From positions 1 through 50,990 of the IMG/VR virus record IMGVR_UViG_3300044798_000057: DNA of 50,990 bases; one strand, 5' to 3'. Origin of the DNA: a virus. A program made the position numbers and the translations under genes. Below, one piece after another: positions 1-50,990 of the stretch. The first letter of the stretch is position 1. Each line of letters opens with the position of its first letter. The notes below the pieces were generated by a model that had not been told where the DNA came from, made no database searches, and was given only the letters and a program-made list of their open reading frames with translations.

Positions 1-10
1 AATAAATAGG

Positions 11-170
11 GACACCGGCGCGAGGCTAGTTCTCCTGTAGAGACATTAAGCCGCGCTGTAACCTAGAGAGAGTATAAATCAAGGGGACGATTAAATGAGA
101 GAGCGAGTTCAGGGATCGGGTGAGGGCGTCGAGCGAGGCGTTATGACGCCGAGCAAAGGAACGCCCGACG
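11..170 (+). ncRNA. Candidate structured RNA element, copy A
   Basis: There is no credible gene here, and the sequence is shared with 49975-50140. Blocks conserved between the copies start with GACACCGGCGCGAGG and include GCGCTGTA, CCTAGA, CAGGGATC and TCGAGCGAGGCG. Stems I can draw: GCGCG 18-22 with CGCGC 52-56; TCGGGT 116-121 with GCCCGA 163-168; GGCGT 125-129 with ACGCC 146-150. The last two are kept in the other copy through paired base changes. A terminator-like hairpin follows at 206-232. I do not recognise a known RNA family. The rightward orientation is inferred from that hairpin and from the downstream genes. Confidence 0.5.
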
Positions 171-205
171 ATCTCCATTTTGCCTATTACTATTATTGGT
201 GTTAT

Positions 206-232
206 AAGAACTTCTTTGATAAAGTTCTTTTT
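206..232 (+). terminator. Terminator-like hairpin after RNA element A
   Basis: AAGAACTT (206-213) pairs perfectly with AAGTTCTT (222-229) across an 8-nt loop, and T residues follow to 232. The stem is AT-rich, so it is a moderate intrinsic terminator for rightward transcription. It would separate the RNA element from the promoter at 275. Confidence 0.5.
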
Positions 233-274
233 AAACATATTTATATATAAAGAGTATAAGTCTAAAGAAAATTC

Positions 275-303
275 TTGACATGACCGTTTTGGCGTGTTAG
301 ACT
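275..303 (+). promoter_or_regulatory. Sigma70-type promoter
   Basis: TTGACA at 275-280, a 17-bp spacer, then TAGACT at 298-303. It lies just upstream of the gene at 326 and would drive the first rightward genes. Confidence 0.65.
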
Positions 304-325
304 TTATGTGAAAGTGAGGTTTATT

Positions 326-532
326 ATGTCAAATTACATCGTCGTCGGCGGTGGATGGGATGGAGTTAGTTCCACGGGAGATACGTTTGTTAGAATAAAG
401 TTCAAAAACACTATCCCCGATGGCACCATGGTCACAATGTGGAAAAATAAACACAAAGATACAGAAAAACACCCAGATTACTTGATTATGGCGGCGGTAA
501 AGATTGACGATAAGCCATGGGTTCCAAAATAA
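326..532 (+). CDS. Small hypothetical phage protein
   Basis: 68 residues starting at ATG 326, with GTGAGG about eight bases upstream; a GTG at 308 is an alternative but lacks a ribosome site. It opens with MSNYIVVGGGWDG and contains IPDGTMVTMWKN and KHPDYLI, which suggests a compact beta-rich protein. I do not recognise the family. It is the middle gene of terminal module A. In module B the equivalent slot holds an unrelated VRR-NUC-like nuclease, so this position appears to be exchangeable. Confidence 0.6.
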   Translation: MSNYIVVGGGWDGVSSTGDTFVRIKFKNTIPDGTMVTMWKNKHKDTEKHPDYLIMAAVKIDDKPWVPK

Positions 533-545
533 TGTAACCGGTATC

Positions 546-605
546 GTGACAAGGGCGTTTCAAGGTTATTACAAACCATGTCAAATCGTTACAAGTCGTT
601 ACAAG
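546..605. repeat. Helically phased 8-bp repeat array A
   Basis: Six copies of an 8-bp motif, RT(T/G)(A/T)CAAR, start at 546 GTGACAAG, 557 GTTTCAAG, 568 ATTACAAA, 578 ATGTCAAA, 588 GTTACAAG and 598 GTTACAAG. Spacing is 11, 11, 10, 10, 10 bp, about one helical turn each. The array fills the gap between the stop at 532 and the start at 616. It is probably a cooperative protein-binding site, either operator or iteron. Confidence 0.7.
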
Positions 606-615
606 GGAGAGAGAG

Positions 616-831
616 ATGAAAAAATCGGTAAGGGTTAAGCGGTATTTCAGGAAGGCGCGGGAGCAACATGGCACGGACCTGGGGGATTTCTACTACTCAT
701 TGGCAGAGAGAGAGAGTGTCTTTGGTGTTAGTGGTACTTGCTCCGACTGTCCGAAGAGATGTAAGGTTCATGGTGTACCCGGAGTATCAAGTTTCTGGTG
801 CGGAGATAAAATATTCCTTGACAAGTTCTAA
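616..831 (+). CDS. Cysteine-rich small protein, paralog A
   Basis: 71 residues; the start has GGGAGAGAGAG upstream. A basic N-terminus (KKSVRVKRYFRKAR) is followed by GTDLGDFYYSLAER and a cysteine cluster in the order CSDC, PKRC, WCGDK near the C-terminus. Four cysteines could bind one zinc or an iron-sulfur centre (inference). I align it to the protein at 50679-50894 with 50 of 71 residues identical and the cysteines kept. It sits directly downstream of the phased array, so it could be the protein that binds it or simply the regulated gene. Family not recognised. Confidence 0.7.
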   Translation: MKKSVRVKRYFRKAREQHGTDLGDFYYSLAERESVFGVSGTCSDCPKRCKVHGVPGVSSFWCGDKIFLDKF

Positions 832-927
832 AATAGGGCGTATATTAATTTTCGAGGTGAGAAATGAACATTTCAATCGATCTGAAAAACCCAACGAGTT
901 GTTTGCGGTGTCCATTACTCAATTACG
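831..927. repeat. 97-bp exact direct repeat, left copy
   Basis: These 97 bases are identical to 50894-50990, the last bases of the window. Identity starts at the final base of the stop codon of the cysteine-rich gene (TAA here, TGA in the right copy), while the sequence just upstream is clearly diverged. It includes the Shine-Dalgarno site and first codons of the next gene. Confidence 0.95.
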
Positions 928-1034
928 ACGGGTGGGCAACAGATAGGAAATTTTATAAATGCCGAAATGGATATTTTATATGGCAACGGTCTCTCCGTCG
1001 ATCTGCCAAGTGTATCAAGGAGAACGGGAAATGA
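864..1034 (+). CDS. Small cysteine-containing hypothetical protein
   Basis: 56 residues from ATG 864, preceded by GAGGTGA. It contains CLRC near residue 13, then YKC (33) and AKC (50), so it may be a small zinc-binding fold. The stop overlaps the start of the next gene (ATGA at 1031). Its first 21 codons fall inside the 97-bp repeat, so the window's right end carries a truncated second copy. Function unknown. Confidence 0.6.
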   Translation: MNISIDLKNPTSCLRCPLLNYDGWATDRKFYKCRNGYFIWQRSLRRSAKCIKENGK

Positions 1035-1243
1035 GTAGACTTAAAGGCCGCTACGAAGAGCGCAGAATACATTACGAGAAGCACCTAAAGTTGAGTCCTA
1101 GCCGTCGATGTAATATCTGCCGGAAGTGGATCAAGGAGTATCCGGCAGACTATAGCCCAAAATGGACTAGATTTTGCCTCGATTGCAGAACTACAAAATT
1201 AAAGGACTTGTGTTCACCTGAAAAGGGCAGGTTATATCTATGA
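1031..1243 (+). CDS. Small zinc-finger-like protein
   Basis: 70 residues. ATG 1031 overlaps the upstream stop, and its own stop overlaps the next start (ATGA at 1240), so translation is probably coupled. Two CxxC pairs, CNIC and CLDC, lie about 25 residues apart, with basic residues around them. This resembles the small zinc ribbons found in phage early regions. No specific family recognised. Confidence 0.65.
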   Translation: MSRLKGRYEERRIHYEKHLKLSPSRRCNICRKWIKEYPADYSPKWTRFCLDCRTTKLKDLCSPEKGRLYL

Positions 1244-1617
1244 TAAAAACAATAAAGAAAATAGCGTCAATGAAAAACCATTCGCCCAAGTCGATTGGTT
1301 TTATTAATGGAATATTAATGTCCGAATCCCTTAACGCTGGAAAAAAGTTTGTTATGATGGTTGATGAAAATAAAGCCAGGAAAATTTTAGAAACCATTAT
1401 AAAAGAAGGACGACAAATTAAAAGTGCTAGTCTTGGCTTAGACGGGGATTGGGATTGTAATAATACTGAGATATTTGATGGGGTGGAATTTCAGCCATAC
1501 GATTCCTATGATGGAAGTATGTGGGCAATTCCCAAGTTGATTATTTACTTCGAAGATGGCTCTAGTGAAGCCCATGAGTGTTGGAAGAGACAGGATAAGG
1601 AAGGTGAGGTATTATGA
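1240..1617 (+). CDS. Hypothetical early protein
   Basis: 125 residues, starting in an ATGA overlap with the previous gene and ending in an overlap with the next. The N-terminus is lysine-rich; the C-terminal half is acidic and aromatic (DGDWDCNNTEIFDG, FQPYDSYDG). No motif I can assign. Position alone suggests an accessory role in early phage metabolism or host takeover. Confidence 0.6.
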   Translation: MIKTIKKIASMKNHSPKSIGFINGILMSESLNAGKKFVMMVDENKARKILETIIKEGRQIKSASLGLDGDWDCNNTEIFDGVEFQPYDSYDGSMWAIPKLIIYFEDGSSEAHECWKRQDKEGEVL

Positions 1618-1784
1618 AGTTAGAAGAGATTGTTTTTGTGCTTATTCGAGAGATGGGGGCTGGCAACTGCGACAGTGCGTTTGATATGGAGCTGAAGTCC
1701 GCTGCTGTAGCAGGCGTGTGTAATGCCATCTATGATCTTGGATATGAGATTGTTAAGGCCAATGGAACTGTCACGGTTCAATGA
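1614..1784 (+). CDS. Small hypothetical protein
   Basis: 56 residues from ATG 1614, with AAGGTGAGG upstream. It overlaps the previous stop and ends just before the ribosome site of the next gene. It looks like an alpha-helical protein (MKLEEIVFVLIREMG). Family unknown; kept because of its start signal and the gene-overlap pattern typical of this block. Confidence 0.5.
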   Translation: MKLEEIVFVLIREMGAGNCDSAFDMELKSAAVAGVCNAIYDLGYEIVKANGTVTVQ

Positions 1785-1809
1785 AATAATGGGAATTAAG
1801 GAGATGATT

Positions 1810-2310
1810 ATGGAAAAAAAGAAAAAAGAAATTATCATTAAGGCTGTTAAGGTTGAAGACACTAAGTTTGGGCCAAGGATCGGCATATGTGATGCGGAAG
1901 GAACGTGGATAAACTCTAGGAAGTCTCAGTGGGATAAAATACCAGGTGCATGGGAAAGACTGACTTCCCTGAAAGCCGGGGATCGCGTTGATGTCGATTA
2001 TGAGATTAGGCCATATGTGGCTAAAGACGGGAGCAATAAGACAACAAATGAAATTTTGGGGTTTGATGTTGTTATCCGACCCCAGGATGAGGTTAAGTCG
2101 GTTACTGCTCCAAGTACCGCGCCGCAAGCTCTACCCAGGGAGACACCGACCCCAAAATCCATTGTGCCGGAGATAGGTGCGAGGCAGACGGCATTAAATG
2201 TTGCCGTGCAAGTCGTAGGAAGCTGGGTAGAGAAGAGCGATTTAACCTGCGTAGAGTCTGTTATCGCCGTCGCTAAGCAAATCTATGCCTCCCTAAAAGA
2301 AGCCTGGTAA
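1810..2310 (+). CDS. Putative OB-fold nucleic-acid-binding protein
   Basis: 166 residues from ATG 1810, with AAGGAG six bases upstream. Residues 1-90 look like a beta-barrel with an acidic/basic alternation and a GDRVDVDYEIR strand, as in OB-fold single-strand-binding proteins of phages. A proline-rich linker (APSTAPQALPRETPTPK) follows, then a helical C-terminus beginning IGARQTALNVAVQVV. The assignment is from overall pattern, not a signature motif. In an early replication block, a single-strand-binding or recombination-accessory role is plausible. Confidence 0.45.
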   Translation: MEKKKKEIIIKAVKVEDTKFGPRIGICDAEGTWINSRKSQWDKIPGAWERLTSLKAGDRVDVDYEIRPYVAKDGSNKTTNEILGFDVVIRPQDEVKSVTAPSTAPQALPRETPTPKSIVPEIGARQTALNVAVQVVGSWVEKSDLTCVESVIAVAKQIYASLKEAW

Positions 2311-2537
2311 TGTCAACAATAATTTGGATGGGTTTAGGTTGGATTTTTCTGTCTGCATTTGTTGTTTGGTATAGGAATTGGATGTGGTCGCGCATTAAGG
2401 CGCATGAAAAGCGGCTATTGCAGGACCGGGACACGCTGAGCGAATGCGAGGAGTTGTGCCCCAGGTTCGATGATTGTGATGATCCATTGGATTGTCTGTT
2501 GGAGAAAGACAAGGATGCCTATACGGAGGTGATATGA
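2310..2537 (+). CDS. Small membrane-anchored protein
   Basis: 75 residues, start overlapping the previous stop (TAATG). One N-terminal transmembrane helix spans about residues 4-22 (IIWMGLGWIFLSAFVVW), followed by a basic helix and an acidic cysteine-containing tail (CEELCPRFDDCDDPLDC). The four cysteines may bind metal or form disulfides. Function unknown. Confidence 0.6.
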   Translation: MSTIIWMGLGWIFLSAFVVWYRNWMWSRIKAHEKRLLQDRDTLSECEELCPRFDDCDDPLDCLLEKDKDAYTEVI

Positions 2538-2809
2538 TGAGAAGAACGTGGACAGTTAAAGATGGAACCAAGGTGAAAATTAAAAACATGAAGACTTCTC
2601 ACATCAGAAACTGTATCCGAATGCTAGGGAGATGTCACGACGCGCTTCTCCTCCAGGCTTACTCTGCTATTGATGGACTTCATGGAGAGATGGCAATCGA
2701 ATGTGCCGAAGATGCGGTCGCAACCATTGAAGAGAACGGCTTTGGGGACAATGCCGACGAGTTTTTATTTGCCTTCGAGGAGGAATTAAGGAGGAGGGAG
2801 GTGACGTGA
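2534..2809 (+). CDS. Hypothetical early protein
   Basis: 91 residues starting MMRRTWTVKDGT, with GAGGTGAT upstream and an overlap with the previous stop. It has a basic N-terminus and an acidic helical C-terminus (FAFEEELRRREV). The motif HIRNCIRMLGRC resembles short segments in other small phage proteins but is not diagnostic. The stop overlaps the next start. Confidence 0.55.
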   Translation: MMRRTWTVKDGTKVKIKNMKTSHIRNCIRMLGRCHDALLLQAYSAIDGLHGEMAIECAEDAVATIEENGFGDNADEFLFAFEEELRRREVT

Positions 2810-3108
2810 TGAGCGAACCTAAACACGGGCCATTCGATGACGCAATCAGGATTCTCCACGAGGCTAGGGGGGAAGCAATTCTAGTTGATGAAGAACTTAT
2901 GGAAGTTCAATTAGAGGCCGCCATCCGCGTCCTCGAAGCGGCGGGGAAGATTCATAAGGATGTTTGCTTGAGGGAAATAAATACCAGCACGCTTGTAAGT
3001 CCATTTGAAATGCTATCAGAAAGTAACGTAGAAACAACAACGTATTTTGACGTTTATCCAAGAAATGAAATCCGCGCCCTGCTCGAAAGTCTCCCAGATA
3101 AAGAATAG
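2809..3108 (+). CDS. Hypothetical early protein
   Basis: 99 residues; ATG 2809 overlaps the upstream TGA and has GGAGGGAGG upstream. Acidic and mostly helical (DDAIRILHEARGEAILVDEE). A two-base gap separates it from the HNH-type gene at 3111. No recognised family. Confidence 0.55.
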   Translation: MSEPKHGPFDDAIRILHEARGEAILVDEELMEVQLEAAIRVLEAAGKIHKDVCLREINTSTLVSPFEMLSESNVETTTYFDVYPRNEIRALLESLPDKE

Positions 3109-3110
3109 CC

Positions 3111-3524
3111 ATGTCAACCAAAGAATATCGAATTACCCACAAGAAAGAAATAGCCGCGTATAACAAATCCTATGGAACCACTCATCTCGAAGAAAGGCGT
3201 GAATATAATCGAAAGTGGAGAAAGGAACATCCCAATGCCGCCACTCAACACAATAGACGCTGGAGGACAAGGAATCCAGAGAAACGCTTGGAATTGGGAG
3301 CGCGGTGGTGGAAAAAATATCCCAAGAAGATGAAGGCACAGCACGCCCTCAATCATGCCATAAAGGATGGGAGAATTATTAGGCCGGGAATATGCGAAAG
3401 ATGTGGTAATTCATCACAGGTAATTGAAGGCCACCACTTTGATTACGAAAAACCACTGGAAGTTTTATGGTTATGTCATTCCTGCCATCAAGAAATTCAC
3501 CTGCCGGATGGAGGGAAGAGATGA
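3111..3524 (+). CDS. HNH-type endonuclease with N-terminal basic repeats
   Basis: 137 residues. The N-terminal two thirds is built of short basic repeats (NKSYGTTHLEERREYN, NRKWRKEHPN, NRRWRTRNPEKR) likely to contact DNA. The C-terminal domain has CERCG, EGHHFDYEKPL and LCHSCHQEIH, matching a zinc-stabilised HNH/beta-beta-alpha-metal fold. A full-length paralog lies at 12845-13282. Probably a free-standing homing-type nuclease; activity is inferred. Confidence 0.7.
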   Translation: MSTKEYRITHKKEIAAYNKSYGTTHLEERREYNRKWRKEHPNAATQHNRRWRTRNPEKRLELGARWWKKYPKKMKAQHALNHAIKDGRIIRPGICERCGNSSQVIEGHHFDYEKPLEVLWLCHSCHQEIHLPDGGKR

Positions 3525-3892
3525 GCGAGAAGTACAGCACGGATGACTTAATTTCCGTGATCGGAAACTATACAACGGGACGAGTGCGTGTGATTACTTA
3601 TGCGGAGTGCGACGCCATCATCGCCCGGCTACGTGCAGAGGATAGCGATAAAATCAAGGCGGACAAATTACAAGGGGGAGAAATGAGCGAGAAGAAACTA
3701 AAACCATGTCCGTTCTGCGGAAGAGAAGCTAAAATACACGAAGCAGATTGGGATTGTCACAAATCAGAGAAACCATATCGGGTTACATGTGATGGTGAAT
3801 ATATTCATACAGACGAAGCGTGTGGAGCAGAAACACTATACTTTAGGATGCCAGATGAAGCTATCGCCGCCTGGAACAGAAGGGCAAAATGA
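3521..3892 (+). CDS. Lar-like zinc-ribbon protein with N-terminal extension
   Basis: 123 residues. ATG 3521 overlaps the HNH stop. Residues 1-53 form a short helical segment. From residue 55 comes a Lar/restriction-alleviation-type zinc ribbon: LKPCPFCGREA, a later CGAE, and the terminal AIAAWNRR. A second in-frame ATG at 3683 has a strong AGGGGGAG site, so a shorter 69-residue protein may also be made. Lar-type proteins are linked to protection from host restriction, but many phage versions are uncharacterised. A shorter paralog is at 13279. Confidence 0.65.
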   Translation: MSEKYSTDDLISVIGNYTTGRVRVITYAECDAIIARLRAEDSDKIKADKLQGGEMSEKKLKPCPFCGREAKIHEADWDCHKSEKPYRVTCDGEYIHTDEACGAETLYFRMPDEAIAAWNRRAK

Positions 3893-3919
3893 GCGAGAAG
3901 TACAGTAAGGTAAATATAA

Positions 3920-4666
3920 ATGAATAATATAAAAAAATATCAAAATGGTGATTCTCGACGGTATGATATTCCTGGACTTGGCCTTGTCCCCTCTGTTACG
4001 TCAGTACTTTCTCAGGTCAAGAAGATACCTGGAGCATATTTTTCTAGGTTAGCCGTGAATTATTTGCGGGAAAACCTTCTAGACAAACTTGTTTCTGGAG
4101 AAATAAGCCTTAAACAATTCAAGGAGATGGACCTCAATGAACTAATGAAGTATGCTAAGGCAACGGCAAAGCGGGACTACGAGAAGGCCGGGGATATCGG
4201 AACGCGGGTTCATGCGGCGATTGAAGCATACTTTAAAAATGAAGTCATAGTGATTGATAAAGAAACAGATAAGCCATACAATGCTTTCATTGAATGGGTA
4301 AACAAAAATAATGTAATCTGTTTACTAAGCGAACATACGGTATACAGTAAGGTCGGGTATGCTGGGACGTTGGACTTCATTGGCATGATTAACGGCAAGA
4401 AGTATCTGGTGGATTTCAAAAGTTCGAAAGGATTTTGGCCGGGGATGGAGATTCAGGTAACTGCATATAATTACGCACACGAAGAAATGACTGGTGAAAA
4501 AATGGATGGCATGGGTATTTTACGATTAGACAAAATTACCGGAATGCCCGAGTTTAAAGAAGTCCCCATGAACCTTATGAACCACTATATGGACAAATTT
4601 TTAACTCTTTTGGCGTACTTTGAACTGGACCATGATAAAACAATACTGAAGTGGCCTGAAAAATAA
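3920..4666 (+). CDS. PD-(D/E)XK nuclease, RecB/Cas4-like
   Basis: 248 residues. GTRVHAAIEAYF (about 95-106) matches the GxxxH motif. YAGTLDFIG and LVDFKSSKG supply the catalytic D...DxK residues, followed by QVTAYNYA, the conserved Q/Y helix. This order is typical of RecB/Cas4-like exonucleases used by phages for recombination or DNA processing. No Cas genes are nearby, so a CRISPR link is not indicated. The start follows a weak site; a 12-codon stub repeating the upstream gene's start precedes it. Confidence 0.75.
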   Translation: MNNIKKYQNGDSRRYDIPGLGLVPSVTSVLSQVKKIPGAYFSRLAVNYLRENLLDKLVSGEISLKQFKEMDLNELMKYAKATAKRDYEKAGDIGTRVHAAIEAYFKNEVIVIDKETDKPYNAFIEWVNKNNVICLLSEHTVYSKVGYAGTLDFIGMINGKKYLVDFKSSKGFWPGMEIQVTAYNYAHEEMTGEKMDGMGILRLDKITGMPEFKEVPMNLMNHYMDKFLTLLAYFELDHDKTILKWPEK

Positions 4667-4667
4667 C

Positions 4668-4967
4668 GTGGTACACATCAACCTCATGGGCAACAGAAAG
4701 GACTTCAGAAAATTCTGTCGGGCGATGGAAAAAGAAATGAATTGCCGACGCCCCCACTGTGAAAAATCGTGTTTTGCTTGGGCCGTTAGAGACATACAAT
4801 CCTTGTGTGATGAAGGAGTAACCATAAATGCGGCGGCAAACAAATGGGCCGAGTCGGGACTGACGCACAGGGACGGGGAGGATATCTTGGCCGACCTGCT
4901 CGGGGTGAATGACCTAGATATTGTCCGCGACATATTGAAGGAGGGCGGGGATGTGGAAAAGCAGTAA
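4668..4967 (+). CDS. Hypothetical protein with cysteine motif
   Basis: 99 residues from GTG 4668, one base after the previous stop; ATG 4686 is an equally possible start, and neither has a clear ribosome site. CRRPHCEKSCFAW gives three closely spaced cysteines with a histidine, followed by a helical acidic C-terminus. It overlaps the endonuclease VII gene start by 17 bases. Unknown function. Confidence 0.5.
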   Translation: MVHINLMGNRKDFRKFCRAMEKEMNCRRPHCEKSCFAWAVRDIQSLCDEGVTINAAANKWAESGLTHRDGEDILADLLGVNDLDIVRDILKEGGDVEKQ

Positions 4968-5577
4968 GACAAAAAAAGAGTATAATCAGGCATACTACCT
5001 CGCCCATCGGGATAAAGACATGGCGCGCTCTAGGGCCAGATATATTGTCCATAAGGATGAAATCAAGGTCTTTCGCCAAACACCGGAATTTAAGGCTCGG
5101 CAAAGGGTTCGTAATAGGAAATCTTATCTTGCTCACCAAGATGAAAGAAAAGAATCCTCCAGGCTATACCGAATTGCCCACCGCGACGAAATAAAGATTA
5201 AGAAGTCGGTGGCCGGTAAGATATATCGACTTTCCCACAAGGATGAACTACGGGCCAAGAAAGTGGCCTATGAGCGGCGGCCAGGAGTGAAAGAAATGCA
5301 CGCGTCCAGTAGTCGAAAATCTCATTTGAAATTAAAGTATTCCATGACACTTGCCGACGTGGACATGTTGTTAGCGAAACAGGATGGGAAATGCGCCATT
5401 TGTAAATCAGATAAATTTAATGGGCCAGGTCCATGTATTGACCATGACCATATAACGGGGAAGATTCGTGGCATTTTGTGTACCAATTGCAATATGGCAA
5501 TTGGATATGCCCACAACGATGCCCTGGTTCTTAGGTTAATGGCAGATTATTTGGGGGGTACAAATGAAAAAGGTTAA
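4951..5577 (+). CDS. Recombination endonuclease VII family protein
   Basis: 208 residues with GGAGGGCGGGG upstream. The N-terminal 120 residues consist of degenerate basic repeats (AHRDKDMARSRARY, VHKDEIKVF, AHRDEIKIKK, SHKDELRAKK). The C-terminal domain carries KCAICK, IDHDHITGKIRGILC and TNCNMAIG, the zinc and active-site pattern of T4 gp49-type endonuclease VII. Such enzymes resolve branched DNA before packaging; others act as homing nucleases. The repeats resemble those in the HNH genes at 3111 and 12845. Confidence 0.85.
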   Translation: MWKSSKTKKEYNQAYYLAHRDKDMARSRARYIVHKDEIKVFRQTPEFKARQRVRNRKSYLAHQDERKESSRLYRIAHRDEIKIKKSVAGKIYRLSHKDELRAKKVAYERRPGVKEMHASSSRKSHLKLKYSMTLADVDMLLAKQDGKCAICKSDKFNGPGPCIDHDHITGKIRGILCTNCNMAIGYAHNDALVLRLMADYLGGTNEKG

Positions 5578-5812
5578 AAAATTTTTCCTTAGTTTTGTAG
5601 AAGAAGCTGTTTTAAATCAAGCCTTTAAAAATTATGTCGGTGGGCGCGTCGAAGTAACCGGCCCCGGAGACGACTATCCCGGAGAGGAGATTCGCTTCTT
5701 TACCAAGGAACACAAGTCAGAATACTATAGACTTAGAGATTTGTGGGATTTCAAAGAGCTTACGGCGGCGCAACTGGACAAACTAAGGAAGGACCTGGGG
5801 AACCTAAAATAA
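5564..5812 (+). CDS. Hypothetical early protein
   Basis: 82 residues. ATG 5564 overlaps the end of the endonuclease VII gene by 14 bases. Basic N-terminus (MKKVKKFFLSFVEEA) and a charged helical C-terminus (TAAQLDKLRKDLGNLK). Family not recognised. Confidence 0.55.
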   Translation: MKKVKKFFLSFVEEAVLNQAFKNYVGGRVEVTGPGDDYPGEEIRFFTKEHKSEYYRLRDLWDFKELTAAQLDKLRKDLGNLK

Positions 5813-5824
5813 GGAGGACAAGTC

Positions 5825-6259
5825 ATGGACGAAACTAAATATTATGAACCAGAAATGGGGCAAATGGCTTTCGGCCAACCTTGGCAATCCGTTGAGTGTC
5901 CAGAATATATCGTTGCTCTTTTGGAGGGGATACGTGAAGAGGTGCGGCGAATTGGGGGGAATGAATATCAACACGAGTTTGATCCGTTTAGCGATTGGGG
6001 AGATGCCGACATATTCAATAACCAACACAAAGATTCTGGATTTGAGGTTTGGCCCTATTCGTGGAATGACGAGGAAGCACAAAAATACAATTTCAAACAT
6101 GGGGATATAGAAATTAGTTGGTATAAGCATATGGGGAGAGGAACCAGTATTAATAAAGTTATTTCTCCTGACGAGGCAGTATTAATGTTCAATGAATGTA
6201 TCAAAAATTTATTAGAATGGAATAAAAGACACATGAAGGTACTGGGGGAATTGAAATGA
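5825..6259 (+). CDS. Conserved-type hypothetical phage protein
   Basis: 144 residues with a strong AAGGAGGACAAGTC leader to ATG 5825. Aromatic- and acid-rich. Segments such as EVWPYSWNDEEAQKYNF and ISWYKHMGRGTSIN look like a conserved phage family of unknown role that I have seen without a function. It overlaps the GIY-YIG gene start by four bases. Confidence 0.6.
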   Translation: MDETKYYEPEMGQMAFGQPWQSVECPEYIVALLEGIREEVRRIGGNEYQHEFDPFSDWGDADIFNNQHKDSGFEVWPYSWNDEEAQKYNFKHGDIEISWYKHMGRGTSINKVISPDEAVLMFNECIKNLLEWNKRHMKVLGELK

Positions 6260-6930
6260 CGACGGAGTTAATGACCAATGGGGTAGTTCCCAGGACCGGA
6301 ATCATCTATGTTGCCACCAACCTAGAAACAGGGAAACAATACGTTGGACAAACCAATAATTTTAAACGTCGAATTATGGAACACTTATCAAAAGACAATA
6401 ATATTTATTTTTCTAACTCTCTCCAAAAACACGGACTGGATAAATTTGTTTTTATGCAAAATATTTATCCCAAAGATGAATTGAATAATTGGGAACAACA
6501 TTGGATTGAACGATTACGAACCACTTTCCCCGATGGATATAACATGAACACGGGTGGGAATAATTTTACGGCTAGCGAAGAAACGTGCAAAAAAATAAGT
6601 AATCGACTTCTGGGAAACAAAAATTGCGTTGGTCACAGACATACGGAAGAAGCAAAAAGAAAAGTTAGCATGGCCCGCAAAGGCAAGAAAATGTCCGAAG
6701 AACAAAAAGAAAAACTTCGAATGATTCATGTTGGGAGAAGGGCATCGGATGAAACGAAGAGAAAAATGAGCGTTGCCCATAAAGGAAGTATTGGCGGAAT
6801 GTTAGGAAAATACCATACAGAAGAAACCAAAAAGAAAATTAGTGATGCCGGAAGGAATCGATCCCCCATTAGCAAGGAAACGAGGACAAAAATGAGTATG
6901 GCGGCATTAAAACGATGGAGGAAAACATGA
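6256..6930 (+). CDS. GIY-YIG homing endonuclease with NUMOD3 repeats
   Basis: 224 residues. GIIYVATN (residues 15-22) and QYVGQTNNFKRRI match the GIY-YIG core, with E at the QHWIE helix. Residues 105-224 hold several NUMOD3-type DNA-binding repeats (HTEEAKRKVSMARKGKK, SDETKRKMSVAHKG, KETRTKMSMAALKRW). This architecture is typical of free-standing phage homing nucleases. It lies in a four-base overlap chain with both neighbours. Confidence 0.9.
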   Translation: MTTELMTNGVVPRTGIIYVATNLETGKQYVGQTNNFKRRIMEHLSKDNNIYFSNSLQKHGLDKFVFMQNIYPKDELNNWEQHWIERLRTTFPDGYNMNTGGNNFTASEETCKKISNRLLGNKNCVGHRHTEEAKRKVSMARKGKKMSEEQKEKLRMIHVGRRASDETKRKMSVAHKGSIGGMLGKYHTEETKKKISDAGRNRSPISKETRTKMSMAALKRWRKT

Positions 6931-7649
6931 CCATTGAATTGGTTGCTGCAGAGGCGCACCAAATCAATAAATGGATTATTGAATGTCGGATGAATATCGA
7001 GGCTAATTTCATTCAACTTGCCGGATTGTTAAAGAGGGTTCGAGATGAAAAACTCTACGTCGTCCTCGATCACAAAACATTTGAGTCTTATATTGCTGAT
7101 CCAGACTTAGCCATGAGCCGATCTAAGGCTTATAAACTTATTCGGACATGGGAACTTTATGTAGAGAAATTATCAATTCCAAAACAAATTCTCATAGATA
7201 TTGGTAGCAAGAGACTGGAAATTATTTCCCCCCTAGTTCCCGCCATGATATTGGAAGAACACCATAGGGAAGATTGGTTAAATAAGGCAAGAGAATTAAG
7301 TCGCTCCGATCTTGAAAATGAGGTCCGGCAATGTCAGGGTAAGTCTATTCTTTCCTCCCTCCCCATGACTATCCCGACGGTTGATAATTTGTCGGACCTC
7401 CTGAAATATAAGAGTTATACCGAATACGTTGAGGCACAACCATGTATCTTGTGCGGTGTCTCCCCGGTAGACAAAAGCCACTTCCCCAAGACCAGGGGTG
7501 CAGGTGCGCCAGATGATTGGATAATACCAACTTGCCGCAATTGTCATACTGGGTATCATTTGAATCCCCTTAAATGGATGCACGATTATCAGGACAAGTG
7601 GGCGGCGTACTTCTATGGTTTGATACTGAAGATGTGGGAGAAGACATGA
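6927..7649 (+). CDS. Helix-turn-helix and HNH-like fusion protein
   Basis: 240 residues; ATG 6927 overlaps the previous stop and has GGAGG upstream. The N-terminal half is helical with an HTH-like segment (DLAMSRSKAYKLIRTWE), as in phage regulators that recognise DNA. The C-terminal part has CILCGVSPVDKSHFPK, then TCRNCHTGYHLNP, a zinc-stabilised HNH-like fold with a non-canonical first histidine. Its stop overlaps the methyltransferase start. It could be a regulatory protein with a nuclease-derived domain rather than an active nuclease. Confidence 0.65.
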   Translation: MTIELVAAEAHQINKWIIECRMNIEANFIQLAGLLKRVRDEKLYVVLDHKTFESYIADPDLAMSRSKAYKLIRTWELYVEKLSIPKQILIDIGSKRLEIISPLVPAMILEEHHREDWLNKARELSRSDLENEVRQCQGKSILSSLPMTIPTVDNLSDLLKYKSYTEYVEAQPCILCGVSPVDKSHFPKTRGAGAPDDWIIPTCRNCHTGYHLNPLKWMHDYQDKWAAYFYGLILKMWEKT

Positions 7650-8575
7650 CCGATGATCTCACACACATCGATCTCTTCTCTGGTATTGGGGGCTTCGCCC
7701 TCGCCGCAGGATGGGCAGGATTCAGAACCATCGCCTTTTGTGAAATCGAGCCGTTCTGTCAGGAAGTGCTCAAGGCAAGGTTCGGGGCTGTTGCCGACAC
7801 CTCGGGCGCAAATGGTCAGGGCAACGAAAGTGAACAGGCACAGGTGCAATTTGGAGGAGGAGATATTAGACCTCTCCTCATCCCCGACATCTTCACCTTC
7901 GACAGCTCTCGATTCCGAGGCGCAACCCTGCTTACCGGGGGTTTCCCATGCCAGCCTTTCAGTTGTGCCGGGAAGCGACGAGGCAAGGAAGATGACCGTC
8001 ACCTCTGGCCTGAAATGCTCCGGGTTATATCGGAGGCCCGGCCCACTTGGGTCGTTGGTGAGAACGTTGCTGGAATCGTCAATATGGAACTCGAACAAGT
8101 GTGTCTTGACTTGGAAGGCGAAGACTATGAAGTCCAGCCGGTTGTTATTCCAGCTTGCGCTGTCAACGCCCCACACAGAAGGGATAGGGTCTGGATTATT
8201 GGGTACTCCTCAAGCCCAAGAGGGCGGGGGGCGGCGCGGAGACTTCTTGAGGGGAAGAACACCATCACCAACGGAATTAATAGCAATGCTCCTGACACCG
8301 AATCACAGCGATGGGACAGGCCACAACAGGATATGGGGATGCGGACAGATATCATTGCACAATATATTGGAGGAGAAGGGGAAACAACCGGATGGGACGG
8401 TTCTTCATTCCAACGATGGGAAGAAAACTGGCCTGAAGTTGCAACCCGCCTTTGTAGAGTGGATGATGGGCTATCCCGACGGGTGGACCGCCTTAAGGCA
8501 CTCGGCAACAGCATCGTCCCGCAAGTCGCATACCAAATCATCAAGGCAATCGCAGAAATAGAAAGGCAACCATGA
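7646..8575 (+). CDS. DNA (cytosine-5) methyltransferase
   Basis: 309 residues from ATG 7646 (ATGA overlap). Motif I is DLFSGIGGFALA (9-20); motif IV is GGFPCQPFS with catalytic Cys102; motif VI is GENVAG (138-143); motif VIII is HRRDRVWIIG; motif X is LKALGNSIVPQVA. It transfers a methyl group from S-adenosylmethionine to cytosine, probably to protect phage DNA from restriction. No cognate restriction enzyme is adjacent. A 302-codon ORF in the +1 frame (7653-8561) covers almost the whole gene. The stop overlaps the helicase start. Confidence 0.93.
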   Translation: MTDDLTHIDLFSGIGGFALAAGWAGFRTIAFCEIEPFCQEVLKARFGAVADTSGANGQGNESEQAQVQFGGGDIRPLLIPDIFTFDSSRFRGATLLTGGFPCQPFSCAGKRRGKEDDRHLWPEMLRVISEARPTWVVGENVAGIVNMELEQVCLDLEGEDYEVQPVVIPACAVNAPHRRDRVWIIGYSSSPRGRGAARRLLEGKNTITNGINSNAPDTESQRWDRPQQDMGMRTDIIAQYIGGEGETTGWDGSSFQRWEENWPEVATRLCRVDDGLSRRVDRLKALGNSIVPQVAYQIIKAIAEIERQP

Positions 8576-9909
8576 CCGATAGACGAGTCCAACCCCATGA
8601 CCTAGAGGCGGAACGTGCCCTTCTTGGCATATCCATACTCGAACCCAAGCGGATACCCGATGCCATTGGCCTAGTGACCCCGGAAGATTTCTACGGAGAC
8701 AAGAACAAAGAGGTTTTTAAGTCAATCGTTACCCTGGCAACCGACAATAAGGAAGTCAACCTCGCTTCGATTTACGAACAGATTGGGGGCAGGGTATCGG
8801 CTACGGAGATAGGGAAGTTGGTAGATGGATTACAGGCGGGCGGGGATATCTACGTTTATGGCCGCATTGTTAAAGAGAAGTCCGGGTTAAGGAACATCAT
8901 TAAGGCGGCACAGGAAATAGCCATGTCTGCCTATGACGGGGATACAGACGAAGCCAGTAAGTTGATTAGCGGATTATCCATGGTCAAGATGATGGGCCGC
9001 CGGGAACACGCCTTGGCTGAGGATGTCAAGAAGTGGGTAAGCATTACAAATGGTAACTTTAGCGTTACAGACTGTTACAATTCGTTACAAAACGTTACAC
9101 TAAGGGATAGGCCCAATGTTCGGGTGGTTCTTCACAGGCTGAAATCAGAGGGGATTATTGAGCCGTCCGGCGGCAGGGATGGGATTTTTCGACGGGTAGA
9201 ACGTGAACTTGAGATACTGGACTTTTTACACGCGCCGACAGAGGGGCTTACCTTTGATTGGCCCCTAGACCTAAACGATGTATGCACCATATTTCCGAAG
9301 GACATTGTGTGCTTTGCAGGCGCACAGAACGCCGGAAAGACGGCCATCGCCGTGGATTTCATTCGGCGAAACATGAATAAATGGGATATTCACTATTTTA
9401 ATAGCGAAATGAGTGCGTCAAGGTTGCGCGATAGGTTGTCTAAGGTAGACGACGTGGCCCTGGATGCATGGAAGTTCACCCCATACACAAGGTCTGATGA
9501 TTTCCAGGACGTTATTAAGCCGAATGCCGTCAATATCATAGACTATCTTGAGATTGTTGATAATTATTGGGAGGTTGCTAAGAAACTTAAAGACGTTCAC
9601 AAGAAGTTGGATCAGGGAATTTCCATAATCCTATTACAGAAGGATGATTTTAGGGATACTGGGCGGGGAGGAGGCATGAGTCTGGAAAAGCCGGTCTTGT
9701 ATGTTGCCCTCAATCATGGTAGGGCAAAGATCGTTAAGGCTAAATCATGGAAGGGGGCAAGTAATCCAAATAAAATGATAGCTGATTTCAAGTTAGTGCA
9801 TGGCTGGAAGTTTGTTATGCAGAATCCGTGGCATAGTGAGGAGGCGGATGAGGAAGCGAATAAATCATTGGGGAAGCAAACTAAGTTCCAAAGAACTTTT
9901 AAGGGATGA
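8572..9909 (+). CDS. DnaB-type replicative helicase, chimeric
   Basis: 445 residues in three parts. Residues 1-125 match the DnaB N-terminal domain (VQPHDLEAERALLG). Residues 146-210 look like a winged-helix module (EHALAEDVKKWVSITNGNF to RRVE). Residues 225-445 form a RecA-like ATPase with Walker A GAQNAGKT (250-257) and a later LLQK strand. It is probably the 5'-3' replication helicase; the ATPase half resembles RepA-like phage ATPases more than classical DnaB. A 10-bp-spaced GTTACA array lies in the winged-helix coding region. No primase is seen. Confidence 0.8.
   Translation: MTDRRVQPHDLEAERALLGISILEPKRIPDAIGLVTPEDFYGDKNKEVFKSIVTLATDNKEVNLASIYEQIGGRVSATEIGKLVDGLQAGGDIYVYGRIVKEKSGLRNIIKAAQEIAMSAYDGDTDEASKLISGLSMVKMMGRREHALAEDVKKWVSITNGNFSVTDCYNSLQNVTLRDRPNVRVVLHRLKSEGIIEPSGGRDGIFRRVERELEILDFLHAPTEGLTFDWPLDLNDVCTIFPKDIVCFAGAQNAGKTAIAVDFIRRNMNKWDIHYFNSEMSASRLRDRLSKVDDVALDAWKFTPYTRSDDFQDVIKPNAVNIIDYLEIVDNYWEVAKKLKDVHKKLDQGISIILLQKDDFRDTGRGGGMSLEKPVLYVALNHGRAKIVKAKSWKGASNPNKMIADFKLVHGWKFVMQNPWHSEEADEEANKSLGKQTKFQRTFKG
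9043..9099. repeat. GTTACA array at 10-bp spacing inside the helicase gene
   Basis: GTTACA occurs at 9064, 9074, 9084 and 9094, exactly 10 bp apart. A related ATTACA lies at 9043 and a weak GTAACT at 9053. A 10-bp period moves through the codon frames (GTT-ACA, tGT-TAC-A, G-TTA-CA), so the repeat is not explained by a repeated peptide. The motif matches the array at 546-605. Confidence 0.75.
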
Positions 9910-9935
9910 GGAATTTTGGAAAGTAGGAGGACAAG

Positions 9936-10202
9936 ATGGTTACAAGGAAGTATTTAGATTCACGGTTGACCGATGCCGCGGTGTATTTTTTAGATTATGC
10001 GGAGAGGTTTCGTGTCGCGATGGATATTTTGAGCAAAAGAATTGCTGATGTTCATGGGGACATGGACATCTTGAGTAGGCGGATTACCAATGGTTTTGCG
10101 TACATCACTACCGTCATGGAAGAACACGAAGCCAAGTTCCATGCGAAACCGGCCCCGAAGAAACCGGGCAAGAGACGCGACCCCAAGATCAGGAAAGCAT
10201 GA
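9936..10202 (+). CDS. Small helical protein, possibly coiled coil
   Basis: 88 residues with AGTAGGAGGACAAG before ATG 9936. The middle repeats a pattern (AMDILSKRIADVHGDMDILSRRI), suggesting a short coiled coil. The C-terminus is basic and proline-rich (KPAPKKPGKRRDPKIRK). It could be a helicase accessory or DNA-binding protein given its position right after the helicase. Function unknown. Confidence 0.6.
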   Translation: MVTRKYLDSRLTDAAVYFLDYAERFRVAMDILSKRIADVHGDMDILSRRITNGFAYITTVMEEHEAKFHAKPAPKKPGKRRDPKIRKA

Positions 10203-10627
10203 CAGATCAGGAGATCGAGAACGCGGTCGCTAGGGTAAGCCGGTTGTATGCGATCATTGTGAATGGAGAACTCGGGGACGACGAGAATGGTTTATTTAAT
10301 CGGGTGTGTATTGTCAGAGAATTAGAGAAGATCACGGGAAAACAATTTCGAGACACGGCGGAGTTCCATCGGGAGGTGAGTGCATTTCTTGCCAAGAAAA
10401 GTAGAATTAGCGAGAGTGTTGGGACGCAGATACGTCGGGCACGGATCAGGGCTGGACTGACGATGAAGAGTTTAGCGAAAGAACTGAAGGTGTCTATGAA
10501 GATGGTGCAAAGATGGGAGTTGAATGTTAATGGTTATGTGCCAAATCCATCGGTAATAGAGTGGTTGAATAAGTCGTCCCTGGACGCAAAGGTAGCGAAA
10601 ACGACTTCTCGGGGAAAAGAGGACTAA
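10199..10627 (+). CDS. XRE-family helix-turn-helix regulator
   Basis: 142 residues; ATG 10199 overlaps the previous stop. Residues 1-70 are helical and acidic. The Cro/CI-type HTH spans about 78-115 (IRRARIRAGLTMKSLA, KELKVSMKMVQRWE). Only one such clear regulator is seen in the window, so it may control the early/late switch or bind one of the repeat arrays. There is no neighbouring divergent repressor, so a lysogeny switch is not suggested. Confidence 0.75.
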   Translation: MTDQEIENAVARVSRLYAIIVNGELGDDENGLFNRVCIVRELEKITGKQFRDTAEFHREVSAFLAKKSRISESVGTQIRRARIRAGLTMKSLAKELKVSMKMVQRWELNVNGYVPNPSVIEWLNKSSLDAKVAKTTSRGKED

Positions 10628-10628
10628 G

Positions 10629-10739
10629 ATGGCAAAACAGGATGAATCATACAGACCTCCCCCTTTTTTACAAATTTCTCCCCGAGAAAGAGGACTAAGA
10701 AAATGGTCGTCTCGGACATCTTTGGGCAAGGAGGAGTAA
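10629..10739 (+). CDS. Short basic peptide
   Basis: 36 residues from ATG 10629, preceded by GAGGACTAAG. Proline- and arginine-rich (RPPPFLQISPRERGLRKW). The ribosome-site sequence gaggactaag recurs inside the gene near 10690, hinting at a small duplication. No function can be assigned; it could be non-functional. Confidence 0.35.
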   Translation: MAKQDESYRPPPFLQISPRERGLRKWSSRTSLGKEE

Positions 10740-10768
10740 ATGGAGTTTTACCACAGAAAATTTAACTA

Positions 10769-10797
10769 TTGACAATCCTTTAAATATGTTTTATATT
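10769..10797 (+). promoter_or_regulatory. Sigma70-type promoter
   Basis: TTGACA 10769-10774, a 17-bp spacer, TATATT 10792-10797. It lies 19 bp before the metallophosphoesterase start and would drive the second half of the rightward region. Confidence 0.75.
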
Positions 10798-10815
10798 AAC
10801 ATCTTGGAGAACTAA

Positions 10816-11724
10816 ATGAATAAGGCAAGGTTTCGGTGGACGCTGGAAGCCCTAGTGGAAATGAAAGAAATGCTGACCAGGGGAGATTCGGCCAGAAAGA
10901 TTGCTGAAGTCTTTAAGCAACCCGTGAGCTGTATAGAAAACGCCATCTATCGGTATGGGAAAACCCCACGAGGAACACTTGAAGAAAACCCGGACATCCC
11001 CGTTTTTAAGGGTGATCTTAAACTTCCAATGGATGACTATATCATCACGGCAGACTACCATTCTCCCTATTATTCCGTAGAATGGCACAATCGAAGCCTA
11101 GCGATAGCCGAGCGGTTCGGCATCAAGAAACTCATTGTCATCGGCGATCTCGTGGACTTCGGATTCGCATCGCACTATTATTCGGATCACAAACCGGGGA
11201 TAGGCGATGAGGCCAATGAAAACCGGCGACTCATTCAATCCCTATTAACCCAGTTCGAGGAAATTGTCGTTGTCAAAGGAAACCATGAGGATAGACTTGG
11301 CCGGCAGACCGACGGCGTTATCCAGGCGCGATATCTGTTCGAACTCTGGAGCGGTCCGGAATACGGCAAGCGGTTCAAATACAGCCTCTATGACAAGCTC
11401 ACCATCGGCGGCGAATGGCTGTGTGTTCACCCTAAGTCCTATTCCCAGAAGGCCGGGATAGCCTCTCGGGCGCTCTGCTCAAAATATCTCAAGAACATCC
11501 TTAATACCCACGGCCATCACGTCGGCTGGAATTATGACCCAAGCGGAAAGTTCCTAGCTGTTGACCTCGGGGGGATGTTCGACCCCGAGAAGATCGAGTA
11601 TATGAACGTAAAGACGACGACGCATCCGGTCTGGAACCAGGGCTTCGGGATGTTCAGGAACGGATATTTTCACCTTTTTGATGAGCGGACTGACTTTGAT
11701 TTTTGGTTACAAAAAGGAGAATGA
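10816..11724 (+). CDS. Calcineurin-like metallophosphoesterase with HTH
   Basis: 302 residues, with GGAG upstream. Residues 8-55 look like a helix-turn-helix that could recognise DNA (GDSARKIAEVFKQPVSC). The phosphoesterase core follows: TADYHSP (D-x-H), VIGDLVDFG (GDxxD), VKGNHEDR (GNHE), then VHP and NTHGHHVG (GHxH-type). These are the dinuclear-metal ligands. Phage members may process DNA or nucleotides; the exact substrate is unknown. Confidence 0.82.
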   Translation: MNKARFRWTLEALVEMKEMLTRGDSARKIAEVFKQPVSCIENAIYRYGKTPRGTLEENPDIPVFKGDLKLPMDDYIITADYHSPYYSVEWHNRSLAIAERFGIKKLIVIGDLVDFGFASHYYSDHKPGIGDEANENRRLIQSLLTQFEEIVVVKGNHEDRLGRQTDGVIQARYLFELWSGPEYGKRFKYSLYDKLTIGGEWLCVHPKSYSQKAGIASRALCSKYLKNILNTHGHHVGWNYDPSGKFLAVDLGGMFDPEKIEYMNVKTTTHPVWNQGFGMFRNGYFHLFDERTDFDFWLQKGE

Positions 11725-11728
11725 AATC

Positions 11729-12010
11729 ATGCCCTACATTGCACAGCAAAGGAGAGAAAGTTTTCAAGGATTCCTAGACAAGACCAAGGACTTGAGGATT
11801 GACACAAGTGGAGAACTGAATTTCTTGGTAGTCAACCTCATGCTGATCTATCTCAACCAACACGGCGAGAACTACCGCGTTCTAAATGAAATTGTGGGAG
11901 CGACGACTTGTGCCCAGACTGAATTTATTCGCCGTAAATTAATTCCCTTGGAGGAAACCAAGTGCGCCGAGAACGGTGACGTGTTCTTGGTTCCGGGAGC
12001 GACGGAATGA
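11729..12010 (+). CDS. DUF6899-like small protein
   Basis: 93 residues from ATG 11729, AAAAGGAG eight bases upstream. MPYIAQQRRESF, IDTSGELNFLVVNL, EFIRRKLIPLEETK and CAENGDVF follow the layout of a widespread small family that I associate with DUF6899 (recognition from memory). Function unknown. It overlaps the DUF4406-like gene and so may act with the nucleotide-metabolism genes that follow. Confidence 0.6.
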   Translation: MPYIAQQRRESFQGFLDKTKDLRIDTSGELNFLVVNLMLIYLNQHGENYRVLNEIVGATTCAQTEFIRRKLIPLEETKCAENGDVFLVPGATE

Positions 12011-12375
12011 GAACCGCATATATCGCAAGTTGCATGACTCCTCGGGGGACTAGGGCCGATACCAAGAATCCGGCCATAGAATACTTGTTGAACGTCAGAG
12101 ATATGATCCAAGTCGCCGTTGCGCTCATCCGCAAGGGTTATGCTCCGTATTGTCCCGGTCTCGATGCCCAATATTTCCTGTCCCTTCCATCCGGAGAGAC
12201 GATTTCCGAGGAGGCCATAAAGGATATCAGCATGGCGTTCCTGGAACGGAGTGATATCATGGTCTTGCTTCCAGGTTGGGAGAAAAGCGTTGGATGTAGG
12301 GCCGAGGTAATGAGAGCTATAGTGCGAGGCATACCAACCTATCATGGAGTGAAAGGAGTGCCGGATGAAAGCTGA
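12007..12375 (+). CDS. DUF4406-like (deoxyribosyltransferase-fold) protein
   Basis: 122 residues, start overlapping the previous stop. The pattern YIASCMTPRG, an N-rich stretch, GYAPYCPGLDA, SDIMVLLPGW, and SVGCRAEVMRA matches the DUF4406 family with a nucleoside 2-deoxyribosyltransferase-like fold. Related phage proteins are thought to act on nucleotides, for example in modified-base metabolism. The catalytic substrate cannot be named from sequence alone. It overlaps the DUF1599-like gene by 11 bases. Confidence 0.7.
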   Translation: MRTAYIASCMTPRGTRADTKNPAIEYLLNVRDMIQVAVALIRKGYAPYCPGLDAQYFLSLPSGETISEEAIKDISMAFLERSDIMVLLPGWEKSVGCRAEVMRAIVRGIPTYHGVKGVPDES

Positions 12376-12658
12376 TGAACGGAATAATTTAATTTGTGCT
12401 TACTTTACGGAAGACCTGGCACTCCTTCGGGCCAAGGGAAACGACTATGCCGGCGATGACGATGCCCTTAGTAACCTTCGCCGTTTCGGACTCTATGGAA
12501 TCATCGTTCGACTCTCAGATAAATTTTCTCGCCTTGAACGGTTTGCCAAGGATGGTAAGTTGCAGGTGAAAGACGAATCCGTCCGGGATACATTGCGGGA
12601 TATCCGAAACTATGCTTACCTAGCACAGATATTACTTGATTTTGACGAGGAGGAATAA
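12365..12658 (+). CDS. DUF1599 / nucleotide-modification-associated domain protein
   Basis: 97 residues. KGNDYAGDDDALSNLRRFG, GIIVRLSDKFSRLERF and SVRDTLRDIRNYAYL match the Nmad1/DUF1599 helical fold, which is often encoded next to nucleotide-modifying enzymes. Together with the DUF4406-like neighbour this suggests a small nucleotide-processing cassette, possibly linked to modified DNA. No hypermodification pathway is otherwise visible. Confidence 0.72.
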   Translation: MKADERNNLICAYFTEDLALLRAKGNDYAGDDDALSNLRRFGLYGIIVRLSDKFSRLERFAKDGKLQVKDESVRDTLRDIRNYAYLAQILLDFDEEE

Positions 12659-12659
12659 A

Positions 12660-12839
12660 GTGACAGCAATCAATGCTCTACATTCATTGTGCGACCTCAT
12701 TCAGTTCTCGGCAGGCGTGTACATCGTTGTGTTCGGCCTTAAAATGGCATACCGGCAGTGGGACAGGACTGAGTTGGATTACCACGCGGGAATAGTACTT
12801 GCCGTACTTGGGGCGATAATCATTTTAATACTCCGCTGA
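12660..12839 (+). CDS. Small membrane protein
   Basis: 59 residues from GTG 12660, GAGGAGGAATAAA upstream. Two likely transmembrane helices: about residues 8-27 (LCDLIQFSAGVYIVVFGLKM) and 42-58 (AGIVLAVLGAIIILIL). A six-base gap separates it from the next HNH gene. Function unknown; it is not near the lysis genes. Confidence 0.6.
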   Translation: MTAINALHSLCDLIQFSAGVYIVVFGLKMAYRQWDRTELDYHAGIVLAVLGAIIILILR

Positions 12840-12844
12840 CACAA

Positions 12845-13282
12845 ATGTTTACAGAACAAGAGCGACGGGAAAGAAACCGGGAGGCCAATAAAAAGTTTCG
12901 CCTTACTCACCCAGACAGGATTAAAGAAATTCAGCGACAATTTAATTTAAGAAACCCAGACAAGCGGATAGAGTACAAAAACAGGTGGTTACTTGGTCAC
13001 CCGGACGGAATAAAGGAAGCCGATAAACGGTGGAGGGATAAGTATCCGGAAAGGGCTAGGGAATGTGTAAGGATATGGGATTCCAAGAACCCAGAAAAAG
13101 GTAAGGCTCGCCGTACGGCACGGGCGGCGGTTCTTAGGGGTGATCTGACGCGCCAGGTTAAATGCCAGAAATGTGGGGGTTCATCCAAAAGAATTGAGGG
13201 ACACCACTATGATTATTCTAGGCCGTTAGACTTGATTTGGCTGTGCCATAAATGTCATTCCAACGTAAGGAGGTCTATGTGA
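12845..13282 (+). CDS. HNH-type endonuclease with N-terminal basic repeats
   Basis: 145 residues, paralog of 3111-3524. Repeats of the form HPDRIKEIQRQF, NPDKRIEYKNRW, HPDGIKEADKRW and YPERARECVRIW fill the first 95 residues. The nuclease end has KCQKCGG, EGHHYDYSRPL and LCHKCHSNV. The ribosome site for the next gene is inside its last codons, so the two are translationally coupled. Confidence 0.7.
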   Translation: MFTEQERRERNREANKKFRLTHPDRIKEIQRQFNLRNPDKRIEYKNRWLLGHPDGIKEADKRWRDKYPERARECVRIWDSKNPEKGKARRTARAAVLRGDLTRQVKCQKCGGSSKRIEGHHYDYSRPLDLIWLCHKCHSNVRRSM

Positions 13283-13452
13283 AAAAAACTAAACTGAAAC
13301 CGTGTCCGTTCTGTGGGTGGCCGATATCTACGTCCTGCCCAATCAATGATTCGGGCATATATTACATTTATTGTTCCAAATGCGGGGCTCAGGGCCCCCT
13401 TAATGGTGATGAAATGCGTGCTATCTCCGCATGGAACAAGAGGGTAAAATGA
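13279..13452 (+). CDS. Lar-like zinc-ribbon protein
   Basis: 57 residues from GTG 13279, AAGGAGG upstream, overlapping the HNH stop. LKPCPFCGW, CSKCGAQG and AISAWNKR give the two CxxC pairs and the AI.AWN.R tail of Lar/restriction-alleviation-like proteins. Paralogous to the C-terminal half of the protein at 3521. Both paralogs follow a paralogous HNH gene, so the HNH-Lar pair was probably duplicated as a unit. Confidence 0.72.
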   Translation: MKKTKLKPCPFCGWPISTSCPINDSGIYYIYCSKCGAQGPLNGDEMRAISAWNKRVK

Positions 13453-13655
13453 AAATCTATATCGATAGGGACACCAGCTCGGAGTACTCCGCGACCGACC
13501 TATTCGAGGATTGGACGAAGTACATTATCGAGGCCGAGATGAGTGATGCCGATTGGCTGGCGGCAAATAAGATCGTCCGGGACTACTGGAAACTTCAAGA
13601 CCGTTTCGAGAAAATGTACGAGGCTGGGAAGTCTCTCCGGGGAGACAAGAAATGA
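13449..13655 (+). CDS. Hypothetical early protein
   Basis: 68 residues from ATG 13449, overlapping the previous stop (AAATGA). Acidic, helical, rich in aromatic residues (DLFEDWTKYIIEAEMSDADW). It overlaps the next gene start. No family recognised. Confidence 0.5.
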   Translation: MKIYIDRDTSSEYSATDLFEDWTKYIIEAEMSDADWLAANKIVRDYWKLQDRFEKMYEAGKSLRGDKK

Positions 13656-13885
13656 GTAAATTCGATGCGGTAATTAATTGGATTCATAAGCCGAGTTTTC
13701 TTTCTGAAGAACACAAGAGAACCGCAATACGCTTTCTACGGATTGGCGGGAAAATAAACAAGGAAGTTACACTACTCGCATTCGGAACAATCTGTGATTT
13801 AGCAAACGTGGACGGGAAAAATAAATTTGTTAATGATATTTATGCCCTACTTAACGCTTTGCCGGAAGGAGACAAAGATGAATGA
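13652..13885 (+). CDS. Hypothetical early protein
   Basis: 77 residues, ATGA overlap with the previous gene, GGGGAGACAAGAA upstream. Basic N-terminus and a hydrophobic middle that is not long enough for a membrane helix. Its C-terminus contains the ribosome site (GGAAGGAG) of the next gene. Confidence 0.5.
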   Translation: MSKFDAVINWIHKPSFLSEEHKRTAIRFLRIGGKINKEVTLLAFGTICDLANVDGKNKFVNDIYALLNALPEGDKDE

Positions 13886-14141
13886 CCTTAAAATCATACG
13901 GGGCGAGAACGGATACCTCTTGGAGCATGATGACGAGTACGAAGATGGTACACCGCGCAAGGTATTCGAGGTCATACAGGACGACGAGAACGACGAGATG
14001 AGGAGCGGAGAGCAACTACTATGGTTCGTCATGGAACACTTTGATTTAGGCGGGTCCAAGTTCGACAAGAAGCGACTCGCCATCAAGCGGGTACGGGGCG
14101 ATCACTACGAGCTGCCGAGTAAACCAGATGAAAAAACCTAG
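13878..14141 (+). CDS. Acidic hypothetical protein
   Basis: 87 residues from ATG 13878. Strongly acidic (HDDEYEDGTPRKVF, QDDENDEMRSGEQ), with a helix LLWFVMEHFDLGGSKFD. Acidic small phage proteins sometimes mimic DNA or inhibit host enzymes, but nothing here proves that. Overlaps the next gene by 14 bases. Confidence 0.5.
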   Translation: MNDLKIIRGENGYLLEHDDEYEDGTPRKVFEVIQDDENDEMRSGEQLLWFVMEHFDLGGSKFDKKRLAIKRVRGDHYELPSKPDEKT

Positions 14142-14355
14142 AATTATCCAGCATCACCATGCCATATACTCTTCCCCTGAACACCCGGAACAGGAATGGA
14201 TGATGCCCATATTTAAGGGCGAACACGAGTGCGCGAGTAAAATAAATCTATATACTCGAAAATCCGTCAGTAGGGGGTTTCTAAAATGGTTATCCTTTTT
14301 CATTATCCGTAACGAGGATCGGGCAATAGACTTGGGGGTTAAGGAGAAGAAATGA
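14128..14355 (+). CDS. Histidine-rich small protein
   Basis: 75 residues. IQHHHAIYSSPEHPEQEW and IFKGEHECASKIN resemble a short phage family with an HHxxY...KGEH pattern, possibly metal-binding (from memory, weak). The basic C-terminal half includes SRGFLKWLSFFI. Start overlaps the previous stop region; its own stop overlaps the next start. Confidence 0.5.
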   Translation: MKKPRIIQHHHAIYSSPEHPEQEWMMPIFKGEHECASKINLYTRKSVSRGFLKWLSFFIIRNEDRAIDLGVKEKK

Positions 14356-14780
14356 ATTACATGAACGGTTATTACACGAGTGGTACTGCAACAGATAATA
14401 ATTACATTAATGGTAATTGGGTTAATTGGTATACTTGGAAGGGATGTAATATTGAAACCTCGGAACGAGACCAGGATAATGTAATCCACATACGTCAGAC
14501 GGTCTTTGACGATTTAATTAAACAACCCTTAAAGGAGGGAATCGAAATGAAAAATCTTTATGAAGTCATCGGAGTTTACGGGGCCGACAGGAACAAGCCC
14601 ATGGTGTTCCGGCCCGAAGTGGGTTATGTCTTGGCGGCAGACGAGGAAGATGCTAAGCTGAAGAGTGGTGTGTATGGTTGGGCAGATTCGGCGTGGGACA
14701 ATGACTATCTGACCATTCTCGTCCGTAATCTCGGCGCAGTAAAAATCAAGGAAAAGGTTAAGGAAGTCAAGAGCATCTGA
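14352..14780 (+). CDS. Hypothetical protein, possibly two start sites
   Basis: 142 residues from ATG 14352. The first 65 residues are Asn/Tyr/Trp-rich (MNYMNGYYTSGTATDNNY). An in-frame ATG at 14547 has an ideal AAAGGAGG eight bases upstream and would make a 77-residue protein starting MKNLYEVIGVYGADR. The shorter product may be the main one. No family is recognised for either part. Confidence 0.5.
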   Translation: MNYMNGYYTSGTATDNNYINGNWVNWYTWKGCNIETSERDQDNVIHIRQTVFDDLIKQPLKEGIEMKNLYEVIGVYGADRNKPMVFRPEVGYVLAADEEDAKLKSGVYGWADSAWDNDYLTILVRNLGAVKIKEKVKEVKSI

Positions 14781-14785
14781 ACGAT

Positions 14786-14875
14786 ATGTGGAAAATAGGT
14801 TTGGTCCTGGTGTTCTTCTGTATTTGGTTTATAGGTATGGTTATTTACTCCGATATAAACAAGAGGAGACACTAG
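14786..14875 (+). CDS. Very small transmembrane peptide
   Basis: 29 residues, almost entirely one membrane helix (WKIGLVLVFFCIWFIGMVIY) with a basic tail. No clear ribosome site. It ends in a four-base overlap with the convergent leftward gene. Similar tiny membrane peptides lie at 48131 and 48222. Confidence 0.35.
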   Translation: MWKIGLVLVFFCIWFIGMVIYSDINKRRH

Positions 14876-15282
14876 AACTTGGGATGGCCCATAACCATAT
14901 TATACAGTTCATCTTCTTCAGTTGGTTTATTCATGGGGTCAGGTAGAGCTGGAGTAGATACGTTTGTTCCCGCTATTTCGTTATATAGAATAGTGGCAAG
15001 TTTTATTAAGACGGGAAGCTGATTCGGATTAACCCCAATTTTATTGAAGAACTTTGTTCCGGCCGACACGCGATTAAAATTAAATACCTCGTGTTCTTTT
15101 CCGTCAATCTTCTTGGGGTCAGATTCAAAGACATCACAAAACCAAATTTTTGAAAATGGGCGGTTGTCTTTTTTAGTAAATCCAATGTCGTGGTACGCGA
15201 ATACTCCCTTTTTACTCCCGTCATCACATTTTAAAAGCCACCCCTCTCGATTGTATATTTTTACCCTGATCGGAGAATTCAT
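14872..15282 (-). CDS. Hypothetical protein, last gene of the late operon
   Basis: 136 residues from ATG at 15282 (AAGGGGG upstream); an upstream in-frame extension to 15366 overlaps the HNH gene and is less likely. It starts MNSPIRVKIYNREGWLL and contains KGVFAYHDIGF and KIWFCDVFE, beta-rich in appearance. No family recognised. Convergent with the rightward genes; no terminator is evident between them. Confidence 0.55.
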   Translation of the reverse strand: MNSPIRVKIYNREGWLLKCDDGSKKGVFAYHDIGFTKKDNRPFSKIWFCDVFESDPKKIDGKEHEVFNFNRVSAGTKFFNKIGVNPNQLPVLIKLATILYNEIAGTNVSTPALPDPMNKPTEEDELYNMVMGHPKF

Positions 15283-16028
15283 CTTATTATCCCCCTTGCT
15301 TCCTGAACGCATTGGTAATATTCTTGGAAAAAATCGCGTTTTCCTACGGTTGTTTTTGCGTGGCATTTTCTACATAATAGAATTAGATTATCAAATTCAT
15401 TGTGTTTTGGTTCATAATCTATGTGATGACAATCGTGGTGGTGTCCGTTCTCTGGCAAATAACATTTAGGATTTTGGCATAGGTAATCATCCCGTTTTCT
15501 AATTTTGTTTTTTAAATCATCATTGAAATCTGGTCCGTATGGTTCAAAACATCCACCTCTCCAAAAGTGTGCATTTGGACCAGAATATTTAACTCGGATG
15601 TCTGGATTTCCCCACGCCTCTTTTGTGGCCCTGCTTTTTATCTCCCTCTCGCCCGGATTTGACCAACGTTTCTTGGCGCTATTACTTAATCTTTTCCTGT
15701 ATTCCGGAGATTTCATTGTTGCGAGATGGTGTTCGGATATCTTTTTTCTTGTCTCCGGGCTAACCGGGTGACCCATTAATTTTGCCCGAGTCTTTTCCCG
15801 CTGTTCTTCGCTAACTATCCTGCCCGTTAGAGCGGCAATTAATTTTGCCCTCCTAACATCATCCAGCCTTTGACCAAGGTGGGATGTTCTCATCCTGAAC
15901 CTAGCTTCATCACTAATCGGGGGGTGGTTCCTCCCGGCACAAACAGCACACCTGCGACCAGGGGTGCTCATCTTAGGCCATAAACACGAAAGACAGAAAT
16001 TGGTCCCTTTGCCAGATTGCAAGCTCAT
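15279..16028 (-). CDS. HNH homing endonuclease with zinc ribbon and NUMOD-like repeats
   Basis: 249 residues. An N-terminal CLSC/CAVC ribbon, then repeats such as SEEQREKTRAKLMG and SPETRKKISEHH (NUMOD3-like), then the nuclease: IRKRDDYLCQNPKC, HHHDCHHIDYEPKHNEFDN, LLCRKCHAK. The nuclease half is a close paralog of 34414-35022. It follows terL and has its own strong promoter at 16038-16066. Confidence 0.85.
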   Translation of the reverse strand: MSLQSGKGTNFCLSCLWPKMSTPGRRCAVCAGRNHPPISDEARFRMRTSHLGQRLDDVRRAKLIAALTGRIVSEEQREKTRAKLMGHPVSPETRKKISEHHLATMKSPEYRKRLSNSAKKRWSNPGEREIKSRATKEAWGNPDIRVKYSGPNAHFWRGGCFEPYGPDFNDDLKNKIRKRDDYLCQNPKCYLPENGHHHDCHHIDYEPKHNEFDNLILLCRKCHAKTTVGKRDFFQEYYQCVQEARGIIR

Positions 16029-16037
16029 GATTTGTTT

Positions 16038-16066
16038 AGTATAGCACCAAATGCGATGTTTGTCAA
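16038..16066 (-). promoter_or_regulatory. Dedicated sigma70-type promoter of the HNH gene
   Basis: On the minus strand: TTGACA (16066-16061), 17-bp spacer, TATACT (16043-16038). It overlaps the terL stop. The expected start site lies about at the HNH ATG (16028), so the transcript would be nearly leaderless. Confidence 0.7.
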
Positions 16067-17691
16067 TAGCCGGTTATGCGCGATCTTCCACCCATAGACA
16101 CCTCGGTGTCGTTTAGTTTCCATTTTGGGTTTTCTACCTTGTGTCTAGTCCACCTATACCGCGCAAGTTTTCCGAGGCAGTCTATTAAGTCGCAAGTTAA
16201 TCCACCCGGATATGCACATATCTCTCCAATGAGCGCCTTCATGCTTCGATGGATATATACCTCGCCGTTGCTGAAGGGCGACAGAAGTGTCTGAATGTCA
16301 CCATCCTTGACCCCCTTACTGGTATCCATGGGTAGGGGAAATACCGGAAAGTGTATTGCCCGTTTCTTGCGTTCCTCTAGGATGTCAAAGAAGATGTATT
16401 TCTGGGGACCATAAATTTCAACGGACCAGGCTTTCGGGACAAAGACTTGATGCGCCGAGAAAATCTTATCCATGAACTCAGATGGCTTACGCATCTTTTC
16501 GGCAGAAGTGTAGATTACGAATTTTTTAATACTTCCAGTTACCTGACCCGCAATCACTATGGCATTCCGGCTCCCCTTCTTCATCAACTTAGTATCCGCG
16601 AATCCGCCGGGGTCAATAATCCCATATAGGGGAATAGGCTTTAGTGGGACCCTCTCGCCATCACTACCATCGTCTTTCTCGCACACGACATATTTATCGC
16701 CATCTTTTTCTTCAAAATGAAAATAGCGAATCCAACTTCTCTCAAACTTAGTCAACCCAAGTGCTTTATGTGGGTTATTTTGATGCTGAGAAAAAAACAG
16801 AGCCTGGAGTTCTGGATTATCCCTCATTGTGGCATAGTATTCTGTGGTATATCTCTCGTCCGGTGGGTTGTTCCAATTTGACTCATTGTGGGATGACAGG
16901 GGACTTTGTACCCACTCGACATTCTTGTTGTCAACCAGGGTTTCATCTTTTAGGGCCGGGACTATGCGCCAATGATACTCGGGAGATTTTTCCATGACAT
17001 AAGAACCATAGTCAGCCGGACCCCAAAAAGTACACACTAGGATAATTTGTGAACCGTCGGGAGCGGCATAATTTGGGTTGATTAAAAGTTCCGGACTATT
17101 GTCCTGCCATCGCAGGACTTTCTCAAGCTCAACGGGCGAATCAATGTGTTTTGCGCCGACTGGGTCATCTACAAAAATAAAGTCATAGTGGCCCGATTGC
17201 GCCGCGCCACCCATGCCGATACTCGTTATCGTCGGTTCCTTTGCGTCCAACTCACGTGGTAGGTCAAGATAGGTCTGACTCCATCTATGCGAGCGCACCC
17301 AGGCATTGTCAATCTGACTCAGCTTATCGGCATACAACTTCCTTAGTATCTTATTGGTAAGTAGTTGTTTCTGTATGAAGTACAGGAACCTATTGGCAAG
17401 TTCGGCGTTCTGACTGACTATCAGGATACGCACATTCGGGTCTTGTAGATACCGCCATATCGCGCCCCACATGGTGAAGATGGTACTCTTCAACCAACCA
17501 CGGGGCATGAAGATAGCCTTTCGTTTTAGAGAATCGTTTTGCCAGAATAGGCATAAAGGAAGGTGAATAGTGCGATTTATTATTGCACCCTGTTCTACGG
17601 AACCCCCGACAAGTTTAACGAAATGGAAAAAAGATTCCGAGGTGAGGCGTCGGTAGAAGGCTAGAGATTGATTAGGCGGGATTAATGTCAT
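16063..17691 (-). CDS. terL: Terminase large subunit
   Basis: 542 residues. A deviant Walker A, MPRGWLKST (62-70), a coupling strand ILIVSQNAE, and Walker B FIFVDD (172-176) form the packaging ATPase. The C-terminal nuclease has LYGIIDPGGF, SVEIYG and LIDCLG supplying acidic residues. It cuts concatemeric DNA and pumps it into the procapsid through the portal. Placed at the far end of the late operon, unlike the usual terminase-portal-capsid order. It overlaps the upstream small gene by 20 bases. Confidence 0.9.
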   Translation of the reverse strand: MTLIPPNQSLAFYRRLTSESFFHFVKLVGGSVEQGAIINRTIHLPLCLFWQNDSLKRKAIFMPRGWLKSTIFTMWGAIWRYLQDPNVRILIVSQNAELANRFLYFIQKQLLTNKILRKLYADKLSQIDNAWVRSHRWSQTYLDLPRELDAKEPTITSIGMGGAAQSGHYDFIFVDDPVGAKHIDSPVELEKVLRWQDNSPELLINPNYAAPDGSQIILVCTFWGPADYGSYVMEKSPEYHWRIVPALKDETLVDNKNVEWVQSPLSSHNESNWNNPPDERYTTEYYATMRDNPELQALFFSQHQNNPHKALGLTKFERSWIRYFHFEEKDGDKYVVCEKDDGSDGERVPLKPIPLYGIIDPGGFADTKLMKKGSRNAIVIAGQVTGSIKKFVIYTSAEKMRKPSEFMDKIFSAHQVFVPKAWSVEIYGPQKYIFFDILEERKKRAIHFPVFPLPMDTSKGVKDGDIQTLLSPFSNGEVYIHRSMKALIGEICAYPGGLTCDLIDCLGKLARYRWTRHKVENPKWKLNDTEVSMGGRSRITGY

Positions 17692-17947
17692 GCAGTAGGC
17701 CGTCCAGTAAAGATGTTTCCTCTTGGCTCAACGCCTTGTTCTCATCCCCACTCGAACCCTTCGGGGCCGCTATCCGTTCGGGAGCCAACGAACCCAGTAA
17801 CCGGGCGATAACTTTAACGGCTTCGATGCGTTCCTTGTCCCCGCAGTCCGTATTGTCCCTAATTGATATGGCTACGTCAAGACATTTCTGGGTCTCGGAA
17901 AAGTTCACCTTTCTCCACTCGGCAAGATTGTCCAGTTTCTTCTTCAC
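17672..17947 (-). CDS. Putative terminase small subunit
   Basis: 91 residues from GTG at 17947 (GTGA overlap with the gene upstream). Helical: LDNLAEWRKVNFSETQKCLD, RIEAVKVIARLLGSL. It lies immediately upstream of terL and overlaps it, the usual place for a small terminase subunit, but it is shorter than most and has no clear HTH. The assignment rests on position. Confidence 0.4.
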   Translation of the reverse strand: MKKKLDNLAEWRKVNFSETQKCLDVAISIRDNTDCGDKERIEAVKVIARLLGSLAPERIAAPKGSSGDENKALSQEETSLLDGLLHDINPA

Positions 17948-18234
17948 AGACGCTCCACCAATCTATCAATCTTACCCTCAATCCTCCCTAATGATTCTTT
18001 TGCATTGATTCGGAACTCATCAAACTTGGAAATTGCCTCACCATGCTCCCGGCACGTCTTACCCTCTCCCGGTCTTGATCCTTTGCTGTTTCCACTTGCC
18101 TTCAATTTTCGGTTATTAAAAATGACTGCAAGCCATGAACCAACTGCGGCCACGGCGGCAAGTCCCACATAGGGCCACGTGACAGGGGTTCCAAACTGTC
18201 TGATAGCATCTGAGGCTGTTTGTATTACGGACAT
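17944..18234 (-). CDS. Membrane protein with C-terminal coiled coil
   Basis: 96 residues. One transmembrane helix about residues 22-40 (VGLAAVAAVGSWLAVIF), a basic linker (NNRKLKASGNSKGSRPGEGK), then CREHGEAISKFDEFR and a helix ending IEGKIDRLVERL. The layout resembles small phage holin or XhlA-like accessory lysis proteins. It belongs to a three-gene membrane cluster next to terminase that is probably the lysis cassette. Confidence 0.5.
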   Translation of the reverse strand: MSVIQTASDAIRQFGTPVTWPYVGLAAVAAVGSWLAVIFNNRKLKASGNSKGSRPGEGKTCREHGEAISKFDEFRINAKESLGRIEGKIDRLVERL

Positions 18235-18235
18235 T

Positions 18236-18859
18236 TTATTTCCCCCTCAATGTGTCCAATGCGAAATAACCCGCCCCCGCAACCGCCAAGATCGTAGTCC
18301 CCGTCCTCCAGAATTTTGACCACCTAAGGCTACCCTCAAGGCCACCGATGCGTTTTTCTGCCAGTAATCTAAGCGTATGTTCGTTTTCGTAGTCTTTCTT
18401 CCAATCATCACCGATCTTTACGGCATCGTTGTACTTAATCACCCATTGCGCCGTTATCCCACGTTCTACCGAAATCTCCTGTTTGTAGAGTAACTCTTTC
18501 TCTATCCACGCGGAATCCAGTTCGTGCAATTTTTGCACACACTCAGCACTTAGGTTAGACCACGAAGCACGTATGGCCGCCAGGTCCCTGTCACTACCGA
18601 TCAGGGCAGTATTAATGACGGTGATGGACTCTTTTAACCTTGTTATTTCCACATCGCGTAAGCCAATATCGGCAGTCAGTTGACTAATATCCTTGGTCAA
18701 TAGTGCATGGTCAGTTGTGGCGACTTTCTTTAGCTCTTCATACCGTCCTTTGAGGATAGAGTTCTGATCGTACAGACTACACGACCGCATGAACAGAACG
18801 GCTATGATAATTACTGCCGCGCCAATCAAACCATACTTAATCAGGTTTTTCACTGCCAT
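18236..18859 (-). CDS. Spanin-like coiled-coil membrane protein
   Basis: 207 residues from ATG 18859 (GGAG upstream). N-terminal membrane helix at about 10-28 (YGLIGAAVIIIAVLFM) followed by a long coiled coil (QNSILKGRYEELKKVATT and on to about residue 165). A second hydrophobic segment lies near the C-terminus (TGTTILAVAGAGYFAL). The first part fits an inner-membrane spanin; the second membrane segment is unusual for one. Overlaps the holin-like gene by 23 bases. Confidence 0.45.
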   Translation of the reverse strand: MAVKNLIKYGLIGAAVIIIAVLFMRSCSLYDQNSILKGRYEELKKVATTDHALLTKDISQLTADIGLRDVEITRLKESITVINTALIGSDRDLAAIRASWSNLSAECVQKLHELDSAWIEKELLYKQEISVERGITAQWVIKYNDAVKIGDDWKKDYENEHTLRLLAEKRIGGLEGSLRWSKFWRTGTTILAVAGAGYFALDTLRGK

Positions 18860-19031
18860 TGTCTTTCTCCAATTTCCGCCCGTAAGATCGCTTGACCAGA
18901 TAGACCGCCAATGCCGCACCCAATGCCGTAGCAAATGTCTGATATGGCGCGTTTGGATAAAACGTTGTCCACATAAACCCCGTTGCCATCAGGACAAGCG
19001 TTATCAAGAATGCGTGCCACGATTTTACCAT
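18837..19031 (-). CDS. Holin candidate
   Basis: 64 residues with two transmembrane helices: about 7-24 (AFLITLVLMATGFMWTTF) and 31-46 (TFATALGAALAVYLV), then a charged C-terminus (KRSYGRKLEKDNGSEK). Size, two-helix topology and position just before a spanin-like gene match class II holins. Holins form membrane holes that start lysis. The M15 endolysin candidate is 6 kb away in the same operon. Confidence 0.55.
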   Translation of the reverse strand: MVKSWHAFLITLVLMATGFMWTTFYPNAPYQTFATALGAALAVYLVKRSYGRKLEKDNGSEKPD

Positions 19032-21796
19032 TGCAAACTCTTTCTTGTTCCATGTCGCTTTGTATATGAACTCGGACTATAGGTTTGTAGGCCGACCCCG
19101 AATATACCCAATGCACTTATGGGTAATACAGATGGATCATCTTTATAAACATCTATCAAATCCTGTATGACCAATGGAACGAATCTTTTTGCTATTTCTG
19201 ATTTCAAATCAAAACCCGCCCCTCCGAAAGCTCCTTGCCCCTTGAGCCAACTTGTTGCAAAAGAAACAACAGGTGCTTCTTTATATTGTATGGCGTTCAT
19301 GGCTATGTCCAATCGATTCATTGGTTTGTATCCCTCTCCCAGGGTTGTAACCTTTCCCGTCGTAGAGCTTACAACTTGTTTCGTCCAGAGTTGTCCAAAG
19401 GTTCTGAAATACTGTAAGAATCCACCCCCTATATCAAGTCTCGTATTACCAATCTTAATCTTTCCGAAATCCGCGCTTCTCCAATCTGTTCCGACCTCGG
19501 CTCCGGCCATCTTTGCCAAACCCATGATTGTTACTCCAGCCCCCGCCGTAGAAACAAGTTGCCTAAGTGCCTCTACCCTAGCAAGTTTATCCAGTTTTAT
19601 GTAGTATACTGGATTAAGCATCTGCAATCTAGATGCCATCAACTTAGGAGAAAAGAAAAATGCGTTTAATGCAGGACCCGCCCTTTCCCATTTACCAAGC
19701 GATCCCCTACCACTTCCGGTGTTGACAACCGTTGCTATATCTTTGGCTAATCCAATATCTGTATGCGGATCGCGTCCAGATGTTTCGGCTCTTTTTACAA
19801 GATAGTCAAACGTATCAGCCCTCAATTTATTGGCAAACCCTGAATATGCTCGATTAGATGCCTTGACTATTGATCCCGCAATGGGTATCTTTTCGGCAAG
19901 TGGTGACTGAAAGGGTTCTTCTCTTCCAATCATTTGTTTCCCCATATTGGTTAAAGAAAGACCTGCCTCGTTCATTAAATCAAATGTCGGCCTACTTGCT
20001 ATTTCTGCGTTAGATGCATTGAACGCCTTCTCGCTGACAAACCACTTGAACTGTTTCGGGAAGTTCTTCCAGAAGATTGCCGGATGGGTTGCCGCCAAAA
20101 CAACACCCTGCCTTAATCCAAATGAAAGATCGGTAGAAGCCATGAATGCCCTCGGAATATTGGCTATCTCTATCCCCAAAGATTTCATTTTCTTGAAAAA
20201 TGGTGTTTTATCCGATACGGTTTTTACGAATTCCGGCCCGAATACCTTCTCCAACATTGCAAGTTGTTTCGGTTGCGGGACACCGCCGCCGAACTCTCCA
20301 AACAATTTAGACAACCCCTCTCCGGCACTAACCTTGTCCAACGTGGAAAGTTCCGGGTGGGATTGAATCATATTAAACAGACCATCAATGTTTTCCTGGG
20401 ATATCTTTCCTCGAATAGATTCAAATTCGGCCTTCGGCAACGGACCCTTTAATTCTCCGAGTTTCGCATAGAAACCGGCCTCTCCCGGAATCTTCTTTCC
20501 GGCTTCCGCAACCCCCGCCACCCTCTTTTGCATCTCGGCACGATATAGGGCTCCCTGTTCACGTCTTACGGGGAATGCTTCTTTGATGGCGTTCTGGACT
20601 ATCGCAATGTGGTCATTAACCGGCGGGGCGGGGGTCATTACAATCTTCATCTTACCTGGTTCTTCTATGGATGGTTCTACTCGGGCTTGCCTGCCACGGA
20701 ACGCCTCGGCACGGCTGATGGGTTCACCCTTGTCATTCACGAACTCTATACCCAATCCCTTGACTTCACCGGGTCCGGTTTTGAGTGGTGTCGGCGGCGC
20801 AACGGGTGCTATTCCTTTCTCGATGGGGGTTAATTGTTTTATAACATATTCGTCCGGACTCATGTTGGCAAATTTAGCCCTATCCCGAACGGTCCCCTCT
20901 TCACGTGCCAATTCTTTCTCTGAATATCCCTTGACCCTTTGCTCCTCCATATATCTGATAAGGGCGGACTTTCCCGTTGTGGGTATCTGTTCCCGTGGGA
21001 TTACTCCGGCGGTGTCGGGTATCGGTGGGGTGGTGGGTTCGGTTACGGGAAGTACTTCCAAGTTCTTAAACGCCTCGGTCAGTTCGGGTGGCACGCCCAA
21101 CTTAGGATTACCCGCAATCGTTTCTTTAAATGCCGCATTAACGTCGGCGGTAGTCAATGCGTCAATGCTAGTTACTTTCTTAATCCACTTCCCGATTGCT
21201 TTCCCAGACCCGCCAGCCGCCAACGCCAGAACACTAACGGGTTCCTTATTGAACGTCCCCACGGGGTCTTTAATAAATTTCGCCATTGTCTCGGGCCAAA
21301 ACCTAACTAATCCCAAGGCGTTCTTTACCATATCCAATGGTCTCGACTTGACCTGTTCTGGCATTTCCACACCCATTGCTTTGGCCTTATCTTTAGCGGC
21401 TTGGGCCATACCCTGTTCCATTATCGGTTTACCAGGATTAAAGATTGGTTCGACAAACGGTTTTGCTAGTTTTAACATATCCGGGCCTAATGATTTAAGT
21501 CCCCCCCCGATGTTTTTGATGATATCCCCCAAGTCTGCCCCGCCAGCAAACACCCCCGAACCAGTTGGTATTGGGGCACGTCCAGATTCCCCGGCAAGCT
21601 TAGCCATTTCCTTGGCCGTTTCCCACTTAGTTGTCTGGTGTCCAGGTTCTTCCGGCAAGGATTCATAGAACGATGTATAATCGGTTGGTTCCGAGAGTTG
21701 TTCTTCGGGTTTCTTCAGGCCACCCTCTGTCGGGGTTTCCTGGCCCTCAGATAGCGATTGGAAATACTTATTCCAATCTTGGGGATCATCGAACAT
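19025..21796 (-). CDS. Large polyvalent protein, likely DNA-ejection virion protein
   Basis: 923 residues from ATG 21796 (a TTG at 21805 is also in frame). The first third is Pro/Glu-rich and disordered; a middle helical part follows. The last ~380 residues carry a hydrophobic domain with FGLRQGVVLAATHPAIFWKN, ADTFDYLVKRAETSGRDP and LNAFFFSPKLMASRLQ, which I recognise as typical of the large polyvalent protein (LPD38-like) group. Such proteins are packed in the virion and enter the host with DNA. Next to the Gly/Gln-rich ejection-type genes, this fits an inner virion protein. Confidence 0.65.
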   Translation of the reverse strand: MFDDPQDWNKYFQSLSEGQETPTEGGLKKPEEQLSEPTDYTSFYESLPEEPGHQTTKWETAKEMAKLAGESGRAPIPTGSGVFAGGADLGDIIKNIGGGLKSLGPDMLKLAKPFVEPIFNPGKPIMEQGMAQAAKDKAKAMGVEMPEQVKSRPLDMVKNALGLVRFWPETMAKFIKDPVGTFNKEPVSVLALAAGGSGKAIGKWIKKVTSIDALTTADVNAAFKETIAGNPKLGVPPELTEAFKNLEVLPVTEPTTPPIPDTAGVIPREQIPTTGKSALIRYMEEQRVKGYSEKELAREEGTVRDRAKFANMSPDEYVIKQLTPIEKGIAPVAPPTPLKTGPGEVKGLGIEFVNDKGEPISRAEAFRGRQARVEPSIEEPGKMKIVMTPAPPVNDHIAIVQNAIKEAFPVRREQGALYRAEMQKRVAGVAEAGKKIPGEAGFYAKLGELKGPLPKAEFESIRGKISQENIDGLFNMIQSHPELSTLDKVSAGEGLSKLFGEFGGGVPQPKQLAMLEKVFGPEFVKTVSDKTPFFKKMKSLGIEIANIPRAFMASTDLSFGLRQGVVLAATHPAIFWKNFPKQFKWFVSEKAFNASNAEIASRPTFDLMNEAGLSLTNMGKQMIGREEPFQSPLAEKIPIAGSIVKASNRAYSGFANKLRADTFDYLVKRAETSGRDPHTDIGLAKDIATVVNTGSGRGSLGKWERAGPALNAFFFSPKLMASRLQMLNPVYYIKLDKLARVEALRQLVSTAGAGVTIMGLAKMAGAEVGTDWRSADFGKIKIGNTRLDIGGGFLQYFRTFGQLWTKQVVSSTTGKVTTLGEGYKPMNRLDIAMNAIQYKEAPVVSFATSWLKGQGAFGGAGFDLKSEIAKRFVPLVIQDLIDVYKDDPSVLPISALGIFGVGLQTYSPSSYTKRHGTRKSLQW

Positions 21797-22772
21797 AAAT
21801 ATCAAACCACTTTTTTATCTGGTCTTTATCGAACTCTGGTCTCTTGGCATTTGGTGAGTTCTTCATCCAATCATCAAATGATTTATATTTAGTGGCAATC
21901 TTGCTTATGAAATAACCATGCATGGCATCGTATTTTGATACAACTTGATTGTCCTCTCCGGTTGCCACGCCATCCGTGATGTTTTTTTGGGCAACGCTGT
22001 ACTTGCGGGACATATCCATCCGGTATCCTTCGGTCGTAAATGGACTCGCACCACCCGATTGACGTACCGATCTCCTGGCCTCTTTTTCTAGATTTTGGCC
22101 GTTAAAAACATCGGCAACCGCCTTCTCGTTGGCCTGTCTTATTGCCGCACCCTTTCTAACATCATCCGCATCTTTAACTACCCCAATGAGAAGTTGGGTT
22201 CCTTCCTGTTGGGTTATTTCGCCCCGCTCAACTGCCGCCTTAATGTCTGACTTTTTTTGTTCATAACTAGTCGGTGTTTTTGGTGCTAATGGTGCCCCCT
22301 GTCTTGTTCCCCTTGCTTTCGCCCTAGCCTCTCCCTCAATCTGTGTAAGTGTCTTTTCTGGTTTAATCTTTAAAACCTGATTTAGTGCTGGACCTAAAGT
22401 CGGATATGTAGTTGGGTCGGATGCCATTAATGCCTTGGCTTCGATGATAGATGCGGGTTCAGTCGGCGGTTTTTCTGGTCTTTCTAGGACGGCCAACCTT
22501 CTTTGTTCTGCCGCCGCCGCACGTTCTTCTTTCTGCCTCTCAAACGTTTCCTTCCTTGCTAATGCCGCCTGTTCCTCATCATATCTTTGCTGTTCTTTAT
22601 TGGCCTGTCCCTGCGCCTGTTTGTGTGCTAGTAAATTATTCAGTGTATTCCTTAACGCAAACCCAAAGTCCGTCCCGGAACTATATGGGTTATATGCCAT
22701 CCCCCCAAGCCAATCGGCTTCCTGCGGAGTAGGATCGTATCCCTGTCCTGAATTGTATCTATTGTATGTCAT
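21786..22772 (-). CDS. Putative internal virion/ejection protein
   Basis: 328 residues. Tyr/Asn/Gly-rich start (MTYNRYNSGQGYDPTPQ), then a long charged helix of alternating Lys/Arg/Glu/Gln (QRYDEEQAALARKETFER), and a mixed C-terminus ending in DFDKDQIKKWFDIY-like helices. GAGG precedes the start. It lies between the Gln-rich proteins and the large polyvalent protein, so an ejection-complex role is inferred. No family recognised. Confidence 0.55.
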   Translation of the reverse strand: MTYNRYNSGQGYDPTPQEADWLGGMAYNPYSSGTDFGFALRNTLNNLLAHKQAQGQANKEQQRYDEEQAALARKETFERQKEERAAAAEQRRLAVLERPEKPPTEPASIIEAKALMASDPTTYPTLGPALNQVLKIKPEKTLTQIEGEARAKARGTRQGAPLAPKTPTSYEQKKSDIKAAVERGEITQQEGTQLLIGVVKDADDVRKGAAIRQANEKAVADVFNGQNLEKEARRSVRQSGGASPFTTEGYRMDMSRKYSVAQKNITDGVATGEDNQVVSKYDAMHGYFISKIATKYKSFDDWMKNSPNAKRPEFDKDQIKKWFDIYVR

Positions 22773-22781
22773 GGTTTCCTC

Positions 22782-23660
22782 TTATTGACGTGGTTGACCC
22801 CAGTTGTAATATGGTTCATAACTCTGTTGACCGAAATTGGCATATGGGAGTAACGACCCGGCGATACCAAACATATTCTCTCCGAAACTGGGCTGGTATG
22901 TCTGCGGAGTTCCATACGCCGAACCCTGACTTGCCGCCTGTGCCCCCTGCATCCACGGAGGATTATACATCTGATTCATTGTAGAGTTCTGTTGATTATA
23001 CATATTCTGGCCACTCTGTTGTAGTGCCTGTGCCGCCTGCATCGGGGCATTGAATTGCTTTGTCCCGATATCAGACAGACCCCCGGCTCCGGTAAACATA
23101 TTCTGCGTGTTCGCCAGCCCCAAATTAGCCTGTCCCTGCCCCAAATTAGATAGCCCTGACATGGATTCCATCATCCTCTGTTTAGCCGCCTCGTCCGCGC
23201 TGATCTGCCGTCCCGCAAAATCAGCCGTCAAGTTCTGTAATCCCCGACTTGTCTGATCGGCTATGTTAGTCGCCAATGGACTAGACCACCTCATGCCACC
23301 CATCCCAGCAGTCTCTGCGGCCTGTTTAGCCATATCGGACATTTGGGTTTGGAATTGTGGTTGCTGTGCATTCCACCATCCCCCGACATCAACGGCCTGA
23401 CCACCACCGCCCAACATCTGGTTATAGGCGTTCTCGGCAGTCCCCCATGCACGCGGGTCTGACTGCGGAAGAGAAGCATACCCATATAGGTCTGCCGCCT
23501 TGCTCCACTGATCCATTCCCGGTGCATTAAACTGTTCCGCTGGCATGGTGAATGAGGCGTTGGGGTCTGCCGGATTGTATGCCCCGGTAGGGGCCGCGTT
23601 CTGAACTTGTGAGGCAACCGCTCCACCTGGTTTAGCTCCGAATTTACTTGTGTCGATCAT
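22782..23660 (-). CDS. Gln/Asn/Ala/Met-rich virion protein candidate
   Basis: 292 residues. N-terminus MIDTSKFGAKPGG; central helix with MSDMAKQAAETAGMGGMRW and SPLATNIADQTSRGLQNL; C-terminus of low complexity with many Q, N, G and M (NMYNQQNSTMNQMYNPPW). A FGIAGSLLPYA glycine-type hydrophobic stretch is near the end. This resembles podoviral ejection proteins, which are often Gly/Ala-rich with hydrophobic patches. Confidence 0.55.
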   Translation of the reverse strand: MIDTSKFGAKPGGAVASQVQNAAPTGAYNPADPNASFTMPAEQFNAPGMDQWSKAADLYGYASLPQSDPRAWGTAENAYNQMLGGGGQAVDVGGWWNAQQPQFQTQMSDMAKQAAETAGMGGMRWSSPLATNIADQTSRGLQNLTADFAGRQISADEAAKQRMMESMSGLSNLGQGQANLGLANTQNMFTGAGGLSDIGTKQFNAPMQAAQALQQSGQNMYNQQNSTMNQMYNPPWMQGAQAASQGSAYGTPQTYQPSFGENMFGIAGSLLPYANFGQQSYEPYYNWGQPRQ

Positions 23661-23669
23661 GTTTTCACC

Positions 23670-24254
23670 CTAGTACGCTGGAAACCGATTGCCGGGAAAT
23701 TGACCCGACTGGTTCCAATTCCAGTCGTTTTGATATGGATTATAAGGATTGGCAGGCATCTGCTGAGGCTGTTGCTGAGGTTGTCTGAACTGTTGCATAT
23801 ATGGATTGTTTGTCGCCTGACTTGCCGGATAACCTTGCTGTTGTCCGACTTGCCCACCACCCATTCCGGTGAACGGGGTTGCCTGGGATGGTTGTAGAAG
23901 TCCGGGATTAGTTACAGCCGATCCAGTTATCTGGCCACCCACATGACCAGGAGCTACCGAGGGTTGCGGTGTCATGGTTCCGCCAGGACCATAAATATTC
24001 CCAACATTAGGACCATATGGTGATTGGGTCGGTTGACCCCCTTGCCCCCCTGCCAATCTCCTATATCTCATCTGTTGATATTGGTTGCCATTGGGATTAC
24101 CCTGGCCGGGAGTTGGCCCCATGATACCGCCTGGACCATTTGGATTAAACTGCCCACCACCTCCAGGACCATTCGGAGTGGCAAAAGGATTCGCCGTTCC
24201 ACCTGAAATAGGCGGTGGTAACTTAAAATTAAAATTACTGAATGGACTAGTCAT
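23670..24254 (-). CDS. Gly/Pro/Gln/Asn-rich disordered protein
   Basis: 194 residues from ATG 24254 (AGGAGG five bases upstream). Nearly all of it is low complexity: ATPNGPGGGGQFNPNGPGG, QFRQPQQQPQQMPANPYN and ending PGNRFPAY. No folded domain is apparent. It sits among the ejection-type genes. It could act as a flexible virion component or a condensate-forming protein, but that is speculation. Confidence 0.55.
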   Translation of the reverse strand: MTSPFSNFNFKLPPPISGGTANPFATPNGPGGGGQFNPNGPGGIMGPTPGQGNPNGNQYQQMRYRRLAGGQGGQPTQSPYGPNVGNIYGPGGTMTPQPSVAPGHVGGQITGSAVTNPGLLQPSQATPFTGMGGGQVGQQQGYPASQATNNPYMQQFRQPQQQPQQMPANPYNPYQNDWNWNQSGQFPGNRFPAY

Positions 24255-24263
24255 CACTTCCTC

Positions 24264-24452
24264 CTATTCAAAAAACTGGTCGTATTTCGTTCTTAATTTA
24301 CTTATCATATTTTCATCCCAAGCCTTCTTCATCCGGGAGAATCCGGTTTCTAGGGGCAGTGATGGATTATGTACAAAACGCCTCATGTAGGATTGCGTCG
24401 GGTTCCTGGAAGGTAGGTTTTCGAACCAAGACGACCCTAATCTATCGCGCAT
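24264..24452 (-). CDS. Small hypothetical late protein
   Basis: 62 residues; ATG at 24452 overlaps the upstream stop (TAATG). Basic, with RDRLGSSWFENLPSRNPTQS and a C-terminal helix (KLRTKYDQFF). Family unknown; kept because it is tightly coupled to both neighbours. Confidence 0.5.
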   Translation of the reverse strand: MRDRLGSSWFENLPSRNPTQSYMRRFVHNPSLPLETGFSRMKKAWDENMISKLRTKYDQFFE

Positions 24453-24898
24453 TACTGTCTTTGGGGCATACCGGCCTTAGCCGCCTGCATATGAGCCAAC
24501 CAAGGCGGCATCCCGCCCTGACCCATGCCACCACCGCCCTGGGGCATCTGCGATGGAGCCTGGGGCATCTGGGAGCCACCCTGGGGCATCCCACTCATCT
24601 GTCGTGGCTGTCCCTGCATACCCATCTGCTGGTTTCCGTAGTGTGTGTACGGGCCACCGCCATACGCATTAGACAGAATATTCGCGCCCTCGAACATCTG
24701 TTTGTTCATAGGCACATACGGGGTCGGTTTCCCCATCATGCTCTGATAGTACTGATTGATGGAGTTCTCCAACCCTTGCGCCTGCGGAGCCTTGGTCGAA
24801 TCATACTCCGTTTTCTTTTTCTTGCCGCCGAAAAGACTCCCCAAAAGTCCAGCCCCCGTAGAACCTAACATTCCAATCGTCAAAGGGTCCATTCCCAT
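24452..24898 (-). CDS. Gly/Met/Gln-rich virion protein with glycine-zipper N-terminus
   Basis: 148 residues, AGGAGG before the start. Residues 1-25 form a hydrophobic glycine-zipper-like helix (MLGSTGAGLLGSLFGGKKKK), a hallmark of many podoviral ejection proteins. The C-terminal half has repeats such as GGSQMPQAPSQMPQGGGG. Likely an internal virion protein that crosses the host envelope. Confidence 0.55.
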   Translation of the reverse strand: MGMDPLTIGMLGSTGAGLLGSLFGGKKKKTEYDSTKAPQAQGLENSINQYYQSMMGKPTPYVPMNKQMFEGANILSNAYGGGPYTHYGNQQMGMQGQPRQMSGMPQGGSQMPQAPSQMPQGGGGMGQGGMPPWLAHMQAAKAGMPQRQ

Positions 24899-24907
24899 GC
24901 TCGCCTC

Positions 24908-25435
24908 CTAATCACCCTTCCTTAATTTCCTTAACATATAACTAGTGTAAAGTTTACCATCGAACCTAAATCCGAGTGCCTTCGTGCCCTCTTGTTTCAG
25001 GCCGCAAATCTTTGCCACCCCAACCATTCTTTCATCAGCCGTCTCTAACTCCATCCTCTTTATATGGTATTCCTGCATAAACCTATCGGCTAACTCCATA
25101 AGATCACGGGCCAACGTCGGCCCCCAAATCTTAGGATTCCATATCTTCAGGAACGATCCACACCTATATTCCGGTATGATGTTAGTAAATCCAACCAACC
25201 CATCGAACCTTCCAATCTCATAATAGATGTGGAATGGACGAAGGGCCGGTTCAGTGGCATACGGAAATAAGTGCGCCATCAACTCGAATACCTTTTGTGG
25301 ACTCCTTAATTCATCGGGAATGTACAAAAATCCGTTCTGGAAGCGTTCTGCAATAAACTGCAATTTTGATATCGTTGGGGAAAAAAGTGTTAATAGGTCA
25401 GACGGTTTTTGTAAATATTCAAGGTCTAATGTCAC
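24908..25435 (-). CDS. GNAT-like acetyltransferase fold protein
   Basis: 175 residues from GTG 25435 (GTGA overlap with the M15 gene). The order helix, strand IYYEIGRFDGLVGFTNIIP, long helix LARDLMELADRFMQEY, strand MELETADERMVGVAKICG and GFRFDGKLYTSYML matches the acetyltransferase fold seen in phage late regions, including the final conserved strand. Acetyl-CoA-binding residues are not obvious. It may modify a virion or host component, or be structural. Confidence 0.6.
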   Translation of the reverse strand: MTLDLEYLQKPSDLLTLFSPTISKLQFIAERFQNGFLYIPDELRSPQKVFELMAHLFPYATEPALRPFHIYYEIGRFDGLVGFTNIIPEYRCGSFLKIWNPKIWGPTLARDLMELADRFMQEYHIKRMELETADERMVGVAKICGLKQEGTKALGFRFDGKLYTSYMLRKLRKGD

Positions 25436-25869
25436 TTATACCACCTCACGCCTTTCTTCCAAGCCTCAGAAACCACCGGGAACACTGAATAGATCGCATC
25501 AATATGGATGAAGGTTCCACTATCTTTATATACGCCCATCCTAAGTTCAGGATGAATTGCCTCGATAATCAATCTTAAGTCCTCCACTCCCTGAACACTT
25601 GAACAGTCCAGGTCGAGTGCAAGTCCCCATAGGTGCGCTGAAAGATACTCCCCGCCAACTGTCTGGTTATGCGCCGGACAACGGTATCCACTTAGTATGG
25701 AAATCGGTTTCCCATACTCAAGTCTGATGTCCTCGAAGTCCTCAAAGAACCACTCGTAGCACGTGGGTATATCGCCGCCCCTAAGCGCCGGAGGGAGTGC
25801 GCCGCAGGGACAATGGCAGGAATACTCTTTTTCGGAGATGTGGGGCGAAATAATCATTGGTTCTCTCAC
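25432..25869 (-). CDS. Peptidase M15 family, probable endolysin
   Basis: 145 residues (GTG at 25869; ATG 25857 is an alternative). LSGYRCPAHNQTVGG (59-73), SAHLWGLALDLD (77-88) and IHID (121-124) give the zinc ligands His79, Asp86 and His122 of Peptidase_M15_3. These enzymes cut peptide cross-links of peptidoglycan, so it is the best endolysin candidate. The N-terminus has CHCPCG, an uncommon extra cysteine pair. Confidence 0.85.
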   Translation of the reverse strand: MREPMIISPHISEKEYSCHCPCGALPPALRGGDIPTCYEWFFEDFEDIRLEYGKPISILSGYRCPAHNQTVGGEYLSAHLWGLALDLDCSSVQGVEDLRLIIEAIHPELRMGVYKDSGTFIHIDAIYSVFPVVSEAWKKGVRWYK

Positions 25870-26045
25870 TTACACTTCTTTGGTCCATCACCAAAAACAC
25901 AATCCCACCAACGTTTCCAGTCGCGTTTTCCATCGCCGCCTTTCTCAAACCAGTAACTACACCGACACTTCTTTGAGGGTGGGGGAGGATCGGGCGGAGG
26001 AATGATAATATATTCTCTTGTAAGTTTAAGTATCCTTGTCACCAT
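25866..26045 (-). CDS. Small Trp/Cys-rich late protein
   Basis: 59 residues from ATG 26045 with an AGGAGAC ribosome site; stop overlaps the M15 start (GTGA). IIIPPPDPPPPSKKCRC is followed by SYWFEKGGDGKRDWKRWWD and two more cysteines. The polyproline tract and tryptophans suggest an extracytoplasmic or membrane-proximal role, perhaps in lysis. No family recognised. Confidence 0.6.
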   Translation of the reverse strand: MVTRILKLTREYIIIPPPDPPPPSKKCRCSYWFEKGGDGKRDWKRWWDCVFGDGPKKCK

Positions 26046-26050
26046 GTCTC

Positions 26051-28867
26051 CTATGCCGCCCTATAACTCATTCCAATTGTGACGGTACTAGTATTTGCAA
26101 AATTAGCATCTGTCAATGCACTTATTACCCCCGCTTCCGTAAGTTGGGTAAAGTCCATTTTCGTACTGTTTATAACCGCGTTGACTGCGATTTGGCCAGA
26201 GAATGTTACCGCTCCAAGTCTAGGGGTCCCCGAACTATACCCGGCGTCGTTGTTAACAACCGTAAATGGAAATCCCACAACGCTTGCCGCTCCCGTTGAC
26301 GATCCCTTACTTGTTAAAACAATTCTACCGCTCAAGGTAACGAGATTTCCTATTTTGGTATAATATCCGAGTTGTGTAGTATATGTAATGCCGACCGCAA
26401 GAGTTCCGAACGTTATCGATGGAGTCCACGTTCCCTCTTCATAGGCAGTCAGGACTAAATTAGTATGAGCATTAGCGCTATGGGCCGCAGAAAAGTCCAC
26501 GCCATGCCCCGATGCAACGGTAATGTCGCCATCGGCAATATCGGTTGGTCCGGCAGTGATGTGCAAGTGGTTGAAGGATGGCCCATCAGCCGTCGCCAAA
26601 CCAGACCCCACGGCAAACGCCGCCTGATTCAATGTCGCCCAACCCGGAAGTGTCCCCGTTCCTGCCGAGGCCAGGTACGAACCTACGGCTACGGCGGCTA
26701 CCCTACTAAGGGCAGTTGTCGTGGATGCGGCCAGGATATCGCCTATCACATAGACGGCGTTTCCCGTCCCTCCATGGTCAGCATCGATGGTTGTCCCGTG
26801 CCATCCGCCAGTCGCTATGGTTCCAAGGGTCGTGATGCTGTTTGCCCCAGTCCAGGTTCCTGCGGCTATTGCGGCAAGGATCGAACTATATGCCTGTGTG
26901 TCAGAACCAATATCATATAAACTATTTGCCGAGTTATCCCCGGTATTTGTTCCGCTGATAGATGCCGTGGCCGCAACCGTCAGGTTATAATCATCCGTTG
27001 CCGTTAATGTAAGTGTCTTTGCGTTCGTTACCGCAAGCGTCGTCTTTCCGCCAGATGTCCCCGAAAGAAGATACCCGCTCCACGCCGGGACAAAGGGACT
27101 GGCTCCGACAGTCAAGATATTATACTGTACTCCGATTGCCGTGATGCCGACTGCATTTGCCGCATTCCCGAAAAGAATACCATTTAATGCAAGGGTAGAA
27201 ACTCCTGTCCCACCATCTGCCACGGCAACGTCTGTTCCGCTCACCCGATAAACATACGCCCCGCCAATCGTAACCGCCGTAGGAATATCTGTAGCAATAG
27301 AAAGAACACCAACGCTCGACGTTGTTGTATTCAGTAAAAGACCCGTTCCGAGTGCACCCAGAGACTGCTCATTTGTGAGCGTTGCATCCACTTCCTGCAC
27401 GATGTACTTGGCTCCGACGGGAGCAAGGGGCGTGGCAAGGGTTAGGGAGCCGGTAATACTAACGTTTGCATTGAATGTTAAAGACTGGTTAGCTACGGCA
27501 TCTGCAAAAATACCATAGACAAGCGCTTTAATCCGCCCATCTGCCTCGTTTATTCGTTGTCGATTGTCGATGAATAATTTATCGGCCCCGGTTTCGTAGT
27601 ATCCAGCTTTGTAACCCAAGGCAACTCCACCGTCTGTCGTTGTCATGGTATTGCTGGCCATGTATCCGAAAGCGGTATTATTACTTCCTGTCGTCAAATT
27701 AAAGTGGGCATAGGCCCCAAGGGTACTATTGTATTGGCCTGTCGTAAGTGAAAACTGTGAAGATTCTCCAAAAGAACTGTTGGAATCTCCTATCGTCAAT
27801 GCGTTCTGGGCCAAAGACCCAAAAGCACTATTATAATTTCCGGTTGTCAGTGAACTCTGCGCTGTTTGACCAAAGGCGGCATTGAAATTCCCCGTTGTTA
27901 ATAAATATTGGGCCATATATCCAAAGGCATCGTTTGGACTTCCCGTTGTTAGTGAATATTGAGCCGAACTTCCAAAGGCATTATTGAGGGTTGCTGTTGT
28001 TAGTGAATATTGAGCCTGATATCCGAAAGCATTACAAAAGTTACCCGTTGTTTTTGAATGTTGGGCCTGATATCCAAATACACTATTGGCCGTTCCGGAC
28101 GTTATCGAATGACCCGCCTCAAACCCAAAGATACTATCATATATCCCAGATGTACGACTACCGGCCACGTCCACGCCGACAAATGTATTCCCCGTTCCCG
28201 GCCAACCCCAAGATAAAGTTTCACTATTACAGATCAACATCTCATAAGTAACGCCATCCAGTGGCAACGGGAATGATTCCCATGTCGGTGGCGCACTAAC
28301 CGTCCCTATTCCAGTTTGCGTTAGAACCTTCTTGGTGGTCGTTATCTGGCCCGGAAGTGTAACCCACTTCGGGGTAACATCTCCATAGATTATCGCCCCT
28401 AATGTCGGTTCGGGAAGTCCAGAACCCCCCGTTATGGACACAATATCGTTCATCGTTACCGTGAAGTCGGTTCCCGATAACTTAGATCTGAGTTTAATCA
28501 GGTAATCCCGAACCTCATCCAACGATTTGAACCCAAATGGATATGGAATATTTGCTAACCTGTTTGCCGGACGGGCCGTGGTTATCGCCGTCGGGGTAAC
28601 AGTATATTCCCTAGAAAGAACCGTCGTTTGGCTGGCTAGTACACGTGTCGTCTCGCTCGTCGGAGACGTGTATCCCGTAGCCACCCTATATGCGATTACG
28701 TGTGCCCCAATAGATAGACTATCTACCGTCGCCGCACTTTCTTGCCATGTCCCACCGTCTATCTGCCACATTGCCCCGGCGGTTACTGCCGCCGTAGGAG
28801 TAAGGGTCACCTGCAGTGCTCCCCACTCCGCCAGGGCCACGTAGGTTCCGGTGAGCGTGTTTGCCAT
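26051..28867 (-). CDS. Tail fibre / receptor-binding protein with beta-roll repeats
   Basis: 938 residues. Residues 15-85 hold one PEGA-like Ig domain (LQVTLTPTAAVTAGAMW) shared with the upstream gene. Residues 245-430 hold about eleven 17-residue repeats (NAFGYQAQYSLTTATLN type), like the YadA-head left-handed beta-roll, so trimeric. Then come long Thr/Gly/Ala-rich beta segments and a C-terminal domain starting near ADGDITVASGHGVDFSA that resembles phage fibre tips. Probably host-surface binding. Confidence 0.75.
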   Translation of the reverse strand: MANTLTGTYVALAEWGALQVTLTPTAAVTAGAMWQIDGGTWQESAATVDSLSIGAHVIAYRVATGYTSPTSETTRVLASQTTVLSREYTVTPTAITTARPANRLANIPYPFGFKSLDEVRDYLIKLRSKLSGTDFTVTMNDIVSITGGSGLPEPTLGAIIYGDVTPKWVTLPGQITTTKKVLTQTGIGTVSAPPTWESFPLPLDGVTYEMLICNSETLSWGWPGTGNTFVGVDVAGSRTSGIYDSIFGFEAGHSITSGTANSVFGYQAQHSKTTGNFCNAFGYQAQYSLTTATLNNAFGSSAQYSLTTGSPNDAFGYMAQYLLTTGNFNAAFGQTAQSSLTTGNYNSAFGSLAQNALTIGDSNSSFGESSQFSLTTGQYNSTLGAYAHFNLTTGSNNTAFGYMASNTMTTTDGGVALGYKAGYYETGADKLFIDNRQRINEADGRIKALVYGIFADAVANQSLTFNANVSITGSLTLATPLAPVGAKYIVQEVDATLTNEQSLGALGTGLLLNTTTSSVGVLSIATDIPTAVTIGGAYVYRVSGTDVAVADGGTGVSTLALNGILFGNAANAVGITAIGVQYNILTVGASPFVPAWSGYLLSGTSGGKTTLAVTNAKTLTLTATDDYNLTVAATASISGTNTGDNSANSLYDIGSDTQAYSSILAAIAAGTWTGANSITTLGTIATGGWHGTTIDADHGGTGNAVYVIGDILAASTTTALSRVAAVAVGSYLASAGTGTLPGWATLNQAAFAVGSGLATADGPSFNHLHITAGPTDIADGDITVASGHGVDFSAAHSANAHTNLVLTAYEEGTWTPSITFGTLAVGITYTTQLGYYTKIGNLVTLSGRIVLTSKGSSTGAASVVGFPFTVVNNDAGYSSGTPRLGAVTFSGQIAVNAVINSTKMDFTQLTEAGVISALTDANFANTSTVTIGMSYRAA
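27600..28160 (-). repeat. Tandem 51-bp coding repeats of the tail fibre
   Basis: About eleven degenerate 51-bp units encode 17-residue repeats with a conserved AFG and LTTG core. Units near 27840-28060 are the most alike. The repeats invite length variation by recombination. Confidence 0.7.
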
Positions 28868-28868
28868 G

Positions 28869-30719
28869 TTATGTTATCGTTACTGTCTCCGGTACGGGAG
28901 CCGTGTATCCAACCGTTTCTTGATACCTTACCGCATGATCCCCTAATGCCAAATCGGTCTCAGTCGCCCCACTATCTTGCCAATCCCCGCCATCTATGTT
29001 CCAATGCGCCCCTGCCGTTACCGCCGCCGATGGAAGTAACGTTACCGTCAATGACCCAGTAGCCGCCGTAAGGATGTACTGCCTATCGTCCAATAGTTTA
29101 GTAACGTCCTTCACTATCGTAGCCACTTCCGTAGACGGTGCGGTATATAAAGAAACCGCCTTATAGGTGACAGCGTGATTGCCAACCGTCAACCCAGAAA
29201 CCGTTGCTTCGCTATCGTTCTCAGCCCCACCGTCCACCATCCATTTGGCTCCCGCCGCGACTACTGCCGCCGGAATAATAGTAACTTTCAAACTTCCAGA
29301 ATCGGTCCCCAAAACATAGGTTCCGATCTTGGTTGTCGTTTCTGAGTCCGCTATAATCGCCGTTGCCGTTATTGGTGAGGTATATCCAGTCGTCGCCTTG
29401 TAATAAACGGTATGGGTTCCTACGGCAAGACTAGTCACCGTATCTCCACTATCCTGCCATGCCCCGTAATCAACATTCCATTGTGCGCCCGCCGCGATAG
29501 CCCCCGCCGGAGCAAGTGTAACCGTTAGGTTTCCAGTCGTAACGACGGTGGAACCAACATAATTCTTCGGCCATGTCCCGAAACGTTCATGGTAAGCCGT
29601 ACTGATCGCCTTGAAGGTTGCCGCCTGAACCGTATCACTTTGGTTACTTGGAAGATGTTCAAAGTTTACGAGATGATCCCTGGCATTCGATGACGCAGAA
29701 CACCTAGACAGGATGTATAGGGCCATCGCTTGCCATTGGGCCGCAGATAGTTTATGTGTCCCGTCCGACTCAACATCAGTGGTACTCTCCCCATCCCTAA
29801 CCCCATCGTCGCTGAATATCTTTCTTATCGGTCCATGCCACCATGATATAGCCTGATCTACTGAACATCCGTATGGACGATTAGAATCAGCGGGAATAAG
29901 TTTTCGTCCGCAACCGTGGATTTCCTTGTAAATACTTAACTTCACCTCATCACTAAACGCAACTCCAACATCCTTTTTAATTAAGTCCAATGTGGAAAAT
30001 GGTGTTTCAGTATATTCTTTTGTTACTGGATCATAAGTCATGTCCACAAGGATTGCTCCATAAGTCATTTTATTGGGAACCAGTGCGCCGGAATCAATCA
30101 ATGGGAAAACAACACCGCCGGAAATGGTGTGGTTTGGTCCGGAAACAAGTTCCCTAAATGATTTATTAATCATTTCGTTTCCAAGTGACCAGATGATATC
30201 CAGGCCAGAAAACTCAGAAATACACTTCGTTATAAAGGCACTCCAGTGCGGATATGCCGCTGTATCGTAAATACTCTTTATTTCGGGTCCAGTATGAGTG
30301 TTTGAAACCCACGGCGAAAATACCCGGTTTTTTTGGTTATTGAAAAGTTCGCAGTTATCGGCAAGGCAATAGAAGGCCGTCATTCCAAGATCGTTTATGA
30401 TCTCTATGGCGGCGCGAGTAATATCAAAGAAGTTCTCATTCCATGCGCTCAGGTTCCAACCCTGGGTCTCATTAACATAGGCAAATTGACAGAACTGGCT
30501 TTTCTTTCCGTAGGGGTGGTCATACCAAACCCCGCCATTGGGTAATATCCTTACCGCATTGGCCCCAGCCTCAGACACCGCCTTCAGGTGCTTCCTGTAT
30601 TCGGCCGAAAGGAATGTCCATGTAGTCCCATTGAAACGAAGGAAATTTGATTGTCCCGGACCCGTAGATGGACCCAATCCACACAATAATCCGTATATCA
30701 ACCAACATTTATCGGCCAT
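28869..30719 (-). CDS. Glycoside-hydrolase-like tailspike with three PEGA-like domains
   Basis: 616 residues. Residues 1-400 look like a TIM barrel of glycoside-hydrolase clan A: strand NAVRILP, TAFYCLADN, then IIWSLGNEM with likely acid/base Glu182, and later VNFEHLPSN as a possible nucleophile strand. The C-terminus has three ~75-residue Ig-like domains (VTLAPAGAIAAGAQWNVD and two like it). A depolymerase that digests host surface sugars is a reasonable inference; the substrate is unknown. Two bases separate it from the fibre gene. Confidence 0.7.
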   Translation of the reverse strand: MADKCWLIYGLLCGLGPSTGPGQSNFLRFNGTTWTFLSAEYRKHLKAVSEAGANAVRILPNGGVWYDHPYGKKSQFCQFAYVNETQGWNLSAWNENFFDITRAAIEIINDLGMTAFYCLADNCELFNNQKNRVFSPWVSNTHTGPEIKSIYDTAAYPHWSAFITKCISEFSGLDIIWSLGNEMINKSFRELVSGPNHTISGGVVFPLIDSGALVPNKMTYGAILVDMTYDPVTKEYTETPFSTLDLIKKDVGVAFSDEVKLSIYKEIHGCGRKLIPADSNRPYGCSVDQAISWWHGPIRKIFSDDGVRDGESTTDVESDGTHKLSAAQWQAMALYILSRCSASSNARDHLVNFEHLPSNQSDTVQAATFKAISTAYHERFGTWPKNYVGSTVVTTGNLTVTLAPAGAIAAGAQWNVDYGAWQDSGDTVTSLAVGTHTVYYKATTGYTSPITATAIIADSETTTKIGTYVLGTDSGSLKVTIIPAAVVAAGAKWMVDGGAENDSEATVSGLTVGNHAVTYKAVSLYTAPSTEVATIVKDVTKLLDDRQYILTAATGSLTVTLLPSAAVTAGAHWNIDGGDWQDSGATETDLALGDHAVRYQETVGYTAPVPETVTIT

Positions 30720-30727
30720 GTTTTCCC

Positions 30728-31870
30728 CTAGACATTGAAACTCTCGCCCCGTGTCATAAACTCTATTTCAAACGCCAGCCATAAGAAACTATTCGTAGTC
30801 GATAAACTCTCTACCCTGAACGTGAAGTTCAGGCCCGTAACGTATTCCGAGTTCATAAAGTAGAAATCGGCAAACTTAACCGTCCCGTCACCCGTACCCA
30901 CCGTTGATACGGCTGTACCCCAATTAGCACCACCATCGTTACTGATGTAAACCGTAATCGGGGTGTCGGCGTCAACGTCCTCATAGATTAATCTGAACTT
31001 CTTAAGCGTCTTGGTTATCCCGGCCAAATCGGGATGCTGGTCCGTAAAGTCCATGTCCTTTGTTCGTATGTAAGACTGGATAGGATACCCGTTGTCGGCA
31101 TGGGTAGTATCAATCTTGTGCGTCCCTGAATCGGTTGCCATAATCTCAAACTTCTTTGTTACGACATCCGATGGAACGACGACAACCGTAATGTCCGGAT
31201 TGTCAACGGTAACGAATACCCTTCCTATGATTAAGATGTTCTGGTGTCCTGTATTTGTAAGCGTTACCGGGGTATGGACATCATTCGTGGTCAGGGATAT
31301 GATATTAGAGTATTCCGAATATACGTCAATGGCTACGTCTCTTTTTGCCCGAACAGAGAACATATATAGGGTGGATGCAATGAGGCCTGTCTTTACGTAT
31401 GTCTCAACATTGACTGCCGTAGTTGTTTGGAGAAGGTAATCGGCACTTCCTTTTTTCATCCAGACCTCGAACCCGGTTTCGTTGGTCGAGTTATCTTCCC
31501 ATGTCAGGGTAACTTGACTTGTCGAATCTACTGTTCCCGCCAGCTTAGTCGGGACCGGTAAAACGGTCGTCGCCCCGGCCTCATTTGAGTATGGAGAATC
31601 TACGGAACTTCCCCCACCTAAATCATTCGTACCATAAACCCGGTAATAATAAAGTGAACCATCTGCGCAGGTTGTGTCTGAATACGTTTGGTCCGTTCCC
31701 CCGATTGTGGCTATACTAACCGTCGCCCCGCCAGCCGGAGCTCTTTGAACGGTAATAACATCATCAAAAGCCTCAACGTTCATCCACGTGAGGTTAATGG
31801 TCGAAGAACCGTTAGTAGCATCTGGGGTTGCCACAAGAAAGATCGGGGCGTTCGGTTTAAGCCTTGACAT
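30728..31870 (-). CDS. Fibronectin type III tail protein
   Basis: 380 residues. Two FN3 domains: about 8-100 (STINLTWMNVEAFDDV, YYYRVYGTNDLGG) and 105-200 (SQVTLTWEDNSTNETGFEVW, YMFSVRAKRD). The C-terminal 180 residues look like a beta-sandwich (FRLIYEDVDADTPITVYIS). Such modular proteins decorate phage tails and help adhesion. It is coupled to the tail-hub gene. Confidence 0.7.
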   Translation of the reverse strand: MSRLKPNAPIFLVATPDATNGSSTINLTWMNVEAFDDVITVQRAPAGGATVSIATIGGTDQTYSDTTCADGSLYYYRVYGTNDLGGGSSVDSPYSNEAGATTVLPVPTKLAGTVDSTSQVTLTWEDNSTNETGFEVWMKKGSADYLLQTTTAVNVETYVKTGLIASTLYMFSVRAKRDVAIDVYSEYSNIISLTTNDVHTPVTLTNTGHQNILIIGRVFVTVDNPDITVVVVPSDVVTKKFEIMATDSGTHKIDTTHADNGYPIQSYIRTKDMDFTDQHPDLAGITKTLKKFRLIYEDVDADTPITVYISNDGGANWGTAVSTVGTGDGTVKFADFYFMNSEYVTGLNFTFRVESLSTTNSFLWLAFEIEFMTRGESFNV

Positions 31871-33619
31871 TTAAGCGCACTCCCCTATGCCGGTAATGTT
31901 CTCGTAATATTTCCACGTCGCCCATTCCTTGTTCCCAGGGTCATAGACAAACGCCAGTTGACCATCGCCGGAGTTGGTGTTGGCAATCCAAATAATCTTT
32001 TTCTGGACGGGCAATAGTCTTCCCCATACCCGTCGCCTATCACTCTCGCTCACAACATCAAAGAACTTGTCCCGTATCTTGTCCCCAAACTGTTCGGGTA
32101 TGTCCCCGTTCAGGGAGTAGAAGTTATCGTTACCTAAGAATACGTTTGTTCCGGCAACGGGAATAATCGAGTACGGGGCGATACATCCAAGACCACGCCG
32201 CGTCGTCGGGAATTCTACCGGGGATGTAGATACTCCCGTCCTATTCCCGAAAATCAGGGTACTGTATTTATAGACGACAATCTGGTTCCCCACCTGTCCA
32301 AGTCCGGTAATAACATCCTCTGTCTCTAGGAAATCAATGTCCCCGGACGTTGTATCTCCATCTAGTAAATATGTCTCCGGTTTTCCCTGCGCCGACCACC
32401 TAAGCGTCCACGGATGTCTAATGACCGTAATCCCGCCATCGTCCGAGAAATAAAGGTCTGCCAAGAAAAGCCTGTCGGCATAACTAAGACAATATCTGGC
32501 CCTGCTCGCATTGATTGTGTTTAGGTCTGCGGCAGAACCAAGTGCACCATCCCAATACTGGACATTTGTATTCCCGTTAGTAAAAACGAACTTGTCTCCA
32601 ACTATCGTCCAAACCCACCTCTCGCCATCGGGGGTGGTGTAAACCTTTCTAATCTTGAACGGACCATCCGTAGCCCCCGAATAGGCCGATGACAAAACAA
32701 GGTTTGTCGCATCAGTTACGGACAAAACATCTCGCCAACTGGTGTCGGGTTCTTTATTGAACGAATGATCCTCGTTTATAACAAACTTATCACCCGTCTC
32801 AACCGAGGCCACAACCAAACCAGTATCGGTAAACGAAACATCGTCCCCGCCAGTCACGGTAGCAATCGAAACAATCGCTAATGATGCGGTATCGAAAAAC
32901 ATGGTTCCAGCAGTAGCATTGTCCTTTATGAGTCTGAAACTGAAGGACGTATACGTTGTCGGAGTGAAGGTAAGGCTTTGTTGAACCAATGATGCAGAGG
33001 TCGTAAAGCTCTTCGTGTACATCTCTGTACTCGTTCCGTCATCTATATAGAGTTTACCAGCCGTGCCGCCCGTCCCGCTCTTGACGTAGGCCGTAAAACT
33101 ATATTGTTGTCCAATGGTTAGGGCGGCAACGGTTTGGGATAGGTACTGAGATGTACCCCCCGTTCTTGTGAGTCTTACGCAGTTACCAGATATCCCGCCA
33201 GAAACAGATGCCGCCGTACAATCTGTCTCGGCCCAACTTGATGTGTCCGTAGTGAATCCGCCGTTGACAAGGAGTTCCGTCGCGACCCCACCAGTATATG
33301 TATCAGTAAGATAAGACCATGTTTCGCCTGTACCTTCGTCCGGTTCCCTCTTTAATAGGTTCTTATCCGTCAACATGAGGGAATAACTTCTTCCGTCATG
33401 CCTTGTATAAACTGCGGCATCCTGTACTGGGTCGCCCGAAACAGTCACCCTATCTATGGTATAGCCAGGTCGTTTCTGAATGGACTTCCTATAGAGTTGT
33501 GTGTTTAGGGAGGGCCATGCCGTAGCCTGTGGATTTGCGTTGGCACTCGAATACTGCAAATCCATGAGGTGTTCGGCGGGCCGAACGATGAACCTTCTAC
33601 TGAATTTGGATATGGACAT
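31871..33619 (-). CDS. Tail hub, P22 gp10-like, with inserted carbohydrate-binding domain
   Basis: 582 residues from ATG 33619 (in-frame ATG 33652 possible). N-terminus RRFIVRPAEHLMDLQYSS. The C-terminal half (GVSTSPVEFPTTRRGLGCIA, FLGNDNFYSLNGDIPEQFG) resembles packaged-DNA-stabilisation gp10-type proteins that close the portal. Between them lies a jelly-roll segment (LLVNGGFTTDTSSWAETDC to FFDTASLAIV) like a CBM4/9 sugar-binding module. It supports a short-tailed particle. Confidence 0.65.
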   Translation of the reverse strand: MSISKFSRRFIVRPAEHLMDLQYSSANANPQATAWPSLNTQLYRKSIQKRPGYTIDRVTVSGDPVQDAAVYTRHDGRSYSLMLTDKNLLKREPDEGTGETWSYLTDTYTGGVATELLVNGGFTTDTSSWAETDCTAASVSGGISGNCVRLTRTGGTSQYLSQTVAALTIGQQYSFTAYVKSGTGGTAGKLYIDDGTSTEMYTKSFTTSASLVQQSLTFTPTTYTSFSFRLIKDNATAGTMFFDTASLAIVSIATVTGGDDVSFTDTGLVVASVETGDKFVINEDHSFNKEPDTSWRDVLSVTDATNLVLSSAYSGATDGPFKIRKVYTTPDGERWVWTIVGDKFVFTNGNTNVQYWDGALGSAADLNTINASRARYCLSYADRLFLADLYFSDDGGITVIRHPWTLRWSAQGKPETYLLDGDTTSGDIDFLETEDVITGLGQVGNQIVVYKYSTLIFGNRTGVSTSPVEFPTTRRGLGCIAPYSIIPVAGTNVFLGNDNFYSLNGDIPEQFGDKIRDKFFDVVSESDRRRVWGRLLPVQKKIIWIANTNSGDGQLAFVYDPGNKEWATWKYYENITGIGECA

Positions 33620-33620
33620 A

Positions 33621-34016
33621 TTACCAGCTCGCCCCAACTCCGTAACTATCATTCTTTACCGTTACTTCCGCCGCCACGGATACCGTCGCCCCCTTCCTAT
33701 ACGTTACTACTGGGCTGATTAACTCTCTTAAAAGCATTGTACCACCCGAAGATGCCGTAAATACCCCAATCTCCGATACCGTTCCTGCCGTCGTCGGAAT
33801 GATGAAATCATACGAAAATGAAATGGTATCACGTGCGTGAAGAATTGATTTAATCTTCGGAATGGCTACGTGACGACCTATTTCAGTTTCAAGCGTGGTG
33901 TCTCCTGCCGTCACCGCAGTCGTACCACTTCCGTATGCAATATAGGCAAAATCAACCGGAGTATCGATATCCCCGATAAGACCAACAAGAGCGTGCAAAC
34001 CAACATCAGTTATCAT
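33621..34016 (-). CDS. Tail-associated beta protein, paralog 1
   Basis: 131 residues. AYIAYGSGTTAVTAGDTTLE, then EIGRHVAIPK, VSEIGVFTASSGGTMLLRE and a final strand set. This pattern is common in small tail or connector-associated phage proteins. It is similar in layout to the adjacent protein at 34013 (EVGIFDAPTKGYMLYRG), so the two are probably tandem duplicates. Exact role unknown. Confidence 0.6.
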   Translation of the reverse strand: MITDVGLHALVGLIGDIDTPVDFAYIAYGSGTTAVTAGDTTLETEIGRHVAIPKIKSILHARDTISFSYDFIIPTTAGTVSEIGVFTASSGGTMLLRELISPVVTYRKGATVSVAAEVTVKNDSYGVGASW

Positions 34017-34417
34017 ACGAATGTTCCGTCCGCTAGATCAAAGATTATTGATATACTCAAAGGGTCTCCTGAAATTAAATGCCTACTCTCTGGAATGGGT
34101 GTTCCGATTGTGCTATCGTGGCAAAACAATCCACGGTAAAGCATATAGCCCTTTGTGGGCGCATCGAATATGCCGACCTCAAAAACCTCTTGGTTTGTGG
34201 AAATAACTTCACTTATGGAAACGGTAAGTTCATCACCCGACACGGAAGGAGTCGCCAACTTGCGCCCTAATTCCTTGACAAGACCCGTATCGGCAAGGTG
34301 GGCTTCGTCAGTTATCTTACATATCCCCCATGCTATATAAAGAGGATGCACAACGTAACTATGGATATAACTCCGTATCCGTTGTTGCCCAGTAATCGTC
34401 AAGATTCCAAGAATCAT
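34013..34417 (-). CDS. Tail-associated beta protein, paralog 2
   Basis: 134 residues. YIAWGICKITDEAHLADTGL, ELGRKLATPSV, EVFEVGIFDAPTKGYMLYRG parallel the neighbour gene. The start overlaps the stop of the inserted HNH gene (ATGA), so the HNH ORF now sits where the connector gene would otherwise be coupled to it. Confidence 0.6.
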   Translation of the reverse strand: MILGILTITGQQRIRSYIHSYVVHPLYIAWGICKITDEAHLADTGLVKELGRKLATPSVSGDELTVSISEVISTNQEVFEVGIFDAPTKGYMLYRGLFCHDSTIGTPIPESRHLISGDPLSISIIFDLADGTFV

Positions 34418-35022
34418 AAAAGCCCCCTAATCCCCTGGAGACCCCGGTAATGATCCATCCAATTTTTCCGGTCTCTGTGAACGGTCTTTGCATGACATGA
34501 ACGACATAGGGTAATGAGATTTGCTGGATCATTGTGTTTTTTGTCAAAGTCAATGTGATGAACGTCGTGATGTCTCCCGTTTTCTGGAAGATAGCACCCC
34601 GGGTTCTGGCATAAAAAACCATCCCTCTGAAGAATTATATTTTTAAGGCGATTCCTAAACTCTGGTCCATAGGGAATATGTATTCCCCCGCGCCAAGCAT
34701 AACTGTTGGGTCCAGAAACCTTGTTTAGTATTTCCGGACTCATCCATTGCCTTATGGCGGCATCTCTTTGCCTGTTTCTAAGTTCTGGATTCTCATAACG
34801 TTTTTTTTGGGACTTGCTCATTTTAAGTCGGATTTCATCGTTTATGTGGTGTCCAGTAAGTGTTTTTCTAATCTTATCCGCCCATGTTATCTTACGACCC
34901 TTAAAGGTTGTGCTCAGCTTGTCCCTGGTTTCCTTACTAACGAAATGACCCATGCTTTTACCCTTGCGGGCCGCACTTATTTTGGTCCGAATTTCTGGAC
35001 TATGGTGTTGGCCCAAAACCAC
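34414..35022 (-). CDS. HNH homing endonuclease
   Basis: 202 residues. NUMOD3-like repeats (SPEIRTKISAARKGKS, SKETRDKLSTTFKGRK, NDEIRLKMSKSQKKRY) followed by ILQRDGFLCQNPGC, HHDVHHIDFDKKHNDPAN and LCRSCHAK. Close paralog of the nuclease half of 15279-16028, lacking its N-terminal zinc ribbon. It is inserted between the connector gene (one-base gap) and a tail gene (four-base overlap). No promoter of its own is evident. Confidence 0.85.
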   Translation of the reverse strand: MVLGQHHSPEIRTKISAARKGKSMGHFVSKETRDKLSTTFKGRKITWADKIRKTLTGHHINDEIRLKMSKSQKKRYENPELRNRQRDAAIRQWMSPEILNKVSGPNSYAWRGGIHIPYGPEFRNRLKNIILQRDGFLCQNPGCYLPENGRHHDVHHIDFDKKHNDPANLITLCRSCHAKTVHRDRKNWMDHYRGLQGIRGLL

Positions 35023-35023
35023 G

Positions 35024-35698
35024 TTAGTACCCCGAGCCGAACATATAGTTCATTCCGATAACAACTTCGTTGGCTCTTTCCTCCTGATTGTAAATCCCCA
35101 TAAGTCCGAGTACATCTTCCGTCCACGCCTTCTTTTCCAGTTCGGCCAAGTCGTATTCCTTTAGTGCCTGATGCGCTCGTATTACAGCCAACTTCAGGAT
35201 CGGTTCGTCCCACTCTGTCCCAAGTACCGTTACATCCGTTGTCTCCTCAAGGGGGGCCGGAATCTTCCTATAGTAGATCGTCAGGGCCGTTGCCCCGTCA
35301 GGTGTCGGGGATAGGTAAATACTTGTCCCTAGTCTCACGTACTCCGTAGGGGTTCCCCTAGAGGCCGTCACGGACTTGCTAAGGCGTTTGTAGTATTCAT
35401 CCTTGGTGATTGGCTTCAGATAGGCATTGTCTGTCGTATTCATTACCCGGCGCACGATAAGTGCGTCCGGCGGTACAAGAACATAGGCCACGCCCGCCGT
35501 TGTCGTCGCCGTACCACTTACCTCTAACTGAGGAAACCAGAAGGACTTGTTCATCCCGAAAAGTTTGTCTCTGGTTGTCAGGGAGGTGTACGCTGCATTA
35601 ATCCATATCTGGTAATAGTTTACGGGGGTCTCTAGGTCCGTCCTCTGGCCCAATTCCAGTTTTAAATAATCGCAAAATGAATCGAAATTATAGGCCAT
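35024..35698 (-). CDS. Head-tail connector / adaptor protein
   Basis: 224 residues. FDSFCDYLKLELGQRTDLE and WINAAYTSLTTRD form an N-terminal helical part. A beta region follows (YVLVPPDALIVRRVMN, IYLSPTPDGATALTIYY), then a long C-terminal helix with LKLAVIRAHQALKEYDLAEL. This order matches phage adaptor proteins that dock under the portal (gp6/gp4-type ring). Assignment from pattern and position. Confidence 0.6.
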   Translation of the reverse strand: MAYNFDSFCDYLKLELGQRTDLETPVNYYQIWINAAYTSLTTRDKLFGMNKSFWFPQLEVSGTATTTAGVAYVLVPPDALIVRRVMNTTDNAYLKPITKDEYYKRLSKSVTASRGTPTEYVRLGTSIYLSPTPDGATALTIYYRKIPAPLEETTDVTVLGTEWDEPILKLAVIRAHQALKEYDLAELEKKAWTEDVLGLMGIYNQEERANEVVIGMNYMFGSGY

Positions 35699-35700
35699 GT

Positions 35701-35991
35701 TTACACCTCAATCTTAGCTAGTATCTCGTCCTCACGCACGATTCTATGAAGGTCTTCTTTGCCCTCAAGGCCCATGCCCAATAAGTCAATGAATATCCCA
35801 GTGTAGTAACTGATTAGTACCTTATCTCCAACATTAAAGTGTTTCACATCTTCACCAATTGCTGAAACTGTCGCCGTGCGACTTCTTTCTCGATGTCTTT
35901 GTGGTATGATAATTGATCCAGAAGATTCTTTCGGTTCATCTACAACGATGTAAATTCTGTCTCCCCAAGGAGACAACTTAACGTTACTCAT
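35701..35991 (-). CDS. GroES-like co-chaperonin
   Basis: 96 residues. LSPWGDRIYIVVDEPKESSG, SIIIPQRHRERSRTATVSA, IGEDVKHFNVGDKVLISYYTG and the terminal REDEILAKIEV follow the Cpn10 beta-barrel almost throughout, with the mobile loop at about 23-35. Phage co-chaperonins (as T4 gp31) replace host GroES so that GroEL can fold the capsid protein. It lies inside the head-tail gene block, consistent with that role. Confidence 0.85.
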   Translation of the reverse strand: MSNVKLSPWGDRIYIVVDEPKESSGSIIIPQRHRERSRTATVSAIGEDVKHFNVGDKVLISYYTGIFIDLLGMGLEGKEDLHRIVREDEILAKIEV

Positions 35992-36467
35992 TCTGTTTCC
36001 TCGCTTATTTCGATTACTTGCTCGTTTTTATCGCGGAAGCTCCAACGCGCCTGATTATGCATAGTACACAGGAAAATGCCGTCTCTTTCCACTATGTCGG
36101 CCTCGGAGTAAACCCTACCATAGGTTTTCTTGTGCCCATACCCCTCCAGAGCGAATGAGGCCGATATCGACCCCGTAACCGTCTCATTATGGCTACCCCA
36201 ATGCCCACTATCAAAATCTATGCCCGTAGGCGAGTTGGCCCAGATTATCCCAGTGGCAGTACCGTCCCATGCACCTGAAATCAATTTTACGTTATCTACA
36301 ACTGCCGTAGCCCCGGAAGTCGCCCCGGTAAGTGTTTCACCATCCGTTGGAACTACACTTCCTGATGAAAATGGTATCTCTACCTGTGTGTACGATCTCC
36401 CGCACAAGGCGCAGGTATACCACTTTTTGCCGGAACCATCGTTCTTTGACTCGGGTACTTTAAGCAT
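35988..36467 (-). CDS. Zinc-ribbon protein interrupted by a beta domain
   Basis: 159 residues. CALCGRSYTQVEIPF near residue 19 and FLCTMHNQARWSF near 133 look like the two halves of a zinc site. Between them is a beta-rich segment (GETLTGATSGATAVVDNVKL, GIDFDSGHWGSHNETVTGS) like virion beta-sandwich modules. A beta domain appears to be inserted in a small zinc protein. Overlaps the co-chaperonin start. Function unknown. Confidence 0.5.
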   Translation of the reverse strand: MLKVPESKNDGSGKKWYTCALCGRSYTQVEIPFSSGSVVPTDGETLTGATSGATAVVDNVKLISGAWDGTATGIIWANSPTGIDFDSGHWGSHNETVTGSISASFALEGYGHKKTYGRVYSEADIVERDGIFLCTMHNQARWSFRDKNEQVIEISEETE

Positions 36468-37003
36468 TAAAGATAAATGTAGAGTAGGGCCGACGTGGAC
36501 AGGGCCGTAACCATCAGGTTCGGTACGTACAGTCCCTTGCCGCCGAAGTTCAGTTCGTAGTTAAGTAAACTCGTCGCCTGAGACTTCATTGTGGCAAGTG
36601 GATAACTCGGGTATGTTTGCCAAAAATAAACCCCGGTGGTGTCATTCGTGATTGCTGGCGCAACGATAATAGCGTCGTCAGAAGATACGGTAGTTATTTC
36701 CCATGTCCCGATATTGGCCGCAAGGTCAGCCCCATAGATGCGAATTGCATCAGTGGCTACTGCGGCGGAGGCCACGAAGTTTCCGGTAGAGGTTATGGTA
36801 TTGGTTCCGCTTACTCCGACCGTCTGTCCCTGTTTATTTACCCTCGCAACCCCGTCATTCTCAACCCAATATTTCAAAGTGGCCGTATTGCTGTGGGCGT
36901 TCGGAACCAGAACGATCTTCTTAATCCACAGGGGGGTCGTCATAATAACGCCGATTGTCGCGGCCTCAATATAGATGGGATTAGTTGTAATAATATTAGC
37001 CAT
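36467..37003 (-). CDS. Virion-associated protein with inserted domain
   Basis: 178 residues, GAGGTGA upstream. Its two ends (MANIITTNPIYIE, PLWIKKIVLVPNA; then MKSQATSLLNYELNFGGKGLYVPNLMVTALS) match the 95-residue protein at 37012. The extra ~83 residues in the middle (FVASAAVATDAIRIYG to WQTYPSY) are an insertion. Probably a small head or tail decoration protein, by position. Confidence 0.6.
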   Translation of the reverse strand: MANIITTNPIYIEAATIGVIMTTPLWIKKIVLVPNAHSNTATLKYWVENDGVARVNKQGQTVGVSGTNTITSTGNFVASAAVATDAIRIYGADLAANIGTWEITTVSSDDAIIVAPAITNDTTGVYFWQTYPSYPLATMKSQATSLLNYELNFGGKGLYVPNLMVTALSTSALLYIYL

Positions 37004-37011
37004 GTTTCACC

Positions 37012-37299
37012 TCAAACAAGATAAATATACAAGACCGCATTGTTAGAAAGTGTAGCAAGGGTCAGGTTCGGGACGTAAATTCCATCGGGGCCGAAATCGA
37101 GTTCGTAGTTCATCGCCCTCGTATCCTGGGATTTCAGACTGGCGAATGAATAGATAGTTCCCCCCATTGTGTACGTGAACGTAGCCACGTCTGCGGCGGC
37201 GGCAGGAACAAGGACAATCTTCTGAATCCAAAGCGGGCCGGTCGTTGAGGCCGCCGTAGCCGTAAGATAAATTGGATTTTTATCTAGTATATTAGCCAT
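37012..37299 (-). CDS. Small virion-associated protein
   Basis: 95 residues. NPIYLTATAASTTGPLWIQK, IVLVPAAAADVATFTYTMG and YELDFGPDGIYVPNLTLATL suggest a single beta-sandwich. Short paralog of 36467-37003. Position between capsid and connector genes suggests a decoration or head-completion role. Function not established. Confidence 0.6.
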   Translation of the reverse strand: MANILDKNPIYLTATAASTTGPLWIQKIVLVPAAAADVATFTYTMGGTIYSFASLKSQDTRAMNYELDFGPDGIYVPNLTLATLSNNAVLYIYLV

Positions 37300-37474
37300 C
37301 CTTCACCTCATCTCCTTTTCCAAGTTCGGCCTTCAGTTTGGTAATGGCGTCGAATTCGCCCCGTAACCTCACCTGCTCATCCCGAGCCTGAACAGCCGCC
37401 TGTACCGCCTTCTGAAACTCCACGTCGATCTCTTTGAGCCGTTCGTTCAGCTTAGAAACCGTTATCTCACTCAT
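37292..37474 (-). CDS. Small coiled-coil protein
   Basis: 60 residues, nearly all helix: KLNERLKEIDVEFQKAVQAA, QARDEQVRLRGEF. It starts in an overlap with the FmdB-like gene stop and ends in the next start. Small coiled coils of this kind occur in phage morphogenesis operons without known role. Confidence 0.55.
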   Translation of the reverse strand: MSEITVSKLNERLKEIDVEFQKAVQAAVQARDEQVRLRGEFDAITKLKAELGKGDEVKDG

Positions 37475-37662
37475 GCCGCACCTCGTTTATAGATTTTCTC
37501 GGTCCAACCTTCGCCGTTGAAAATCGGATGGAATATACTCGGTTTTTTCTTCATAAAAAACTTACAGTTCGGACACATCTTTTCAACGTCGCTTCTGGAA
37601 ACAACAACATCATCTTCGTGATGACCGCACTTCACGCAAGCAAAATCGAATATCGGACTCAT
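37471..37662 (-). CDS. FmdB-like zinc ribbon protein
   Basis: 63 residues. MSPIFDFACVKCGHHEDDV, KMCPNCKFFMKK and FNGEGWTEKIYK follow the FmdB-family pattern (PxYxxxCxxCG, CPxC, GxGW). Members bind zinc; phage copies are common and uncharacterised. Confidence 0.75.
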   Translation of the reverse strand: MSPIFDFACVKCGHHEDDVVVSRSDVEKMCPNCKFFMKKKPSIFHPIFNGEGWTEKIYKRGAA

Positions 37663-37663
37663 T

Positions 37664-38248
37664 TTAGTAAATATAATCGCCCACGTGCCCTATTTTTATG
37701 GTCGGGTCGCACCACACCTCTACTCCAGATATGTTTGCCTTGCGGCAGAAGTAAACATCCTCTCCCACTAGTCGCCCCTCAAACGGATCGAACGAAAAGT
37801 ACGGCGGCGCAATCTTCTTTAACGCCTCCATCTTAATCAGCATGAACCCCGCCGGGACAACCGTACACCTGAATGGTTCTTTCGGAATCTCGTCCGGTTT
37901 AAGAAAATGTGCTGGACCCCCATCAACCGAAGCCTGAACCGTCGTCTGCAACGGGAAAGACCGTCTGTTATAGCACCCACCAATAATGTCCTTGTCCCGG
38001 TCCAATAACGTCGTTATCCCGTTCTCTGGAAACGTCTGATCGGAATCTATGAACATCACGTGGGATGAACCCTCTTTAATTGCGGCCCCGATCACCTGGT
38101 TCCTGTTGTCGTGGATGTACGCGCCCTGGTAAAACACTAGGTAAAGCGGAACGACGGTGGCACTTATCGCCATGATAAGACTGGAGGCCATCTCCGTCTT
38201 TAGTATCCCCTGACTGAGTACCCCGATCGTTATCTTGGTATCAGGCAT
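37664..38248 (-). CDS. Family-2-like glycosyltransferase
   Basis: 194 residues. ITIGVLSQGILKTEMASSL at the N-terminus, a central HVMFIDSDQTFPENGI with the DxD nucleotide-sugar/metal motif (72-74), IIGGCYNRRSFPLQ, and a C-terminal LVGEDVYFCRKANISG acidic motif. This is the GT-A layout. In a virion operon it may glycosylate virion proteins or alter host surface sugars. It overlaps the 72-residue gene upstream. Confidence 0.75.
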   Translation of the reverse strand: MPDTKITIGVLSQGILKTEMASSLIMAISATVVPLYLVFYQGAYIHDNRNQVIGAAIKEGSSHVMFIDSDQTFPENGITTLLDRDKDIIGGCYNRRSFPLQTTVQASVDGGPAHFLKPDEIPKEPFRCTVVPAGFMLIKMEALKKIAPPYFSFDPFEGRLVGEDVYFCRKANISGVEVWCDPTIKIGHVGDYIY

Positions 38249-38459
38249 CGGGAGTTATGTCGCTTTTCCCACCAACGATTTCTTGACCCAGGAAATTTTT
38301 ACTCGATCCGGTTCTTTCTTTATATTTCTTCTCTATATATTTGACTTTATCTAGCTGTTCGTCCGAAAGACTTCTCATCCCCTCTGAACGCAGGTTCTTC
38401 TCTTGTTCAGAACGGGTTTTACCGAAAGTGTCGGGTCTTTGGATAATGATGTTCGCCAT
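38241..38459 (-). CDS. Small basic late protein
   Basis: 72 residues with an ideal AAGGAGG ribosome site. Starts MANIIIQRPDTFGKTRSEQ; the middle is helical and charged (LSDEQLDKVKYIEKKYKER); C-terminus LGQEIVGGKSDITPDA. No family recognised. Confidence 0.55.
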   Translation of the reverse strand: MANIIIQRPDTFGKTRSEQEKNLRSEGMRSLSDEQLDKVKYIEKKYKERTGSSKNFLGQEIVGGKSDITPDA

Positions 38460-38483
38460 CGAACCTCCTTAAAGATTAGAGTA

Positions 38484-38503
38484 GGGGCGAGTTTCCCCGC
38501 CCC
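38484..38503 (-). terminator. GC-rich hairpin between late genes
   Basis: GGGGCG (38484-38489) and CGCCCC (38498-38503) form a six-pair stem with an 8-nt loop, in the gap between the beta-helix gene and the next gene downstream. There is no clear T run after it in the leftward direction, so it may be a partial terminator or an RNA-processing/stability hairpin. Confidence 0.35.
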
Positions 38504-38535
38504 ATCTCTATTGTGCAATTATATTAAAGGTTCAA

Positions 38536-39444
38536 TTAATCTAGTTGTGCGGGGAATTTTCCGTCGGCAAGATTTACGGCAACAAGACCACCCTTGACAA
38601 CTCCAGTAGCAAGAGTCATGTCAGCAACACCAAAAGAACAGTTAATAATTGACCCGGTACTTGTGATGGCCTTGATATAGTTGGTGTCTGTCGGAAGTAA
38701 ATCGAAATAACAATTATCAATCAGAACTTCTGTATAGAGGTTAATGGAAATATAAGCCGTATCGACCACGCTACCATTACTCGCTTGGAATAGACACTCA
38801 CGAATTCTCAGTCGTCGTCCCGGATTACTATATCCAACAGAGGTGGCAATAATACCACCGGTAACTCCATCCCCGCCACCGTGGAACATACAGTTTCTAA
38901 TAGTTAAACCATCCCCGCACTGGACACTAATTTTTCCACCCTTAATTACGCAGTTGTAAAAAGTCGTACCATTTGCTCCATACCGTTCACTTCCAACGGT
39001 ATCAGAGTTACGAAGAAGGGCCGTGTTGGTCGCACTCTCTGAAAAGAACCCGATGTTCTCAACGTGAAGGGCGGGACCGTCATTAGTTAAGTTGTAACCA
39101 GTTGTTACCCACCTTGATCTAACCCCGTATTCTGGATTAATAGAGTTTACGGTTCCAATCAAAGAAAGATCGCTCTGGGCTAAAGCAACAGAAATCTGTT
39201 CGGTGTACCTAGCAAACCCAGTGCCAGCCGTATACGTCTGTGGCCTAATGTAAATAACATCACCGCGGCCAGCCGCCGTAACCGCTGACTGAATTGTCTT
39301 TTTGGCCTTGACGGGACTCTTGCCATCAAAATCATCTACCCCGTTAACGCCATCAACAAAATAGGCGGTTGACCAGGGACTAGCAAACTGCGCCCCAACG
39401 GGCTGGCCCCCGTACTGAAATAAACCATCAGGAAATGTACTCAT
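38536..39444 (-). CDS. Beta-helix virion protein
   Basis: 302 residues. TIQSAVTAAGRGDVIYIRPQ (about 50-69) is the typical start of a right-handed parallel beta-helix, followed by short repeating turns (NCVIKGGKISVQCGDGLTIR, RIRECLFQASNGSVVD, VLIDNCYFDLLPTD). Such folds occur in tailspikes, pectate-lyase-like enzymes and capsid decorations. No catalytic set is identifiable. It lies directly after the capsid/HNH block. Confidence 0.65.
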   Translation of the reverse strand: MSTFPDGLFQYGGQPVGAQFASPWSTAYFVDGVNGVDDFDGKSPVKAKKTIQSAVTAAGRGDVIYIRPQTYTAGTGFARYTEQISVALAQSDLSLIGTVNSINPEYGVRSRWVTTGYNLTNDGPALHVENIGFFSESATNTALLRNSDTVGSERYGANGTTFYNCVIKGGKISVQCGDGLTIRNCMFHGGGDGVTGGIIATSVGYSNPGRRLRIRECLFQASNGSVVDTAYISINLYTEVLIDNCYFDLLPTDTNYIKAITSTGSIINCSFGVADMTLATGVVKGGLVAVNLADGKFPAQLD

Positions 39445-39506
39445 TTAATCACTCTCTCGATCCGTAATACGACTTGTCGCTCGTTAGTCCTGCGTGATCG
39501 TAATAA

Positions 39507-39532
39507 GGGGGATACCCTTGGCGGCATCCCCC
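39507..39532 (-). terminator. Strong hairpin after the capsid/HNH block
   Basis: A 10-pair stem, GGGGGATACC (39507-39516) with GGCATCCCCC (39523-39532), six-base loop, one G-T pair. In leftward transcripts it follows the HNH stop and precedes the beta-helix gene; TTATTA follows. On the plus strand the T-rich tract GTTTCTTTCTT follows, so it may work in either direction. Probably limits read-through from the capsid gene. Confidence 0.55.
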
Positions 39533-39560
39533 GTTTCTTTCTTCTAAGGTATCCAAGTAC

Positions 39561-40340
39561 CTAAACTTCCGTCACTTGAGGTGCGCCAGAACTAGAACCA
39601 AGGAAATGTTCAAGTTGATAAAGAAATCCCATTTTTCTATGGAGCCGCAAATGGTAACCAGTATCACAAATCAAAAGATTTGAATTTCTGTTATCGGTTG
39701 GTATTCCGTTGACGTGGTGGACAAGTTCATTCCTTTTTAACGGTCTACCAAGTGCCTTTTCTGCAACCTGCCGATGTTCCTGCTTGTATTTTCCTTTTTC
39801 AACGCGATTAAAAGTATATCCATTCTGCATCTTAATCCCACCGTTCCACCGATAGTTTTTCTCTCCCGTACACCCGAGGCCAATTTTTATTTTGTGTTCT
39901 GGTGATTTTGCCTTTCCCAATTGTTTTCGCCCGTTAACTGCGGCATTACATGATTTTGAACAAAACAAACCGTGGCCCCTGCTAACTTGATATTGGGTTG
40001 TTTCAAATTCTTTCCCACACTCTTGGCAAATCTTTTTAACGCGTTCTTTAGTACTGTGTGTGTACCAACATGAAGAAGAACAAAATTGATTCATCGATCT
40101 TTGGTCCCATCTGTAAAACTCTTTGCCACAATTTTTGCAAACAAGTTTTCTTTTCCCACCCCTCCAGGACGGATTCTTGTCTCCGCGCTGGTCAACGGTA
40201 ACCATTTTTGCCCTAGACCTACAGGAAAAAGAACAGAACTTTGCCCCCCTTGATTGGGACGGAAAACGGTAGAATTTCTTTCCGCAAAATAAACAAACAA
40301 TCTCAACCTTGGGTCTAATCACTTGTCCCTTTCTTGGCAT
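39561..40340 (-). CDS. HNH endonuclease with three zinc modules
   Basis: 259 residues, GAAAGGAG before the start. Three CxxC...CxxxC zinc modules (CLFCGKKF/CSFSC, CKNCGKEF/CSSSC, CQECGKEF/CSKSC) cover residues 16-135. The C-terminal HNH part has QEHRQVAEKALGRPL, ELVHHVNGIPTDNRNSNL and YHLRLHRK, similar to 49678. It has its own promoter, and a 14-bp inverted repeat flanks gene and promoter. Probably a mobile homing gene inserted downstream of the capsid gene. Confidence 0.85.
   Translation of the reverse strand: MPRKGQVIRPKVEIVCLFCGKKFYRFPSQSRGAKFCSFSCRSRAKMVTVDQRGDKNPSWRGGKRKLVCKNCGKEFYRWDQRSMNQFCSSSCWYTHSTKERVKKICQECGKEFETTQYQVSRGHGLFCSKSCNAAVNGRKQLGKAKSPEHKIKIGLGCTGEKNYRWNGGIKMQNGYTFNRVEKGKYKQEHRQVAEKALGRPLKRNELVHHVNGIPTDNRNSNLLICDTGYHLRLHRKMGFLYQLEHFLGSSSGAPQVTEV
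39582..39595. repeat. Inverted repeat flanking the HNH cassette, left arm
   Basis: TGCGCCAGAACTAG, perfectly inverted at 40434-40447. The left arm lies in the last codons of the HNH gene. After a four-base mismatch, AAGG is also shared. Confidence 0.8.
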
Positions 40341-40375
40341 TGGAATTTACTCCTTTCTATTTCAATCCAATGCTC

Positions 40376-40404
40376 ATAATACATTTGTTTTGTGGACTTG
40401 TCAA
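40376..40404 (-). promoter_or_regulatory. Dedicated sigma70-type promoter of the HNH gene
   Basis: Minus strand TTGACA (40404-40399), 17-bp spacer, TATTAT (40381-40376), about 35 bases upstream of the HNH start. It lies in the gap after the capsid gene stop. Confidence 0.75.
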
Positions 40405-40433
40405 GATCATTTTAATCTTCTTTCGCCTTGACC

Positions 40434-40447
40434 CTAGTTCTGGCGCA
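40434..40447. repeat. Inverted repeat flanking the HNH cassette, right arm
   Basis: CTAGTTCTGGCGCA, the exact reverse complement of 39582-39595. It lies between the capsid gene stop and the HNH promoter, so the two arms bracket a cassette of about 0.87 kb. Confidence 0.8.
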
Positions 40448-40476
40448 TCTCCTTTAAAATAAATTAGTTACGCTTT

Positions 40477-41403
40477 TTACACATTTCCGCAATACGCGAG
40501 TCTCGGATCGCCAACTCCGTAGGTAAAATATTGCAGGGAGTCAACAACCGTGTCCCGCGTCTGGTCGCAAGCGTCCTTAACCTTCAAATCGGGTTCCATC
40601 GCCGTCCAAACATTGATGTCAAAGTTATCGTCGTTCTTGGCAAGAACACCCCACGCCGTCGAAGAAGTCAGGCGGTGGTACACAAATGTTTTCAGCGCCC
40701 AGTCCGGGAACACGTTAATTGTGTTGGACTGTTCACCCGACACGTTATCAGACCGCAGAATCTTGGCCGCCGAAATCCTCAAACTGTAATTCACATACAG
40801 TGTATCGGGCTTTGCGGTCGTAATCTGTGCCTGGTCATCATACAAATAATCGAAATAGTTCAGCGCGGACTCAAGGGCCGCGTTGCTCAGGGCCGAACCC
40901 AGTAAGTTGTCATAGACTGTGGCAGAACTGTCAAGACAGGTATGGGAATCATATCCAATAACAAACCCATCGTAACCAGTGGCATAGGTCGATGCCGTCA
41001 GGTTATTCCACACCTTAGCCAACTCAACGTCCTTGGTCTCAACCTGAGACTTTTTCAGACTCTTCGTGAACTTCGCCATCAAGTCCCACTTATTGAACCG
41101 TTTCATACGGTCGGTAACGCGGAACCCAAGGCCGAAACTCTTCTGAGTCCAATCCTTCGTCCCACCATACTTAGGAGCATAGATGGGAATGTTCTCGCCT
41201 TCTTTCACCTCGCCACCGAGGGGAAGTCCGGCCATCCTCAATTTCCGAATATACTCATCTTCAGACTTCTGAACCTTGAACATATTCGGGTACTCTTTAA
41301 GAGCCTCTCTGTCGGTATTATCGAAAATACCCTCAATCAACTTCTTAAAGAGTTCTTTGTTGGTAGATGCATCAAAATTTACGCGAATAACTGAATCACT
41401 CAT
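40477..41403 (-). CDS. Major capsid protein
   Basis: 308 residues, GGAGATAGACA before ATG. The order of features is HK97-like: N-terminal helix (ELFKKLIEGIFDNTDREAL), an E-loop-like region (LPLGGEVKEGENIPIYAPKY, FGLGFRVTDRMKR), and a central P-domain helix (ELAKVWNNLTASTYATG). An A-domain-like C-terminus follows (KPDTLYVNYSLRISAAKIL). It is flanked by scaffold and decoration-type genes, as expected. It forms the icosahedral shell. Confidence 0.8.
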   Translation of the reverse strand: MSDSVIRVNFDASTNKELFKKLIEGIFDNTDREALKEYPNMFKVQKSEDEYIRKLRMAGLPLGGEVKEGENIPIYAPKYGGTKDWTQKSFGLGFRVTDRMKRFNKWDLMAKFTKSLKKSQVETKDVELAKVWNNLTASTYATGYDGFVIGYDSHTCLDSSATVYDNLLGSALSNAALESALNYFDYLYDDQAQITTAKPDTLYVNYSLRISAAKILRSDNVSGEQSNTINVFPDWALKTFVYHRLTSSTAWGVLAKNDDNFDINVWTAMEPDLKVKDACDQTRDTVVDSLQYFTYGVGDPRLAYCGNV

Positions 41404-41415
41404 TGTCTATCTCCA

Positions 41416-41844
41416 TTAAGCGGCCTGGATAGCGGCGTTCATCCAACAAAAAAGAACTCTTCCCAACGCCTTATAACCATCTTTGGGATGAATACCGATT
41501 ACACGAACCACGGTTGTGGTTGTATCAAGAAGTTCAATCGCCATACTTCCCGTTGCCCCGGTTATTCCATACGACGTGCCGAGGTTTGTCACGACACTGG
41601 TTCCATCAACCTGACCAACCCAAACCGAAGAAGGGTCGGCAACATAAACGGGAACCGTCCCACTCGTAATAGCCGGACCTGCCGCAACACCATAGATATC
41701 CGTAGTAGTGCTTGCGGCTACCGTAACAACACCACTAGACAAAAAAACCGCATCCCCCTTGTCAAAGGTGCCCGTAGTTCCTGATGGGAGATGCATAACA
41801 TGAACTCCAATCATATCATAGGGTTGAAAACCCATCGTCGCCAT
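41416..41844 (-). CDS. Capsid decoration-like protein
   Basis: 142 residues, GAGGAGATTAATT before ATG. Beta-rich (HVMHLPSGTTGTFDKGDAVF, IYGVAAGPAITSGTVPVYVA, IELLDTTTTVVRVIGIHP), consistent with the beta-tulip decoration proteins encoded just before the capsid gene in many phages. Assignment from position and composition. Confidence 0.6.
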   Translation of the reverse strand: MATMGFQPYDMIGVHVMHLPSGTTGTFDKGDAVFLSSGVVTVAASTTTDIYGVAAGPAITSGTVPVYVADPSSVWVGQVDGTSVVTNLGTSYGITGATGSMAIELLDTTTTVVRVIGIHPKDGYKALGRVLFCWMNAAIQAA

Positions 41845-41871
41845 AATTAATCTCCTCTTATTTTACGGCGG

Positions 41872-42345
41872 CTAAATCATATCCTTTAATTGATCTTTGG
41901 AAAAACCCAACTTCTCTCCCGTTTCATCGTCACGGGCCGAGTTTACGAACGCTTCCCTAGTTTTCTGCGGAGCCTTATTCGACTTATCCATGTCTCGCGC
42001 CCGTCGCTTGAGCCATAACGTGAAGTCGCACTTCATCAGGATAACGTCCTTCCAAACGTAGTGACCTTCTCCATCGATATTTGCGCCATCGGGGTAATAT
42101 GGATCATCCTTTGTTACAAAGTCATAACCCATTCCTTGATAAGTCTGCACCCCATACCCTTCCTTCTCGTTATTCGCCCATTCTAGTTTATGGCGCGGGC
42201 GTGTCTGCGCGTCCTTGTAATCAGCGTCCGTAATATACGTTCTCTTCTTGAAGAAAAGCCGTCCTTTCCTCTTGTCGGATTTTGCCTCGTCAATCTCGGA
42301 ACGGTTAAGGTCAACGATGTGAATGTCTTTAAGAAATTCAGCCAT
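41872..42345 (-). CDS. Hypothetical head protein
   Basis: 157 residues, highly charged: KSDKRKGRLFFKKRTYITDA, KLEWANNEKEGYG, and a basic helix LKRRARDMDKSNKAPQKTRE. One base separates it from the scaffold-like gene. No family recognised. A head-assembly role is inferred from position between scaffold and decoration genes. Confidence 0.55.
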   Translation of the reverse strand: MAEFLKDIHIVDLNRSEIDEAKSDKRKGRLFFKKRTYITDADYKDAQTRPRHKLEWANNEKEGYGVQTYQGMGYDFVTKDDPYYPDGANIDGEGHYVWKDVILMKCDFTLWLKRRARDMDKSNKAPQKTREAFVNSARDDETGEKLGFSKDQLKDMI

Positions 42346-42346
42346 G

Positions 42347-43156
42347 TTACTTCCTCTTTCCGCCCCGGAGTGCTTCTGCCGCCTGTTCTCTTGTTTTAAT
42401 TCCTGCGGCGGCCCCCAAATTCCGAATCATGGCGTCCGCGCCCTCATCGAAATCTGGCATGGTTCCACCGCCCCCAAAGTCCTTTACCTGAGCAGAAACC
42501 TCTCCGAATGGCGCACTAACCGGTTGTGTCTTGGGTCTACTCACCTTGTCGTATTCCTTACGTTTCAGGCGAATAATCTGAGCCGCAGTTTCCCACGTCT
42601 CCTCGTCCCGCAAATCCTCAATGGGCATTTTACCGCCCATGAACGTCTGCTGGACAAGGTTCTCTACTGCCGGTTCAATCCCCTCATAGAGCGGGTCTTT
42701 CCTTGCGAATACCTTGTCGCGCCCCTTGGCGTAGGCACTCATCGCCCTCTCCATGTTCATCTTTTGTTCGTACTGTTGCCGCACGGCCTCACGATTATCA
42801 AGTTCGTACTGAAGTCGCTCGTTCACGAGTCCATAAACACTCGTAACCGGCTTCTCGTAGTCGAACCTCTTCTCGTCCGGCGGCTCGTACCTCGGTTGCT
42901 GAGGAGTGTACTGCGGTTGCACGTACTCCCTCTGCCTTCTGTCCTGCTCAAGTGCCAATCGCTGTTCTTCTCTTGACCTTACAATCTCGTTACGCAGGTC
43001 TCCGATATCGTTTCCCTGCTTAGAAATCATGGTCTCCTGATTCTTCAGCATCGAGACAAGCTCGTCTGGGGATTTCCCCGTCCACTTGTCCTCGGCCTTT
43101 GGCTCTGTGTCTGGGGCGATAACTGGTGTTACCGGTTTCCCTTCTTCTTCGGCCAT
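42347..43156 (-). CDS. Scaffold-like protein
   Basis: 269 residues, AAGGAG upstream. Acidic N-terminus, then coiled coil (LVSMLKNQETMISKQGNDIG, IVRSREEQRLALEQDRRQRE), a Pro/Tyr/Gln-rich linker, and a basic C-terminus (KTREQAAEALRGGKRK). Charged helical proteins with a basic end located just before the capsid gene are typical scaffolds. No protease domain is seen. Confidence 0.6.
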   Translation of the reverse strand: MAEEEGKPVTPVIAPDTEPKAEDKWTGKSPDELVSMLKNQETMISKQGNDIGDLRNEIVRSREEQRLALEQDRRQREYVQPQYTPQQPRYEPPDEKRFDYEKPVTSVYGLVNERLQYELDNREAVRQQYEQKMNMERAMSAYAKGRDKVFARKDPLYEGIEPAVENLVQQTFMGGKMPIEDLRDEETWETAAQIIRLKRKEYDKVSRPKTQPVSAPFGEVSAQVKDFGGGGTMPDFDEGADAMIRNLGAAAGIKTREQAAEALRGGKRK

Positions 43157-43164
43157 TTGTCTAT

Positions 43165-43410
43165 TTACTCCTTATCCTTTTCAGGGACGTTATCGCGCCC
43201 CGTCAATTCACTTGGAAACCTTAAAACTTTATCTATCGCAAAGACACTTCCCTGTGCCCTTGAAATCTCAACACCTACTGCAGACTTTTCAAGTGTCTGT
43301 GAATGATATCCTCTATGGCCCTTAATCGCCTTCTGGTACTCGTTCCAAAAAGTCGTCTGTTCAATACCACTGAACTCATGCGCCATCTTCCTTTTGAGTG
43401 CGTCGTCCAT
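43165..43410 (-). CDS. Small hypothetical head-module protein
   Basis: 81 residues between portal (one-base gap) and scaffold genes. MDDALKRKMAHEFSGIEQTT, then basic RGYHSQTLEKSAVG. No family recognised. Confidence 0.55.
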   Translation of the reverse strand: MDDALKRKMAHEFSGIEQTTFWNEYQKAIKGHRGYHSQTLEKSAVGVEISRAQGSVFAIDKVLRFPSELTGRDNVPEKDKE

Positions 43411-43411
43411 G

Positions 43412-45460
43412 TCACTGACCCTGTGGCATTAACATTTGTTCTGGGCTAGCCAAAGGAGCGTTCTGCGGTATTTGTTGTCCTTGCGGTGGGCCCTGCTGAC
43501 CCTGAGGAGGCCCCTGTTGTGCCTGCGCCGCCTGCTGTTGCTCCGCAATAATGTCCGCAGACTGTTGTATCAACTTATCTGTATCCACCACCTCGGATAT
43601 GTCCATAATTAAGTTCTTGGAATCCTTCATGTCTGGAAAATTTTCCAAAATTTTATTGAGAATCAGGACACTCTTATTGCTACCGTCAATCAGTACCTTT
43701 TTAAAATCGCTCGGAACCTGCGGCGATGTAATCATCTGCGCCATCCCACCAATCTTCGTCATAAAGTCGCTCAGCAACTGATATACCTGCATGAAGATTT
43801 CGCGCCTTACTTCCTTGTTCAAAAGTTCGGAGGAAGCCGCCAGTTCAATCTCGAACGCATCCCGTATGTATTCGACCGGGAACTGTACCGTTCTCGTCTC
43901 TGGCATACCTTTCGCGCCCTCTTTATGATACTCGAAACTGGGTTGGTACTGCGCGATGAATTCTAAAATCTTATACCCAAGTTCCGTGATACAGTCACGC
44001 AAATTATCAGTCCCGAAAGCGAATTTCTTGTTCGTCTCTTCCTGTTGTGCGAACGTATCCTTTGCTACCGGCCTCTCCGCCGTCGAAATCCCCAAAGAAA
44101 TCGGCGTTACCCCAACGGCCCTATCCATCATCGAGGCGATCCACTGTATCTCGTTCGACAGCGATATCGTCACGTCGCTGAACCTGAACTCCTGAACGGC
44201 GTCCTTCGGGGTGTCGGCAAGGGCATAGACGCGACCCGGCGTAAGTGACTTAACACCGTCAAGTCCGCATCCTTCCCTAGTAAACAGGATGGGCGCGTTA
44301 ATCTGGGTAACGCGGTCAATCATCTGGTTCACCAGAGTATCTAAAGTGACCTGGAGGTGTTCAAGAATCTGAACTATGCCCTCGCCGTCAAAACTGAATT
44401 CCTTTGGATAGAAGATAAACTTTGTGTATGGACGCATCCCCGAGAACAGCGGAGCGTAAATCCCCCTCAAAATCTGGCCGCTGGACGGATGATACACCAC
44501 CATGATATCATCCTCTTCCCCGTCCTCGTCAACGTCATACCTCAACCAGAGTTTCCATAACTCGTATGGGTCGGTGTAAGGAACCGTATCAAGTTCCTTC
44601 TTGTCTATTGTCGCCCGCCCCTTGCGCTGGTCACTATACTGGTCCGGTGCGGTAATCTTCTCCACCGGTTCCTTGTCATACAAATCCTGCCGAACCCTAG
44701 ACTCAAGTTGTGCCTTCCTGAGCGTGAACCTGTTCCCAACCAGATAGGCGTCCTCGATCTCGGTTGCATCCGATGATATGATAAAATCTTCTCTAGATAT
44801 GGGATAGAAGTTCGGCCCCGCATACAACTGTTGGACGTACTTTATGCCCTTCGCACTCGTTTTCGGGAGCGGGTACTTGTGGATGGCCGGGTCTTTCTCC
44901 TCCTCCGGTGTAGCATAGCGATATACCGTACGCCGTTTCTCCTCATAGACAAGTTCCCCTATCCCTGTTCCAGACTTCAATCCCTGCATAAGTGGCGAAA
45001 GTAACTTCCTTTTAAGGCGTAGGATATTCCTCTGGAACCAGTCCAGGCCATCCTCAACCTGTTTCGCCAAGTCAATAAACTCTGCCTTCCGCGCCTTTAC
45101 AATCCAGACAAGACTTTTATTGAAAATAGCATCAACAATACGTACGAAAACCGTGTCCACCGCCGATCTAGTTATCGGAACCGCCACGTTACTACAGTTC
45201 GGGAACGGCCAATTCTTGCTTTCCTTCTGTCCAAAATAAATATTCTGCCACTTCGTCAGACTATCCTCTAGTTTACTCTGGTTTGCCTTCTCTTTATCGA
45301 AGATTTCCTTGATGTGTATCTCAAGAACCGACCGTAACTTCGTCCCCTTCTCCATAACTCGGTCAAGGGGCAATCTCATACCCCCCCTAAATCCCTCGAT
45401 GGTGGATTTACTGGCTTCCGGGTCTATTTCTAAGTTATCTTTCTTCTTTTTAGCCAACAT
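43412..45460 (-). CDS. Portal protein
   Basis: 682 residues. Tryptophan/asparagine motif WPFPNCSNVAVPITRSAVD near residue 80, long alternating helix/strand body, SFDGEGIVQILEHLQVTLDT and DRVTQINAPILFTREGC in the crown/stem region, and a Gln/Pro-rich C-terminus (QQAAQAQQGPPQGQQGPP). Size and motifs match large podoviral portals. It forms the dodecameric DNA channel used by terminase. It overlaps the upstream zinc-ribbon gene. Confidence 0.8.
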   Translation of the reverse strand: MLAKKKKDNLEIDPEASKSTIEGFRGGMRLPLDRVMEKGTKLRSVLEIHIKEIFDKEKANQSKLEDSLTKWQNIYFGQKESKNWPFPNCSNVAVPITRSAVDTVFVRIVDAIFNKSLVWIVKARKAEFIDLAKQVEDGLDWFQRNILRLKRKLLSPLMQGLKSGTGIGELVYEEKRRTVYRYATPEEEKDPAIHKYPLPKTSAKGIKYVQQLYAGPNFYPISREDFIISSDATEIEDAYLVGNRFTLRKAQLESRVRQDLYDKEPVEKITAPDQYSDQRKGRATIDKKELDTVPYTDPYELWKLWLRYDVDEDGEEDDIMVVYHPSSGQILRGIYAPLFSGMRPYTKFIFYPKEFSFDGEGIVQILEHLQVTLDTLVNQMIDRVTQINAPILFTREGCGLDGVKSLTPGRVYALADTPKDAVQEFRFSDVTISLSNEIQWIASMMDRAVGVTPISLGISTAERPVAKDTFAQQEETNKKFAFGTDNLRDCITELGYKILEFIAQYQPSFEYHKEGAKGMPETRTVQFPVEYIRDAFEIELAASSELLNKEVRREIFMQVYQLLSDFMTKIGGMAQMITSPQVPSDFKKVLIDGSNKSVLILNKILENFPDMKDSKNLIMDISEVVDTDKLIQQSADIIAEQQQAAQAQQGPPQGQQGPPQGQQIPQNAPLASPEQMLMPQGQ

Positions 45461-45638
45461 GGTCTCCGTTATTGATTAAAAACTCTTTCCTATCCCTAAA
45501 TTCCTGTTGTTTTCCATCATTCCAAGTCTTTACCGGGCGCAAATACCCGACCACGCGCGAGTAAATGTCCACTTCCTTGCCGCAAATAGGGCAAACCGCT
45601 GGCATATCCTTCCCGCAAGTAGGACAGATATGCTCCAT
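45450..45638 (-). CDS. Stand-alone homolog of the NrdD C-terminal tail
   Basis: 62 residues. CPTCGKDM and CPICGKEV form a zinc site, followed by YSRVVGYLRPVKTWNDGKQQ and EFRDRKEF. This is the pattern of the C-terminal end of anaerobic ribonucleotide reductase, where the GY-containing loop carries the glycyl radical. No other reductase part is nearby. It might repair or supplement a damaged glycyl-radical enzyme, or be a zinc protein re-used elsewhere. Confidence 0.65.
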   Translation of the reverse strand: MEHICPTCGKDMPAVCPICGKEVDIYSRVVGYLRPVKTWNDGKQQEFRDRKEFLINNGDHVG

Positions 45639-45916
45639 TACCTATTTCTCCTACCGCTCCTAAACTTAACCCCCAGATACACCCCCAATGACCCAAATAA
45701 CACATATGCCGCCGCCGGATATGCTCGCTTAAATCCACCCGTTTGCGTCAATAAAATAACCAGACTCGACAGAACCGTTAAGTCCACTATCTCTATAAGT
45801 CCGCCTGCTATGGATGCCAAGAAAGCCCGGCCCCCTATAATTGCCCGATAATACCATATCGCCATAGCCTCTCTTATTAAGGCGGCGACTGCGTAAAGAA
45901 CGACGTAGCCAAACAA
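45638..45916 (-). CDS. Three-helix membrane protein
   Basis: 92 residues. Hydrophobic segments at about 3-20 (GYVVLYAVAALIREAMAIW), 32-58 (FLASIAGGLIEIVDLTVL, SSLVILL) and 68-83 (AAAYVLFGSLGVYLGV); a basic tail. Stop overlaps the start of the zinc-ribbon gene. Unknown function. Confidence 0.6.
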   Translation of the reverse strand: MFGYVVLYAVAALIREAMAIWYYRAIIGGRAFLASIAGGLIEIVDLTVLSSLVILLTQTGGFKRAYPAAAYVLFGSLGVYLGVKFRSGRRNR

Positions 45917-45975
45917 GTGGGGGTTCTCCGTTCACTTGCTCTTCTTCTCTCTAGTGGGAACCCAACCCGTCTTTC

Positions 45976-46551
45976 TCAACGGCTGGCCCCCTTATTTAAT
46001 CCGTGCCACTTCATGTGGTCGGCGTAACACATACACAATCCGTTTTCTGGATAATATCTTAGTTCTGGGTATTTCTCCCATTCATGAATATGGTGGGCAG
46101 ACAACCTTCCGCCCCTATTACCACATACGGAGCAGGTGAAATCGTCCCGCCTCAAGACCTCCCGGACCCACTTTTTATATTCAAAATCCTGACCCCTATT
46201 TTGTTTGGAAATCCCACCCTTCCAGTTCCAGTGTTCTTCTTTCGGAATCAATGGGGGTTTACTTTTATTTGGGGATTTTTGGGCCGCCAAACCACCTTTT
46301 CTACCATATGTTTTTCCAAACCAAACAGACTTACAATGCTCAGAACAGAAATGATGTTTATATGGTTTATGTTGAGATAAAAGCTTTGTTTTATCTTTTC
46401 CGCAATATTCACACTTATAAGTGATTCTTTCCCCAACCCTAGTTGGACTCACCCTGCAATTATGGCCAGAGACAAACCGTCTCTTTCTTCCGTGGTCATC
46501 CCTCTCTTCAAAACCAGTGCCGCAACCACAGATACATTGAATAATTGGCAT
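45976..46551 (-). CDS. HNH endonuclease with N-terminal zinc modules
   Basis: 191 residues, start overlapping the upstream stop (TAATG). CICGCGTGFEERDD and RRFVSGHN resemble a known HNH-associated zinc module. CEYCGKDK/CSEHC forms a second. The nuclease has VLRRDDFTCSVCGNRG, LSAHHIHEWEKYPELRY and ENGLCMCYADHMKWHG. A homing-type nuclease in the late operon upstream of the portal. Confidence 0.85.
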   Translation of the reverse strand: MPIIQCICGCGTGFEERDDHGRKRRFVSGHNCRVSPTRVGERITYKCEYCGKDKTKLLSQHKPYKHHFCSEHCKSVWFGKTYGRKGGLAAQKSPNKSKPPLIPKEEHWNWKGGISKQNRGQDFEYKKWVREVLRRDDFTCSVCGNRGGRLSAHHIHEWEKYPELRYYPENGLCMCYADHMKWHGLNKGASR

Positions 46552-46694
46552 TACTTGTTTTTCTTTTTACCGGGTTTCCAGCTGGTGACTTTTTGCAAGG
46601 TTCCATAAATGTATGCCCTTGCTCTAGGGGACTGACTGGACCCAAATTTCTTAATCGCCTTTCTCTTTAGCTCTCTCTCTAATGCTTCCGGCAT
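46551..46694 (-). CDS. Small basic conserved-type phage protein
   Basis: 47 residues from ATG 46694, GGAGG seven bases upstream. MPEALERELKRKAIKKFGSS, SPRARAYIYGTLQK and a Lys-rich tail resemble a short protein often found near phage portal or terminase genes. It overlaps the first gene of the late operon by 44 bases. Function unknown. Confidence 0.6.
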   Translation of the reverse strand: MPEALERELKRKAIKKFGSSQSPRARAYIYGTLQKVTSWKPGKKKNK

Positions 46695-46884
46695 ACATGT
46701 CCTCCATGGCTACTTTAAGCCAATCACTATCTATAAAGTCAGGGTCCGGGACTTGGAAGGACGTCTCTATGCGCAGGTTATCGTCCGTAAAAAACGGCTT
46801 CGCCCCGCCCTTCCGGTAAACCAGACGTGACTTGCTCGCTATCTCGTCCCTGTACGTCTCCCATATCTCTTGCGCCGTACTCAT
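46651..46884 (-). CDS. First gene of the late operon, hypothetical
   Basis: 77 residues, AGAAGG before ATG 46884. Acidic (SFQVPDPDFIDSDWLKVAME) with a charged start. No family recognised. It is the promoter-proximal gene of the leftward virion operon. Confidence 0.55.
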   Translation of the reverse strand: MSTAQEIWETYRDEIASKSRLVYRKGGAKPFFTDDNLRIETSFQVPDPDFIDSDWLKVAMEDMYAGSIRERAKEKGD

Positions 46885-46903
46885 AAATATACCTTCTTCT
46901 TTC

Positions 46904-46912
46904 AGTATAACA
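46904..46912 (-). promoter_or_regulatory. Extended -10 promoter of the late operon
   Basis: Minus strand TGTTATACT (46912-46904), an extended -10 element, about 20 bases before the first late gene. No convincing -35 hexamer is seen, so activation by a phage factor is possible. Confidence 0.45.
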
Positions 46913-46965
46913 CATCCCCCCTTCCCGATGTCCCTATTTAACCACTTATCAGGCTAAACCTACAC

Positions 46966-46994
46966 TTGACAAGCCCCACATAATACTATATAAT
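46966..46994 (+). promoter_or_regulatory. Consensus sigma70 promoter
   Basis: TTGACA 46966-46971, 17-bp spacer, TATAAT 46989-46994: a perfect consensus, divergent from the late operon. It drives the membrane protein at 47017 and perhaps further genes. Confidence 0.85.
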
Positions 46995-47016
46995 TTGCCC
47001 AGAAAGGAACAATGCC

Positions 47017-47241
47017 ATGAGACACCGCCTTAACCATCCCCCAACCACCCCACTCACCTTCCTCTACTGCGCCGCATGGACCGCCTTTACCGCCTACGTC
47101 TACTACACCCATAACCCCATGGCCGAATGGGTCTTTATCGGCCTCATCCTTGCCCTAATCACCATCACCATAATCGCTAAAGTAAAAGATCATACCCCCA
47201 TCCACCCCAAACATAAATGCGCCCGTAAAATTCGCCCGTAA
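47017..47241 (+). CDS. Small two-helix membrane protein
   Basis: 74 residues, AAAGGAAC before ATG 47017. Hydrophobic segments at about 12-29 (LTFLYCAAWTAFTAYVYY) and 36-54 (AEWVFIGLILALITITII), and a basic C-terminus with HPKHKCARK. Expressed from a consensus promoter, so likely made early and strongly. Roles such as superinfection exclusion are possible but unproved. Confidence 0.65.
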   Translation: MRHRLNHPPTTPLTFLYCAAWTAFTAYVYYTHNPMAEWVFIGLILALITITIIAKVKDHTPIHPKHKCARKIRP

Positions 47242-47555
47242 ATCTACCCCTAAATCAATCCCCCCATATAAAGGCTCTTTTCTGCGCTACCCGTTTGTAT
47301 CCAGGGGAGAAAAAGAAGAGCGTCATTGTATTACCCTTCCCCAGATACAACCATATGCCTAAACCATATCTTATACGCTCGATCAGCTTATGTGCGCAAC
47401 AAAGACCCGAATGGGGATATGGGTATGGTGGATTTGGGCTGGTGTCCCTGATTGATTCATGTAAAGATAACTTACGTATTACATAAGAAATAACGCAAGT
47501 CGTTGATAACAATAGATAACGTAGTTGACACAATGCTACTTATGCGACGCAAACC
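47242..47555. other. Intergenic stretch with GATAAC repeats
   Basis: No convincing gene. GATAAC occurs at 47466, 47505 and 47515, with a related AATAAC near 47489, and an imperfect palindrome CTTACGTATTACATAAG at 47471-47487. A TTGACA at 47525-47530 lacks a good -10 partner. It may be an operator region for the gene fragment that follows. Confidence 0.35.
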
Positions 47556-47756
47556 ATGATCTTATGGGGTAACACTGCGCGCCATGGGGGATTCGATCAT
47601 CTAATCCAGACGGGTTCGGTTAGAGATAAGTATCGAACCTTCCTTATAATGAATCGGGGGATTCTTTGTGTCGATTGTAATGCAGCTCTTGGTCATATAA
47701 AAGACAATGTCATTGTTGCCGAGAAGATGGTTGAATATCTGATCAAGAATAGATAG
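47556..47756 (+). pseudogene. Remnant of an endonuclease VII family gene
   Basis: Open frame of 66 codons. FDHLIQTGSVRD, then RGILCVDCNAALGHIKDN and a C-terminal AEKMVEYLIKN match the second half of endonuclease VII (DHDHxTGxxRGxLCxxCN). The first zinc half is missing and about ten residues split the VR...RGILC motif. No ribosome site is evident. It is probably a decayed homing-type nuclease gene; a short functional domain is less likely. Confidence 0.55.
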
Positions 47757-48130
47757 CCTTGTCTTCTTTTAATCAATCCTTTTATTTACGGCGCGGCCCT
47801 ACAGGCCGCCCTATGGCTTGGGCCTTGTCTCCCCGGGTAGACGTTCTAGGGTTACGGGATGATTTACGATAGTTTACGGGCGCAAAATACGCTTTATGGG
47901 CAAAAGTGGCATTACGGCGCGAAAATGACGCGCTGGGAAGCCCGCCACTGGCAAAAGTCGGGAAGGTCCATATCAACCCTACTGGCAAAAATAGATATTG
48001 TGTCCTTGCGCGTCTGGGATGGCAAGAATGGGTTTTGATAAAAATAAATGGTGTTTTTGGTCCTCTGATATATCACGGAGCTTGACAATGATTTAAAAAG
48101 GCTTATTGTGTAGGTAGAAGGAAAAGAAAC
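47757..48130. other. Non-coding repeat-bearing region, origin candidate
   Basis: About 370 bp without a credible gene. TTACGG-type motifs at 47786, 47852, 47864 (TTACGA), 47874 and 47912; GGCAAAA at 47899, 47950 and 47984, the last two inside the direct repeat ACTGGCAAAA (47947, 47981). A hairpin GGCC-ctaca-GGCC lies near 47795. Repeats of this kind suggest an origin or a regulatory site. Confidence 0.45.
48083..48110 (+). promoter_or_regulatory. Possible promoter
   Basis: TTGACA at 48083-48088, 16-bp spacer and TATTGT, about 20 bases before the small membrane peptide gene. Weaker -10 than the other promoters here. Confidence 0.45.
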
Positions 48131-48220
48131 ATGATAATAATCAAAGACTTATTGGCTCTAGTGTTCATCGTCGAAGCGATATTTCTTTTATTTGCCGCAA
48201 ATTCTAATAAGGAAAGATAA
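48131..48220 (+). CDS. Very small transmembrane peptide
   Basis: 29 residues, AGAAGGAAAAG before ATG. One membrane helix (LLALVFIVEAIFLLFAA) flanked by charges. A one-base gap separates it from the next membrane peptide, so the two may form a pair. Confidence 0.45.
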   Translation: MIIIKDLLALVFIVEAIFLLFAANSNKER

Positions 48221-48221
48221 C

Positions 48222-48356
48222 ATGAATGACATCAACGCTATTGGGTTCCTAGGCGGTCTGGTTCTGGTTTTCTTTGGTGCTGTCGGGGCCGGACTCATTT
48301 CAATGGTCTGGGTTAGCATTACGCACAAACGACACGGACAACGAGATATTTTCTAG
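48222..48356 (+). CDS. Small transmembrane protein
   Basis: 44 residues. One membrane helix (IGFLGGLVLVFFGAVGAGLI) and a basic tail with HKRHGQR. GGAAAGATAAC precedes the start. Unknown function. Confidence 0.5.
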   Translation: MNDINAIGFLGGLVLVFFGAVGAGLISMVWVSITHKRHGQRDIF

Positions 48357-48368
48357 AGGAGAGAGAAA

Positions 48369-48560
48369 ATGAAAAAGTATTATGTTGTTGCTACTGTAAA
48401 GGAGTATTGGGAACAATCCTATCTTCTCGATGCGAAATCTTCCAAGGAAGCATTGAAGAAGGTCAAAGAAGAACTCTTGGGGAACGAAGAACCTTATCGC
48501 AACGAGTTCATCGAAAGCGAGATAACATGGGCGAGGGCCATCCCCGTTGATAAGGATTAG
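48369..48560 (+). CDS. Hypothetical small protein
   Basis: 63 residues, GAGGAGAGAGAAA before ATG. MKKYYVVATVKEYWEQSYLL followed by a helix with SSKEALKKVKEELLG resembles small phage/bacterial proteins with a beta-alpha-beta fold that respond to DNA or ribosomes, without assigned function. Confidence 0.6.
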   Translation: MKKYYVVATVKEYWEQSYLLDAKSSKEALKKVKEELLGNEEPYRNEFIESEITWARAIPVDKD

Positions 48561-48567
48561 TGGTGAG

Positions 48568-49026
48568 ATGAGAGAAATCAAGTTTCAGGCCTATAACACG
48601 CGGCCCAATTCTACCTCCTTCAAAAAGGGACACAAGAAAATAGGTGGGTTTATTAAGGGTTCCAAACATCCCGAAATATCTGAAAAAGTAAGTAAGTCTT
48701 TATTGGGTAAAACTGGTGAAGAGGCGAGGAATTGGCAAGGTGGGAAAACTAAAATTCGTCTTCTTATTCCCAACCTTTCTCAATATATTGTTTGGAGAAC
48801 TAGGGTTTTCGAAAGGGATAACTGGACTTGCCAAACGTGTCATAATCGCAGATGTTATTTAGAGGCGCACCACTTGAAAAGATTGTCTGATATTATTGAT
48901 GAATACCAATTAAAAACCAGTCAAGATTGTCTGGGTTGTTTAAAACTTTGGGATATCAATAATGGAGTGACACTTTGCAAAAATTGTCATAACTTAACTA
49001 AGGGGAGAAGGAAAAATGTCAAATAG
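48568..49026 (+). CDS. HNH endonuclease with a YopX-like N-terminus
   Basis: 152 residues. The first residues, MREIKFQAY, are the typical beginning of YopX-family proteins. After that comes an unrelated homing-nuclease body (TSFKKGHKKIGGFIKGSKHP, ARNWQGGKTK) and an HNH end with VFERDNWTCQTCHNRRCYLE, AHHLKRLSD and TLCKNCHN. It directly precedes a complete yopX gene, so insertion at a yopX start is inferred. Confidence 0.8.
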   Translation: MREIKFQAYNTRPNSTSFKKGHKKIGGFIKGSKHPEISEKVSKSLLGKTGEEARNWQGGKTKIRLLIPNLSQYIVWRTRVFERDNWTCQTCHNRRCYLEAHHLKRLSDIIDEYQLKTSQDCLGCLKLWDINNGVTLCKNCHNLTKGRRKNVK

Positions 49027-49429
49027 AGCTTACCGCTTTCGGGTATGGGATAAGAAGGGGAAAGAAATGTTCCGCGTTATCATGCTTTCTTTTCCGGTTG
49101 GACGGGATGAAATTATTGTTTCCGGGAGAGGGGGAAGCATTAGCCTGCATGGGCATAAAGAAGAAAAATATCTCCTTCAATACACGGGCCTCAAGGACAA
49201 GAACGGCAAAGAGATTTATGAGGGGGACATGGTTCTGGTCTATCGCACCGATGGAGATATCTTTAAGGGAGCTGTTGAATATAATCCCGAGTTTGCCCTT
49301 TTTGAAATAACCCAAATTAAATATCGGAGTCTGGATGCAATAGACATTTCCTTGGTTGATTCAAGGACTCGCGAACTAGAGGTCATCGGCAATGTCTATG
49401 AGAACCCGGAATTATTAAGGAAAGACTAG
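49016..49429 (+). CDS. YopX-family protein
   Basis: 137 residues, AAGGGGAGAAGG before ATG. N-terminal YRFRVWDKKGKEMFRV, central YLLQYTGLKDKNGKEIYEGD and C-terminal ELEVIGNVYENPELL are diagnostic of YopX. The family is common in phages; its role is unknown. It overlaps the HNH gene by 11 bases. Confidence 0.88.
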   Translation: MSNRAYRFRVWDKKGKEMFRVIMLSFPVGRDEIIVSGRGGSISLHGHKEEKYLLQYTGLKDKNGKEIYEGDMVLVYRTDGDIFKGAVEYNPEFALFEITQIKYRSLDAIDISLVDSRTRELEVIGNVYENPELLRKD

Positions 49430-49484
49430 CGGTTACTTGCGCCCAGACGTATCCCTGGGGAGACAAAGTAAAGGAGAAAGAAAC

Positions 49485-49664
49485 ATGATTTATCACCTTG
49501 AGAGAGATCAGCGGATTGCCTGGGCCGCCGGTGTAGATGAAGGCAACCGGTTTATGAGCGACGCCGGAAAGAGGGGGGAAGCCTGGACAATGGAAGCTTA
49601 CAACGTAGCGGTCCGGGAAAGGAACCGGATTTTAGACGCGTTATACCCCGGGGAAGAGAGATAA
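49485..49664 (+). CDS. Small hypothetical protein
   Basis: 59 residues from ATG 49485, AAAGGAG upstream. MIYHLERDQRIAWAAGVDEG, then a helix WTMEAYNVAVRERNRILDAL. Resembles small helical phage proteins without known function. Confidence 0.55.
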   Translation: MIYHLERDQRIAWAAGVDEGNRFMSDAGKRGEAWTMEAYNVAVRERNRILDALYPGEER

Positions 49665-49677
49665 TAGGGAAAGAAAA

Positions 49678-50112
49678 ATGAGTCCGCGAATCTATGATAT
49701 TTGTGGAGAGAAGCACCCAAACTGGAAGGGAAATCGAAAAATTCGATATGGGTATTCATATCTTTATGCCAATGGACATCCAGGTGCTGATAATAATAAT
49801 TCTGTTAGGGAACATCGACTGATAGCGGAAAAGGCCATCGGTCGATTTCTTACTAAGAAAGAAATTGTCCATCACATTAATGGAGATAAATTGGATAACA
49901 GAAATTGCAATCTCTTAATCTGTATCGCTAAATATCATGCGTATCTTCATAAGATAATGAGAAAACAAAAAACGGACACCGGCGCGAGGACAGTACCTTG
50001 CGGAGCGACGTTAAAATCGCGCTGTACCCTAGATGAGGGAGCAGATCATGGGAGTAACTATTTTGAGAGAGAGATACCAGGGATCAGGCGAAGGCTTCGA
50101 GCGAGGCGGTAA
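49678..50112 (+). CDS. HNH endonuclease running into RNA element B
   Basis: 144 residues as an open frame. YSYLYANGHPG, then VREHRLIAEKAIGRFLTKKE and IVHHINGDKLDNRNCNLL with YHAYLHKIMRKQK form an HNH_3-type nuclease similar to the end of 39561-40340. The domain ends near residue 99. The last ~45 residues come from the structured element that starts at 49975 and have no counterpart in the paralog, so the gene may have been joined to the element by insertion. Confidence 0.75.
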   Translation: MSPRIYDICGEKHPNWKGNRKIRYGYSYLYANGHPGADNNNSVREHRLIAEKAIGRFLTKKEIVHHINGDKLDNRNCNLLICIAKYHAYLHKIMRKQKTDTGARTVPCGATLKSRCTLDEGADHGSNYFEREIPGIRRRLRARR

Positions 50113-50140
50113 GCCGAGCGAAGGTAAGCCTGAGCCGACT
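49975..50140 (+). ncRNA. Candidate structured RNA element, copy B
   Basis: Shares blocks with 11-170: GACACCGGCGCGAGG, CGCGCTGTA, CCTAGA, CAGGGATC, TCGAGCGAGGCG. Stems: GCGCG 49982-49986 with CGCGC 50018-50022; TCAGGC 50084-50089 with GCCTGA 50128-50133; GGCTT 50093-50097 with AAGCC 50111-50115. Two pairs differ from copy A by compensatory changes (A-T for G-C, and T-A for G-C). A stem-loop with a T-rich tract follows at 50152-50190. Confidence 0.5.
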
Positions 50141-50151
50141 AGTTCCATTGT

Positions 50152-50190
50152 TATTGTAAGTACAATACAGAATATCTTTCTTTCTTTCTT
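50152..50190 (+). terminator. Terminator-like hairpin after RNA element B
   Basis: TATTGT (50152-50157), loop AAGT, ACAATA (50162-50167), then a T-rich tract to 50190. It stands in the same place as the hairpin after copy A, though the sequence differs. Confidence 0.4.
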
Positions 50191-50241
50191 GTATGTTATG
50201 TATTGTATTCTATTATAGGGTACTTTTTAGCAAAAAAGAGC

Positions 50242-50270
50242 TTGAATCTTGTTTATCCTCGTGGTATAAT
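50242..50270 (+). promoter_or_regulatory. Sigma70-type promoter
   Basis: TTGAAT 50242-50247, 17-bp spacer, TATAAT 50265-50270, with GGAGG and ATG shortly after. It occupies the same slot as the promoter at 275 in module A. Confidence 0.78.
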
Positions 50271-50290
50271 ACGAAACGTTGGAGGATAAA

Positions 50291-50572
50291 ATGTCTTACA
50301 AAAAGCTGAGAGAGGAAAACTTTGATCGAGATTACAAGAGTCCGGCTGAACAGGCTTTTGTAAACTTAGCCAGGGTTAATGGTTGGCAGATCACCGGGAG
50401 GGGGTATCCAGACTTTATTTGCTACAGGAATGGTGAAATTATGATGGTTGAGGTTAAGGCTAGCAAAAACCATAGGCTTAAATCGGGCCAATGGTTATTT
50501 ATGAACACAATGAAAAAATACGGGGTTAAGTGCTATAAATGGTCTCCAGATAATCCCTGGATTCCCTATTAG
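50291..50572 (+). CDS. VRR-NUC-like nuclease
   Basis: 93 residues, TTGGAGGATAAA before ATG 50291. The order SPAEQAFVNLARVNGWQ, GRGYPDFICYRNGE, IMMVEVKASKN, LKSGQWLFMNTMKKYGVKCY matches the small VRR-NUC (PD-(D/E)XK) family: Glu in the first helix, PD, ExK, and the late Gln. Phage members are thought to cut branched DNA. It replaces the unrelated gene at 326 in the duplicate module. Confidence 0.78.
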   Translation: MSYKKLREENFDRDYKSPAEQAFVNLARVNGWQITGRGYPDFICYRNGEIMMVEVKASKNHRLKSGQWLFMNTMKKYGVKCYKWSPDNPWIPY

Positions 50573-50573
50573 C

Positions 50574-50640
50574 GTGACTTTGGTATGACAACCCTATGAC
50601 AGAATGACTCAAGGGGACCAAATACGTGACAAACAGTGAC
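50574..50640. repeat. Phased RTGAC repeat array B
   Basis: RTGAC-type motifs begin at 50574, 50585, 50596, 50604, 50614 (variant GGGAC), 50626 and 50636. Spacing is 11, 11, 8, 10, 12, 10 bp. It fills the same gap as array A, but its core is TGAC rather than TTACA. Confidence 0.6.
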
Positions 50641-50678
50641 TTTCCCCGAGAGGGGATGTAATTCTAAAGGAGAGAGAG

Positions 50679-50894
50679 ATGAGAAAATCAGGTAGGGCGC
50701 GGCGGTATCTTAGGCTGGCTAGGCAGGAACACGGCACGGCGTTAGGTGAGTTCTATTACAGCCTGGCAGACAGAGATATTACGTACGGCGTGAGTGGCAC
50801 TTGCGGGGACTGTCCAAAACGATGCAAGGTTTCGGGTGTGTCTGGGGCGTCGAGTTTTTACTGCGGCGATAAAATCTTCCTTGACAAGTCCTGA
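50679..50894 (+). CDS. Cysteine-rich small protein, paralog B
   Basis: 71 residues, AAAGGAGAGAGAG before ATG. Same architecture as 616-831: basic start (RKSGRARRYLRLAR), GEFYYSLADR, then CGDC, PKRC and YCGDK. Substitutions are mostly conservative (50 of 71 identical by eye) and concentrate in the N-terminal half, the part expected to touch nucleic acid. Family not recognised. Confidence 0.72.
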   Translation: MRKSGRARRYLRLARQEHGTALGEFYYSLADRDITYGVSGTCGDCPKRCKVSGVSGASSFYCGDKIFLDKS

Positions 50895-50990
50895 AATAGG
50901 GCGTATATTAATTTTCGAGGTGAGAAATGAACATTTCAATCGATCTGAAAAACCCAACGAGTTGTTTGCGGTGTCCATTACTCAATTACG
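50894..50990. repeat. 97-bp exact direct repeat, right copy
   Basis: Identical to 831-927 and reaching the last base of the window. It may be a true duplicated segment, or the overlap of an assembly that ran around a circular or terminally redundant genome into an allelic variant. Confidence 0.95.
50927..50990 (+). CDS. Partial small cysteine protein, cut by the window end
   Basis: The first 21 codons of a gene identical to 864-1034, with its GAGGTGA ribosome site. It is truncated by the end of the window, so nothing beyond the CLRC motif can be seen. Confidence 0.6.
   Translation, partial: MNISIDLKNPTSCLRCPLLNY

Follow-up and report, generated by a model that had tools for sequence, protein, structure and literature searches.

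The put antitermination RNAs of phage HK022 are short stem-loop RNAs found within early phage transcription units. GOLLD and ROOL, in turn, are structured non-coding RNAs of phages and prophages with no known function, which are widespread, often lie near tRNA islands and are far larger, GOLLD often exceeding 800 nt (PMC12286853; PMC2864571). Other structured RNAs include the phage c4 antisense RNA (RF01695; it is among those listed in PMC2864571) and the HEARO or IS607-associated guide RNAs (RAGATH-18; PMC11061315).

Here we describe a candidate small RNA present in two versions, A and B, near the two ends of the window, by which we mean the whole stretch of DNA analysed, an entire IMG/VR virus record of 50,990 bases. 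Like GOLLD and ROOL it is a structured phage RNA predicted to be non-coding, but it is only about 160-260 nt long, it was found in one clade only and the window contains no tRNA; neither a length of several hundred nt nor a covariance-model match in Rfam links it to these two families. It resembles the put RNAs as a short stem-loop RNA in an early region, although independent promoters seem to follow it here. With c4 it shares small size and structure, and the existence of two divergent versions would fit immunity groups; A and B gave no match to RF01695 and no complementary target was identified. As with HEARO, a structured RNA stands beside an HNH nuclease gene, in copy B only, but this neighbour is a short HNH_3 homing-type endonuclease and not IsrB or TnpB, two relatives carry another gene in its place, and there is no Rfam match; an adjacent RuvC/HNH IsrB or TnpB effector, as required for such a guide RNA, was not found among the neighbours, which are HNH_3, YopX and VRR-NUC genes. 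The element probably represents a new and narrow orphan RNA family of an already known general kind (GOLLD, ROOL and others), unrelated to those families by the tests applied here. If transcribed, it would add a small orphan family to phages, whose non-coding RNAs are poorly catalogued and among which the functions of even the largest are unknown.

The phage and the two elements

The window virus is a tailed phage, as judged by its genes for a terminase, an SU10-type portal, virion proteins and a DnaB-like helicase, and it is uncultivated and probably a podovirus. Early genes run rightward from about 47 kb across the contig ends to about 15 kb, and late genes leftward from 46.5 to 15.3 kb. Named phage collections contained only remote relatives (portal identity below 25%); in IMG/VR several relatives were found with portal identities of 94-97%, among them L005 and L006 (94%). 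The portal gene of L006 (5601-8627) is a single frame of 1009 aa into which about 330 aa matching LAGLIDADG_3 are inserted in frame; the insertion is probably an intein with a homing endonuclease.

Both elements were located where an earlier note on this DNA had placed them (Table 1), and they do share conserved blocks, being 72% identical overall with 28% of bases differing. The block GGACACCGGCGCGAGG (10-25 in A, 49974-49989 in B) is nearly unchanged between them, as is CGCGCTGTANCCTAGA, which together with a purine-rich GAGAGAG stretch lies upstream of a hairpin, P3, that forms the 3' part of both elements. Folds of the whole elements are moderately better than those of shuffled sequences (z -1.8 for A and -2.5 for B), and these + strand values are better than those of the complementary strand (z -1.2 for both).

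Table 1. Positions of the candidate RNA elements and associated features in the window
Feature	Position	Strand	Basis
Candidate RNA element, A	10..171	+	homology to 49974-50136 (72%); without Rfam match
Candidate RNA element, B	49974..50136	+	homology to element A (72%); without Rfam match
Conserved block CGCGCTGTAACCTAGA, A	52..67	+	A/B comparison; recognisable in L005/L006 as CCGYGCCGTAACYTAGRT
Conserved block CGCGCTGTACCCTAGA, B	50018..50033	+	A/B comparison
Hairpin P3, A	124..166	+	fold -22.4 kcal/mol, z -3.4; model R2 match; pair counts
Hairpin P3, B	50092..50131	+	pair counts; model R2 match; fold z -1.5 alone
A/T-rich hairpin then T-run, possible transcript 3' end, A	206..232	+	fold
A/T-rich hairpin, pyrimidine tract in loop, possible 3' end, B	~50162..50206	+	fold
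Sigma-70-like promoter TTGACA-17-TAGACT, TG before -10, gene after A	275..303	+	consensus match only
Sigma-70-like promoter TTGAAT-17-TATAAT, TG before -10, gene after B	50242..50270	+	consensus match only
Small ORF (68 aa) after A	326..532	+	without family match
VRR-NUC-like nuclease gene after B	50279..50572	+	just below Pfam cut-off
Contig end rerunning contig start	50894..50990	+	97 bases identical to 831-927

Comparison of the whole window and, with lax filters, of A, B and the L005 element on both strands with the covariance models of Rfam 15 gave nothing at the gathering score and returned only chance matches (human, viral and Staphylococcus families), which agrees with the earlier failure to recognise a known RNA; identities as a group I intron, riboswitch or ribozyme were dropped, as there was no match of any sort. 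In IMG/VR, pattern scans for the 5' block, for the hairpin or for the middle block recovered only L005 and L006 or coincidences in coding sequence, and a pattern scan of GTDB gave a single coincidence with no hairpin at the site. BLAST searches of A, B and the L005 element against phages found nothing, and B matched plasmids only twice, weakly and at annotated genes. A 20-base match in the L030 genome lies inside a coding region and was ruled out, and an exonuclease-based scan for further early-region contigs returned only the L005 contig. Elsewhere in the window, a sub-threshold Rfam match to the alphaproteobacterial L2 leader at 15946-15999 (27.9 bits against a cut-off of 37.8), running antisense to an HNH gene, is probably due to chance.

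Structure and conservation of hairpin P3

P3 is a hairpin of about 40 nt, in which a basal stem of 4-6 bp leads to a GC pair step flanked by GA-rich internal loops and then to an apical stem. In A the basal stem pairs 124-129 with 161-166, the GC pairs are 133-134/153-154 and the apical stem is 137-141/146-150, with tandem GA between the GC pairs and the apical stem; in B the corresponding elements are 50092-50097/50126-50131, 50101-50102/50118-50119 and 50105-50107/50113-50115. The local folds of both agree on the order RGGCNU/ANGCCY stem, GC pair step, paired GA dinucleotides, apical stem, and in B the segment 50085-50136 reaches z -3.2, as compared with the hairpin alone (Table 1). P3 was itself ruled out as a terminator, as no T-run follows it.

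The base changes between the two copies that had first suggested a conserved structure, TCAGGC/GCCTGA versus TCGGGT/GCCCGA and GGCTT/AAGCC versus GGCGT/ACGCC, are real, and each set includes one two-sided change. The two stems so defined cannot coexist, however, since their 3' strands overlap by three bases (163-168 and 161-165 in A, 50128-50133 and 50126-50130 in B) and the stems are therefore mutually exclusive. Only the second, of the GGCTT/AAGCC type, is kept in relatives, and the stem that is supported is accordingly RGGCNU/ANGCCY, the base of P3 with its GA-rich internal loops.

Homologs of P3 were found via synteny at the matching genomic place in L005 (5752-5786, - strand) and L006 (1798-1832, - strand), where both carry GCCGYGCCGTAACYTAGRTRAGAGAGA ... 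RACGGCGAGCGATCTTTTAAGAGAGCGCGAGCCGT; their hairpin has the same architecture in other bases, and they provide diverged third and fourth elements. These two genomes are 95-99% identical to each other across the RNA and its tail and about 72% identical in the gene just upstream. In a structure-guided alignment all 40 of the 40 scorable pair cells were standard and 5 of the 11 pairs showed a two-sided change, while sliding the partner by 1-3 columns reduced pairing to 32-45%, although these counts come from four sequences of three distinct types in a fitted alignment and the shuffle controls ignore relatedness. A structural descriptor of the hairpin matched four times in 456 kb, at A, B, L005 and L006, all homologous, and once in 2.28 Mb of dinucleotide-shuffled sequence (about 0.2 expected versus four seen); having been composed after the L005 and L006 sequences were seen, it measures specificity and is no blind prediction. 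A model built from A and B alone scored L005 at 5.8 bits and L006 at 9.1 bits, neither being significant, and models R1 and R2, run on all relatives (R2, built from all four elements, including 17 whole records), found no member beyond the four. In thermodynamic folds of L005 and L006 the apical register is shifted by two bases, so that only the basal stem, ACGGC/GCCGT, which is common to both registers, is firm there.

Structure kept by compensatory change among homologs, which is what distinguishes a phage-encoded small structured RNA, is thus seen here in few and fitted sequences. The conservation of P3, with matching base changes in two relatives, suggests that the RNA is probably real and narrowly distributed. 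Selection on RNA structure, as proposed in the earlier note, is accordingly supported for the 3' hairpin through its homologs in L005 and L006, but is not established for the first 100 nt.

A possible transcript and its role

The reading we put forward, to which we would give an even chance, is that the + strand of the early region in one clade of uncultivated podophages encodes a small structured RNA, probably as a separate transcript. Past P3, at a distance of about 30-100 nt, A, B and L005/L006 all have A/T-rich hairpins with T- or pyrimidine-rich tracts, which differ in sequence as had been remarked for A and B; the tract on the B side is CTTTCTTTCTTTCTT at 50176-50190, and the hairpins after A and B were not called by a terminator scan, which wants three G-C pairs. 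In A and B the element and its tail occupy a gap ahead of sigma-70-like promoters, which are consensus matches and which in the B region occur at near the number expected by chance. Since a separate promoter-like sequence stands ahead of the next gene, the RNA would end about 60-100 nt past the hairpin, giving a separate transcript of about 160-260 nt. As far as sequence can indicate, gap position, downstream promoters and A/T-rich hairpins together favour such a separate short RNA. No promoter was recognised in a scan directly before copy B. The HNH_3 endonuclease ORF preceding B (49678-50112) has no stop until inside the RNA element and its hairpin. In the relative L008 (3500-4500) a VRR-NUC gene like the one after B stands at the matching place; ahead of it, in place of an RNA of the A/B type, there is an unrelated GC-rich hairpin resembling a terminator.

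The element is kept at one genomic place while neighbouring genes change, and its non-canonical GA loops suggest, speculatively, that it could act in trans by binding a phage or host protein early in infection. Of the earlier description as a phage regulatory or protective RNA, the structured phage RNA is supported; the regulatory or protective role was a guess, for which we found nothing either way.

It is possible, though we hold it to be rather unlikely, that the element acts instead in cis on the early transcript, as a leader or as an antitermination site affecting RNA polymerase or the translation of downstream genes, comparable to put of HK022. Its location within the early gene array on the same strand would fit this, as would the ability of the L005 ACGGC to pair in a switch-like manner with GCCGT either upstream (GCCGTAACCTAG...TTAGGGAACGGC) or downstream (P3), an alternative seen in the fold. 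By inspection, however, the upstream pairing is weak in A and B, A, B and L005/L006 are followed by different genes, and sigma-70-like promoters separate the element from the next gene.

A small translated ORF, of which the apparent structure would be a by-product, is less probable still. A and B have in common a frame (95-250 in A) that reads RERxQGSGEGxERGxxPSxGxP and starts 8 nt downstream of a purine-rich stretch; the sole A/B length change in the shared stretch is of 3 nt, and 16 of the 23 residues agree. As many identical residues are nevertheless often left by 15 random changes (mean 13.5, P = 0.09), all six of the sites that differ between L005 and L006 in the corresponding frame change the residue, four of them at codon position 1, and towards the C-terminus A, B and L005 do not resemble one another, so that coding by the shared frame appears unlikely.

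That the element works as DNA, for example as an origin of replication or a binding site for a regulator, is quite improbable: the 5' end of A is the motif AAATAGGGACACCGGC, which recurs as binding sites do and, in the window phage and L005/L006, stands on the opposite strand in non-coding DNA ahead of the late genes, but the hairpin of L005/L006 has no motif adjoining it, the motif occurs elsewhere with no hairpin, and paired GA steps in the hairpin loops, typical of RNA, as well as the better folding of the + strand point to RNA.

The motif itself is an asymmetric 16-base sequence found in the window at 4-19, 46924-46939 (-), 47438-47453 (-) and 49968-49983, in L005 at 8187, 8348 and 8587, in L006 at 3644, 3805 and 4080, and once in L023 (7558), lying in non-coding regions and mostly aimed at late genes. 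Copies A and B start in or next to it, and in L005/L006 it is not beside the RNA. It is a candidate phage promoter or operator and is present even in L023, a distant relative at 41% identity.

Alleles of one locus or a duplication

The earlier note had spoken of two copies, and two elements are indeed present; that they arose by duplication is probably incorrect, two alleles of one locus being likelier. The 97-base repeat at the contig end accounts for the only repeated 40-mers in the window, and starts directly after the stop codon of a 71-aa gene, extending to the contig end. Before it, on both sides, the order is RNA element, unrelated small gene and 71-aa gene, the two versions of the latter having about 65% amino acid identity and about 71% identical bases; a search for further relatives of this gene found none. 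L005 shows 47.4 kb - RNA - 4.6 kb as an unbroken order, from which it follows that the contig ends lie within a closed or permuted genome. Relatives keep their colinearity over the join, and the whole contigs of L005 and L006 have one element each. Taken with the repeat, this makes alleles the likelier explanation: the genome is probably circular or permuted and about 50.06 kb long, and in it A and B would be alternative alleles contributed by two co-occurring strains and joined by the assembler at their common backbone.

A lesser possibility, to which we still allow some weight, is that the RNA, a variable gene and the 71-aa gene make up a unit truly duplicated in tandem in a single genome; the divergence between the two units is similar for the RNA (about 72% identical bases) and for the 71-aa gene (about 71%). 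Against it stand the single element in each of the two relatives and the exact 97-base match running from the 71-aa stop codon to the contig end, which resembles a branch in an assembly graph. If the allelic reading is correct, apparent pairs of copies at the ends of metagenomic phage contigs may in other cases, too, be two strains at one locus.

Strains identical in the adjoining backbone would then carry RNAs differing at 28% of their bases together with different linked neighbour genes, compensatory changes preserving the core hairpin, and one could imagine, as a long shot, that the RNA is a fast-diversifying specificity determinant serving immunity, compatibility or counter-defence. Also in the early region, the window encodes at 3467-3892 a match to the Lar restriction alleviation protein (Pfam PF14354), a candidate anti-restriction gene, with a C5 cytosine methyltransferase nearby at 7574-8575.
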